A DNA stretch of 64,000 bases from Dillenia suffruticosa (taxonomy: Eukaryota > Streptophyta > Magnoliopsida > Dilleniales > Dilleniaceae). The stretch spans positions 875,501-939,500 of the forward strand of contig JAVTVX010000019.1 of NCBI GenBank assembly GCA_033439265.1, written 5' to 3'. The notes under the pieces were generated by a model. It was not told where the DNA came from, searched no databases, and saw only the letters and a list, made by a program, of their open reading frames with translations. Position numbers and translations under genes: made by a program. This document shows positions 1 to 64,000 of this stretch, in pieces (position 1 is the first letter of the stretch; every line of letters starts with the position of its first letter).

Positions 1-3000
1 TCTTCATGAAAGGACTAGACACACTGGCATCTACTTGCCCATCAGATTGAGAGACATTAGGTTGCACCACATCCACATCCATTGGGCCATCCGTATCAAC
101 TTTTTTAAGTGTTGGCTGCTCCTCTGAGAGGTTCGTACATGCCTTGCGTTTAACTTGAGGTTTCCAAAAGAAGAAAAATCAGCTGGATCTCTAGAATCGC
201 AAAACAGAAAGTAGAAGGAAGAATGTAACCAATATAAATGCAATTCTAGCTTTCTGTTTCTTTGACTATTATTTTTGTTAATAGATTTTTTCACCTATCT
301 TATTGGGTGACACCATGGTGTGATGCTAGTTCTGAATTCTTAGGGACTTCGAGAGATTCCAATAACCACCCCAGCATAAACAGATAAACCAATGAGGTAG
401 AATCTCAGTAAAGTTAAAGATGAGTAGAAAAATTATATGAAATTGCTTAGAGGCACCCTAAAACTTGAACCATAAAGAAGTAAAAACTTAAAAAGAAACC
501 CGTACATACATAAGAAACATTAATTTCTTTTATCTATGAAGGCCAAATCCATGAAGATCCTAGAACTTACTAGGCAACATAACAACTCTTTTATTGTTCC
601 TCCAAATAGTATGCGCTGGTGGGCATGGCAAAGCTGGGAACTTCTTGAGTTGATGATAGATACATTGACCTGCTCCATGCTGCAAAATACAAGGTTTTTC
701 AAGAGTCATCCTATATTCATCTTAGCACTTCTAACTAAGAAAAATATGCACAAGCATTTATTCATAAGGAAACACACCAGCAAGGCCCCAAAAACCCGCC
801 AAGCTTCGTGTCTCTTCATCTCATTCTTTTGCTTCTCAAGGAGCAACTCTGGTTCAAGAAGTCGCATATATGGCTCGAGATTTGGCAGTATAAGTTGGCG
901 GACCTATCAAAAAGCTATGAAGAATTATTTACCATTCAAAACTAGGTATTGGATGTCTAGATGCATACACAATGTATGAAAAAAGAGGAGTTAACCAGCA
1001 AAGATGCTCCTTATTACATCTTTTCTTAACATATTCAATGTCAGCAAGAAAATTTTCTCGAACATGAACAAATAGTTTACTTATGGCATCTTATAAGTAC
1101 ATGAAATTGTGTTAATTTTTTGCATGGAAGGAAGCAAAAAGAAAATACCACATTAGGTCCAAGAGCAGTTAGCCCCTTTATTGCACCATAATGCTGAGTA
1201 AGTGCCTTCTTAGGATCCAGAAAAGCAGTCAACAGAGTCTTTGTCAGACGTGTCTGCAGACGGTTGGAAACATGTCCAAATCTGCATAAACCATCACTAA
1301 AATTATCCTGAAGAATACATCTTACCAAAAGTATGCTTATATTAACAACGAAAAGAAAACAGACAAAGAAATCAATGACCAGAACCTTGTAAGAGAAATC
1401 TCAGAGGTTCATAAAAAGAGCAAGTTACAGGTATGCTGCATGGATACATCAATGGTAGACAAAGGCAAAAACACAAGAAAGCATTAAAGGGGTGCCTTTC
1501 AAGTTAAAATGATCACAAAAAAAGAGTAAATCTACAAAGTGTAACAAAACATCCACATCAATATTAGCGGATCTTTTTGGAATAAAAATTTTGGGTAGGC
1601 CCACATTGTCCATAACTTTTCAAGTAAAAAACAATTCAAGTGGGAAGCCAGGCAGACTCCCCACTGCATTGTATCAGTCTGTAAAGAAAGTATTTTGAGT
1701 AAAAGCTTCAAACCAAAATTTGTGAAAATAAGAAATTTTCTCCAGTATCTCAAGATCCTACTCTGGCTCCATACTATCCAAAACCAGAAGGAGAAAGGGG
1801 GGAGGGAGATTGATTTGCAGACTTGAATACATTGATCTACTTAAAATAATAATAGTAATAGTACAGCAAGTTGAAAGTACAGATACAATACAAGCTTCAG
1901 GGACAAAGAGATCGAACAATGAAATCTACTCTTTTAAATAACTGGCACATCATACAGTTGACACCAGCATTCATGGGAACTAAGAAAAAATCAAATTTAT
2001 GAACAACTGGCTGATGCTTGATAAAACAAATTGAACTTAGACTGGATCATCTACCGTGGTAGGTGCCCCACCAGACTGAGCATTTGACACTATCGTTAAT
2101 ACCATGAATGGAACAAGAAGTTTGCTCAAAACAAAGTGAAGGCGTGAGCCCTTTCTAAACTAAAATCCAGTTAAACAAACTACTCTGCCTCACATTATTC
2201 AGCCAAATGTGGACCTATTATTCAGAAATGGGATTATCCTGGGCCATTCTTGACATTGTCTAAAAAATAAGGAAACATACGCCACCATATGCCTCAATAT
2301 AAAAGGGATGGACTACAAAAACTTTGCAGAAGTCAGACAATATTAGATATTTGAAATTCTCGATGAGCCAAATCCACAGTAATCATCTCACCTCTTGCAT
2401 ATTGAAGCAACCAAGTTGGCTGTGAAGTCCCTAAGTTCCCAATGGTTGTCTGCTAATCTATTTCCCAACCTTTTCGCAACAAGGCAGGTGACAACTGATG
2501 GCATCAACTGGTGCAACTGTCAAGGAAGAAAAGGTCAAAAGTAAAGTGATAGCAAACCTGCCAAAAAGTGACGGGGAAGGGAAAATATACAAATACAGAA
2601 GTGCCAGCACGTGTAATAGTACTATTTTAGCTACTGATCAGTGAACCATGTTTTTCCCTCAAAATTTAACATGTTTCAAAACACAATGTTTAACATGATC
2701 CAAGATAATGACTAAGGTAAGCAGTTGGAACTCTACTCTCCACCCTAGAAATACAAATAGATCTCTCATACCAAAGGCTGCAGGGCAAGGTGGATCGAGG
2801 AAGCTATATCCTCCTTGGCATGATGTACATGAATATGCCAATTGCAGAGATTGAAAAACTCATTCTTCAAAAAGAAAAAGGAAAATCTAGTAATCCATTG
2901 CTTACGTAAGGTTCTATATGTATATGAGGGTTTTGAAGAAGACTCTGAACAACACGCATCAAAGCAAACAGGAGGGCAAAATCACCCAAACCACGTGAGA

Positions 3001-5681
3001 CCTGATGTTTTCGGACATGAAAAAGAAAAATAGTAAGCAAGAAAAGATTAAAATATTTCATATCAATGCATTAAAGATTCAGCCTTTAGACTACCTCATC
3101 AGCAATAAAGCACGTGAAATAAGGAACCAAAGGATGAAGTCCTGCATCTGTTGCGAGGCTCATTAATCCTTCTTTAAATAGAAGAGAGTCAGACCTGCCT
3201 ATTGTAAGCTCCGTGATTTTTTCAAAATATAGCTGCATGGCCAATGATCAGAAGCTTACAACATAATGCACCTCAGGAACCAGGTAAAAGGAAAGGCACA
3301 AGGAAGTGTGCCATACCTGCAGCTCTCTAGACAATACATGCTTAACTGGCAGCCTAATGTCAACAGGAAGCCCTTCCTCTTTCTGTTCAGCTTTGGTTTC
3401 AGGAGTTGAAAGTGCTAAAAATAAAGCCAAGAAAAAAGTTAGCTCCTGGACTGTTGCTGAATGCAACAACAAATTATAGCGCCAAAACAGTAAAAATCTT
3501 GGTATATTCTTAAAATGGTACCCAAAAAAAAAAGACTGCTTATACTTGGAAAAATGGTTGATGGAAGCAACATTGTGAACCTATTAACTTCTCATTTTGG
3601 TCCTAGATTCAGACTTGGACACAGATATACGGCCAAAACAAAGGTTCAGTTCTAGTAAATAGAAGTCTTATACATCAGACTCTGGCCTCTGTGGCCAACA
3701 CAATAGCAGGTTTCTACTCAATCGCAAGAGAAACTATTACTACATAAACTGCAGATGTCCTCTTCAACCAAAAGCACATAACATACGAACCAGCCTATTG
3801 TACATGCTTTGCATTATAACAACTTCATATGCTGGCATCCATCAGCAACCTCAAGCATTGTTGGAAGCATATGTACGCTTGGCTTGCTACATTGATTGGA
3901 AATCTACCGTATGCTATTTAATTGATATACGTAAATGTATACAACAGACTATATGCCAACTCCATTGCCATCTTCAGAAAAGATATACCTTGCACTGGGG
4001 CATTTTCAGGAATGGCAGGCTGTACACCTTCAATAGCTAGCCAGTGACACATAACCGCGGCATCAAGGGGTGCTTTTGGTAGCGGAGCTTCAATAATCTA
4101 TATTTTTTTTAAATCAGTAAGAAGGATTAAAGATTAAAAGAATTGAATTGTCACCTCAAAACAAGTTTAAAGAGGAAAAACGACAAGATTAGCAGTAGCA
4201 TACATCTTTTAGATCCACATCCTTGTCTTCAATGTAATACAAATCCTTGTGCCCCATAGCCCTTTTGAACCGCAAAGGATCTCCAGAGGCAATTCCATAA
4301 ATTGGCTGAGCAAGAAAAAGGAAGACATGAAAAAAAGCAAAGAGAAAGAAGGTGAATTTTCCCATCAGTACCATGGCTATTCTCAATTATTTCCCCCTAA
4401 ATTATCTTTTTATTTTGTCATTTTCAATAGGTAGAATTTTGAAGTGCTTTTCCAGCATTGCATCAAGAAGAAAGAATTCCACAATCCTAAAGCAAAATCA
4501 CACTTTTTCAGTGAAAATTTTCAATAAGAAGCATCAGGAAATACAAACATTATGCAATCCCAAGAACATAAAATATTCAGCTAAAGAGAGTCATGCTGCC
4601 CCTATTTTTTCTGAATCAAGCATTTAGGAAACACGTGAAAACTGTAGACATATCAAGGTATTTTTCGTCGGATACAATCTTCCAACAAAGAATTTGCTGA
4701 CAAGCATAGACACAATTTTAAAAAAATAACTTGTGCAAAAGTACCTTACCTCCACATTTCTCAAATTGAGAGCACAATCCACATCATCTACCGTCAAAAC
4801 TGTTCTCCTCGAGTGACGCATGCATTTTACTGCATCCTACATTTTGCATGATGAAAAATATATTAGTTCTACCATTATAGCAGAACAATTACCATAAATG
4901 ATAACATTGTCCACAACTAATTTTAAGAAAACCACTAACCAACATTATAAAAACAAAATTAAATCAGTAGAGCATATCATGACAAAGCGCTAGAACATTA
5001 TTCATAACCTAATTGAATTACATGACTTTCCCATCTCATTCAAGAAAGATATCCAAATTGCACAACAAAAGGCACAAAGTTGCTTTGAAAAATTTGATGA
5101 TATGCGGGGGTTTACCCAGCTGAGATGATAAAGTCTATGGGGTTATAAGTTTAAATCTCATTAGCAAGCTGGGTGGGTGGTTTCCTAGTAGGGAATTGAA
5201 TCTAGTCAGGCACCCGACTGTGCAGCTTAAATACCCTTCAACCATAAATCAAAAACATACAAATTGGGGTCGAATATTACTAATTTAATATGAAATCTTT
5301 TATAGAATTAGTTCCAATTTTGGTGAATGACACTATGTCCTCAAAGAGGGATTTGAAAACATTACTTACCAGAAGTATGAAACAAAACAATATGCAGAAA
5401 GCCTAGTCACATTTACTAAATCAACCTACAAATCCAAGTAAACTTTCGACTATTGCTTGAATTACCAACTTTTTATTTAAAAAAAGAGATAGAGAGAGAG
5501 AGAGGGAGAGAGGGAGAGAGGGAGAGAGAGAGAGATAAAAATCGGGTAAAATTACCTGCATAATCTCGCGCATGCGATACTCAACATCAGGAGCAAGTTC
5601 AAGGGCAGCATCAGATGACAAATTGTTGATTCCAATGCTCTGTGCTATCACTTCTATTGAATCCTTTGATACTATACTCAT
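1..5681 (-). CDS. TAF6: TAF6, TFIID/SAGA subunit (C-terminal end beyond the window)
   Basis: TBP-associated factor 6, a nuclear histone-fold subunit that pairs with TAF9 in TFIID and SAGA-type complexes. I read twelve phase-consistent exons: 5556-5681, 4750-4836, 4204-4305, 3989-4097, 3317-3414, 3095-3232, 2906-3001, 2392-2516, 1149-1281, 778-903, 571-679 and 153 down to the window edge. The start is the ATG at 5681 ([18 protein letters not shown]). Exons 1-3 (about residues 1-75) form the histone fold, with [20 protein letters not shown] as its typical segment. Residues from about 190 to 415 match the HEAT-like TAF6C region ([58 protein letters not shown]). About 467 codons are visible. From memory the Arabidopsis protein has about 550 residues, so roughly 80 are missing at the left edge. 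No break was seen. A GA microsatellite lies just inside intron 1. Confidence 0.93.
5102..5240 (+). repeat. tRNA-type SINE-like repeat in TAF6 intron 1
   Basis: The stretch has a tRNA-like head: a box-A-like CCAGCTGAGATGATAAAG, then GGTTATAAGTTTAAATCTC at box-B spacing, followed by a GGTGGG-rich body. It lies inside an intron and codes for nothing. I did not find clear target-site duplications, so the ends are approximate and it may be an old copy. Confidence 0.4.
5481..5536. repeat. GA/GGGAGA microsatellite in TAF6 intron 1
   Basis: Imperfect (GA)n with GGGAGA interruptions, ending about 20 nt from the 5' splice site of TAF6 intron 1. On the coding strand it is a CT tract. Confidence 0.9.
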
Positions 5682-5699
5682 ATTTATCTTCTTCACACG

Positions 5700-5900
5700 C
5701 TTTTAGCTCCAAACTCGGAACAAATTGAAAATCCCTATTGGCTAAACTGCTTCACAAACGTTTATAATCAGTGGGATTTTCTCAAAGAATTACAAAGTAT
5801 TTAAGAATATACACTACATATTGTCTTCCAGATTTGTAATTCACAGGGACATTTTTTCGAACAGTTTGTGCTCCACTTCAAAAATGGCAACCTTTTTAAA

Positions 5901-5951
<51 letters not shown>

Positions 5952-6043
5952 ATACCTGTGATTAATTGTCTTGTTCAATTCAGCAGAATCGAGATTCGAG
6001 AGTTCCAACTCTCCCTGCTCATCTTCTTCGGCGTCGTCGTTTT

Positions 6044-6079
<36 letters not shown>

Positions 6080-6110
6080 TCTGAAATGCCAGCGGAAATC
6101 TTAGGGCTGG
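5700..6110 (-). promoter_or_regulatory. TAF6 5' leader/promoter with two GA (coding-strand CT) tracts
   Basis: Immediately upstream of the TAF6 start are two uninterrupted dinucleotide tracts, about 5904-5949 and 6048-6077. Both read as CT on the TAF6 strand, with GGCCC-rich sequence just beyond (6120-6230). CT-rich leaders are common in plant genes and several other genes here have them. I did not locate a convincing TATA box, so the transcription start is not fixed. Confidence 0.5.
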
Positions 6111-7183
6111 TCATTGGAAGCGCCCGGCCCAAACATTTTAGGGCCTCAGTATCACAAGAAGCCAATAGGGCCAGGGTTGAACCGTGGATGATCGGGCTCG
6201 GCCTAGGCCCGGCCAAAAGTTGAGCAAAGCAAGGAGAAAAATACATTGTACCAAAAAAAAAAGGGGAGAAAAATACATGTAACCCGTGGTTGAACACTAA
6301 ACCGCCTATAATTTTAAAATTCTTACTTTGTTGTTTTGTAATTACAATTTCTCTCTCCTAATAGGAGTTTTTGGGTTGAAGACATATTTATATTTTTTTT
6401 TACTTGATCACTGCTGTTCAAAAATTTAATTAATCTAGTTCGAACAATTATAAAATTCAATTTAAGATAAAGTCTTTCGATATTTATTTTTTCATTCTAA
6501 CTCGAAATTGAGATTTTGATTAAAAAAATTTAGTATTTTATCGTCAAATCCAAATGTTGTTAATAGATCAAAGATATGATTAGGAGAGAGAGTGGACAGT
6601 TGCAAATCCCTGTCTCCATAACGAAGGATATCAACTAGTTTCCTTTCCAATCAGGAATTTCTTTTCCAGATTGTTGGCCTCTAACGTAAATATCAGTGAA
6701 GGAATCGAGGATGAAGATGATTTCAGCCTTCAGTTAGTTCAATTGAATAATACAATTTCTCAAATACTTGAAAAGTTTCTAGCAATTTGGGTTGAGCTGG
6801 TTTGGATTTCTTCCTTCATGGTTCGACTTTGGTCCAATTTCGTGAATCAACCTTCGGTTGAGTTAATTACCGGCTTCACAGTTTCAAAGGAAAGCATAAA
6901 CCTATTTTCATGAGAGTCACTCTCTAAGCTTAGCATACTATTTTTTTTATATATATAAAAATTTGAATCTGAAATTATCATATTAAGAAAAAATGATTTT
7001 TACTATTAGGCTATTCTCTTAGTGACTAAGCTTAGCTTAATATATATTAAACTTTCAGACCCTTCTGGATGTGATCATGGATCCCAAATGAAATCCATTC
7101 AAATTATTCCGTCTGAATATACAAATTCATTTTTCCCTTAATTGTCTTCATACTGTGATGATCAATTACATAATATATATAAT

Positions 7184-7560
7184 CCTGGGGGGAGGGGGGA
7201 GCGAGGGGTTTGGGCTGAGGAAGGTCAGTTCCAATGCGATAGGCCCATGTCACGATAGACCTTCACACGGAAGGAGAGAGAAAAAGGAAGAAAAGAATGA
7301 GGAAGGAAAAATAGAGGCGAAAAGGGTTTCCCTGTTTGGAAGGAGGGTAAAAATAGGTGGGACAGGAACATGGTGGAATCCCCCCCCCCCCCCAAAAAAA
7401 AAATCCTTTCCCTCTCCAATGGAGAAAAGGGTGTTTCCACCCAATAAAAAAAAAAAAAATAGTGTGTAAAAAAATCTTCCCTACCATGGTACTACCTCTT
7501 TCTTTCTCTCTCCTCTTTTCCCCCCGTTTCATTTTCTTTCCATTCAAGAACATACAAGGG
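7184..7560. repeat. Low-complexity patch: G-runs, C15-type run, A-runs
   Basis: Starts with four or more close G-runs (7186-7213) compatible with a G-quadruplex on the plus strand. It then has purine-rich sequence, a long C homopolymer directly followed by an A run (about 7380-7403) and a second A run near 7447. Several overlapping open frames here are by-products of the composition and show no protein resemblance. Confidence 0.7.
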
Positions 7561-7984
7561 ACGGAAAGAACTTTTCCTTTTAATTTTATTTCCTCTCAAA
7601 TAGACCTAAGTTGGGCCAAGGCCCATCGTGTACCAAGAGAATATCTTAGATATTTGTGGGCATTGCATTGACAGGAGCATGTCAAACAAGAAATATAGAA
7701 AGCCTAGGATAAGACAAAGGGACTCCAGTGAACCAACCTCTCATGCCAGACAAGAGAAGGCCCACGTTTACCTTATCACTCTTACCAATCATCCCCGTAG
7801 CTTTCCAAAATTTTTCATTCCAATGCACCTATATTGATCTGATAGATGGTAAGAAACATAGAAACAGAATCAGCATATCACAGGTATTGGCTTAGCCTCA
7901 TGTCCCTTCATTTTGACCAACATGACCACACACATGCAGCTTATTATCTTTTCAAAAAGATAAGAAGGCCAAAGTTTATCTTGA

Positions 7985-7986
<2 letters not shown>

Positions 7987-8043
<57 letters not shown>
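7987..8043. repeat. Long (AG)n microsatellite
   Basis: An uninterrupted AG dinucleotide repeat of about 57 bp, roughly 1.2 kb upstream of the IQD start codon. It generates spurious RERERE/SLSLSL open frames on both strands. Confidence 0.95.
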
Positions 8044-8045
<2 letters not shown>

Positions 8046-9248
8046 AGACCAACAGTGGTTCCTGTAATAATAGGCACGGGCCATGGTGGGTCTCAGATCC
8101 ACACTCTGCAGGAATCTTAATGTCAAAGTTAAGAGGATAGATGAGCTGTAAGTTTATAAACTCCAATCTGGATATAAAAGTAAAAAACTTGCCTAAACTT
8201 TTCTTTTATATGCATTTCATAATATTAAAATAAACAATTCAAGCATAACGAATAATTTTAAATGTTTGCACCCCATGTTACCTATAACCATAGCACCAAT
8301 AATCAGCATCTGTTATGTACTGAAAACGTACATTCTTAGTGGTCCATGCGTCTGGATATAAATTAAACTGCAGTCCATCGGACAGACAGACATAAACCCA
8401 GATAAGCATAAATTCCAATTTTCTACAATCTGTTCAAATCTTATTAACTTTCCACCTTCAAAAGTAGGAGAATAAATGCCTAATGTCATTCATAAAAATG
8501 GCCAAATACTTTGTTGATTGTTAAAATCCCGAATCAACATCTACCATCTCAGAACTTTATAATTGCTTCTTTTCAAAATTTTAGTAAAATTCCAACAAAT
8601 TTTAACCACTTTCTTGGTGACTAAATCTGCTCCAAGAAAAATTACTGCAAACTCATGGTCCTAGACTGAGTTGTGACTAAATGCTTCCTAGGATGATGCT
8701 ATTACTTTTTAACCTAACTCCAGGGAAAGACGAAGAAAAATATGGTACTGACATAGTATGTTGGCATGTTTTTTGTAGATGCAACGAACCATGTTTACAG
8801 GAGCCCAACATGAGCCACTGAAGGAAGAGAAGTAGTGACCATAAAGGAAATGGCATAGCCCCAGTGACAAGCAAACTTTATTAGGCCAATCTGGCGCAAG
8901 CCATGTGCAAAAAGCAACAAAAACAATGCACCTTCTCAAACTCATCCTTTCCAAGACTTCAATATAGATAATTTTCACTCTGTTAGATGTCGAGTACAGC
9001 TCAAAAGTTCACCAGTCCCTGAGATCTTCACATTTAAATTTTAGCCAACATGTGGTATACTTGACATCTTAAGTATTAGCTAGTTTTCTAAACTTTGTCA
9101 AGATTAATTAGGTGTGGGCTTTTCACATGCTCTCGTTTTCATTTTTCCTGAGCACTTAAGTCTTTCAGATTCAAGAATCGGTGAATTAATTTGAACACCT
9201 TTGGAGAAAAGCCATTTGAGAACTCTGCCTCGAAATAGCTGAATCAAA

Positions 9249-10331
9249 ATGGGAATCACCAGGAAGTTGGCTAGAACTGTCTTCTCTAGAAGCCGGTCTG
9301 TTAACACTCAGCAGAGCAGTGTAAGTCACTTAAAGGCATATCGACTTTGGTTGTATTTAATAGATAAATTTCATGTATTTCAACATCTGTGAACTTCAGA
9401 TAAGGAGAAATGTGGCAGATAAGAAAAGATGGAGTTCTGTGAGGTCGTACCTGTGTGGCGATGAATTCAACTCGGTCCTTGCAGAGGAGGATTCAGCTTC
9501 AATTAGGAGCTCCGATGCCACAGTTACGAAGCCCAAAATAGAGGAGTTGAAGGAGACAGAAGACATTACCTGCACAAAGAACAAAGGACATTCACAAGAA
9601 GAAACGCAAGAACCTACCAACCTCAGCAAAGAAGATGCAGCAATTATTATCCAGTCAGCATTCAGAGGCTTTCTGGTCAATTCACTGTCAGATATAGTAT
9701 CAAAATAGTCTTGTCATTCTATAGATTAATTCCACTGACATAAAGAAATTCAAACAGCTAACGAAAAAACATGACCCTGCATATAAATTAGAGAGAATCC
9801 TCAATGATAATCATATCTGAAAGCAAGCAAGATCCAGAAGATATTATACTCATTTTCAAATTTATTTCAGTATTATAAGTTCAGTTACTTGTAGCCACCT
9901 GAGCGGTTAAATTTCAGGTTAGGCGTAGAAGCAGGAGAATCAAAACAATGGACAATGAGCAGGGCCTTGCTGGAATAGAAAGTCCAAGCAGAGTATCTGT
10001 AGGTACATCTATTGAAGTTCTAACAGGAAATTCTGTAGAAGCATCCCCAGCACCAAAAGAAAGCACTGCCACTCAGCACCGCATGCAGCACAAAGCCAAG
10101 ACTCAAATGCTTAAATCAAAGGTAATACAAGCAACAATTTTCCTTTCAATGATTTTTTTTTCCTCCTTTTTTTCATGGTCATGTTTACTGGGACAAGATC
10201 AATCATAAGGAAAAAATAAAAAAATAAAAGAAAAAAGAAAAAATTCCTTCCTCTGTGGAAGCTACAGTTGAAGAAGCTGATGGAGAAACGACAAGATTGA
10301 CATAATATAATTAGATTAATGAAAGGAAACC

Positions 10332-10362
<31 letters not shown>

Positions 10363-11599
10363 CAAGAACAACAATATCTTTCTAGACAAAATGGCACAGT
10401 TAAATACTTGTTATGTTAATGGTCAAATATAAGAATCGGTAATAAGTTCAGTGGACGGTAATGCCACAGGTAGTTTTCACATATTACCATTCCAATACAT
10501 CAAAGATATTTAAGCTGCCAGTAGTTCATCAGTTGTAATATGACCATTTATGTCATGAATTTACAGGAAGAATGGGATGACAGCACTGTGAGTAGCAACA
10601 TATCAAAGATGAGAATCCAGAACAAACTCGAAGCAACTACGAGGCGAGAGAGAGCTTTAGCTTATGCTTTCTCACAACAGGTATAAGCCAAATGCTGTAA
10701 TCTGATCTTGGAAATCACAACTTTTCTCCGACCTGAATTTATTCTTCCTGATCCAATCTGTTGATAGTTGCGGGTATGTTCAAGAAGGAAACAAGCAAAA
10801 TCAGAAGGTGCAGAACTCAACACAAGCTGGAGCTGGCTTGAACGATGGATTGTAACCCGCGTACAGGAAGGCTCCACAACTGCAGACTCTGCAACCAAAC
10901 AGAGGGAACCCATCGGCAGCAACCACAAATCCATGTCCCGGAAAATGTACTCTGATGTACAAGAAGAAAAGGAGAGTTGTGGATCAAATGAAGTGTCTGT
11001 TCAGATGGACCCGCAAACTAAAGAAAAAGATAGAGTTAAACCTTCTAAGAAAAAGCTTAAGGCAACAAGAAGTGTGTCAAGAAGGAAAACCGTGCCAAGT
11101 TACCATTGCGTGAAGGACCATACAAAGGTATAGTCCAGCTCCTAGACTTACGGTCTCATAGTTTTGAATAGCATGAGAAATATTCAATAATAAGACTCCA
11201 ATCAACTCAAGTCTATGTGTCGTAATGAATCAGACAGGTTGTTGGTACTCTAAATATAACAAAGATGACAATGTCCATCATACTAACATCGAATTGAACC
11301 TTCTACTGGAGAGATGCTCAGCAAACTAAATTTTTTTTATGAACAATGAGTTACAGTTGATAGTAATAAATAGAATTCCTTTAATAAGCAACTATGGCAA
11401 AAAGCTGTCTCTGTGTCTTCCATGTTTTAATCATCCTACAACACTTCAGGTCTCTGGTTTTAACCTCCTACAGGTAAGCAAAAAAGACTGTTCAACAGAA
11501 ATGGAGAATGATAAGAACAAGCAAGTGGAACCAGGCAATAACAAGGAAATGGAAGGGGAAGACCACTCATCCCAGCAATCATGTAATATTCTTCCATGA
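9249..11599 (+). CDS. IQD33: IQD-family calmodulin-binding protein, IQD33-like, single IQ motif
   Basis: Predicted 383-residue protein from six phase-0 exons: 9249-9320, 9400-9675, 9918-10121, 10567-10680, 10768-11127 and 11474-11599 (stop TGA). It starts MGITRKLARTVFSRSRS, a basic N-terminus usual in IQDs. The IQ motif IQSAFRGFLVRR (IQxxxRGxxxR) is split between exons 2 and 3 by a phase-0 intron, the conserved intron position of the IQ67 domain. The second and third IQ repeats of a normal IQ67 domain are absent. The conserved C-terminal block RRERALAYAFSQQLRVCSRR follows, then WSWLERWI, then a Lys/Glu/Ser-rich tail. IQDs are plant-specific scaffolds that bind calmodulin and associate with microtubules or the nucleus. 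The IQD33 assignment rests on the single motif and the neighbourhood; the family assignment is firmer. Confidence 0.87.
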
Positions 11600-12263
11600 C
11601 AAGACCCCAGATCACATTTTTCAAATATGTCATATGAGATATGACAACTCTTGTAATATCCTGTGGGGTTCCCAAGACTGTGTGCCATCTAAGTATGCCA
11701 TAAAATGCTTCTTGTATATCTTGCCTACTTTACCCAGTCAAGCATCAACAAAAGGTTAAGAGGGAATGCTAATGCTCATCAAATGTTGCTATGATTTTTT
11801 TTTAAGAGAGAAAACATCAAAGGTTGCCATGATCTCGGCCAAATTAACACTGATCATGGGCACAAGTTGATCTCTACAGCTAACCTACTCTGACATTAAC
11901 CCAACATGAAGTTGAAGCATACTCTGCTGAAGTAGAAAAAATAGCCATAATGGATATTTAAATTAATGACAAACAAGACTTCGGCCCCATTGCATCACAG
12001 ACTACATCAAAAGAGAATATCATAGACAAGATGATATCTCTCAATGGCATTGCAGAGGGGTGCATAGAGACAAGACAACAGAACAAGGAATGATATTAAG
12101 CTGGTACACTAGAAATCATTTCTCCCTTAAATGGGGATGCCTTTACTTGCTGGTCTGGTGCATTAAAAAGGATGCAAAGGAATATGGCATCTTCACGATA
12201 GGCTATCATAAAGCATATACAGTTGAAAGTACTAAAGTAATTAAACTACCTCTTACAGTAGCA
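11600..12263. other. Intergenic region downstream of the IQD gene
   Basis: Contains the presumed 3' UTR of the IQD gene and spacer. I searched its minus strand for the missing acetyl-CoA-binding half of the neighbouring acetyltransferase fragment and saw nothing resembling it. Confidence 0.5.
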
Positions 12264-12728
12264 CTAACATGTGGCAAAATAGACCACAAACTGCTGGAAA
12301 TTTGAAGACGAAACTAAATTAGGGTTACAGAAAACGGAGACAACGACAACACTGTAAGACGGAGCGATTTTGAGCTTGCCAATGTCAACGGTGTTGACTT
12401 TGCCGTTAGAATCGGTTTCTGGAAATCGATAGCAGGAGTGATTGCAGAGTGTGAAGAGGTCACTTAGGTCGTGGAGATTAATGTCTGATGGTTTTGTTGA
12501 TACGAAAAGTGGAGGTTTTCTTCGCTGTTGTTTATACGAGGAAGTAACTGTGTTTAGGTTTCTTGATTTTTGAATTATACGGAAAGAAGAAGAGGAGGAA
12601 GAAGACAAGTGGAATCGCCATGGATCTTGTCGAAGTTTTAGACCACTTATTCCTATCAGCAACTCTCTCCCTCTCTGTTCGCAGCTTAGCCTTGTAAGGT
12701 GAAATTCAGTTATTTCGGTTGAAGGCAT
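12264..12728 (-). pseudogene. Truncated GNAT acetyltransferase (SNAT2/ycf52-like N-terminal exon)
   Basis: A 154-codon open frame whose middle and end (RKPPLFVSTKPSDINLHDLS, LFTLCNHSCYRFPE, DIGKLKIAPSYSVVVVSVF) resemble the N-terminal part of plastid GCN5-related N-acetyltransferases of the plant ycf52/SNAT2 type. The frame stops at 12264, and the catalytic GNAT core with its acetyl-CoA-binding R/QxxGxG/A loop is not found downstream on this strand before the IQD gene. A TATATAA-like element lies on the minus strand near 12745-12752. The only in-frame ATG is at 12728, almost on top of where transcription would start. I infer a relic of a gene whose 3' part was lost. An intact gene with remote exons is not excluded. 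Confidence 0.5.
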
Positions 12729-14309
12729 TTCATGGATAGAAATTTATATAATAACATTACAAATTTTTGTACGACTCCGTGTCTCCAAAATCTCAAATAT
12801 TTATGTGAAAGGGGACCCCTCCAACAAAGAGCCAGTATGACATTGAGGAGTCGAAATCCACTTACACCATCTCTATTACTCTCCAGACTCACTTACCCAT
12901 CTTCATCCAAACTCCACCGTCTTTCTCTTCTCTCCAAACCCAGTAGCCTCCTCTCTCTCTTTCCTACCCCCCGCCCATTCTCTCTCACTCAAACACCACC
13001 TCCCAAAACACCCACCAGTCTCTCTCTCTTTCCGACTCCCCCTCTCTCTCTTTCCTACTCAAACACCACCTCCCAAAACTCTCTCACTCAAACACCACCT
13101 CCCAAAACCGGCTATGGGAGGTCATGTTGAGTGAGAGAGGGGAGTAGGAAAGAGAGGAAGAGAGGAGAAGGGTGGGGTTGAGTCACTCAAACGATGTTAA
13201 CCATAGTTCAATGTGAATACTTTATACCGGTGAAGACTCTTATAGTCATTGTCAAAAAAAATAAAAAACAATAGTTGTTAGTTTCCTTAACCTTTTTTTT
13301 TCTTAACAGCAAAAATAAATGAATAAATATATGGCATCTCAAATTCATTATTTAAATAAACTAGATCTTGTTAGGGGCAAATGTCAATTTAGCCAGGAAT
13401 CTAGGAAAACCAGCAAGCCTGCATATATGAGGAGCCTTCCTGGACTTATCATGCCTGTAAGGCCGATGTGCATTAGCTAAAAATAGGGGCCTTGTCAGTA
13501 GATGTGATATTCACTCCGCTCATCAAAACTCTTGGACCGGACAAATGTATGTTTTACTAGGTTAATGCACTTGTTTGCAGTCATCACTTGTATACAATTT
13601 TGGGTTCTCATTAGAATTTTTTTTAACAAAATTAGTAAAATTATAATGGATGGACAACCATTTTGAATATAAAAATTTCACATTACAACAAATTATAAGT
13701 TTTCAATAGTTTTTCAATATTTTTATAATTCGATAAAATTATAGTAATGAGTTTACTTAAATATTTTATAGAATTAGAGACCCTAACGATAATTAGTATT
13801 TGTATCTATTATGTTGTCGTTTTATATTCGTTATATTATTATATCTTTTTTTTAAAAAAAAATAAAATAAAATGTTGTTTTAATGGATATAATGCCATTT
13901 TTTATTGCTTTATGAAACTATACAACTTTTATGCACCAATCTTCCAATTTTGTGCTGTCTCTTCACCACATTATCCTCAGGAAAATGAAAGTTAAATCGA
14001 ACAACTCAAACTCAGCGACAAAATTAACAAAGACAAAGGTTTTATTCAGAATTATTGCACTAAAAAAACAGAAAAAAATCAAAAATGTTAAAACTTATAA
14101 TCATTCGGTGGTTGATTCTAATTCTCTCAGAATAATAACGTTTTTGTCTTACGTCAGAAGAACACGGGAAAAACAAAAAGCCTCGTCGCCCTTCACGTTG
14201 TCCTTCAACGGACACCTTGCGTTTTAACTTGAGCACAGTTCAGGAGGCGTAACTAAATTAACCTTCCACAGCATATAATACTACAATATTCTCTTTCTTC
14301 GCTTCAAAG

Positions 14310-14310
<1 letters not shown>
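12729..14310. other. Intergenic region with CT-rich tandem/inverted repeat
   Basis: AT-rich spacer with one structured patch (12940-13165, listed separately). The 132-codon plus-strand frame at 12732-13130 is made largely of the CT/ACC-rich repeat and has no protein resemblance. Confidence 0.55.
12940..13165. repeat. CT-rich short tandem repeat with inverted arm
   Basis: A unit containing CTCAAACACCACCTCCCAAA occurs three times (about 12987, 13059 and 13086), interspersed with CTCTCTCTTTCCTACTC. About 30 bp downstream, 13125-13165 carries the complementary order (GAGTGAGAGAGGGGAGTAGG), so the region can fold into a hairpin. I could not assign it to a named element. Confidence 0.6.
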
Positions 14311-14311
<1 letters not shown>

Positions 14312-14344
<33 letters not shown>

Positions 14345-14350
14345 TAAAAG
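14312..14350 (+). promoter_or_regulatory. CT tract and TATA box of the BPI/LBP gene
   Basis: A (CT)15-type tract at 14312-14341 is followed directly by CGTATAAAAG, with TATAAAAG at 14343-14350. This lies about 180 nt upstream of the start codon at 14526, leaving room for a leader of about 150 nt. The TATA match and spacing are what one expects of a plant core promoter. Confidence 0.6.
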
Positions 14351-14525
14351 ATCAGAAAATGAAAAAAAATTCAAACCCCAATTGATTCTCAAGACCGAAA
14401 CTTCTGTCAGCCTTAAAAAATTTCCCCAAAAATCATCAACCCCAAAATTTTTTTCCCACTTTATTTCAATTCCTACTCACTATTTAAGCCCAAATTCACA
14501 AATTTTCGGTATACCCAGAAACACC

Positions 14526-17500
14526 ATGAAGCCAAAAATCATATTTTTCTTCATTTTAGTTTGTGCTATAGTGATTTCTTCACAAGCCAACGAACAAGGT
14601 TTCATCTCTGCAGTGATATCTGAAAAGGGTCTTGATTTCATCAAGGAATTGTTAGTGACAAAGGCAATTTCTTCACTCATACCTCTTCAATTGCCCCAAA
14701 TTGAGAGAATTGTGAAAATTCCATTTGTGGGTAACTTACGTGTGGTCTTTTCTAACATTACAATCTACGAAATTAATGTTTCTTCCTCGTATGTCAAACC
14801 TGGGGAGACTGGAATTGCTATTATTGCTTCGGGGACTACATGTAATTTGAGTATGAATTGGTATTACTCATACAGTACTTGGTTCTCTCCTGTTGAGATT
14901 AGTGACAAAGGACGTGCATCAGTTCAGGTATAATTTTTATTTGATCTTGTTGTTAATGGGTTTTATGAATTTTTTTGGTTAATGTTTTATCTATGCCTTC
15001 GTTGGTTTACTTTTTTCTACGTTTGAGTTTTAGATTATGATGTTCTAATTTGAGCTGGTTTATGTTGCGATAATTGTTGGAAGAGATAATTATATAAATG
15101 ACCCTCAACTCTGTAGGAAAGTTCAATTTTAGGGATTAATGTGGTGGCGAGATTTGTTATTTTCATCAAGGATAATTATTTATTTCCTTGTAGAGCTTAA
15201 TCAGTTCGCTAAGCATTACTTTTAAAGAATAAATCTAGCCCCCTGTATTTCTCAACAAAGATTTCTACCATAGATAGTAGGTGTAACAAAAAGGTGAATT
15301 ATTGGGAGACCATATGACTCAAAGACCAAATGGATCGAATCTTACATGGTAGTCCATCTTATTATATTTTGAAAATTTTTTGCTTGATGTTATTTTGATA
15401 AATTCAAAATTACTCTAGGGTGAAAGGTTTAGGTGAAAGGTTTAGGATTTGGTTCATTTGGTGAGACTCATTTGGTCCAGCTAATTAGGGCAAGTAATGT
15501 GGTACATCACTAGTCATTAGTGGCCAAGTTGGTACTGCTACTCTAGAAATGGAAGATGGGGAGCATCGAACCAGAGCAAGTACAAGGACCAGCTTGAACA
15601 TTGCATACAGGTTCAAGGGACATTAGTGTATTTATCCTGGATTGGAAACATAAGATTATTTCCTTAACATATAGCCTAAAGCTTCAATTTTGCTAGCATG
15701 TACTTATTTGCTCATTTAAAGTGTGTTGCTTAAGAAGGGATATTGATGAACGCTGCTTCTGGGTAAGGTTGAAGGCATGCAAGTTGGGCTTACATTGGGG
15801 TTGGAAAACCAAGGAGGAACATTGAAGTTGACCCTTTTTGAATGCGGCTGTTATGTTAAAGATATCTCTATACAGTTGGATGGAGGGGCATCATGGTTTT
15901 ATCAAGGGTATGCAATCCTTTGACCGACTTGATTACATTACAAGGCCATCTTTTATGTTTGTATTCTAGTGCTGCAGTTGGTTTTTGTTTCTCTTTATTG
16001 GTTTTATGATTGATGCAGCAAGAGAAGAAGCTCACCTTGGGAAGGAAAATTAAAAAATCAAAAATCAAAAATCAAAAAAAAAAATGATAGGTGTAAGCTT
16101 ACATTTGCAAGCAAAAAATGTGAATTATCACTTGCAAATGTGATAAAATCCAACAGTCGACATGTAGAATTAACTCTTATTGCAAAGCCAAATGCTTTGT
16201 TATCTCAATATTTCTCCTCATAGTTCGCACCAAATTTTCCCATTACCCACCTACCCACCTTTGCATCTTGCTTCTGCCTGAAGTTTGTGCCATTGAGGAT
16301 ACATTAGCAGCAGGTAAATTTGAAATGAAAAATGCACACCCCTCAGTGTCACATCCATCCATAGTAACAGCATTTTCCTTGTGTATCCCTTCTTTCCTTC
16401 CTGCGACGCTATTTCTTGGGTGATGACATTTCATGAGTTAAGTGGCTTATAGTTACTTAGCAAGGATAGAAAGATCCTCAAATGTTTTTCCATTGATGAA
16501 TTGCAAGATCAACATCTGGCTACTTTAACGCACTGTGCTGATGAGGAATGACATGAACTTCCATTATCACTGTTTCATCTGATACTGTGTCTCTCACATT
16601 TTCAGGATAGTGGACGCTTTTGAAGAGAAGATAGGTGCTGCGGTGGAACATGGCATCACTAAAAAACTTACAGAAGGAATCATAAAACTTGACTCTTTGC
16701 TTCAATCTCTTCCAAAAGAAGTCCCCGTGCATGATGATGCTGCTCTGAATGTCACTTTTGTGAATGACCCTTTTGTCAACAATTCTTCCATTAGCCTTGA
16801 AATCAATGGCTTATTGACGAAAGCTAGAAAAGAAATATATTCAAATTATCATCATAAGCAGCTACTACCTCTTGTATCCTGCAGTGACTCACCTAAGATG
16901 CTTGGAATTTCGTTGGATGAAGCTGTCTTCAACTCTGCCTCATCCTTATACTTCGATGTGAGTCTGAAATCAACATTCAAATCTGATGAAACGTTTAGTA
17001 TAGCTACTGACTATGTGAATAGATTGTAATTGGCACATTAGCTACTCATAATGTCTCTCAAGGTTATTATTAATTATTACATATACCTAATTAGTATTGA
17101 TCCCTGTGGTAAGGCGGACTTTATGCACTTGGTTGTGGATGAACTTCCGGAGCAGTCTCTTCTGAACACGGCTGGGTGGAGATTTATCGTTCCTCAGCTG
17201 TACAGGAAATATCCAAATGATAATATGAATCTTAATATTTCCTTATCATCCCCTCCCGTCATAAAGATATCAGAGAACAAAATTGATGGCACCATATATG
17301 CAGACTTGATAATCGATGTTTTGGAATCCAATCAAGTTATTCCAGTTATATGCATCTCATTGGTATGCTTGCTAATCCCCATCTATAGTTCGCTTCTTTT
17401 TACATGTTCAAAGTTTCACTTTATGCACAAGTCTCCACCCTTTCCTGCTTATTGTTGTTATTCTTCTCTCTCCTGTGTTGTTATAACCATGTCACTGGTC

Positions 17501-18654
17501 TTTTTTCCCCCCTTAAATTAGCATGCATTAATAAGCTGTGATCATTGTGATTTTTCAATATAGTGCAGATGTGATGTTTTCTCAAGAGTGTAGTGTTTCT
17601 GCTTCTATGGCTGCTAACATGCAGCTGCGTATTGTTCTCTAGTAGCTTACATCTTTTCAGTTATTTGTTAAAATTTACAATTAGTCTTTTAAGAAAGCAC
17701 AAAAACCAATATTAGTAAGATGCACAAACTAAATACAAAATGTTCTATGCAGCATCATAAATCATAAACTATGAACAATTACACCTTTGAATGACAGTGG
17801 AACGGCTAAAATGTGCAGGTTTCTTATATGATAACCCAGATAGGGGAATTAGCTCTTGATATCCTCATTATGTTTGTCGCCCTTGTGACTTCATACTGGG
17901 CTTCATTGCCTTTGACTTAATGCTCACTAGTCCATGTGAATCTGTTCCCTTTAATGTTTTGAGCAGGCTCATTCCTTCATTTTCTATTAATGATTTGTGT
18001 CATGGGCTGACAAACCTTGGTTTTGCTGAATATGTTAAAATTTCGCTTGTTTTTGTGCAGGAAATCCAGGGGTCAGGTTCAGTTAAAATTTCAGAGAATA
18101 ACCTTGTTGGAAGCGTTAAATTGAACGACTTCACAATGACCTTGAAGTGGAGCAAAGTTGGGAATCTGCGGATGTTCCTGATTCAGGTTCCTCTGTTTCC
18201 ACTTTTTAAATATTTTTTCACTTTTAGGGTGTTTCAGTTACCATCTCTTCCACTCTTAGGAAACCACAATTTTAGATGTTTCCATTATGTACCACTTGGG
18301 ATTGAAATGGTTTTCTGGGAGAAATTAGCACGAAAAGGGTCATATGCATGCTTTGAAAAAATGGACACTTTTACTTCAAACATTCCGATCACCTGCTGAT
18401 TCTGCTTCTATGGAAAATTGTTTTTGCAGCCAATAATGTGGACGATCATCCAAACTGTGTTCTTGCCATATGCGAACTTACACCTAGAAAAAGGATTCCC
18501 TTTGCCAATAGTTCGCGGTTTTACACTTCAGAATGCTGAAATAATCTGCTCAACTTCTGTAATTACAGTCTGCAGTGACGTGATCTACGAAGAATCCTTA
18601 AATCTTGCTAGGCTTTTATTTTCTCCCAGTAAACACATTCTTGTTACTTCGTAA
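14526..18654 (+). CDS. BPI/LBP-family secreted lipid-binding protein (LBR type)
   Basis: Predicted 497-residue protein from six exons: 14526-14927, 15768-15907, 16606-16957, 17114-17362, 18061-18186 and 18430-18654 (stop TAA). The start is the first ATG in the frame. It begins with a hydrophobic signal peptide (KIIFFFILVCAIVISSQA), so secretion is predicted. The N-terminal lobe (GFISAVISEKGLDFIKELLV, LPQIERIVKIPFVGNLRVVF) and C-terminal lobe (AGWRFIVPQLYRKYPNDNMN, LPLPIVRGFTL-type end) are in family order, and length is close to plant BPI/LBP proteins. Arabidopsis relatives (LBR-1, LBR-2) bind bacterial lipopolysaccharide and promote the defence response to it. From memory one Arabidopsis member lies two loci from TAF6, which fits the neighbourhood here. 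No disruption was seen. Intron 4 (17363-18060) is the least certain. Confidence 0.9.
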
Positions 18655-18910
18655 ATACAAATCAGAGTGTTCTTGCACAGAAAAAGCCAGCGTAACAGTT
18701 AAAAGAAGGCACATGACATGGAAGGGCACATCGAGCGGTGCTGCTTTCAGTCGCAAAGTGTTGAGTTTCATGGCATTGGAGCAAGGCGAATACATGTTCA
18801 TTTTTGTTCTGATGTACATTCTTCTGTATCCGAAGAACCAGAAGAATAACTTTTTTTTAAAAAAAAATAAAAAATAAATCCCCTTTTGTTATTTCGTATA
18901 CTTATCTTAC

Positions 18911-19020
18911 CTTGGCATTTCTAGTGGTAAGGTAACTGCACTCATGGGTTGAAATGTCCTCATTTGTGGGATTCTCAGGTAAAGAAAACCACATTCATGA
19001 ACAAAGTGTAAATGTATTGT
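18911..19020 (+). repeat. Possible SINE head 3' of the BPI/LBP gene
   Basis: CTAGTGGTAAGGTAACTGC followed by GGGTTGAAATGTCC has the spacing and form of pol III box A and box B. No tail or target duplication was identified. Confidence 0.33.
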
Positions 19021-19461
19021 CCAAACTTCTTTGGATTAAGTAATTGGGTATTTTATTTCTTAACCAGAGATCTTGAGTTTTAGTATTGGGAATGATAAAA
19101 AAGAATTTTGGAGAGCAAATCATTAAAATGGGTTTCATAATACTCGAATCAGATTACCGGTAGTGAAGTCAAAAAAAAAAAAAGTGCAAATGCATTTGTA
19201 ATAAGTTCTATTTTGCTTTTAAGGAAAAATAATTTTTTTATTTTTTTCTTAAAAAAAAAAAGAAAAAATCTGTAATCTAATTATCAGGTCACCAAAATTT
19301 TCAGTTTAATTTGAAATATTATTAGTCTCACAACTTTACGAAATTATAAATTATGTAAAAAAAAATTGTATTATTTCATCAATTTATTAAGAAAATTTTA
19401 ATTAAATAAGAAAATAAAATAATAAAATAATTTAAGAATATTAGAGAGGCTATGGTGAGTG

Positions 19462-19530
19462 GGCTGACCGATGAACCTTCAAAATCTACCTTCTCCTGCC
19501 AAGCAGCGGTGGCTGACCGATGAACCTTCA
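19462..19530 (+). repeat. 20-bp direct repeat upstream of tRNase Z
   Basis: GGCTGACCGATGAACCTTCA occurs exactly at 19462-19481 and 19511-19530, 49 bp apart. An AAGCAGCGG word also recurs at 19501 and near 19564. Confidence 0.85.
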
Positions 19531-19638
19531 TTGCGTCCCTCCTAAAGAACAAAATATCAACACAAAGCAGCGGATAAAATAGCAGTCACCGAGACCGGTA
19601 GAGAGCTTTTCAAAAACCTCCCCAAAACCCCACACCCG

Positions 19639-19640
<2 letters not shown>

Positions 19641-19704
<64 letters not shown>
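19641..19704 (+). repeat. (CT)n tract in the tRNase Z leader
   Basis: An uninterrupted CT dinucleotide tract of about 64 bp, ending about 60 bp before the start codon at 19767. It is probably transcribed as part of the 5' UTR. Confidence 0.92.
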
Positions 19705-19706
<2 letters not shown>

Positions 19707-19766
19707 CCTCTGTTCATGTGATTCTTCTTGCAATCTGGAACCAAAACTCTTAACATCCAGAAAAAT

Positions 19767-22700
19767 ATGCTAATTTCTCTCTCCATCCCAATTCCACCTC
19801 CAAACACTCTCTCTCTATCTCCACAGCATAACTCTTCGACCCAACTACCGAAGACCCACAATTTTCCACCCCAAACCCAGATTAGAGCTTCAAATCGTGT
19901 ACATGCCTTGAAAGGGTCAGGGTATTTATCAGCAATAGGACGAGTAATTGAAGAAGAAGAAGAGTACAGAAAAGCCAGAGCTGAGGTGCACAGGAAAGGG
20001 CTTGACTTAGAAGCGTATACTATTGAAGGGGTTTCAATCGGAGGACATGAAACTTGTGTTATTATCCCTGAACTGAAATCTGCTTTTGATATTGGACGCT
20101 GTCCTTCAAGGGCAGTTCACCAAAATTTCCTTTTTATCACTCATGCCCATATTGACCACATTGTAAGCTCTCTCTCTCTCTCTCTCGCACCTTTGGGGCT
20201 TCTCTCACCAGATTTATACTGATTCAGTTCATGAGTCCTCTTCAAGATTGAAGTTTTTAGGTTTTTAATGCTAACCATTTTTCACTTTTTTTAGTTCTTC
20301 TCTATTCATTAATTTGACTAACATATATAATCTTTTGGTTACTCGCCCATCTTAACCACATTGTAAGCTTTTCTTCCTTTTTCTTTGTACTTTTATTTAA
20401 TTTTTATCGCTCTAAAATTTGGGGGGAGGGGGGGGAGGGTTGGACAACTGCTGTCCACAAAAGTTGGTAGTTACTAATAATCAAGTAACCTATCTTGATC
20501 ACATTGCATGTATTTATGCAGTTTTATGCTCATCATTTGATATTGCAGTGAAAGTGAAACTCATCGTGGAAATGGTTGGTTGTAGTCTAAATGTTATGCT
20601 TTGTTTAGTGACAATTTAATGTTTTTCCTATTAAAAAAAGGTACAAGAAAATTTTGATTGTTGTCAATCAGAGTTGGTACTATGTGTTTCTTTGCATTTC
20701 AGAATCGATATACACATACAATATTGTTCTGGGGAATTTGGTTATTTCTGGGTGTTAATGATCAAATTTATCTCAATTTGCTCAGCATACTTACTTTTCA
20801 GATTGGCTTCAAGTTCAACTTATATCAAGTTTAAATGGGAGTAGGAATATACGAGTTTTGTGAAAACAATTAACTCCTTCAAGCTTGTTTATTTAGCTTA
20901 ATGAAATGATTGTATGCATAGAAAATATTTTACAGTAGCTTTGGTTACTGGCGACATGTAGTTGTTGAAACAATTAAGTATTTTGGTTTTCCATGACGTA
21001 TTGCGTATGACTTTGTATACTTGGGCTCGAGGAATGGTATTTGATCATTAAGATATTCACCAATACAGGGTGGGTTGCCCATGTATGTTGCTACACGTGG
21101 TCTTTACAACTTAAAACCTCCAACAATTTTTGTTCCTCCCTGCATCAAAGAGGGTATTGAGAAGCTCTTTGATATTCACAGAGCCATGAGTCAAGCGGAA
21201 CTGAATTTTGATTTAGTTGCATTGGATGTTGGTGAGTAGTTTTTATCATGAGATATACAGTGTTATGCTTTTCTATTAACTTATGTTTTCTATGCGAAGC
21301 ATGATTTCAGAAGTTTGATTTCAGGGGAGACATATGAAATACGGAATAACCTTGTTGTGCGGCCATTTAGAACTCACCATGTTATACCAAGTCAGGTAAT
21401 GAGATCTTCTACACTGAATCACTTTGATTCTAAAATTTAGCAATTGTTACTATGACCTTCCTTCTGAGTCTTGCCATGCATTAATTAATGTTCCTCGTAC
21501 ATCCATCTTGCAAGAAGTTGAAGTGTTTGCAGCCCATCCCTGATACATTTTACATGTGGTTTTGGTTTTTTAGGGTTATGTCATGTACTCAATTAGAAAT
21601 AAGCTGAAGAAGCAGTACATTCATCTAAAAGGCAAACAAATTGAAAAATTGAAGAAATCTGGTGTTGAGGTTTGTGATCTCATAACTAGTTTGGGCGGAA
21701 GTTATGTAAGCCAATATTGTACTAACTTGGTAGTTTACTTTTTAGATTACAGACATTATTCTATCTCCTGAGGTGGCTTTCACAGGAGATACAACCGCTG
21801 ATTATATGCTTGATCCACGTAACTCTGATGCATTGAGGGCAAAAATTCTCATAACTGAGGTAAATTTCTCCACTTCATTTGGATACTCATTTTGGAATCA
21901 AATACCAAAGTTTATGCTCTGATCGTGTTTGTAGTCCCTTATGTAAATTTGACTATCAACTTGTTCAGGAGAATAGAACTTTTGGAGTTATTACTTTTCA
22001 ATTGACCCCAATTAGTTTGGGATATAAGGCTTTGCTTGAGCTGAGTTGGTTATATTAATTTCAATGCCGTCTTGTTGGGGGAGAATATACTTGCACGCAC
22101 ACCCACACACACACACACATAGAAAGAGATGCATATGCATGTGTATATATTATTCAAGTAGATCTCATTGGTGATTTATATTGATCTGCACAACTGAAAA
22201 AATTTCTGGAGAAAACTCATGTGGGTACTGATTATGTCTAACTCAGGAATTTTATCCACCAGAATCAGTACTCTTGACATGGACCAACATGTGATTATTT
22301 ATTTATTTATTTATCTGGATGCCACATTCCTAACAATCAAGGTGCAACAAGTAAATTGAACTTATCCCGTAAAATTGCTTACGTAGAAAAGGAGTTCTTT
22401 CTAACAGAAAATTGAATTATGATCATTTCTTAGCCTGTTTGCTGTTTGTATTATGATCCTTCTGCTTTACCTGTGCTTTGTATACAGTAAAATTAAACAG
22501 TAGCAATTGATCTTGAGTTGACGGGAATACACAGATTTTAATTTATGAGAAAAGAATGTTTCATCTATTTCCTTTGTTTATTATTATTATTTTAAACAGC
22601 AAAGGACCCCTCGGATGTTTGTGTTACACATTTTGAAGTATGACGTTGCTCTTAGTATCCTTCACATCTTGTGAGCCACTAGACTATGAACAAAGTCTTT

Positions 22701-23870
22701 GCTTCTGATTAGAGGAACTCTTGTCTGGCAGGCAACTTTCTTGGATGATGGCTTCAGTGTTGAACATGCAAGGCAGCATGGTCATACTCACTTGTTTGAG
22801 GTATTTGAGTTGTATTTGAAAATGAAAAAAGAAAAAAGAAATGCCTACCGCGCCCATTTTTTCTTTTCTTTTCTTTTCTTTCTTTCTTATTTTTTTTTTC
22901 AAAGCATCTTCTACTGGCTCTGCACATTATATTAAATTTTTATAGGAGACTGCAGAAATTGTCCTCCTCCTCTTCTTACACAATTGATGCTGTTTCCCTC
23001 TTTTATCAATGTTAATCTTAAGTTCAGCCTTTCTTTCTTTCTTCCTTTCTTTCAAAAAAGAAAGGGAAGAAAACCCTTGTTTGCTTATTCTAACTAGGTC
23101 ATTCTTAAACCTGCAGATCCTAGAGAATGCTCAGTGGATCCGGAATAAAGCTGTGTTGTTGACTCATTTCTCATCCCGCTACCATATTGAGGTACTTCTC
23201 TAAATTGGCTCGGTCAGATAATGTATCGTTTTCATTTTAGAAGCCAATGTTTTCTCAAGACAGCATGCACTTCTCTGTTTGCATGCACTATCTTTCACAT
23301 TGACTTGAGAAGTCACAGAAGGGGGATCTCCACTCTCACTATGTTGGACATACCGAGTTGGGATGGATGGACCGACCATTACATTGAAATCTTGGTGTCA
23401 TTCAGAACTTCTGACCAATAAATATGTCTGATGCTTGACAACAGTATTATTCTTTTATAAGTAGTTCTTAAAAGGAGAGGGATAGCTACAGTTTAAACCA
23501 TAACTTTCACAACTTGAAGGTTAATGTTCGTGTGGTGAAAACTGGATAATGGATGTCATCCTGTGAAAATAAAATAATTTTTACAATGCTTTACCATTTC
23601 TGCAATGCCTCCATCATTTGTCCATGTCATTCCTGTCTTCAAGCCATGTGTATGCCTTGCAATCCTTCTCATGGTATAACCAGATAAATTATTACAAAGT
23701 CAGTTTCATATCATAAAACCATTTTGTGAAATCCTAAGATCTTCCCTGTGCATGACGTGGTGTCAACCATGCAATTGCAGGACATTCAGAAAGCTGTATC
23801 AAAGTTGCAGTCCAAGATCCCAGCTAAAGTGGGTGCTTTAACAGAAGGCTTCAAATCCATGTACACTTGA
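19767..23870 (+). CDS. TRZ2: Short-form tRNase Z, chloroplast type (TRZ2)
   Basis: Predicted 357-residue metallo-beta-lactamase-fold endonuclease that removes 3' trailers from pre-tRNAs. Eight exons: 19767-20162, 21069-21231, 21325-21395, 21574-21669, 21746-21859, 22732-22800, 23117-23191 and 23781-23870 (stop TGA). The Ser/Thr/Pro-rich first 50 residues (MLISLSIPIPPPNTLSLS) suggest a plastid transit peptide. The zinc site HxHxDH is HAHIDH at residues 126-131, the last residues before intron 1. Further ligands fit at TFLD.. HGHTH (about 296-300), AFTGDT (Asp257) and LTHFSSRY (His320). The segment KGSGYLSAIGRVIEEEEEYR is characteristic of the plant plastid form. Its convergent neighbour is the mtKAS relic, the same order as on Arabidopsis chromosome 2. 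No defect was seen. Confidence 0.94.
20418..20443 (+). other. G-quadruplex-capable G-runs in tRNase Z intron 1
   Basis: GGGGGGAGGGGGGGGAGGG sits on the sense strand of intron 1 and could fold into a quadruplex in DNA or pre-mRNA. The pattern is visible directly; any function is unknown. Confidence 0.6.
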
Positions 23871-24276
23871 TACATCTTCAAGATGAATAAGTTAACCTTG
23901 TATTCTTTGACTTCATGATCTTTGTAATATAATCTTAGTCTAGATAGGAAGACATCAATTTTATCATGTCCATTTGTGAAATTGCAACCGCTTTGAATTT
24001 GCCAAAATTTTCTAATGCAACTGTTGATGTAAAAGCAACAGGAATGCTTCTTGAGTTTCCAAGTGGAGATAAAGCTTCGGGCTGCAACTACAACTCATAA
24101 CTTCACACATTGCCCTAATTTTATTCACAGGTCATATTACTATTAGAACAAAACCTTGCCTGTAATGGCTTGAACACTTGAATTAAACAACAGTCCACGA
24201 TTGCCAATCCACTCTTTTGGAACAATTCGGGTACAGCAGCGTCATCCTCAAGGGCCATAAAATACCCTGGTCTTTT

Positions 24277-24546
24277 TATTTATTTATTTATTTATTTATT
24301 TTTGGTTTTGAGGGGGATAAGAAAAACATTAAGACTAAACACGGATCATTAGACCAGCTTTAGACCAACTTTCTTGGCGCTGAGGGCGGCTGTGCTTAGC
24401 TCGTTTTCCTGCAGCAGAGCTTTGAAGCTATCCGGAGGAGACCAGAAAATGTGCATGCCGGGATTCTGCATGTGCCCAAGGTTGGTTAGGTGATCGGTGC
24501 ATTTGTTTCCTTCTCTACAGATGTACGAGGCTGTTTGGATCTCCAT
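24277..24546 (-). mobile_element. 3'-end fragment of a LINE (RNase H-like C-terminus plus AAAT tail)
   Basis: On the minus strand a 65-codon frame contains the block CREGNKCTDHLTNLGH, like the REGNxCADxLAN segment of the RNase H domain at the end of plant LINE ORF2. It is followed by a stop and then a (TAAA)n tail (plus strand TTTA repeat, 24277-24302). It is a 5'-truncated insertion. The host-side boundary is uncertain because a SINE has landed at its edge. Confidence 0.65.
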
Positions 24547-24760
24547 TACTTTTTTTTTGGTACTTTGACTTGGCCACTACCTAATATCTGAAGTTTCGTC
24601 CTGACTAATCTGGATCGATCGTAGCAGGGCCCATTTTAAGGACGGATCTCCCAACATTGTTTTTTCTGTGTCCAGGGAAAGTCGAACTCCCGACTTTGTT
24701 AAGGAACGAAGATGCTCATCCCACCCACGCCAATAAATGTCGGTGGATCTCCATTACTTT
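24536..24760 (-). mobile_element. tRNA-derived SINE with 17-bp target duplication
   Basis: TGGATCTCCATTACTTT is present exactly at 24536-24552 and 24744-24760, bracketing a 191-bp insert (24553-24743). On the minus strand the insert begins with a tRNA-like head (box-B-like GGGAGTTCGACTTTCC) and ends at an A-run, the layout of a SINE. The host sequence is the LINE fragment, so the SINE is the younger of the two. Confidence 0.8.
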
Positions 24761-27406
24761 GTTACAAACAAACAAGGAAGAAAACAAAAATGAAAAACTA
24801 AACAATCTCCGTTACTTTGGATATCAATTCCCTTTCAGTTTCCACGGGTCATATGGCTAGTAAAGGGAATCCACACATCAATGCAAAATTTGAGTGCCTC
24901 TGACTTATGGTTTCAGTTTCCTTCCAAACTAAATCCAAGGAAACAGAGCAGATGCATCGTCAGAAACTACAGGGCAAGCAGGCAGCCAATCCGTCCAAGA
25001 CTATGTCGCAGAAGTGAATAGTAAAGATGCATTGATACCTCCAAAACCAAAAGAGTTCGACAGGGCTGCACTCACAGACATCTCTTTTGATGCAGTCAAA
25101 GGCATGAAAGAATCGTCAAAAATGGGATCCGGATCATTGAGATTTAGCGTTGGTGGTACAATTCCCTGAAGAAACACAAAAGCAACTGAATTATAATGTT
25201 CAAAAGGAATTGCTTGAATGAATTCATAATGTGCATGACAAAGCACGGCTCCTCTTGAACACGACATGCATCAAACAACTATTAAAAAGTAATGGACATG
25301 CCTACATGGTGTATGGCTAATACGGCAAAGATTGCCTCAACAGCTCCAGCTGTAACGAGAAGATGGCCAGTGGCACCCTGAAATCAAATGGGCAAAAAGT
25401 GACATTGAGATGGAAATACCACCAAGGGTCGTAATTAATTATTGAATAGAAATACAAGTATGTACCGTAGAGATTGTACTCTTTTCCTTTTTTTTTTCCT
25501 CATTAAGAAAAGAAAAAAGATTTACCTTGCATGATATGCCTGGTGTTACAATGTCCCATTTATCTATAGACGTATTTTACTTTGCCTAATTGCCATCTAT
25601 CAACACTTTATGTCATGATGGATACAAACAAATAGGTAAACAGAAAACCATAAGATCACAACTGCTAAAATGAACAGACTCCCCACCAGCATCACACTCC
25701 AAAACCCTTATCCAATACCCAAGTTGGCTTCTTATCTGGTCAAACCCAATTGTTCTAGATCTTGTATACGCCACGAGTCACATAAAATAAATCTTATTTT
25801 CCTAATCATTCTTACAAAATTACCTGAGTTGATGAGAAGGCCAAAGCACCTGAAGTTGCATGACTATAAAAGAGAGATTTGATAGCATTTGCTTCAACAG
25901 CGTCACCTGTATTAGTTTCCAGGAGCAGGATCACATCCATGCAAAATGAGCACATTTTAACCAAAGTTTCAATAACAGCTCTAGCACCATTGAATCAGTA
26001 ATTTTTTTTTTTTGAGGATCCAAATGTTTCCTAGCGGAGTTGAGGTAGCATGAGCATTTATGAGCATGTGATCCACTTCGAAAGGATGAAGACCGGACTG
26101 CATGTTAAAGAAGCAGAATCATTGTAACCAGCCGTTCAGAATGGACATGGAAGGATGTAATGCCATATTATGCAAAAATCACTCCTGGTCCTTGGGAAGC
26201 TTTAGAGGACCTCACAGTTGGCATTGTTTAACCAAAATAACTATCAAGTCTAATTACATAAGATATCTATACTTGAAAAGAATCAACATTGGGTGGAGAT
26301 AAACTTCAAAAGCAGGAACTATTGCTACATGCCGCACCTGTCTCAAAGCACATGTTATTGCCATGGTAGCACCTCTTCCATCAGTGCGTGGTTGAGTAAT
26401 GTGATATGCATCACCTGGAACCATAATAGTCTTCAGGAACTCAAATAACAATGTGCTGAAAAATAGAGAAGCACAAATCTTCAAGCTATATATATATATA
26501 TAAATAAAAAGACTTGACAATCCATAACCGCGTATCTCAGCCTAAATATTCGATCCTCGTCTTGCATGCTCAAGTTCCTTCATTAGTGGAAAATGCAAAT
26601 ATATAAGAAGGGGAGGAAAAAATAGCAACAACAACTTCACAAATTTTAGAGAGGGAATAAAGTAATTTACGAAAGCAGGGGAAGAAAAATCTGTTAAATG
26701 GTGTTGTTCCAATGGCACTTAGCTTGTTAGACACTTGCCAAAATGACTCTGATCCTCTGGTTTTTGGACTTCTTCACACTCATACGAGTTTTATTTACTA
26801 GACGATCATTCAACCAACTGTTTGATATTGCATTTTAGTAGTTTATATTATAAGCATATAATACGTTATTAACAATATGAACTTAATCATCTCCCATGCA
26901 ATCACTTAAAAAGAGGCTTACCTGGTTTGATATTCTCTAAGCCACGTAAAGGTCAATTTCTTACACTTAGATACCAACTCATATGTTTTCACCAAGAATG
27001 GTCACTCTGGCGTACTATCATCCATCAAATTGCAAAGACTCCACCGAGAATGGATTGTTTACTGGATCCCTCTTGATTGGCTAGTCAACTAATAAAGTTT
27101 CTTACATTGCAAGGTTCTTAATTCCAAAAAGTACATGAAAAGATAATAATTCAACTGACCTTCAACACCATAACACCATATCCTTCACCTATCCTGTGGT
27201 TGAATTGTGAGTCAGACAATAGATCGGTACAAAACTATGTTTGAGAAGGTAGGGAAAGAGAAGAAAAGATAGAAAGAACATGATAGGGAGAAAAGTGCAT
27301 GCATGATAAAACCAATTGAAGTTTTTCCTAGCACAAATCCATCTCGGCCACAATCAAAAGGCCGAGAAGCTTCTTCAGGAGTTGAATTTGTCGCCAATGC
27401 CCTTTG

Positions 27407-27940
27407 TTAACTCTACAGATAATGACTCCTGAGGCTTGAGGGCTGAAGTGAAGTTGGTGTAGTTCCTCGCTCACTTCTCAAGAATGTACTTGCAAAAGAC
27501 CACCGGGAGTTGATCCGGTGGAGAAAATTTCGACAATCAAGTTAGGAGAAAATATTGGTAATAAGAGAAATAGGCTGAGGGAGTTGTATGTCCACCTCTG
27601 TTGTGTTTGTGCACCTTTTTGTGTTGGGTTTTTGGACATATCTATTGGATCGTCCTCATTTTGTATATATATTGTGTCTGCGGTCCCTTTTTTGGGAAAT
27701 CAAAATTCTAGTTTTCTTGTAAAGAGATTGACAAGGTTATCCCTAGATCATCGAGATTAAGGTCAAAAATTGAGTCAATTTAAAATTGAAATGGTTTGAA
27801 ATCCCTTCGACCAGGAAAATTCAAACTGTGATGGAGATCTCTTGCCTTATCAGAGAGTTTTGTCGAGATCCATTCATTTTTACGGGAAGAACTTTTCCAC
27901 AAGTAGTAGAGATTCAGATTTGTTTAAGATTTGTTATATT
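27407..27940 (-). repeat. LTR of the gypsy-type relic (3' LTR)
   Basis: Left copy of the direct repeat. Its outer edge directly adjoins mtKAS coding sequence (RALATNSTPEEA frame). Confidence 0.75.
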
Positions 27941-29414
27941 CATCATGTAGTGAGGGCGCCTGCATATGATGAGATGCATACACCGAGGAGTCAGATAACT
28001 GGGAGGTTCAGTGTAAGGTTGCAGGTGCATGCGATCATAACTCATCTGCTTGAAGGCGTCTCAGTAAAGGAGATCGTAACCTACTCCTTGATCAATGAAA
28101 ATTCTCTTGACTGCATACTGGCCGATCATCGTTGTGATAATCAATGGGTCATTTCATCCTGGATGGACTCCCAGAAAGTCATCATCATCAAATCTTACAT
28201 CGGCCTTTTCTGCTTTTGTCCCTTTCCAACACGAGCCGAGAGAACTTCCTTAGAAGTAAATGGTTCTGTCAGCTGAAAATTGGGGCCATTATCACCTCTG
28301 GTGGACAGGGGACCACTTATGTTAAACTAGTAGACCAAGAAGCGGGAAGACAGTTCCCTGAGGAAGTAGTCATCAAAGGTGAATGCTCGGCCCGTATGTG
28401 AAGGATTACTCTGTTTGTCAGGTCCTCAGTGGATCTCGGGCCACGTTGTTTGTTTGCTTCGTCCCCACGTTTGTCCCCCTGCGGTTCTCAGTAAGAGTTG
28501 CCCTTGCAATCATCATGGATAAATCTCTGGAGCTTACTATCCCAAGCTAGTGTTTCAAGCTCATCCTTCAACTTCCAACATTCATATGTTAAGTGGCCGT
28601 AATGTCGGTGGAAATGGCAGCATCGCATTCGATCCTTCTTGGAGTCATCGCTCAGGATGTGTACCCGTCATCAAACATACGGCTTGTTTCTTATCTTAAG
28701 CAGGATCTAACTTGGTATTTCGTTCAACAACGTATAGTGATTGAATTTATGATGAGGAGGGAGTGCCAGCCGATTCCTTTTGGGAGAGTGTCATCAAGGA
28801 GAGTGGCTGCACGATTCTATTGGAGGCAGGTTTATTTCGCCACTTGTCAAATACTTCTGCCTCCTCAGTAGCTACGTACTTCTCGGCACGTGAATAAAAC
28901 TCCTGTATCGTTGGGGTCGTACTGAGAAGTTGCTGAGTGCTCTCAATATCCTCAAGGCTAAACCCTGTGTAGGTGTGAGTATGCCGATCTCTAAGGGGAG
29001 GATGACCCCTCTTATCGACGAGTATGGTTGAGGTCCTCCAATTGTCGGCTCATATCTTGAAGCTTTGATTCAAGTCTTCTCTCCATTTAAGAGCGGTGGG
29101 CTTTGCCTGGGGAGGCTGGGGTAGGCTTTGGAATTGGGTGGCTTTGATGTTGTGTGGCTGGTGGTGGAGTCTTTTCCCGAGGTGATCCTGCCAGTTGAAT
29201 CTAGGGGATGGGAGTGTCCACTAGGATGATTGGGGCCGTTGGTTAAACATTCTCAGTCTGGGTGGACATCCGTCCGTCCACTACTAACATAGCTTTGGAA
29301 GCATTTCGACTCTTTTTTGGAGACATGATTGGCAAAAAAACATGACGGAACAAAGCGTGAAATGAGTCTCTTTTTAGCATGTTTCCACGAACAGCGTTAA
29401 TCTATTGAAAAGGG

Positions 29415-29940
29415 TTTAAACTCCATAGATGATGACTCCGAAGGCTTGAGGGCTGAAGTGAAGTCGGTGTAGTTCCTCACTCATTTCACGAGAATGTACC
29501 TACAAAATACCGTCGGGGGTTGATTTGATGGAGGGAATCCCGACACTCAAGTAAAGAGAGAATGTTGGTAATAATAGAAACAAGCTGAGAGAGTCAAGTG
29601 TCCATCCTTTGTTGTGTTGGTATGCCCTTTTGTGTAGAGTTTTTGGATGTACATGGTAAATCGCCTCCGTTCTATATATGTATTATGTTATGATTCCTTT
29701 TTTGGAGAATCGAAACCCTAATTTTCTTGTGGGGAGATTGACAAATATCCTGAAATTATCGGGATTGAAATCAATTTAAATTTGAAAGGGTTTGAAATCC
29801 CTTTAATCCAGAAAAATTCAAGCTGTGATGGAGTTTTTCTATCTTATTAGAGACTTTTTTTTTAGTCCCATTCCTTTTACAGGAGGGACTTTCCTGCAAG
29901 TAGGAGAGATCCAAATTTGTTTAAGATTCGTTATTATATT
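29415..29940 (-). repeat. LTR of the gypsy-type relic (5' LTR)
   Basis: Right copy of the direct repeat. It shares GGCTTGAGGGCTGAAGTGAA and AAATTCAAgCTGTGATGGAG-type blocks with the left copy. Confidence 0.75.
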
Positions 29941-30400
29941 TAATAACCAAATTGAAGAAGTTTAGTTGTACAAAAAGTTGTTAGACAGAAACATCCCAAA
30001 AATTTTTGTGCACTTGGCATCTGGTTTCTCGAGAAAGTAAGGAAACAATAGTACACACTAAATCACTTATCCAGGAAGAGCCTGTTCTGAAAAAACATGG
30101 TAAGTAACAAGTATGCCATCAAAATCGTTCCATGACTCTTCATCTTGACAGCCTGAGTAAAACTTAAATCATCTTCTCCCCTCATTTCCTTAATGTTATT
30201 GACCCAAACTATAGTGATTTTGATGCAAAAGATGTTCTGATAACTTAATCTACTTCTCATAAAATAAATAGCAGTCAATCATCTTATTCAACTCACCTGG
30301 ATTCATGCTTACATGCACGACCAGATGCCATGTTGATCAGTATCCGCGGTATGAAAAATGGACTAAGCCGACGAAGACGGAGATGTCCCATGCTGCGTTT

Positions 30401-31521
30401 GCTCCCATTGATGTGTTTTTGTAATACTAAAAAATATATAGCATTCATTCATCCTCTCCATTGCCCCATACATATATATATATATATATATATATAAAGA
30501 AAAATTGGTATTACTGCTTAAGGGAAGGCAAGATCAATAAGTTTTGAGCACATTTACCAAAAATTTATAGCAAATTCCTGCCTGGTGTGTTGTTTTTGTT
30601 TTGGATTATCCTATATATATATATTGCGAAGTTCGCGAGCATCCTGAAAGAATTGAACGGATCGATATGGGCATTGGTATTTTTGGGTGAAATTAGTTTT
30701 TCACTACTTCTGTATTTTGTTTGTCTTTTTTCTTTTTTTTTTTCGAATTCCTAACTATAACTATTGAAAATATTTTTTTACGAAAATTTTGAACAACTCC
30801 GAACATTGATAAAATCTTGAAAAATAGCCTTTTCTAAAAATTATACTTCAGAGGGGAATAATTTTTTAAAATATTTTTTCATGTATATTTTGATCAACTC
30901 CAAACATACGAAAAAATCTTGAAAAATACCTTTTCTAAAAAATGTATTTCAAGAACATATTTTTCTTGTAAAGAATTAAAAAAAAAAAAAACTTAATAAA
31001 TAACATTTTTCATGTGTTTTTTTATTGAAGATTAAACCAAACAAAACAATTTACGCTTATTTTAGTTTAAATGGTAAATTTAAAATGTTTACATACAAGT
31101 TCATCAACCCAAAAGGCAACAAGTGAGCCTTGTGGGTAAAAAAAGGTACTGCAACAACCATAGCTTCTACCCCCTCATCATTCCTCAATTTCAGCTCTAG
31201 CATACCTTACGTAGAGCACAAAAGACCTAGGAAAATGACCTGATATATGCCTCATAATCTTGACAATTAACATTGGAAAACCGCAGGAGAAGGTTTTAAT
31301 TAGTTCACTGAGACAAGAAAACTCATTGAAAGATCAAGCAGTATTGTCCTCCTAAGGTTATCCACATGTCATTCACTCAATCTTGTCGGGTGTCTGTATT
31401 GGTTAAAACCTGGAGCTTCTGCCAACAATTTAAGATCATAAGGTCCAATCTTCTCACAAACTGTACAAGCAAATCTGATGTAAATACTCTGGTGGAAGAG
31501 CAAGCCAAATGTGTGGTAGAA
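30401..31521. other. Spacer between the mtKAS relic and LIP5
   Basis: AT-rich, with a (TA)n tract at about 30473-30496 and poly-A/T runs. The part nearest 31522 is presumably the LIP5 3' UTR. No N-terminal mtKAS exon was recognised here. Confidence 0.5.
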
Positions 31522-34500
31522 TTATCGAATTGTAGGAGGTGAAGGATCTGTCAGTAATTCAAGGGATTTCCTGAGGAAATCCACGGCCACGGCCACATCA
31601 TCAAATGCCAAAGCCCCTACAGCAATTGCAGCCTTGTGTGCTTCAGCAATCTTTTCCGGAGGTGGCTGATAATTGGGGTCATACTGAAATGGCTGAACTG
31701 GTGTTCGCTTGGGCTCTGTATGACTCTCGTTCCTGCCACCCAGAGTTGCCGATGGATAATCTGGCACAGAAGGAGCGGACTGCTGCGCCAAGTGCTGCAG
31801 ATAGGAAGAATCATGGATGTGGTGATAAGAAGGATAGTGTGAGGGAGCAGTTGGGAGGCTGCTCTCTGAAAAACCTGGATAAGTCTGAAAACTTGGGTAA
31901 GAGTAGGATGGGGAAGAAGTCTCCTGGGAAGGATTATTTGGTTGTACATGCTGCTGGTTATCATGTTGATAAGCTTCTTGGGAAGGATAAATTGGCGGTA
32001 TATGCTGCTGGTTCTCATGTTGAAAAGTTTTTTGACAAGGATAATTTGGTGGTAGGTGCTGCTGGTTTTCAAGTTGATAAGCTTCTTGGGAAGGATAAAT
32101 TGGGGGTATATGCTGCTGGTTTGCTTGTTGATAAGTTTCTTGAGAAGGATAATTTGGTGGTAGGTGCTGCTGATTTTCATGTTGATAAGGATCTTGAGAA
32201 GGATAATTTTGTGGGAAATGCTGTTGGGCATCATGTTGGGAAGGATGATGGCTGTATGGTGCTGAAGAAGTATAATTTTCTCGTGCATTTGCAGGTGGAG
32301 GGGGCTGATAATCATTGGAAGGGACTTAAGCAGTTGGGTATGAGGGTGATCGTGTAAGAGTATTTACAGGTTGGCTATCAAAGTTATCATGGAATGAAGG
32401 CGCTCTATCAGCTCCTGGTCCATGAGGGTTTTCTGGCTTGGCTACAGTCTGCCCAAGATCCTGCAAATGACAAATTCCATAGGACATTTAAAACACCTTA
32501 AAAGAGATGCTCTATAAAATGCAACCACCAGAAGTAAGTGTGCTTCAAATCAGGAAAAGAAAAAAAAGAAAAAACCACATTTTAGCTTTCAATCTTTACA
32601 AGGAACGAGATATTTGCCAGATCAATTCAATTCCCTTGTATCATTGTGGTTCCAAAAACCAATTTGGCTACCAAAATGTAGCAGGGGGAAAAAATAAAGA
32701 AAATGATCATAAATAGCAATAAGTGACCATGACTTCTAAGACAGTTACTCCCAAACTGTGGTTCAAGTGCAGGGTGCGCAGAAATGGTAGTACATAGAAG
32801 TGGCTAGGTAAATGACAGTATGAAATTGCTAATCATTTACTCCTAAACTATTGGTCAAGTTGGTGGGCTGTATGCTGCAGTTTTGTGTTTTTGACCATTC
32901 TGAGCCAAAATCTGATCATGATAATATCCATTTTTAAGTTTGTTTGGAGAAGGGTGCAGCTTCAACAGGTAAAAGAAAGAACATTTTATTACTCCCCTAA
33001 CTGTTTCTCCTTTTAATGGAGGGAAAGGAATTCAAGAATGTAATGGGAAGGAAATGGCCATTGATATTATTTAGATTGTTGAATCAGCGTGTTAAAGCTT
33101 TAGTTTTCTTCTACCTTCTAGACTGACCTATTGTTATTTTATACTTACAAGAAGGCTTGGTACTCCTATAACTAATGCTATCCTTCGCATCTTTATTGAG
33201 GTTCTTTTAATTCTCATACAGAAGAGACTAAAGAATGCAGTCATATTACAGGAGAAAAACCATTGCTCTGATTCTGTCATAATTTCATCCTCAAGAAGGT
33301 CAAAAGCATAAAATTAAAATAATTAATTCATACCAAATACGCAATTTTATTACACACCAGATGAACTCAAAGAAGTGCCGGCTCAAGCATATGAAGTAAG
33401 GAAGATGGAAAAGACAAATACCTTAGACATATCTCAACAATGAGTTGAGAGAAAACTGGCATCAATAGCCAACAGGGTATACTTTCTCCCTGCAATTAGT
33501 TTATCATAGTTCCAAGAACTAAAATGTTGTCTGTGTTAAGCTAATTAAGGAAAAGCTTTGTTACTGTTTCTGTGCTTTTCTGACAATAACTTATCATCCT
33601 CTTACCTTTTCGTAAATTCTTTTTTTTACTAACAAAATCTTCTGTAGTCCCCCCCCCACGAAAAGAGGTTAGTGGTATTAGGTTCAGAAGCATACATATG
33701 CACCACTTGAGGTTCTTGAAGCGATTGATTGATCATCATCATCACCGCCAGGTGGACCAGGTACCGGCTTCCTTCCTTCTTTCAAAGCTTTCCTGATATC
33801 TGCTGCCTTCCATGCAGCATACTTCTGTTTTTGCTCAAGCTGGCATCAAAGAACATATAGAGATGTAGTACAGAAAATAACAATCAAATGCCAAAGGAAA
33901 AGAATAATACGAGGATATTTTTTCCAATTTTTTACTTAGTTCATATCCAAGGCCTTTACACTGGGTATATGGGATAAAAAGAATCCTCAAAAGACAAATA
34001 GCAGTAGTAGAAAGCACAGCAAAGACAGAAATATTAAAGCAGCAATTGGAAGCCAAACTTACATCAGGATGAAATTCACCAAATTGGTTAACAATCTCAT
34101 AGAAAATGCTAGCTGCATAAAATGTTTTTGCAGTATTCCTGTAACAACAGAAAATTTTATTTAACTGGCAAATGTCATGCATTAGACAAATTTAAGCAGA
34201 ACATAATCTTAAAGGTTCACCTCATCACATGCAATAAATTTTTGAGTTGGCTAGCACACATAACATAACTAAACTATATAAGTCGTGGTGGCTTTGGATT
34301 GCTCAAGAGATATGACATTGGATCATTTCTAAGTGGAAAATGTTTGAATTGGCCTTCGAAACATGAATTCTGAATCAACCAACACTTGATTGGACATGCT
34401 TTGAAGCATCCTCCCAATTACCAAATAAAGTGTGTAAAAAAGGTCTTGGTGTCTTGAGTTATTACACCGTACCATTTACAACTCCACTGTATAAAACAAG

Positions 34501-37196
34501 GTCTTGGCTTCTGCAGTTATTTCACTGTACCTTTTACTACACTGGTTTTTGTTCTTCATCTGTAATGTCCATGGATTGAAATTAAAAAAAAAAAAAAATT
34601 CATATAAACACCTAGTTATATATAGGCTATGCTGCATTGTGTTGTTTGTAGGCCTACAAATACAGTGAAATAAAAAATGTGCTCAATGTGCAAGCCAAGA
34701 TGCGTCACTGGTGTCATGGAATAAAACATTTTATCCTATAAGAGATAGTTGCATTACAAGTCAGCATGGCCAGCACGGTCTTGCTTATCTGCCTTGGCAA
34801 AGACATTCGAGGCAAATCCTTCCACATACAAACTGTCTTCTGGTCCTAACTTCAATGACTTCTTGTCCTGTAGCAACCAAAGCAATCAAAAATGGAAATG
34901 TTAGAAAGAGAACCATATAGAGGGAGAAAACTCAAGCCTAACCTTGCTTTGCAGGTTGATACTTCTCTAAGGAAAAGACACAACTCCAAAGAAAATAAGC
35001 ATGTGGAAGGAAAGGTAGAACAAAGCTAAAAGAATAGTAACAAGTAGGTGCAATTGCCAACATAGACAGCCAGGATCAACAAAATTTTGGGAATAACATG
35101 CCTAACTGTCTAACTTCTTCAAGAAAAAATTAGGGGAGAACAATGCTTATAGCAATATATCTATCTGGATAAACTTGCTCTCAATTGAACATTACAACAT
35201 AATCCAAGGGGTTGTGATGTACACTCCGAGCTATAACAATATAGTATTAGATTTGGCAAGCATTACAATGGCATCTCTTGAAATAGAAATAAATAATTAA
35301 TAAGGCCTATTGGAAATAGGAGAAAATTAATAAAGTCCTCCAGAGAATATGAATAGGAGTCCTAGGAACTATACATCATATTTAATATCTTGGAGATGCT
35401 TCTCCTTGATATGTATAAATATAAGTGTGCTGGGTGTGTTGAAGCATGTCACCATGTAACCACTCAAATCAATTGAATCATAACAATATTGTTTCTCCTC
35501 CAGTCTCAACATGGTATCATCGCTCATAAGCAATTAACTAAACATTACCCAAGTTTTTCTCAAATTCTTTAACATGGTATTAGAGCTTTTCACCCTCCGG
35601 CCAGTCTCCAGAAGGCTCAATCACATCTTCCTCTAATTTGTTGCAAGTCGGTCCCAAGCCAGTCGAGTCCAGTTAAACTCAAGTCGTTGCTCATCGTCCT
35701 TTCTACAGTCAAGCTTATCTGCCCTCTGGTCTGGCAGGAGCTTCCATTGGACTGCGAACTGGTCAAGCAGTTTCCGATATCTCTATCAAGTTTCTTCTGC
35801 CAACTCGGCAGAAGCTTCAAAATTCTTTAAAAAAAAAAAAAAAAAAGAAGAATCATCAGTCTTCTTAGTCATCTCTGTAGTTTTGTTCAGTATCTCTGCA
35901 CCATTGTCCAGCATCTCAGCAAAACACTTCAGCAATTTCTTGTCATCTCCAGCAACGAAACTTCATTAAAACCTTGCAGCATTGTCACACTCCATCAATC
36001 TTCAGCAGTACCAAAAACTTCCAAAACTCCTTGTATATCCTGAGTCAACATGGTTATCCCTACAATATCTTGTCAATCCTGCAGAAAATTCAGCATCTAG
36101 TCCAGGTTAATCTAACTCACCTTCTAAAGCTTCAGGTTGTCATATTTCAGATTGTTTTTTTAGTATTGGAATTGTCTTCATGTGTGTCACTAAGGATTCG
36201 CCTTCTCCCGTCTTTATCAAACTTTCACAGGCAGAATATGAAGAGTATCTTCAATAAGGGCAGCCGCTGTTCTTCCTCAAAATGTCTATAAGTCAATGTG
36301 TTTGTAACAAGCTTGGTGCATATTATCCATATGCTTCAGCTTGGGGGGGGGGGGTGTTGGAAATAGCAATAACTAATTAATAGGGTATATTAGAAATAGA
36401 AGAAAATTAATAAAGTCCTCTAGGGAACACGAGTCTTAGGAACTATGCATTATATTTATTATCTTGAAAATGCTTCTCCTTGATATGTATAATTATGAGA
36501 GTGCCGGGTGTGTTGAAGCATTTCACTATGTAACCATTCAAATCAATTGAGTCTTAATGACATTGTTTCTCCTCCATTCTCAACAAGGTATCACAGCTCA
36601 TAAGCAATTAACTAAAAATTTCCCAATTTTATTCTCAAGTTCTTCAACATCCTTGAAATTCAGGTATTGAGATTACTCAGGGCAAGGTAACACGCGCCAA
36701 AGACAGATATAAGCATAAATCACATAGACCCAGAACTTAATCTAGCCTTAAAATGAGAAACAAAGACTAGATTCCAATCTCAAACTGGTACAAGACCCCA
36801 ACTCTAGAAATGCTATCAGCTATTATAGTCACATAGGCAACCCTGATCAGCTCCACAAAACTTCAATTGTAAACAAAAAATTCAAGCATCAACAAAACAC
36901 TATCAATGACTGAAGAACAGAAAAAACCTGACCTTTTCAAGCTGATTCATGAGAGAAATAAGGAGAGAATTCGTGGTTTTGGTTCGTTCCTTATTAGAAA
37001 TCTTCAGTCCTCGCTCCATAGCATATAATCGACCTGAAATTGTCAACAGTCACAATAATCGCAAACCGAGAATAACTTCAATTTCTAGAGAGAAAGAGAT
37101 ACAGTAGTAAGCGACGAGAGGTTCGTGTTTCTGCAACTCATCAGCTCTTTGAAGGTATGGTAATAGAAGCTTTGCCGGCTCTGATTCGCTTCCCAT
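31522..37196 (-). CDS. LIP5: LIP5/VTA1, ESCRT-associated activator of SKD1/VPS4, with in-frame stop
   Basis: Six exons: 37103-37196, 36933-37033, 34758-34867, 34063-34138, 33696-33839 and 31522-32460 (stop TAA at 31522). The start is MGSESEPAKLLLPYLQRADE. LIP5 binds and stimulates the SKD1/VPS4 ATPase for multivesicular body sorting. Residues 1-165 hold the tandem MIT-like N-terminus (LEQKQKYAAWKAADIRKALK at its end). The C-terminal Vta1 domain (EKIAEAHKAAIAVGALAFDD) closes the protein. Read through, it would have 487 residues. A TAA at 32326-32328 lies in frame at codon 220, so a plain reading gives 219 residues and loses the ATPase-activating end. The stop lies within a 63-nt segment (32305-32367) that begins GTAAAT and ends TATCAG. 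The middle of exon 6 is a 54-nt coding repeat. Intron 2 holds a TRIM. It could be a functional gene with an exitron, a recent null allele, or a sequence error. Confidence 0.85.
31925..32244 (-). repeat. 54-nt coding minisatellite in LIP5 exon 6
   Basis: About six units of 54 nt. The word TG(G/A)(G/C)AAGG recurs at 31925, 31979, 32033, 32087, 32141, 32195 and (spaced 42) 32237. In the LIP5 frame each unit encodes about 18 residues of the form NYPSQxxYQxxNQQHxPP. Because 54 is a multiple of three and the unit lacks stops in other frames, long spurious frames exist on both strands. Confidence 0.93.
32461..33695. other. LIP5 intron 5
   Basis: An intron of about 1.2 kb; nothing recognisable beyond simple A/C runs (C-run near 33649). 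Confidence 0.6.
34441..34560. repeat. Approximate tandem duplication in LIP5 intron 3
   Basis: AAGGTCTTGGTGTCTTGAG..ACCGTACCATTTAC and AAGGTCTTGGCTTCTGCAG..ACTGTACCTTTTAC are about 59 bp apart. They look like a diverged local duplication. Confidence 0.55.
35276..36652 (+). mobile_element. TRIM (terminal-repeat retrotransposon in miniature) in LIP5 intron 2
   Basis: Direct terminal repeats at 35276-35511 and 36355-36585 bracket a non-coding interior of about 0.84 kb. The left repeat ends CAACA and is followed at once by TGGTATCATCGCTC, matching the initiator-Met tRNA primer site (usually TGGTATCAGAGC). A G-run (36343-36354) just before the right repeat serves as the polypurine tract. After the right repeat the sequence continues with a copy of the primer site and the start of the interior (36586 to about 36652), so the insertion ends in a partial second unit. 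Confidence 0.8.
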
Positions 37197-39734
37197 CGCC
37201 GTTGATTTGGAGAGAGAAGAAAATGGTCGACTTTGTTTTGGTTCAATTCAGCCGGAGAACGTGAGTGGCGACGTCATCTTCCGGTTTGTTTTTCGAACCG
37301 GGTTTGTGATTGCCCTGTTATTAGAACGCATGGTTTATCGATATGTGAATAAACGTGATTGAACCCTTTATTTTTTTAATAATAATTAAAAATATATAAA
37401 ATTATTTTTTAAAATAAACATATATTAATTTTATATTTTTATATAAAAATTTAAAAATAAAATTTTAATAAATATAAAATCAACGGTTACTCTTAAAATT
37501 CATATTAAATAATAAATTCAATTATTCGACCTGTAAAAGAGATCGAAAGAGTAGAGAAAAGAGATAAAAAAAAATTTAGAGATTTTGATATATAAAAATT
37601 TTAGAGATTTTGATATATATTTTAAAAGATTTAAGTGCCCTTTTATCTAAAATTTAATGAATTAAATTTTAACGGATGTTTTTGTATTTTATAATTAAAT
37701 ATAAAAATCGTTTAATTCATTATAATACTATTAGTTAAATGGCTTATTAAAAAATATGATTGAATCGTGTTAACAGTTTAATTATTTAGATGATATTTTG
37801 CTCAAACCGATCCATTTTTCCTTTAGACTACAATCCAATCATGGTCTGATCGTGATACGGTACAATTCTGATAACACTATTCCATAACAATTGTTTTCTT
37901 TTATATTTATTTATTTTTTATTTTATTCATTCGTTGCTGCTAATGTTCCTCCTATTGTGTGAAGTAGAGATTAATTATCAAATTTATTTAGATTTAGGGA
38001 TAAAATATTATATTTTTTTTAATAAAAATCTCGAATTCGAGTTTGTGAATTGAAAAATAGACGTTAAGAGAGTTTATCTTTAAATTGAACTCTACATACT
38101 CAAGCTTAAATAATTTAGATACCGGTAATCAAATAAAAAAATAGAGATTAATTGTGAACACCGGCACCATATTTTGGGTAGACCTTTTTACTCCGATTTG
38201 TTTTTATATATATAATTTGTTTTATATGAATCGGTTTATGATTGTTTCCTAATAATAATTAGAAAAATGATGGATTATTTGTCTATTTTTTAATTTATGA
38301 ACACCGGCACCATAGTTCCCTAATAATACTATATGAAATGAAAATGTGAAAAATATGTAAATAAAAAAAAATTTTAAGTATTTTTATTTAAATATTAATT
38401 GTTTTATAAAAATAATAAAATAATCATATTTTATAATAAGAATCTAAAATTGTCAAATATATAGTTATTAATTATAAGATAAATAATATAAAAAATAAAA
38501 ATTATAATTAAATAAACAAATAATTCATGAAAAAATAAAAATTTAAAATATATAAAATTTTTTATATAAATATTAATTAATTTAATTTGTTAAGACTTTT
38601 TAAAAATAAAAAATATTTTAGAAATGAAAAAAAGTTAGTATTTAGTTTGCTCATACATCATCCCAAATTTGGATAACCAAAGATATAAATTATCTTTTGT
38701 GTCAATACGTCAATGGAATTACCAATTTAATCTTACCATGCATCATCCTTTGGATCCAATAGGGAGCCATGAATGAATTTCGAGAAACTGAGCTGAACAC
38801 ATTGGAGATGGCTTGTGAATGTGGGAAGTCCAAAACACAGACATACCATACATTAAAAGCAAAAATGTAAAAATGGTATCACAAATGTCAATTCTGCAAG
38901 AGCTTTTATAAGAAATATGCATAATCTAAGTGCATTCCACCAAATCTAAATGCATCTTCACATAAACAGATTGCTTACTCTGTTTTTTTTTCCTTTTCCT
39001 AAAGAGAAAATTGAAAAGTTTATTTTGAGAGTCCATTAATGGCTTCCCAATCCCAACCCTCATGGAGTTGCAGATGTTAAATGCCTATTGAAAGTGATAA
39101 CTACAGGCAATGGAATTTAACATTTCCAATCATTGCCAACCCAATTGATGACGTGGAAATAAATTTTTAGGGGGGAAAAAAGGGTTACACGTTTCATCTC
39201 CTAATTGGTCTAGCACCAAAATTACAATCAAAGATTTTATTTTAGAAACTGAAAGTTTTAGGTCCATCGATATACATTTAATACGTAACTTCAGACTTCT
39301 CTGATATTATTATACCTCTCTCACTCTCTCTCTCTCTCTGTAGTTTCTCTACATATACTAGCAGATAGCGGCGATATACGGGGGATAAGGATACTCGTGT
39401 ATAACCAAATCTAGCAACTCAATTCACGCAAACTCGAGTCCTTATAAAAAACAGAGATCCTATAGAAACAGAGCGTTTTGATTCAGAGCGCTGTATCCTT
39501 CATTTTCAAATCAACATTCATCAAAGACTTCTGTTCTTGATTTCGTGATCCGGGTCTTTCGCAATTGTTGATTTTGTAGTCTCTGCACCATCTGCGTCAG
39601 TCTTCATCTAAACCCTAATTATTGATTAAAATCTCAATTGCTATTGATTTTGTTTCTGGGTTTTGATTTTGGGAGCTGAATTATTATCTGGGTCATCGTA
39701 AATTTTGTATTTTCTTTTTTAACTGTGGGGCAGT
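37197..39734. other. Divergent intergenic region between LIP5 and IBR5
   Basis: The two genes are head to head, about 2.5 kb apart. The centre (37360-38660) is extremely AT-rich with no gene. The IBR5 side has a short CT tract (39321-39341) and CTTATAAAAA at 39441, about 290 nt before the start codon, a candidate TATA box. Confidence 0.5.
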
Positions 39735-42700
39735 ATGAGGAAGAGGGAGAGAGAGAACCCTTGTGGAATTTGTGGGCACTATCACAAGTACGAGGAAGGA
39801 GAGATTTGTGGGATTTGTGGTCATCGAATTCCTCAGGCCACCGAGAAAAGCTCGATTCAAGTCAGTGCTTTTCCTTCGGAGATCTTGCCGGATTTTCTTT
39901 ATTTGGGAAGCTACGACAATGCTTCTCGGTCTGAACTTCTTAAGACTCAAGGAATTTCTCGTGTCCTCAATGTAAGAAAATTGTTATTTAATCTTTCTCT
40001 TCCTTTAATTAAGTTCCTTTTGTCAGTGATGAAAAAGTAGTTCAATGATTGTCTGCTTTTTGTGCTCTTATCTGCAGTGATGGGAGAGTATTCTAATTTT
40101 TAGACAGCATTATTGGATACTTATTAGCATTTCCTATGGATTGGATCAGAGCGTGTTGATATTTATTAGTTTGTTCATCGGAAAGTTGGCCTTAGGGTTC
40201 AGGGATCAGCAAGTATTAGGAGTTTTAGTTAGTTGATGAGTGCATTATATTCAGTTGTTTGTATTTAATGCTCAAATAGAACTCCCAAGTGTGTGTGTGT
40301 GAGAAATGTCCACATATCTTTCCGTGATTGTATCGTCTTCTTAAGTGCCCTTTTTTTGGGTTAGCATCAATAGATATACGAGCATTCTCGATGAATTAAA
40401 TCTGAATTTGTTTATATTAATTAGTTTGTTCATTAGTTGGTTGGACGAGCATATGGATGATCTATATATGAGGGATCTAACAGATACAACGAGAGATTAA
40501 GAGGTTTTTTAATAGTGCAGCCATGGGTTCACCCAACAAATAGGCCCCGAAGCAATTTTCAAGGTTCTATTTGGCAACTTGCAGTGAAGCTCAGATAGAC
40601 ACTAAGAGCATATGATAGACATTAAGAGTATATGTGTGCTTAGGCATGCTTCTCTCTCTTTGTTGAGAGAGAGGAGATGAATGGATCATTTATCCTCATA
40701 TCTAGCATATGGAGGAGAAGAAGAAACTTGGATCTGTTGTTACAGTCCTGCCTATTCTGGAAATTGAATAATGAGGTGCATAGTTTTCTCTTGTATTTTG
40801 AAATTGCAAGGACTTATTTATGTTCTGAGCATTTTTTTTTTAAATCAAGAACAAGATCTAATGTGTCTGGAATCTTCGTAAAAGCTCATCTCTATTTTCA
40901 AATTAGGTGATGCTTTTTGATCTTACATTTTAGTTCACGTGAAAGATCAACTGTCTTGACTTGTCTTTGTCCTTTTAGAGTCAATCTTTTGCTGCAGGCA
41001 TCCTTTTGAATCAAACCTTTTTAGGGCAATTGAACCTTGTCTTCATTTGTTTGTGTTAGGAATGCTGTCTGCTTATATAGTGGAAGGGCTTGTATGCTAA
41101 TTATGGTTTTTCACCTTACTTTCTCCTCGTGCTTTATGGACCTTGTTTTATGCTATTGATGATATTAAATGTCTCAAACTTGTAGATTGGTATTCTTCTC
41201 TTCTTTTCATGTTTATTAAATTAGCTCATGTGAAATATTTACCTAGCAAATACAAGTCATTAGAATGGCCTGATGTTTTCTTATGTATTCTGATTTGAAG
41301 ACTTGACATGCTTATGTATTAACAGTGTCTTATTTTTGCAGACTGTACCTTCTTGTCAGAATCTTTATAAGAATTCCTTCACGTATCACTGCCTGCAGGA
41401 TGACAAAAGTTTGCCGTTTGATGATGCAGTTCAATTTCTAGGTGAGTTTAAGAACGATCTTGATTTCAAATTAATTGGCATTAACTTCATTGGTTAGTTG
41501 TTTGGTATGTTGAGATCGAGACATTTGGAGAGGTGGAGCATGAGTAGTTACATCTGTCTAAAAGGCCACTGAATCTCTGCTAAATTGGAAGATTTAAAAT
41601 CAATAATAGAATAAGAAAGGCCACATTGCACTTGATTCAGTATCACATTTGTCCTTTTTTTGCATGTGGCCAATTTGGCTGGTGATGGACAAAGCTTAAG
41701 ATATCAGTGCACGAGATAGCTCTAGATATTGTTCATTCTAGGCTTTTCACTTCTTTCATTTTTTTTTCAGTTTGAATTTTTTATTTGTTATTCCAACCTA
41801 GATGTTTATCTATGTGAGAGGGGGTGAAGATATTCAATATTCCACATTTGTCCTTTTTTTGCATGTGGCCAATTTGGTTGGTGATGGGCATAGCTTAAGC
41901 ACTAGTGCATTGAGATAGTTCTAGATATTGCTTATTCTAGGCTTTTCACTTCTTTTCTTTTTTCTGTTTAGATGTTTTTATTTGTTATTCCAGCCTAGAT
42001 ATTTATCTATGTGAGAGGGGGTGAAGATATTAATTGTTCCTCTTCTGGCCATAAACCTCATGAATGGTAGAAAACCTGACCTAGAACCTATAAAGAAGGT
42101 TGTTGATTTCCTTGATTTTTGATTTTCCGCTGCAATGTTGAACTTAACTTTCATATACTTTTTGGCCTTCTCTTTTGTCATTGATTGTTATGTTATGTGT
42201 GGTGAGCTGAGGTTCTAACAGACTAACACAAAGTTCTGCAACTGAGGGAGCATTGGGAGATTGCAAATGTTGGTTGCTGATACTCTGTGGAGTGATATCC
42301 AACAATTATGAAACTCCTTTTGGATTTCCAATTCCCGCTTTTCCTCATAACTTTAGTAGCTTTGAATGCCTGTCTTACACCAATGGACGGTCAACCCAGT
42401 ATGATGGGGTGCTAGGTCCCTTAACCAAGTCTCGGGTTCGAAACTTGGGAGTGGAAAAAACTACGTTTGGAGAGCTGCCCCCTAAATATAGCCCCCGCAA
42501 ATGCTCGAATTGGATTAGATGGAACATGGTTCCGCATACTGATGGCATGTTACCCCAAAAAAAAAGATGTCTGTCTTACCACTATGCTGTTGGTTTGTTC
42601 TTTGGAAAATTTCAACAGCTTTGCATATCTAGCTGTGTGTATCTTGTGTATTCTCTGGTACTATACATGGTCCTGATATGATTTGTAAAACTAAAATCAT

Positions 42701-45050
42701 ATTTTAATTTTCTATAATGGGGAGTAACAACGGGGTGGGGATGATATGGATCCTGTCACCAGTCCAGTCAAAAGTGTGGAAAAGCTTCGTAACTTATTTG
42801 TTACCTTTAGCTTGTCCAACTGGGCTGCCCTCTATTTATTGCAGGGAAAGGAGCCTGTTCGGATGCTATCTAAGATTGCCCTAACTGTTGGTCACTCTAA
42901 CATAGTTATGAGGCCAATTCTTTCCATAGTACGCCCAACCATCTCAAGCTCTAAAAACATAAACAATATGCATGCCCTAGTTACCAGCTAACCAATGCAA
43001 AATTTGAAATTTCCTAGTTGTCTTTTTTGGAGGATCTCAAAGTCTGCTCCTCTTTCCAAACTGACGTATGAAGAGGTTTGGGGAACAAATATGTCAATTT
43101 TACATTGACAAAGGAGCACTAGTGGGACCATTGTGAATTGCACTGCCTTTGTGTATTTTCTTCTCTTCATGTTTCAGCCAAAAGCTTAATATGAAGTTGC
43201 TATGTAGACTGTGTTTGGTGAAAACTACTGTAGGTTATGAGAATCATTCCCTTCCCTTTCTCAACCCTGTTACAGTGTAATCCTTCCATTCTGCTAAGGG
43301 CAGCAGGAGTGGGTGGGTTTCTTTCGATGGGAGATGTTGCCCCCCTTTATCTTAACTAGTCTACATTCTTGATATTACCTAATTGTTTGCATACATTATT
43401 GAATTTAAAATTTAAACTTTGCAGAGCTATGTGAAAAGGACAAAGCTCGTGTTCTTGTGCACTGTATGTCAGGGAAAAATAGGTAGGTTGTCACTACAAA
43501 TTACAAATTACAAATTACAAATTACAAATTACAAATTTTTATGATATTTTTCCTTTCCTAGAAGGTGCAGTAAACACATGCCAATGTAAGTGCTTATGTG
43601 CACAGGCCATGTGCAAAGGCAATTGAATCTGGCCAGCCCCATCATGTGACGCATACTTCATATTCTATCTCTACTTGCATAGTCCTTCAAGTCATTAATT
43701 TCTAATTTTTGACAGGTCTCCAGCCATTGTGATAGGTTACTTGATGAAGTGTAAAGGATGGAGGCTTACCCAGAGTTACCAATGGGTAAAAGAGCGGAGA
43801 CCATATGTTGAACTATCTCAAGGTAGCTTTCTGCTATTGTCATTGTTAAATCAATTTCTGCACTTCTTCTGGGGGGTGATGTTTAAACTATGGTTCTTTA
43901 AGTATGTTCTTTTCTCTATTTGCTGTTATATAACATTGGCATAGTAATTTAAGAAGCCAGCTAGGATAATGCAACAAATGGATTTGCAAAGCATATGAGA
44001 TGCAAGTAGAATATCCTAACTGCTATGCTATATAATTTGTTGTTGGGGAAGACTATGATCATCATATTCTAAAGAGCTAAATCTTAATATATTCTGCTGC
44101 ATGCTCATTGACTGAATGGTTCTTGGGAATCGCCCATTATGGGTGATCTGATTCTCATGTTTACCTAGCCTATGTACACTGCAGTTAAAGGAGTTCTACT
44201 CGATATTCCAGCTGTGGAAGCAGAAAATTTTAAAATATTCTTCTGTCTTGACTGAAACAGACAACTTTGTACAATTCTATGGTCAAGAAAAATTCTTCTT
44301 GGTATGGTTTGACCGTTGCTTTGATTTGGCTTGAGAAAATCAAAGCTTCTTTTCTATGTTTGGTTTCCCAATTTACAGTTTACCATGCTTAGTAAACAAG
44401 TTTGTTGGCAATCTCTGAGGCTAAGAACTAGAAAGTGGAACTATTTCTTATGTAAATGAATTACTAAGCACGTAGATTGAGTAGTTCATGTTTAGCATGT
44501 TTGCTTCACGGTTTATTCGGTTTTGCCAGCCCAACATTGTGCAGAATGAACATTACATGTTCAGGTTGGAGATTTTTTACATGGACTAAATGTGACACTC
44601 TTGCACTACCCCTGGCTTATGACATGACAAGACAGATATGTTTTGCTTATAAACTGCCATCATTACCCAAAGTTGTGATGCTTCTTATTGATTTAAGTTT
44701 CTTCCTGAATATGTCATTTACTCTTTTTTTTTTTTTTTTTGATAGCTGTCTATCAGCAGTTGCAGGAATATGAGCAGAAAATTTTTGGATCAAATGAGAA
44801 CTTGAATTCTGCTCTGCCTGTATTTCCATCTTCTGCTGTACCTTCCTTTAGCTTTGGCTTCCCAAAGACCGATAATCCAGTACCTTCCCCTGCTTTCAAC
44901 AGCATCGCTGCTCCCACCATATTTGCACGACCTGGCTTAGACATTCCTCCTCAGGAGTTCCAATTTGGAGCTGGCCAGAATATCTCAGAAAGACCTTTCA
45001 GAGCCAGCCCTCCAAATTCAAGCAATAATGATATTCCTATGGACGGCTAA
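39735..45050 (+). CDS. IBR5: IBR5 dual-specificity phosphatase
   Basis: Predicted 268-residue protein from five exons: 39735-39971, 41342-41441, 43425-43482, 43716-43822 and 44746-45050 (stop TAA). The start MRKRERENPCGICGHYHKYE is nearly that of Arabidopsis IBR5. Cys10, Cys13, Cys25 and Cys28 form a CxxC-x11-CxxC zinc-type N-terminus. The dual-specificity phosphatase domain (about residues 50-185) has the signature HCMSGKNRSPAIV, with catalytic Cys126 in HCx5R. Its codons are split over exons 3 and 4. The tail is rich in Phe, Pro and Ser. IBR5 dephosphorylates MAP kinase MPK12 and is needed for normal auxin and abscisic acid responses. All phases agree and no defect was seen. Introns carry a 199-bp tandem duplication, a SINE and a 7-bp minisatellite. 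Confidence 0.96.
41644..42031 (+). repeat. Tandem duplication, period about 199 bp, in IBR5 intron 2
   Basis: The segment from CACATTTGTCCTTTTTTTGC at 41644 to GTGAGAGGGGGTGAAGATAT recurs from 41843, with a modest number of substitutions. Confidence 0.92.
42370..42579 (+). mobile_element. SINE in IBR5 intron 2, 9-bp flanking repeat
   Basis: CTGTCTTAC occurs at 42370-42378 and 42571-42579, around 192 bp with a tRNA-like box B (CGGGTTCGAAACTTGGG) and a terminal CCCCAAAAAAAAA tail. The tail orients it on the plus strand. Confidence 0.75.
43496..43538 (+). repeat. (ACAAATT)n 7-bp minisatellite in IBR5 intron 3
   Basis: Six tandem copies of ACAAATT start 14 nt after the 5' splice site at 43483. 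Confidence 0.93.
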
Positions 45051-45579
45051 GTGATTTTCTCGCGTCCTTTTTTTTTTCTCGCAAGGGATCACAGTTTGGT
45101 GGATGTCAGTGACTCCATCCTTGATAAGGGTCTTTTTTTTCCCTTACTGTGAAGGGGGTTGAAATGCTAAAGACCCTTTTGCTTGTATAAATTTGTTATG
45201 CCATTACCTTCTAGTTGCCTACTTTTTGGTGTCAATGACTTGGAAGGTCAAGGAATGAATTTTCTTATTATATACAGGTTAGATTTTACTGCTTTTGCTG
45301 TGCATTTGGCTGTTTGCTTTGCTCAAGTCCTCGCCTCCACCACGTCGCCGCAATACCACATTCTTGTGTAGTGCTCTTGCTCATGAAACCGCAAAATACT
45401 AGCTTGACAATTTCTGCAGGGAGAGTGAGAGTGCCCAATGGATGTAAATAAACAAACAGATGTAATTGAGGAGCGACTTAGCATTCCTTACACGAATTGA
45501 TCTCGACTTACTTTTCCTTGACCTTTGACTATATTTTTTCTTCTTTGATGATACAACTAAATTCAATTTCATTTTATTT

Positions 45580-45745
45580 TTTTGGTACTTCATTAATCAA
45601 CATTTAGAATTATATTCTGACTAATTTAATTCGAATTACTGTCGAACCCTCTATAAATGAGAACTCTCCAAACATAATTCTTTTCATTTTCAAGATTCAA
45701 ATACGAATCTTTGTTAAGAGATTCAGTGTTATTTTATCGGATTAA
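45580..45745 (-). repeat. Diverged SINE-family copy
   Basis: Aligns by eye, in the same minus-strand orientation, with the SINE at 54666-54852: a TTGAATCT-type box B region, CTCTTAACAAAG-type head and TTCGAATTA body. No target duplication was found. Confidence 0.4.
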
Positions 45746-46907
45746 CTGTCCATTGATTTAAATACAATTTCATAAGGATATAGAAGCAAAGTATAGGAAA
45801 TAGAATAATCAAAACAAGCATTGAGGCCTTAGAATATGTAAGGCCATTGTCTAGTCTCATTTGTCATCTCCTTCTGCATACATCAATTTTACAAGTGAAG
45901 AAGGGAATTGTTCAATTCAAAGAACACGTAAGTATTTGTTTTGTGCAATATTATCCTTTGACTCCTCTTCTAAACATGTTTCACATATCTATTTAAAATA
46001 AGTATTTATTATTGAATAAATATATTAATAAAATTCTATTAAAGATAATTTGTGTATTATTATTTTTTTAAATTCTGCAAACTTAAGAATTAATAAAATG
46101 ATTTTCTTTTTTTCTTAAAATATTCTCTAACAATTTGATTCCTTCTCGTATTCTTTTTAATTAATATCATTTTTTTTTTCAAAAATTTAGATTCTTAGGT
46201 TTTCTAATTAATACGATATTCTATCCTAACCCATAAATTATTTATTGATCTATCTTTCTAATCCTATGATTTTTATTTTAAAATCAGTATGGTAGAATCC
46301 AAATTTTAATTTTTAACCATTTTGTTACTAATTTAAATTTTATATTTTGTTGATTTGAGATTTATTTTTTAAATTGATTTTTTAAATTTAAAATTTTAAT
46401 TAACAAATTTAATTGATCTAATATTTTGTGAATACAAATTTTTTTTTATATTATATCGATCGATATTTAGAATTATATTATAATTATTTTGATCTGAAAT
46501 CTATAGTTATCCATTTAAAGAAATTATCTTTTTAACGTAAATTATTTTATATCGTCAGTTATATATTCAAATCATATATGAAGTATATGATCTAACTTAC
46601 GGTTCGATTATGCGAATGCAAGACGGTTAAAAAGATATCCTTCAGCACCTTAAAATTCCAAAATCCCATCAATGAAGACATTAGCGTAAGTGATTGCCAG
46701 CGTGCTGCATACGTTTCTTTCCTTATTTTAATCAAATTATGATGACAAATGAGTAGTAATTTTATTTCAAAGGGAACCTTCTGTCACGATGAAAGACACA
46801 GTCTTGAATTTTTTTCAAAAGAAGACAACAATAACCTTTGTTTCCAAACAATCCTCTTTATTTCCATCCGTTGATCAACCTTCTGGATTCATCTATTCTG
46901 TCTTGCA

Positions 46908-46917
46908 CGTGCAAACG
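46908..46917. promoter_or_regulatory. Palindromic G-box TGCACGTGCA
   Basis: A perfect 10-bp palindrome with a CACGTG core, in the presumed promoter of the WSS1B gene. G-boxes bind bZIP/bHLH factors. Whether this one is used is not known. Confidence 0.4.
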
Positions 46918-47339
46918 CCAGCACACGCGTAGGCTCTCGGCGCATTTGGTATAAGAGTCGACATGGATGCTAAAATGGGCCGCATAATCCTGGTTAGATT
47001 CCGAGGTTTGCCCTCGGCTTCACTTTATGTCCTTATTCGCTTGTATACGACGCCAATCCCACTCCACCCCCCCGCCCGTCGTTCAAAAATATCGACCTGC
47101 TAAAAAGCAAGTGTATAATTCTGATCGTCATTTCATCCGCTCAAAATTGGATTTTTTTTTCCTGTGAAGATCAGATTTCTAGAGGTAAGATTCTTCAAAT
47201 TCTCTATATGGGTTTTACCAAGAATCGATTTTGTTCTCAGAAATTTCAACTTTTATGATGCGACCAGCATACGAGGACATGAATTCTTCAAATTCTCAAT
47301 CTTGGTTTTTTCAAGAACTAATGGTTGTCTCGGAAATTT

Positions 47340-47920
47340 TAATTCATGTATGCGATTGAAATCTGAGAACAATGTTTATGGATGTTTGTTATTGCATAAT
47401 TTTTGCTTGATTCTTTATAGACATTTGGGTGTTGTTATAATTCAGTGTTTGGACCGGAGAGTTTTGGCATAGTCCAATGAATTAGCGTCTTTGCGTTAGT
47501 TAATTTATTTGGGTTTCAGTTGAGTTTGACCATCATTTGATGAATTGGTAGGGAAGACATGGGTATGATCTTTGTGAATTTTCTTCTTGTTATTTTGTAA
47601 TTTATGTAAATAAGTATTTAAATTTATCAAGACCAATGATTCTCTTGGGAGTTTAAATTTGTCATATGATTGCCATATGAGGACATTTGTGGTTAATGTT
47701 TGTTATTGTATAATTCGTGTTTAATTCTTTGTAGACAATTGGGTGTTGGCATAATTCATTGTTTGAACTGGTGGATTTTGGCATAATTTGTTGAATTAGT
47801 GTCTTTGCTTTTAGGAATTTATTTGGGTTTCGGTTGAATTTTAGAATCATTTGATGAATTGATAGGCAGTAGGAGGACATGGACATGATCTTTTTGGATT
47901 TTCCTTTTGGTCTTTAGTAA
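47340..47920 (+). repeat. Tandem duplication, period about 314 bp, upstream of WSS1B
   Basis: ATGTTTGTTATTGcATAAT..GACAtTTGGGTGTTG..TTTATTTGGGTTTC..TCATTTGATGAATTG occurs from about 47380 and again from about 47695. Many substitutions indicate an old duplication. Confidence 0.85.
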
Positions 47921-48731
47921 TTTTCCTAGGGAGATAAGAATTCAAGCGTTAAGTGTTCTTGTTCAATAAATTAATGTTAGAGTCTGAGAAGCTTTATACC
48001 TCCAAGTTATAGTGTGTGATTCTCGGACAATTTAGCTTTTCAAGGTTCCATTTGATGAAGTGGAATCAGGCGAACATAAGCAGGGTTTAATAGAATTTGA
48101 AGTTGCACATACTTGAATGGTTTTATGTCCACTTTATTTGGGTGGAATTGGGTTTGAGATGGGGATCCAGGCCTAGATTTGGATAAAAGGCTCTTCATGA
48201 GAAATTAAGAATATATCTCATCAAGCTTTTGCCTAGGTTCATTTGTTTGTTAGACTAGCAACAATGTTGCATAGGCTCAATGACTTGTTAGAGTTGCAAA
48301 AATTGTGGATCTTGCAAGCAACAGTTGGTTTTTATATATGTTTAATGCTTTCATTTTTGGAGTGGCCAAAAAGTTTTGCACTGAGAAAAGAGCTGTAGAA
48401 ATTACTTGCTAGTTCTTTGGGCATGCAAAAGGTAGAAGAAAGAAATTACATCACTTAAACAAAATTGACTGATGAGTTGCTGGAGAGATATAAGCATGCA
48501 TACCAAATGCCTGAGTCTGCTTCTTTGCTGTAGTGGTATATTTCCTTATCATTTCTGTCACTCACAAAAAGTGGTTGGGAATCTTAGGCTTTTATTGTGG
48601 ATTTTATGGTGCTCATTTTCATGCTTTTTTCCTCCAATTTGTAGATAAATCACGGATAAACTCTTCATAACAGTTAGTGCATGACAAAAAGTTCTTACCT
48701 TAGTTTTCCTTTGTCAATTATGCAGGAAAAC

Positions 48732-51700
48732 ATGGAAGAAGAGCCAAATGGTACAAATATATCCATTTTATGGAGGGGAAAGAAGTTTATTGTCAAGATG
48801 AATTCTGCTGCTACTCTTAAGGATTTTGGCCATGTATTGCAACAGCTGACTGATGTCAAAGCAGATACCTTGCGGTTAATTGTTCCACAATCTTCTGGCA
48901 GAGGCTCAAAGCTATTATCTCCATTCTCTGATGAGCAATCCAGTTTAAGCTTACAAGAAACTTCCATTCTTGAGGTACTATTTTTCTTTTTCCTTTTTTC
49001 CCTTGTCATTTTTCTTAGTAGCTGTTAAGCTTATTGATATATTCTGCGGTGGAGTTTTGCTGACATAGTAACTGTCTGCCAATCACTTTTATATAATTCT
49101 GGACGAGGCGATAACACTGCACAGAAACTTAAAAATGGCTTATGCAATTGGCAATTGTTTGTGTAGGATTTAGTGCTGACCTAATTGTCATAGCATATAT
49201 CTGCATGATGGTTCAAGCTGAAGTTATTTATCAATGTGTGGATAAGTGTTCTTTCCAAGCTATCTGCCAATCCATGATGTTAGCATTATTAACATCTCCA
49301 CATATGGGCAATAATACATATTAGAATGATATACGTTGTGTTAATACAATAAGTTGTGGTTATATACATATTGTCTTCTTTTGGGGGGGGGGGTGTGTGT
49401 GTGTGTTTTTTCTCCCTTAACCAGGAAAAACCTATTTCTTAACGATTCTTGTACTCCATAAGTTTAGTCTCCCTGTATTGTGAATACTTAGGAATGACTC
49501 TGGTATGTCATTAATGTTTCCCAAGGTTGTGGTTGGACCTGTTTTGTGGTGGAAATGCTACTTCAGTTGAACATAATTGATTCTTTTAAGAAAAATGTTC
49601 AGAAGGATCTTAAAAGAAAAGGATTGTATCTTGTTCATGAAGGAACAAACATTGGGATAATTGTCCGATTCCAAAATGTTCTGTTCTTCAAGCCTCAGTT
49701 GCCCAAAAGCACATTATCCTTTAACGGATCAAAGATCACTGCCTTTTATACCCTACAAAGGGTCCTGGCTGCTATAATTTTCTATCTGAAACTGTAAATT
49801 TTATGACCATGATATCAGCAATTAAAAATAAGGAAGGGACGGGGTTTTAGCTTGAACTGGGTGATTCAGATATACTACATATCACTTCAGATTGACGAGT
49901 ATTAGTTTTGCACTCTCAGCTAAGATTTGGAATTATCAAGAATATGTGCATTTGCTTACTATCACAATGTTCTCAAATTCAAGAAATTGTTCTCATGTTC
50001 AGTTGTGTATTTGTCTTACAACTCTTCTTAGTCTTGTAAACTTGTCTATTTTTTCAGGGGAAGACCATCTGGATGATGGGAGTTTCTGAAGATGAGGTTG
50101 ATCAGGTTTTGAAGAATGCTAAGGTTGATCAGAGAATCGCTGGGTTTGATGAAGAAGATAGGAGACTGAGGCTGCGAATGTCTGAGGGTCCCTGGATGCC
50201 TCTGAAACTTCCCCAAGGAAAGTACATTTTCTGCGACTTCCGCACTCTTCATATTCCTGGAGTCGAGGTATTTTATCTTTCTATATTACTTAAATTCTTC
50301 AAGCTTGGAAAGGTGCTCTGGTAGATAGATATGTCCAGCATATAGGGATCGAGGCTTAAAAAATAGGAATGAGGAAAAAAAAGGAAATAATTATCCGTTT
50401 CTCCTATCTTTTAACTTTGGCTTGGAAATTTCATTTTGCCAAAACTGAACACAACTATATCCTTTTCTGGTATGTAATTTGGGAAGACCGTTGGGGGGGG
50501 GATTGTTGCTTGTCTTGGTGGGTTCTGGTTGTGGTGCTGCTTGTTTAGTGCGCTGGGAGGAAAGGCAGCTGGATATTATGTCGTTTATCCTGTACAGCGC
50601 TAAAGATTAGGCCTCCAAAGTTACTTATTAACCAACCCCTTTGGATATTTTCATCAATTTCCGTGAACTGCCTAACAAATAGTTGTCCTAGAGCCCTTGG
50701 TGTCACATAACAAAAGCCTTCACAAATCATTGCACACATGCAGCTAATGTGGATTTCCTATGCCTTCCTGTAAGTACTTCTTAATTAGCTTGCAAAGGAG
50801 TGAAGAGGAAGTGGGAAATAGGATCATTTTACGAACCCTTTGAGAAGCTGAAAAATGAAAAGCAAGAGCAAGATCTGAGTTCTCCTTTTTATTTCTAAAT
50901 TAATATCATACAGCAAGTACCCTGTTATCAACCTAGTCTATCTCTAATGTTTAAGAAAGCTTAAACTAACAATATGAGACGCCATTTCAAAGTTTTGCTT
51001 CAAGACTATGCATCTCAATATCAACTTGACTATCCAAATTTTGATCACCTTTTAAATTAACTTCATCATAATATATTGCAGCTGAACCCTCCAGCTTCAG
51101 AGGCTTTAAGATTAATGCATAGGCTGGCAGCAGATCCCGGAATTGTTGCTATCATGAACAAGGTACTTTATGATTATTTATTACAATTTATTTAAATAAG
51201 CTTCCTCTTCTTACTTTTGCTTAGTATTGATGATTTGATTGTGTGAATGTTTCTAAAGCACCAATGGAGGGTGGGTATGATGACTGAGATGGCCCCCGTG
51301 GGATATGTAGGTGTGAGTCCTAAATGTATTCTTGGTTTCAACAAGGTAATGATCACCAGACTAATAATGATGCTATAGATATTGTTGGATTACATGGATA
51401 GATTAGGCTTGTTATAACATTTTAAAAGTGGTTTGATTGTTTTGCTGCTTCAGAATTGTGGAGAGGAGATATCTCTGCGTCTGCGAACTGACGACCTTAA
51501 GGGATTCCGGAAGTATGAGAGAATCAAAACAACACTTTTGCATGAACTGGTAAATTTATTTATTTATTTTTGGTTTCATGCTTTCCTCTTGCCTGTGTAA
51601 TCATCATTGTAATTTCAGTTTTTACGCTTTATTTTGTGATTTTTCATGTTGAGACAACTTTAAAGGGACTCATTTCCTCCTCATGAAATTGCAGGCACAT

Positions 51701-53840
51701 ATGGAACACTCTGAGCATGACGCCAACTTTTATGCTTTGGATAAGCAGGTGCATAATTTGTACTACAAGTTTCAGTCTATTGAATGATGCTTGTTTATGA
51801 GTTGGTTGAATTTCTATCTTGACATAGATTGTTGTTGGCAGCTCAATCAAGAGGCCAGTAGTCTAGACTGGACAAAATCAAGAGGTCACACCCTCAGTGG
51901 TGTCAGGTCTTCAGAATATTATGTTGATGAGTCCCATGTTAAAAATGAAAGCAGTTTTTCTCATAAGCTGGGGGGAAATGCTTCAGATCAGCTTGCAAAT
52001 GCCCGGGCATCTTCAGTGGCTGCTGCTTATCGCCGTTTAGCAGATGCATCTGCACATAATTCCAGAGTTTCTGAAGGTCTTGAAGAGCCTGATCCTGATG
52101 CTTCGGGTTTCACTCTGGATACCAACCAGAATGAGAATTTGAAAGCTGAGAACCCCAAACATTTTGATCAACTAGCTGAACATGAACCTGATCCCGATGA
52201 TGCAAGAACAAGTAAAGATGGAGTTGCATCCGAACCAGATCCTGATGATTCTGAAATGACCCAAGTTGAGCCTTTGTCTGCAGCTTTTGACAGAAACAAG
52301 ATGCTCAAGGAACCTGACCCTGATGATTCACATAATTTTGCGGTTGAACCAGATCCTGATGAGTGTCATGTTGAACCTGATCCAGATTTATCTTCTGAGG
52401 CTGCTAGAAAGTCCATGGAATATGAAAGTGTCAGAAGATATGACCAAGATGAGGCCATTGTATGTGGAAGCAGCGAAGTCCATCCCCCACATAGTATGCC
52501 TTATAATGAGCCTGATCCTGATGATTCTGCGGAAAGCAGAGGAATGCATGCAGAGCCTGATCCTGATGATAGTGTGCATATGGATGTATTTGACCCCAAT
52601 GATCAGGAATTACAGGTGATCCAAGACCCAGTTATGGCTTTTTGTGCTCGTCTTCAAAAGGCAATAGAAATGCTACAGGCTGAAGTGAATCCTACAGAGG
52701 CTACTACTGTCCTCCAAACTTTATTCAAAATAATTAGGTAAATTCTTATTGGTTGACCTGCCTTTTACTCTTCTCATCCCTTTATCATTGTCTAAAGTTG
52801 GATTTTATTTGTATTTTCCGGCAGAAATGTGATTGAAAACCCAAATGAGATCAAATTCAAAAGGCTGCGTAAGGTATACTTACATTCTTAACAGTGCTGG
52901 ACCTTCTTTGGTCTTCAATTCATACCATTGTCAACTCTGATGGTTTTCCCTTGTTGGTCACTATTGCGCAGGCTAATCCCACATTCCAAAAGAATGTTGC
53001 AAACTATAAAGGTAATTGTACTTTCTGGTCAAGCTTGTACGTTTGATTCTTCTAAATAAATGCATTGGGTTCATGCAAGCACTATGTGATTGAGTGGGGA
53101 AAGTACTCGCTGGTGATCGAGTATCCAACTGGCTTCTGAGCATTGTTATCTTACCCTTAGGCCTTTATAGCATTCGATGAATATTGAGGTTAAGATTTCT
53201 GGTTCATTCAGATTCAAATGCCAACCAAGGTCATTATTACTGGGTTGTTTTGTGAAGTCCTTTAAAGGTTGGTGTCTTGCCACCTTGATATTTTCACCTT
53301 CCCACCCATGTGGTTTTTCGGTATAGGTATTGTTTTGTTGAAGATCATTTGAGCCAATACTAGAAATTTGTCATGGATTACTTGGCACCATAGAACCTGA
53401 TACTCGAACTTCGGCTTGAGGCACTTTCTTTACCACTCTTAATCTAAAAAAGTAGTCACCCTGCTTCCCTGACCTGTTTGCATTATTTTTTGTATTTTCT
53501 TCATCGATATTGATAAACTTGTTGCATTGTGCATAGTTTTGCTTAATTAGAATTAACTGGCAGCTTTTAACACTTCTATATTGAATGGGGCATTGATTGG
53601 TTGGTCATTCTCTCTACTAATAATATGGTGGGTCATTTGAGGCCCTTACATGAGATGTAGCAGTACTGACTGCCAGTCTCATTCTGCTACTTCGTGAGTG
53701 CAGCTGCCATGGAAGTTCTCTTTTTGGTAGGTTTTAATGAAGATGTGGTCTCCAACGAAACCTATTTAGTGCTCAGGCGAAACGATCCTGGCTTATTGTG
53801 GCTTGCCAAGTCGTCTCTCGAAACTTGCCTCACCTATTAG
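48732..53840 (+). CDS. WSS1B: UBL-WLM-PUB metalloprotease, Wss1/SPRTN-like (WSS1B type)
   Basis: Predicted 630-residue protein from ten exons: 48732-48974, 50058-50267, 51082-51162, 51259-51345, 51454-51549, 51695-51748, 51842-52737, 52825-52873, 52972-53011 and 53704-53840 (stop TAG). Domains in order are a ubiquitin-like fold (about 10-85), a WLM peptidase (about 150-265) with the zinc motif HELAHMEHSEHD (HExxHx5H; His237, Glu238, His241, His247), a long acidic linker and a PUB domain (about 540-630: FCARLQKAIEMLQAE, YLVLRRNDPGLLWL). The active site is split over the exon 5/6 junction. The linker repeats EPDPD eight times. Yeast Wss1 cleaves DNA-protein crosslinks with Cdc48 and SUMO. The PUB domain predicts CDC48 binding. 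The Arabidopsis homologue sits next but one to IQD33, from memory. Confidence 0.94.
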
Positions 53841-53997
53841 CTGTACAGAATGAAGAAAGATGGTACATGAAAGCAAAAATGAGAGGGAGAAGACCCCCTT
53901 GGTCCTCTAGAGACTATACATTCTGTCTTATATGTGCCATTCTTCTGGGAATAGAGAAACATTGAAGTGAACATCACTTTGCATGTGAGGTTGGTTT

Positions 53998-54114
53998 GTA
54001 AAGTATGAATGAGATGTCAATGATTGCTTGTTTGGGACTGAATTATGTTTTTCTTGTAAGGTATGAATAAGATGTCAAGGATTGCTTGTTTGGGAGTGAA
54101 TCCTGTTTTTCAAA
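53998..54114 (+). repeat. Tandem duplication of about 59 bp downstream of WSS1B
   Basis: GTAtGAATgAGATGTCAAtG..GCTTGTTTGGGActGAAT occurs at about 54001 and 54060, with few differences. Confidence 0.85.
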
Positions 54115-54649
54115 TTTTTGCCGGTGCTCTAAATACTATTCAACCTATTATAACATATTCAGTAATGTTCTCTACTAAGTCAGCCACATAAAGAGAGAAC
54201 AGGCATTCCGAGCTAAAATTCTTTCAATTGGCCAGAGATGTCATTTCCGACTTGTTCTGCTCTTCACCATCTCATTCCTGTGCTGCAACTGTCTTGTTTT
54301 TAGAGAAATCATTTGTTTGAGACTTGAGTTATACTGCAGAAAGTCATACATATTGTAGTCTCATTCATTAGACTCCTTAACATTGGAGCATGTTAAACTT
54401 CTTTAGTCACTGCGCCTTGGGCTAGTACCAATAAATCTATCAAGGGCATACAGTGCCCACAAATCAGGAGCACTAGTCGAAACTCTGTAATTTCCGATGT
54501 CTAGGATGAATTTTCTACTATCTTGTCTAGGATATGGATACCAATTGTAGTGGTAAATATGGTTATATCTCGAACATGATATAAGATTTAATGGCATCAT
54601 ATATGAACTTAACTGGAATTTTCGGCCAAGCTGGTACAAGCTAGTTGCC

Positions 54650-54868
54650 GCCATTCCTACACTAATTTTTATTCTTATTATTATTATTTGGATACTTAAC
54701 CAACCGATATCCATGATTATAGTTAAACTAATCAAGGTCGAGCTACGTTCAGACCTCTACAGGGGGAATTTCTCGTAATATAATTTTTTTTATTCTCAAA
54801 ATTTGAATCCAAGTTTTGATCGAGAGATCTAGCGTTCTTTCCACTAAATCGTGCCATTCCTACACTAA
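54650..54868 (-). mobile_element. tRNA-derived SINE with perfect 16-bp target duplication in MPC exon
   Basis: GCCATTCCTACACTAA is exact at 54650-54665 and 54853-54868. The insert 54666-54852 reads on the minus strand as a box-A-like TTTAGTGGAAAGAACGCT, a box-B-like TTGGATTCAAATT and an A-rich end (AATAATAATAAGAATAAAAA). The duplicated bases are MPC coding sequence (SVGMA), so removing the insert restores the exon continuity. Confidence 0.88.
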
Positions 54869-55140
54869 CACCAAAGAGGTTCCAATCCTTCTGCATTCTC
54901 AAAACAAGGATCCAAATCATGTGTAACAATCAAATTTGTCTAAATTTTGGATAAAGAAGGAAGGGAAACTTGCCGGGGTGACAATTGTGCTGTACCGTGC
55001 CCAGATTAGTCCCCTAACAGCAATAGCTGTTTCATGATATTAAGAATTATGACCATTTATAGTTATTACATGGCCTTAAAACGTGCATACAAGAATTAAG
55101 GGCTTCTCTTTTAAGTGAATCAGATAAAAAAAAAATACAA

Positions 55141-55182
55141 CCAAGTACCTCATTTTTTTTTTTTGGTGACACCAAGTACCTC
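55141..55182 (-). mobile_element. Minimal poly-A retroposition scar in the MPC relic
   Basis: CCAAGTACCTC is present at 55141-55151 and 55171-55181, flanking a T-run plus GGTGACA. On the minus strand this is a 7-nt remnant with an A-tail between target duplications, as left by an extremely 5'-truncated LINE- or SINE-type insertion. Confidence 0.55.
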
Positions 55183-55278
55183 CTTATTGAGGATAAGATA
55201 GTTGTTCAGGTGGTTTTGAGAAGCCTGCAACATTTGCTAAGCTGAGACCCCCATTAAAAGTTGGTGCCCAGAAATGAA

Positions 55279-55699
55279 CTGCATCATACAAATTTGCCAG
55301 TATATTGTCAAGCCCAAGCTCACATTCAATCTTCATTTTTATTTTTATTTTTTCAAAAAATAGATTTGTATATATATATTTGCAGAGTCTTTCCAAAGTT
55401 GCCATGTAACTAAAAAGCACTAATCCCAAATATCCATTTTCAGTATTGACCAATAGTGCATAATGTGACCAGATTGTCTATGATCTAAACGACAACAAAA
55501 ATATAACTTCTTGTTCCCTCTCTCTCTCTCTATAAAATTTTTACATTTTGCATTTTTTGAGAACTCCAAAGGGCTTTCATGGATCATGTTCATTAATAAT
55601 ATATGGGAGTTCTTATACATTAAATGTGAACGAGCAAGAAGAAGAAGAATGGGATGTAGATCAATATGTTGGATACCATGTGCCTACAGTAAAAAGTTC

Positions 55700-55738
<39 letters not shown>

Positions 55739-56776
55739 ACTGGTTTTAGGACCAGCAGCGTGATTCCAGAGAGCTTGAAGCTTAGAAGCAGCCATGAAAT
55801 GTCTTATCTTTTCCTCAAAGTTTCTGTCAAACTCACATGCCTTAAAATTAATATGGTCGTCTATAATTTATATTCTCTACCTTGCAATTTAAAAACAGCT
55901 TGTGGGGTTTTGCTTTTATAACATAAGCATTTTAGTCAATGCAAGTCATTCTATGACAGATGGTGCACAACCCGATCACCATCTCAACTCATTTCATCCT
56001 TTGATCAATTCTGTTTGGCCAACAACTGATGAGAGATTTGTATCTTCTTTCGTGCAAGTGACTTTTGACTAATGCCGAGAGCTACTACTAATTAATCGTC
56101 ACATTCTTTATAATTACTTCATGCACATAATCTAAGGTATTTGATGGTTTAACTTGCTCAAAATTTTTGAAAAAAAAAAAACATTCGAGATCAAAAAATA
56201 TTTTAACTAGTATTTTAAATCAGATTAAATGAATTTAAATTCGATTCATTTAATGAATGAATTCTAAAATTTTATTTTTGTTCAACTCGTCTAACAAAAG
56301 CAACGGGTCGAATTAAGACAAATAACAATTATTCATAAATAACTTGAATCATGGATGATGCTAGACCAAGAAATTGAAACATTTTTTTTGTTACATTAAA
56401 ATTTGAACCATCGGGTTAAGGGAGAAGGTTTTAATCACTAGACTGTCCCCATGGGAGAAATTAAAGTCTTTCTTTATGATTTAATCAAGTCAACACCATA
56501 GTTTGGAATAACCAATCTAGTTGCTCCAGGCTATCCAGGACATGAAAGAATAGAATTAAAGGAACCATCTATGAGTTGTTGCAAAATGCTAAAAGCCTTC
56601 AAATAGTCAATCAATATTCTGCATTATAAAATATACACTCACATACAAAGTACTAAGAGAATCATACAATGGTGTGCTAGGTGTAGACTTGGAGAAATAG
56701 AGTACAAGGAACATTGCAATGGGGCTTACAAGAACCCTTATTACAAAAATGAGGAATGAGAATTAAAAAAAAGGGA
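55279..56776. other. Spacer between the MPC relic and the small secreted ORF
   Basis: AT-rich, with a GA microsatellite at about 55703-55736 and a SINE-like head around 56385-56455. No MPC first exon or other gene was recognised. Confidence 0.5.
56385..56455 (-). repeat. SINE-like head fragment
   Basis: On the minus strand TCTAGTGATTAAAACC and, at box-B spacing, GATGGTTCAAATT resemble a tRNA-derived promoter. The 3' end runs into a plus-strand T-run near 56381. It is short and undated. Confidence 0.35.
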
Positions 56777-57052
56777 TTAATGACCCAAAACAATCACATC
56801 TGGTTGAAAATCACTAAACCCTTTTTGAATATTCCTAGGAAAGTCAACATCGTCGTCGTCATCATCATCGTCGTCATCATCATCATCAGGAGCAGGAGCA
56901 GCACCAAGACTAAAGTTAGGTTCTTCCCTATCTTCCTTGTCAGCTGCAACTTGAGAAGGAAGTGAAAACTCAATGTCGCATTCGCCCACTTTGATCAAGA
57001 GTGAGCATATTAGGAGAGTTGCAAGGCAAACAACAATGGTTCTTGGCGACAT
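56777..57052 (-). CDS. Putative small secreted acidic protein with poly-Asp tract
   Basis: Single-exon 91-codon ORF, ATG at 57052 and TAA at 56777. It starts with a textbook signal peptide (MSPRTIVVCLATLLICSLLI, then KVGEC). A charged stretch follows, then APAP and about thirteen consecutive Asp encoded by mixed GAT/GAC codons, and the end is DFQPDVIVLGH. I do not recognise a family. It has no Cys-rich or CLE/PSK-type motif. Codon mixing in the Asp run shows it is not a pure trinucleotide expansion. It could be a precursor of a small secreted peptide, or a chance ORF. The signal peptide and clean start are the only support. Confidence 0.45.
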   Translation of the reverse strand: MSPRTIVVCLATLLICSLLIKVGECDIEFSLPSQVAADKEDREEPNFSLGAAPAPDDDDDDDDDDDDDVDFPRNIQKGFSDFQPDVIVLGH

Positions 57053-57799
57053 GGTAGAATAATCTTAAGCACAGTAGGAAAGAAAAAAAATGGCAAAATG
57101 GTTATTCCAAAAGCAAGAAGCTTGATGATTGTCAACATTGGAGGAGATGGAAGCTAGAAGTTAAATGGGGAGACTTTGTCTATTTCAAGACAATTTTGGT
57201 TTAAAGAGTCTGGGATTTGTGTAGGGCTTATCCTAGTCTTTAGGGCACTAAAAATGTGGCTTGTGTTTTGAGCCACACAATTGACCCATTCAAAGGCTTT
57301 CCCCGGAGAAAAGGAAGGAAAATTAAGACCCTAAATTAAAGAGACTTTGTCACTGCAAAAATTTGATTCCAGTAAACTAAGTTAAAATAAATTAAAATGC
57401 TATTTTATTCTATTTTGAGGTAAATATATATATTGTCAAATACAAAATTATGCAAATTACCTGCCAACGTCCTAAACTATGATGTTGGTTCTAAACTTTA
57501 TTTTGCAATATTTGAGGTTTCAAACTTTGTTTTGATAACAAACAATGTCTCAGTCTAAATGTCAAAGATGTGATAGCAACTTCAAATGGACGACAATGGA
57601 TGTATAATGCAAGTGGGTCGATGGCTTTAAATGAAAAGAAAAAAAATGCCAAACATCATTCCTTTGCCTATGAGGACTTGGATTTTCAACCCTTAATTCC
57701 AGCAAATGGCACAAGACAAGACAGATCAAGGTGTGCTTCCCTTTCGGTGATGAGTGTGTATGACAAGCGAAGAACAAAATCAACATAAGGAAATGGCAA
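57053..57799. other. Spacer between the small ORF and LpxB
   Basis: Holds the presumed promoter of the small secreted ORF and the LpxB 3' flank (57440-57799). No other feature was recognised. Confidence 0.45.
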
Positions 57800-60700
57800 T
57801 CACAATTTTATGTGATTCAGAATTGTGAATGCTGCAATTCTGCTCGGTGTGTAGTCAGAAGCCTGCCAATTCAAAGCCTGCTGGGAAAGATTTCCGGCAA
57901 ATTCTGTTGGAGGACATACAAATCTGACGAATTTTTCTGCTGCTTCAATCTGCCTTTCCCTGAGGCTCTCGTCCTGCATAACTTCCCTGCAGTAGTGGTT
58001 CACAAAGTCAGGTTTGAATTCTAGTCTCAAAACAAATTATACTGGTGCTGCAATGGTTGACTTAAGAAGGAAAGAGCTCTCTGAAGGCATAAAAGCCTCT
58101 TATGTGCCATATTCAGCTAAAGAAGTAGGCAATTGATTCTAAATCATGATAAGAAACAAGTATGAAACCAATATTCTGGTCACTATAACCTTGAAAATTT
58201 TATTTACCGAAATGTCAAAAGATAAAGACATCTTACATGAGTAGTGAAGCAAGTCTTTGTGGTTTGCATTGATTAAAAAGGGCTTCAGGAAAAACAGCTT
58301 CATTGAAAATAATATTTGGAAGGGACATGTACGGCACCCTTCTTTCCAAGCGGATCAACCATTCAGTTAAAAAGGGTGCTCTATAGGCCACAACAGATGG
58401 CAATCGTGCAAGTTGCAATTCCATAGCTACTGGTCCCGGAGAAGACAAAGCAACCCTGCTTGCCTGCAGAGAGTTCAATTGCGTTACTTTTAGTGTCAAC
58501 AACCTTCATATTGTATTAGTCAAGCAGCCATATAGTTGAAATTATGAGGTCAGCATGGCTTTTAATGGATTGTTATATAGGCATTAGGATCATAGACTCA
58601 GTTGAAGCTTCGTCAAGCAGATTGAGAGTCCAGGGATAAAGGAAAATGCACTACAAATGCCCAATCAAATAGGGCTAACTGAGCCTAGAAATGTGATTAA
58701 TCATTGACCAGCCAAGTGAATCATATTAAAGTTGCTCCCGATTAAGATTCTCCAACTAAAATTATCGGGAATAAAAAAGGAGGGATCAAAAAGGGCTTAC
58801 ACTGAATGCTTCATATTTCAGATCCGTTGATCCTCCGGGAACCAAAACAGAAGGAACGGGCCACTTATGCAGTACACTATCAACATAGTCCTCCACATCA
58901 TGATTGGATGGTACATGAATTGCCGTCATCAAGTCTGGAAAGGACTCTCTTAATAACTTCACAGTATCGGAGAAAATTGGGAGCATGCGACATACCTCCT
59001 TCAATCTGCTTCCAGGAAGTAAGCTCATGACAGTGGCACCTTTAACAAAAAGGTCAACAAAGTTTAGACACGACACGGGCATAGAACCTAACTGAGACCT
59101 AGAGTTAATATTATGCAGAAATGCATGACTGCAAATATACCATGGAATAAAGTTAATATGCAGTACCACCACCAAAACAAGAGTTGCATGAATATGGTGA
59201 TGTGGATTTTCTCTGAAAATTACAGCTTCTGATTAGGGAGAAATAAGTCATTATTGCTGAATTGCACTGACGCTACCTGGAGTAATTTCATGCCTTCTAT
59301 AGAAGTCTTCAGAATTTCCTTGCACCTTCCACTGGGTGGTCAAAATATCCTCTCCCTAAACATGAAATGATTCCTATTTGTGAGTATTCAAATGTCAGTA
59401 TTTAAAAGATTTATGATAAGTCAAGCAAATGAGATAAAAAACACTTCATGAAACCTTTTGTTTTGCGCAGTCATAGACCAATGAAAACATGTCTTGACAA
59501 GCACATAATATGAACACAAATTCAATTGATGGAAAATACATCACAATGGAACATGCATATAATTTGGAATTCCTCCGCAACATATAAGCCATGCCCAACT
59601 CTACGTTGTGTAAATATGAACAACATGGATGTTGCATACAACATTGAATTGCTACCCTTTCCTTTGAAGTTTCTCTAGATAGGCAGCAAATCTATCAATA
59701 GCAATGATAGTAGAAAAGCATCTGGCAGAAAGCCACCTATTACAAAAGAAGTAGGACCCCACCAAGAAAACTTTCCTCAACAAGAAGTTAGAGGGAACAG
59801 GAAAGAAGAATCGAAGAGAATTCCTTGTGCACCTCCACACATGAAACACTACTCAAACCAGATCACACGAAACCAAAAAGGGACATGTCAAGCACCAGAA
59901 CACTCTCTGTACTTATATGAACGTTCTTGGAAAAATAAGAAGCACCAGATCAGTCTCATCTTCAAACAATATCTAGCACATAGCCATCTATGCTGTTTTA
60001 ATCAGGAATCCAAACTGAAATTCTTATCAAAGTTCTGCTGACAGGACTTGCACAGAAAAAAGTTGAAATTGGACCTGATTTATCTCCAATACATCTTCTA
60101 GCATGGGGTGGCCCACAAAAGTAGCATCAATTCTGTGTGTTCTGCAAACATCTTCCTCTGATGGAAGTATACAGAAGATATGATCCACAAATTTGGATAT
60201 CCTTCTGAGTTGTGCTTCACCTCCTCTCCATGCCCAAAATGGTGGTGCTACATAATGGAAGTGCAGAGGACATATTTGCAGACTATATCTTTCTACAAAA
60301 AAGCAAGCCTCTGGTTCACAACATGAAATGGCTATCACTAGCAAAATGCAAGCACTGTCTTAAAGGAGGCAATCCTGTATTACCTCGTAACTTTTTTAGA
60401 AGGCGGAAAGAGAATCCCTTGGAATCCACTGTAACCACTACATGTGGCTGAAATTGATAAGCAGCATCTACCGTCTTCTTCAAAATCTCCTGTAGTTCCA
60501 ACATTATCCATGTTTAAAGGTTTTAATGTTGCACAAACACAACTACGATGGAGCCATACAAGATTAATGGTTTCAATGTTGCATTGCAACCTTATCATGT
60601 CATATTATGTGTTCTCGATCTTATCATGTCGGAACCTAATAGTTGCAAGCATAAAACTCAGAATAGTTTCATTCCAAACCTAAAATAAAGACACAAAAAA

Positions 60701-61817
60701 GGGTCTCAAAGATTAGAGTATGAAAAGACAGCGTGCAACACTGTGATTTGTAACTTTCCAATTAGCAGACACTTTATATCATGCAGCACTTAAAAAAAAG
60801 GAAAAAAAAAGGACCTCCCGAAATGGGTTCTTTTGGAATACCAGGCTTACACATGGTTGGAGCCACTTAAACAACACGGATTAATGCGTGCAGAGTATAG
60901 TGCCAAAAACTCACACTGATCTTATTCAGTCGCTGAAAGAGTTCCCAAGTTCCCACTGCCCCAGCTATCTCCTCCATGGGGGACAAAGATCTCAATCCTT
61001 GTTTGGACATAATGGACCTGTGTGGAAGCAAAAGAAACACGTAAATCTGTTACATGGAAACACCATAAAATTCATGATTCAAAAGAGTCTTCAGTTTCAT
61101 GATTTAAAAGATCACATTTTTACTCCTCTCAAGACGAGCAGGATATTGCAAACAAAGAGGACACGAAAAGGACAGGATTTGAGGTTTAAGCCAATTAGGA
61201 CATCACAACTAAAATTAGTTATTTCGAAGCATTACAAGTAGAATAAAGAACATCAACTCACAAAACGAATGCTTGAGTCTCAAATTTAAATAAAAGATGC
61301 AAAATAAATACATACACAAAACTTAGAATATAAAAAAGTTTACCCTCCAACACCAGCAAAATTAGAGCTTTGTACGGAAGTAACATTAGGGGAAAAAATT
61401 ATTAAAACAACCTGTATATTGTGTTTTCAAGACTCGAAATGCACGTTGAGTGTTCAAGACTCATCATGCACCGTGCAAATTTAAATAAAAGATGCAAAAT
61501 AAATACATACACAAAACTTAAAATATAAAAAAAGTTTACCCTCCAACACCAGCAAAATTAACAGGACAGGGAGAGAGCTTTTTCAAAGAAGCCATAAGAC
61601 GAGAACCGATTAAGTCCCCAGAGACCTCTCCAGTAACTATAAAAACCCTTAATTCTCCGTCTTTCGCAGCCATATCAATAGCAGCTTTGCTTGAAACTGA
61701 TAAAGACCTTGAAAATAATATCCTTGGAAACCCCACATTTTTTCCAACATTTAAAATCATTCTTGAATGCCCTTTTCTGAAAAGCCCACATAGAACCAAT
61801 GTAAGTTCGACGGACAT
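57800..61817 (-). CDS. LPXB: Lipid-A-disaccharide synthase, mitochondrial LpxB (GT19)
   Basis: Predicted glycosyltransferase family 19 enzyme joining two acylated glucosamines in the lipid-A-like pathway that plants keep in mitochondria. Eight exons: 61540-61817, 60915-61017, 60384-60489, 60075-60292, 59277-59355, 58801-59039, 58237-58463 and 57800-57986 (stop TGA). All phases agree. The ATG at 61760 (MILNVGKNVGFPRIL) gives 459 residues, close to the Arabidopsis length. The ATG at 61817 would add 19. The GEVSGDLIGSRLM motif, the VTVDSKGFSFRLL catalytic-Asp segment, HFHYVAPPFWAWRGGE, FVGHPMLED and LPGSRLKEV are present. Oddities are the SGT motif before the conserved Glu (usually SSGTVAMELQ in plants), here SPGPVAMELQ, and one extra residue in the MEEIAGAVGTWEL segment. 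Intron 1 contains a copy of the exon 1 end and its splice donor. Confidence 0.93.
61285..61560 (-). repeat. 86-bp duplication carrying LpxB exon 1 end and 5' splice site
   Basis: About 61285-61370 and 61475-61560 are near-identical (CCCTCCAACACCAGCAAAAT in both, with the same preceding AAATAAATACATACACAAAA). The right copy spans the true exon 1 end and donor (GGAGG|GTAAAC). The left copy lies in intron 1 and includes the same exon-end bases and donor. Confidence 0.9.
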
Positions 61818-63780
61818 TCAAAGTCAGCCAAGAACTCAAACCACATAAGGAACATTTGATTTAGTACATTAAACGATACTAAGACATTAAAGAAAAAGAT
61901 GGGTGATATGGAATCAAATTTACTATAAACTAAAAGGGTTTTTAAAAGGAGAGGAATTTGTGAATTTTTTACACTTTGTAGCTTGTTTCTGAGAATATTA
62001 AGGACTGTAATGCTAAACCCAGATCACCAATGGCGAAATTTTTTGATAAATCTCTAAACTTTAGTAGTTGAATCAGGAAATGATGGCACGAATAAAAGTC
62101 AATATGGGAAGAACAGAAGGGTTCAGTAGAAGTTGAAGAAAACCAGGAGAGAAAGAAGTGGGGATTGTGAGAGAGAGAGAGAGAGGGAGGGAGGGAGGGA
62201 GAGAGAGAACCCCCTATGGTTTGAGAATTAATCGGCGAAATTTCACTTACCCCTCTCCTACCCATATGACATGAGTTAAGGGGGAGTTGTTTCGAAACGA
62301 TTTTTTTTTTTAATGAATTAAACTGAAATTAATTTTTTTGTTTGTTATTAAAAAAGTGAAATTGAATTGAATTTTTTATATATGAAATAATAAAAATAAA
62401 AATAAAAATTATTTATAATTATTTATATTTTCTTAATTACTATAAAATTTTCTCCTTTAAAAAGTAATTAAGATTTAAAAGTTATTCAAAAAGTAAAATA
62501 AGGTAAATTCAACAAATTTTAATAGAATTCATTTGTAAATTCTAACACTTTTTTGTTAATTTAAAATGAATGGTTTTTATGAAATTGCAAATCAACTCTA
62601 CACTTATTGTTATTATTTTTGTTTATGTTCCAAGAAATAAAATCTAATACATGGAGAGGACCGAAATACTTTCAAAATCGAAATCTTTAAAAGGAAAAAA
62701 AAAATGCAGTGAGGACAAAACTGATAAAAAAATATATATATAAATGAATATTGAAGGACTAAAAAAGAAAAAGAAAAAATTTGTGTCTAAAGATAATATT
62801 TATTGATCTTAAATCAAGTCAAAAGTGTAACATAGATATTTAGTTTAAAATTATTTAGTTCATGTATGTTTACTTAAACTATCGTATAAGCATTGGATCT
62901 ATTTATTTCAAAACTTATTTAATATATTTAGAATTATTTATAAAATTAAGCAATGCTATCGTAAATTGATTTTATTACTATGATCCTAATTTTAGGGTTA
63001 AAAGACATAATTAATCTTGATTTTGAGATAATTTTTAAATCATGTTGGGGTTTGACTATTTTACAATTGACGTGATCAACTGTGTTGTTTAGTAAAAAAT
63101 GATTTTAAAAGAACTAAAAAATAAGAATTATTCATATTTTTATTTCTACAATCCTAATCCATATATATATTTATGTAAGTGGAGTTTTACCATCATTTGA
63201 TATACAGATTTCGTCCAACTAATTCAGTTCGACTATTACAGGGGTTTATTTTAGATGTCGACTTTTTCAACATAAATTTTTTTTTGTGATATAAAGGAAA
63301 AGAAAACGAGAACAAAAGCAAAGGAGGAATCACAGAGCTGATGAAGAGCCAATAATTTTTTCAACATAATTACTATTATTTTCAATTTTTGAATCTGAAA
63401 CTTGATTAAATAATTTAATATTTTATTTCACCGGATGGACTATATGTTATTTTTGATCCATATGTTGTCCAAATATATATGAGCTTTCCTATCTTCAAGA
63501 GAATAGCCTGATAATTAAAATTCTCATTTTCTAAATCGTAGATTTTAGATTCGAATATTTATATAATAAAAAAAATATGGATGAGTTTCCCGCTTTCCTC
63601 CCAAGGCCCCTCGCCCTGTAACAGGCGAAAATGGGCCAGCATGACTTAAAATGTTCCGCCAATCCAAAATCATATACTAGGCTGGGCTTTCTGGGAGATA
63701 AGCTTCGGGGCCCACACTTGTTCTGGTTCAAGAAACAGGCCCATTTTATTTGGGAAAAGACAAAACCCTCCGCTTGCCGG
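61818..63780. other. LpxB upstream region and AT-rich spacer
   Basis: Includes a GA/GGGA tract at 62168-62209 (CT on the LpxB strand, probably its leader or promoter), then AT-rich spacer with no gene to about 63580. A diverged SINE-like stretch lies near 63350-63440. Confidence 0.5.
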
Positions 63781-63835
63781 CGCCTAAACCCTACAGTCCG
63801 ACAGCCCCATTTTCTCCCTCCTATTTGCTCTCAGG
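63620..63835 (+). promoter_or_regulatory. Promoter and first non-coding exon of a right-edge gene
   Basis: Contains ATGGGCC (about 63631), GGGGCCCACA (about 63708), AGGCCCATTTT (about 63738, a site II element in reverse) and CCTAAACCCTA (about 63784, telo-box AAACCCTA). A CTCTCAG|GTACTC donor follows at 63835. Telo-box plus site II is the known promoter signature of plant ribosomal-protein and other growth-linked genes. A CT tract starts the intron (63837-63858). Confidence 0.55.
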
Positions 63836-63936
63836 TACTCTCTCTCTCTCTCTCTCTGTTTTAGGAATATATGCAATTCTTTTAACATAGAACAAACATT
63901 TGCGAATATGATATTTCAGGAATATTGACATTGGAG

Positions 63937-64000
63937 ATGTTGAGGACAAAATTTGTGAAACCTGATCTTAACGTAAGCTTGTTGAGGTTATTGCATAGAA
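63937..64000 (+). CDS. Start of an unidentified gene (runs off the right edge)
   Basis: After an acceptor TTTCAG at 63919, an ATG at 63937 opens the frame MLRTKFVKPDLN, followed by a possible donor AAC|GTAAGC at 63972/63973. The context (upstream promoter motifs, a leader intron with matching splice sites) suggests a real gene start. Too little is visible to name the product, and the ATG choice is unproven. Confidence 0.33.
   Translation, partial: MLRTKFVKPDLNVSLLRLLHR

Follow-up and report, generated by a model that had tools for sequence, protein, structure and literature searches.

A premature stop codon in the last exon of a Dillenia LIP5 gene: probable recent nonsense mutation of a redundant copy

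Introduction

LIP5/VTA1 proteins are activators of the ATPase VPS4/SKD1 and combine a Vta1 domain, a Pro/Gln/Tyr-rich linker and a C-terminal VSL region. A review (PMC12051064) assigns the binding of IST1, CHMP1 and VPS60 to the N-terminal MIT domains, and both dimerisation and the binding of VPS4 to the VSL. The 64-kb stretch of DNA analysed here (the window) has a G+C content of 29-44% per 2 kb, reads as plant DNA and appears to be nuclear. It contains a LIP5 gene with an in-frame TAA in its last exon, and this stop lies inside a 63-nt segment that begins with GT and ends with AG. Is the stop removed by splicing, or is the gene losing its function? An earlier note, made on this DNA alone, considered either a very short intron or exitron that switches between a full-length activator and a truncated N-terminal protein, or a recent null allele. 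We compared the gene with its relatives to weigh these readings.

Results

The LIP5/VTA1 gene, as rebuilt from the sequence, lies on the minus strand between 37196 and 31522 and consists of six exons with a joined coding sequence of 1464 nt. Exon 1 (37103-37196, start codon at 37196), whose protein matches relatives, is followed by exon 2 (36933-37033), exon 3 (34758-34867), exon 4 (34063-34138), exon 5 (33696-33839) and exon 6 (31522-32460). All five introns (5/5) are of the GT...AG type, intron 1 measuring just 69 nt. Exons 1-5 encode the Vta1 (MIT-type) domain PF04652 (residues 12-148, 160 bits for a cut-off of 26.8). The linker, the premature stop, a repeat array, the Vta1_C/VSL region and the natural stop (codon 488) are all found in exon 6.

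The rebuilt coding sequence confirmed the in-frame TAA at 32328-32326 as codon 220. Exon 6 runs for 135 nt up to and including this stop (32326-32328, minus strand), and 804 nt of the old frame remain behind it. Downstream, the frame stays open, as the earlier note had described, although the 268 open codons that it counted are 267 sense codons and the natural stop. Its placement of the Vta1 domain after the stop did not hold: PF04652 sits intact before the TAA, and what comes after is the linker and PF18097 (Vta1_C/VSL), which scores 22-23 bits when the stop is read through, below its cut-off of 26.3. The 63-nt segment (32305-32367, minus strand) was exact to the base, starting with GTAAAT, ending with TATCAG and holding the stop, and its excision would drop the stop and preserve the frame. 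No second stop or frameshift was found in the 267 codons past the TAA in the rebuilt coding sequence, which counts against a gene in decay. Judged by its domains, this DNA is a LIP5 gene; the product read straight from it would lack the VSL and would not be a full LIP5.

Several further features were seen in and around the gene. A tandem array (31928-32238, minus strand) continues the reading frame of exon 6 with about 5.8 copies of a 54-nt unit and a 108-nt higher-order period; by eye, most of ten aligned relatives have roughly one copy, and P0027 and P0006 have more. Exon 6 is also overlapped by two more long open frames, one of 250 aa on the plus strand (31605-32357) and one of 232 aa in another frame of the minus strand (31617-32315), perhaps a by-product of the stop-free array. 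Intron 2 holds a pair of direct repeats, each about 297 nt long (35280-35575 and 36360-36650; 85% identical, 1080 nt apart), and a third copy was absent from the 64-kb window. Exons of an LBP/BPI/CETP family gene are located at 14382-17521 on the plus strand (N-terminal domain, 14382-14933; C-terminal domain, 17051-17521).

A search with the whole protein returned 511 relatives. The best matches were named HOMOLOG OF MAMMALIAN LYST-INTERACTING PROTEIN 5, and the best four came from Telopea and Macadamia (58-70% identity over 55-99% of the length). Searching with the first 219 residues gave 145 relatives, and the best 120 of these included P0156, a Dillenia turbinata gene model of 235 aa that was the nearest relative found (90% identity over 53% of the query). 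Between residues 103 and 296, P0156 and the LIP5 gene are identical at 171 of 193 positions and differ at 22, and P0156 has in addition a Gln at the stop. The two were paired in a tree with a support of 1.0, their deeper placement having a support of only 0.03. Papaver had appeared as the nearest relative in a tree of 39 sequences (support 0.98) from which P0156 was absent; this placement was abandoned once P0156 was included and the gene paired with Dillenia at 1.0. Without P0156, the Papaver pairing had a support of 0.79 with all columns, 0.72 with columns before the stop and 0.06 with columns after it.

P0156 matches exons 4-6 of the LIP5 gene and also a reading frame within intron 3 (37 of 41 residues). 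This intron-3 frame (34353-34475, minus strand, 41 residues) and the annotated start of P0156 share 90% identity; the latter is probably intron sequence absorbed into the gene model. P0156 is incomplete: it begins inside intron 3 and, with residue 296, breaks off in the middle of the linker; the LIP5 gene continues there with a Tyr codon (TAT). This end could reflect a stop of its own or a poor model. With 171 of 193 residues shared and a similar intron-3 frame, P0156 resembles the same or a very close copy; it is unlike the LIP5 gene in the Gln at the stop and in where the model starts and ends. Dillenia turbinata also has a full-length LIP5 (P0070, 479 aa) with an intact AARFAVGALAF motif and a third model, P0147, of 213 aa; a different longest contig is given for each of the three. 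No protein identical to the LIP5 gene product occurred among the matches listed, for which C-terminal fragments of fewer than 268 residues fell outside the length limits. Within the 64-kb window, tblastn with both halves of the protein returned only the gene's own exons and no second LIP5.

Alignment with these relatives bore directly on the nature of the 63-nt segment. P0156 reads VNTLTRSPSYPTAQVPSNDYQ at this place, and the LIP5 gene reads VNTLTRSPSYPTA, the stop and then VPSNDYQ, that is, the same 21 residues except for Gln at the stop. A single C-to-T change converts the Gln codon CAA, which the P0156 gene may use here, into TAA. In the conservation set, the stop column is occupied by a residue in 118 of 120 relatives, and the remaining columns of the segment in 95-120 of 120. 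On this alignment, the segment is ancestral coding sequence. An inherited short intron was ruled out, because the relatives and P0156 encode protein across the segment. The exitron was ruled out as well: exitrons are by definition free of stop codons (PMC4484396, from an excerpt), and this segment contains a TAA, even though it resembles exitrons in being a GT...AG segment of a protein-coding exon with a length that is a multiple of three. Since exitrons hold no stops, splicing of 32367-32305 would be intronization. The null allele, the other reading of the earlier note, fitted best.

We then considered whether the segment looks like an intron. Its donor, CCT/GTAAAT, agrees with the consensus at 6 of 9 positions (4-7 in the gene's own five introns), and its acceptor has 7 pyrimidines out of 12 (7-9 in the same introns). 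Weak splice signals had been taken as a case against splicing, an argument that we dropped because the gene's own introns are no better. Frame-preserving GT...AG brackets are common in this exon: 104 of 312 exon-6 codons lie inside one of 60-66 nt and 220 of 312 inside one of 60-150 nt. When a donor as good as that of the segment is required, these counts become 21/312 (the codon number of the segment itself) and 86/312. Exon-6 codons were also permuted round the fixed stop, with thresholds chosen after the segment had been seen. Any frame-preserving bracket of 60-66 nt was obtained in 528 of 2000 shuffles; when its sites had to be equally good, the count was 18/2000 (60-66 nt), 76/2000 (60-90 nt) and 253/2000 (60-150 nt). 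The A+T content of the segment (59%) is between that of exon 6 (54%) and that of the introns (63-67%), and 275 of 877 exon-6 windows are equally A+T rich.

The open frame downstream of the TAA argues that the stop is young. In a neutral simulation of substitutions alone, the 267-codon frame stayed open with a frequency of 0.69, 0.48 and 0.17 at 0.01, 0.02 and 0.05 substitutions per site, and adding an assumed indel rate lowered these values to 0.36, 0.14 and 0.005. If P0156 and the LIP5 gene are the same copy, the Gln in P0156 indicates that the stop is younger than their split.

Divergence was compared on both sides of the stop using the best 120 of the 511 whole-protein matches, a set that includes P0063, which has no N-terminus and is an outlier for the first half. 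Where a residue is conserved in 80% or more of these relatives, the LIP5 gene has 6 departures in 143 columns upstream of the stop (45/120 relatives have as many) and 20 in 88 columns downstream of it (0/120); the relatives with the most downstream departures are Musa (19), Kingdonia (18) and Salix viminalis (18). Taken separately, the linker after the stop (16/49; 1/120 relatives as high) and the VSL (4/39; 3/120) are less extreme, which counts against the contrast, and the excess after the stop shrinks with stricter columns (7/53 at 90%, 0/120 relatives; 3/43 at 95%, 8/120; 2/26 at 99%, 1/120). Over all columns, the branch is the 8th longest of 121 before the stop and the 2nd of 121 after it. 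A Fisher test of 6/143 versus 20/88 gives p = 2.5e-5, a value that overstates the contrast because divergence past the stop is greater among the relatives as well.

A relative-rate test was run against Papaver. With nine outgroup proteins, and skipping columns with fewer than 5 outgroup letters or less than 60% agreement, changes found in the LIP5 gene only versus Papaver only were 11 to 16 before the stop and 24 to 10 after it; the latter divide into 21 to 7 in the linker and 3 to 3 in the VSL. At 80% agreement, 7 changes of the LIP5 gene stood against 11 of Papaver before the stop, and 10 against 3 after it (Fisher p = 0.036 reported for the test). We read this result as showing only that the linker is fast in the whole lineage of the LIP5 gene, and the linker alignment is uncertain. 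P0156 covers five of the after-stop departures, of which four are common to both Dillenia sequences and only the one at residue 240 is private to the LIP5 gene; the four common departures are therefore older than the stop. By this comparison, the fast linker is a trait of the lineage of this copy and, in the part that P0156 covers, mostly predates the stop.

Differences between P0156 and the LIP5 gene amount to 6/73 in exons 4-5, 6/44 in exon 6 before the stop, 10/76 after it and 4/41 in the intron-3 frame. That the exons (22/193) differ no less than the intron frame (4/41) hints at neutral drift. The stronger argument, that exons as fast as an intron must be neutral, was not upheld: the Vta1 part differs at 3 of 48 positions, which is ordinary among 49 control pairs with a like linker divergence, 9 of which show at least 3. 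Val at codon 221, next to the stop, was likewise withdrawn as a sign of local damage, being common to P0156. Units of the 54-nt array differ from one another at 10-43% of synonymous and 9-18% of other sites (ten non-independent pairs); they thus diverged under translation, which counts against decay.

The VSL region (residues 440-487; 31522-31668 with the natural stop, minus strand) is altered at a site that is invariant elsewhere. The AARFAVG of relatives is AA-IAVG here, so that an Arg and a Phe present in 120/120 relatives are, respectively, lost and replaced by Ile. The altered Phe aligns with residue 303 of yeast Vta1 and the next Phe with residue 310 (chain 5uie_H, residues 292-328). VPS4/SKD1 is bound through aromatic residues at these two positions (Tyr-303 and Tyr-310 in yeast; F388 and F395 in Arabidopsis), of which the first is thus Ile in the LIP5 gene and the second is Phe, as in relatives. 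Solved Vta1 chains were found by the Papaver VSL at E 0.0005 and by the VSL of this gene at E 0.11. In yeast two-hybrid assays with the Arabidopsis protein (PMC4092137), F388A bound SKD1 weakly and F395A showed no detectable binding; overexpressed F388A nevertheless complemented the disease resistance of lip5-1, a result that counts against decay. P0156 ends before the VSL, and this change may be older or younger than the stop.

Discussion

Collectively, these data make it probable that the TAA arose recently, as a nonsense mutation in one of several LIP5 copies, which is redundant and is losing its function. The null-allele reading gained weight, and intronization lost it, through P0156 and the full-length Dillenia turbinata copy. 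A Gln codon at position 220 would have become TAA in the last exon of one among several LIP5 copies, the linker of this copy having by then already drifted, as far as P0156 allows a check. Several copies were seen in Dillenia turbinata only, and we infer the same for the plant of the window. The mRNA would then be translated into 219 residues that keep the MIT domains and could bind ESCRT-III subunits. Devoid of the VSL, this form would neither dimerise nor bind or stimulate SKD1 and would be null for SKD1 activation. The truncation would be tolerated as another LIP5 copy works. Since the stop is located in the last exon, 135 nt in, mRNA decay via a downstream junction is not expected. A long 3' part after a stop may itself trigger mRNA decay.

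The consequences of losing LIP5 differ between plants. Near-normal growth is described for Arabidopsis lip5 mutants (PMC4092137), and death before flowering for rice oslip5 mutants (PMC9887185). LIP5 loss is therefore not always harmless, which speaks against decay, and given the rice phenotype any tolerance here would most likely come from another copy, as in Dillenia turbinata. The gene resembles nonsense alleles and young pseudogenes in having a single nonsense lesion, an otherwise complete gene and a full-length copy in a close relative; it is unlike them in showing no other frame lesion. Among the titles and beginnings of abstracts listed, we found no report of a natural nonsense LIP5. 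The same gene resembles LIP5/VTA1 in its Vta1 domain, linker and C-terminal VSL, and departs from it by the in-frame stop before the VSL, the altered Arg-Phe and the expanded 54-nt array.

Three other explanations were weighed. That the stop is an assembly or sequencing error, the plant having a sense codon at 32326-32328, is unlikely, although one wrong base would suffice to turn a Gln codon into TAA, P0156 has Gln there and the frame is open on both sides. The Val at codon 221 does not argue against an error, as P0156 has Val too; what does is that an invariant VSL site has also changed and that the nearest relative is an incomplete model, so that decay would be no surprise. It is more doubtful still that the 63-nt segment is now an intron, a nonsense codon having arisen between latent splice sites so that splicing yields a LIP5 of 466 residues. 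The donor and acceptor scores within the range of the gene's own introns and the open frame past the segment are consistent with this, as is the scarcity of equally good 60-66 nt brackets among the codon shuffles; the Val-Asn and Tyr-Gln residues at the splice sites are the same in the stop-free P0156, so these sites could predate the stop. Yet the GT lies in the Val codon and the AG in the Gln codon, residues that P0156 shares, and splicing is not needed to explain either. The intermediate composition, the frequency of equally good brackets when lengths up to 150 nt are allowed and the retention of the segment as coding in the P0156 model also weigh against splicing, and the VSL that it would rescue is itself altered.

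Partial splicing is harder still to credit. It would require that the sites came first and that Gln then became TAA between them, with intronization under way giving a full-length form and an ESCRT-III-binding form that lacks the part activating SKD1; of all the possibilities considered here we regard it as the faintest. The altered SKD1-binding site in the VSL helix past the stop weakens the idea of a switch to a working activator, although overexpressed F388A still complemented in Arabidopsis. Intronization via a premature stop is named in a 2012 review (PMC3443670) as a proposed route for which evidence is lacking. The segment resembles that scheme in being exonic in relatives, with putative flanking splice sites and an in-frame stop between them, and differs from it in that splicing is here a candidate from the sequence alone. 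A useful 219-residue protein, under selection as an ESCRT-III-binding and SKD1-blind form, is likewise improbable, a shade less so than partial splicing. Such a form would suit the division of roles between the MIT domains and the VSL and the conserved columns before the stop, kept as in relatives, and, as we read the match table, PF04652 occurs without PF18097 in roughly half of the best 120 of the 145 N-terminal matches. The 12 PF04652-only proteins inspected, however, looked mostly like partial or mis-spliced models, and a young stop alone would give the same picture with no new function.

If the segment were spliced, this locus would provide a rare view of the birth of an intron from an exonic stop, with a close stop-free relative for comparison, and true intronization would make it a natural case of the stop-first route that the excerpt of PMC3443670 lists without evidence. 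If a redundant copy has simply acquired a nonsense mutation, the explanation that we consider probable, this would be ordinary decay after duplication, and the gene would then be mainly an example of this process in the Dillenia lineage.
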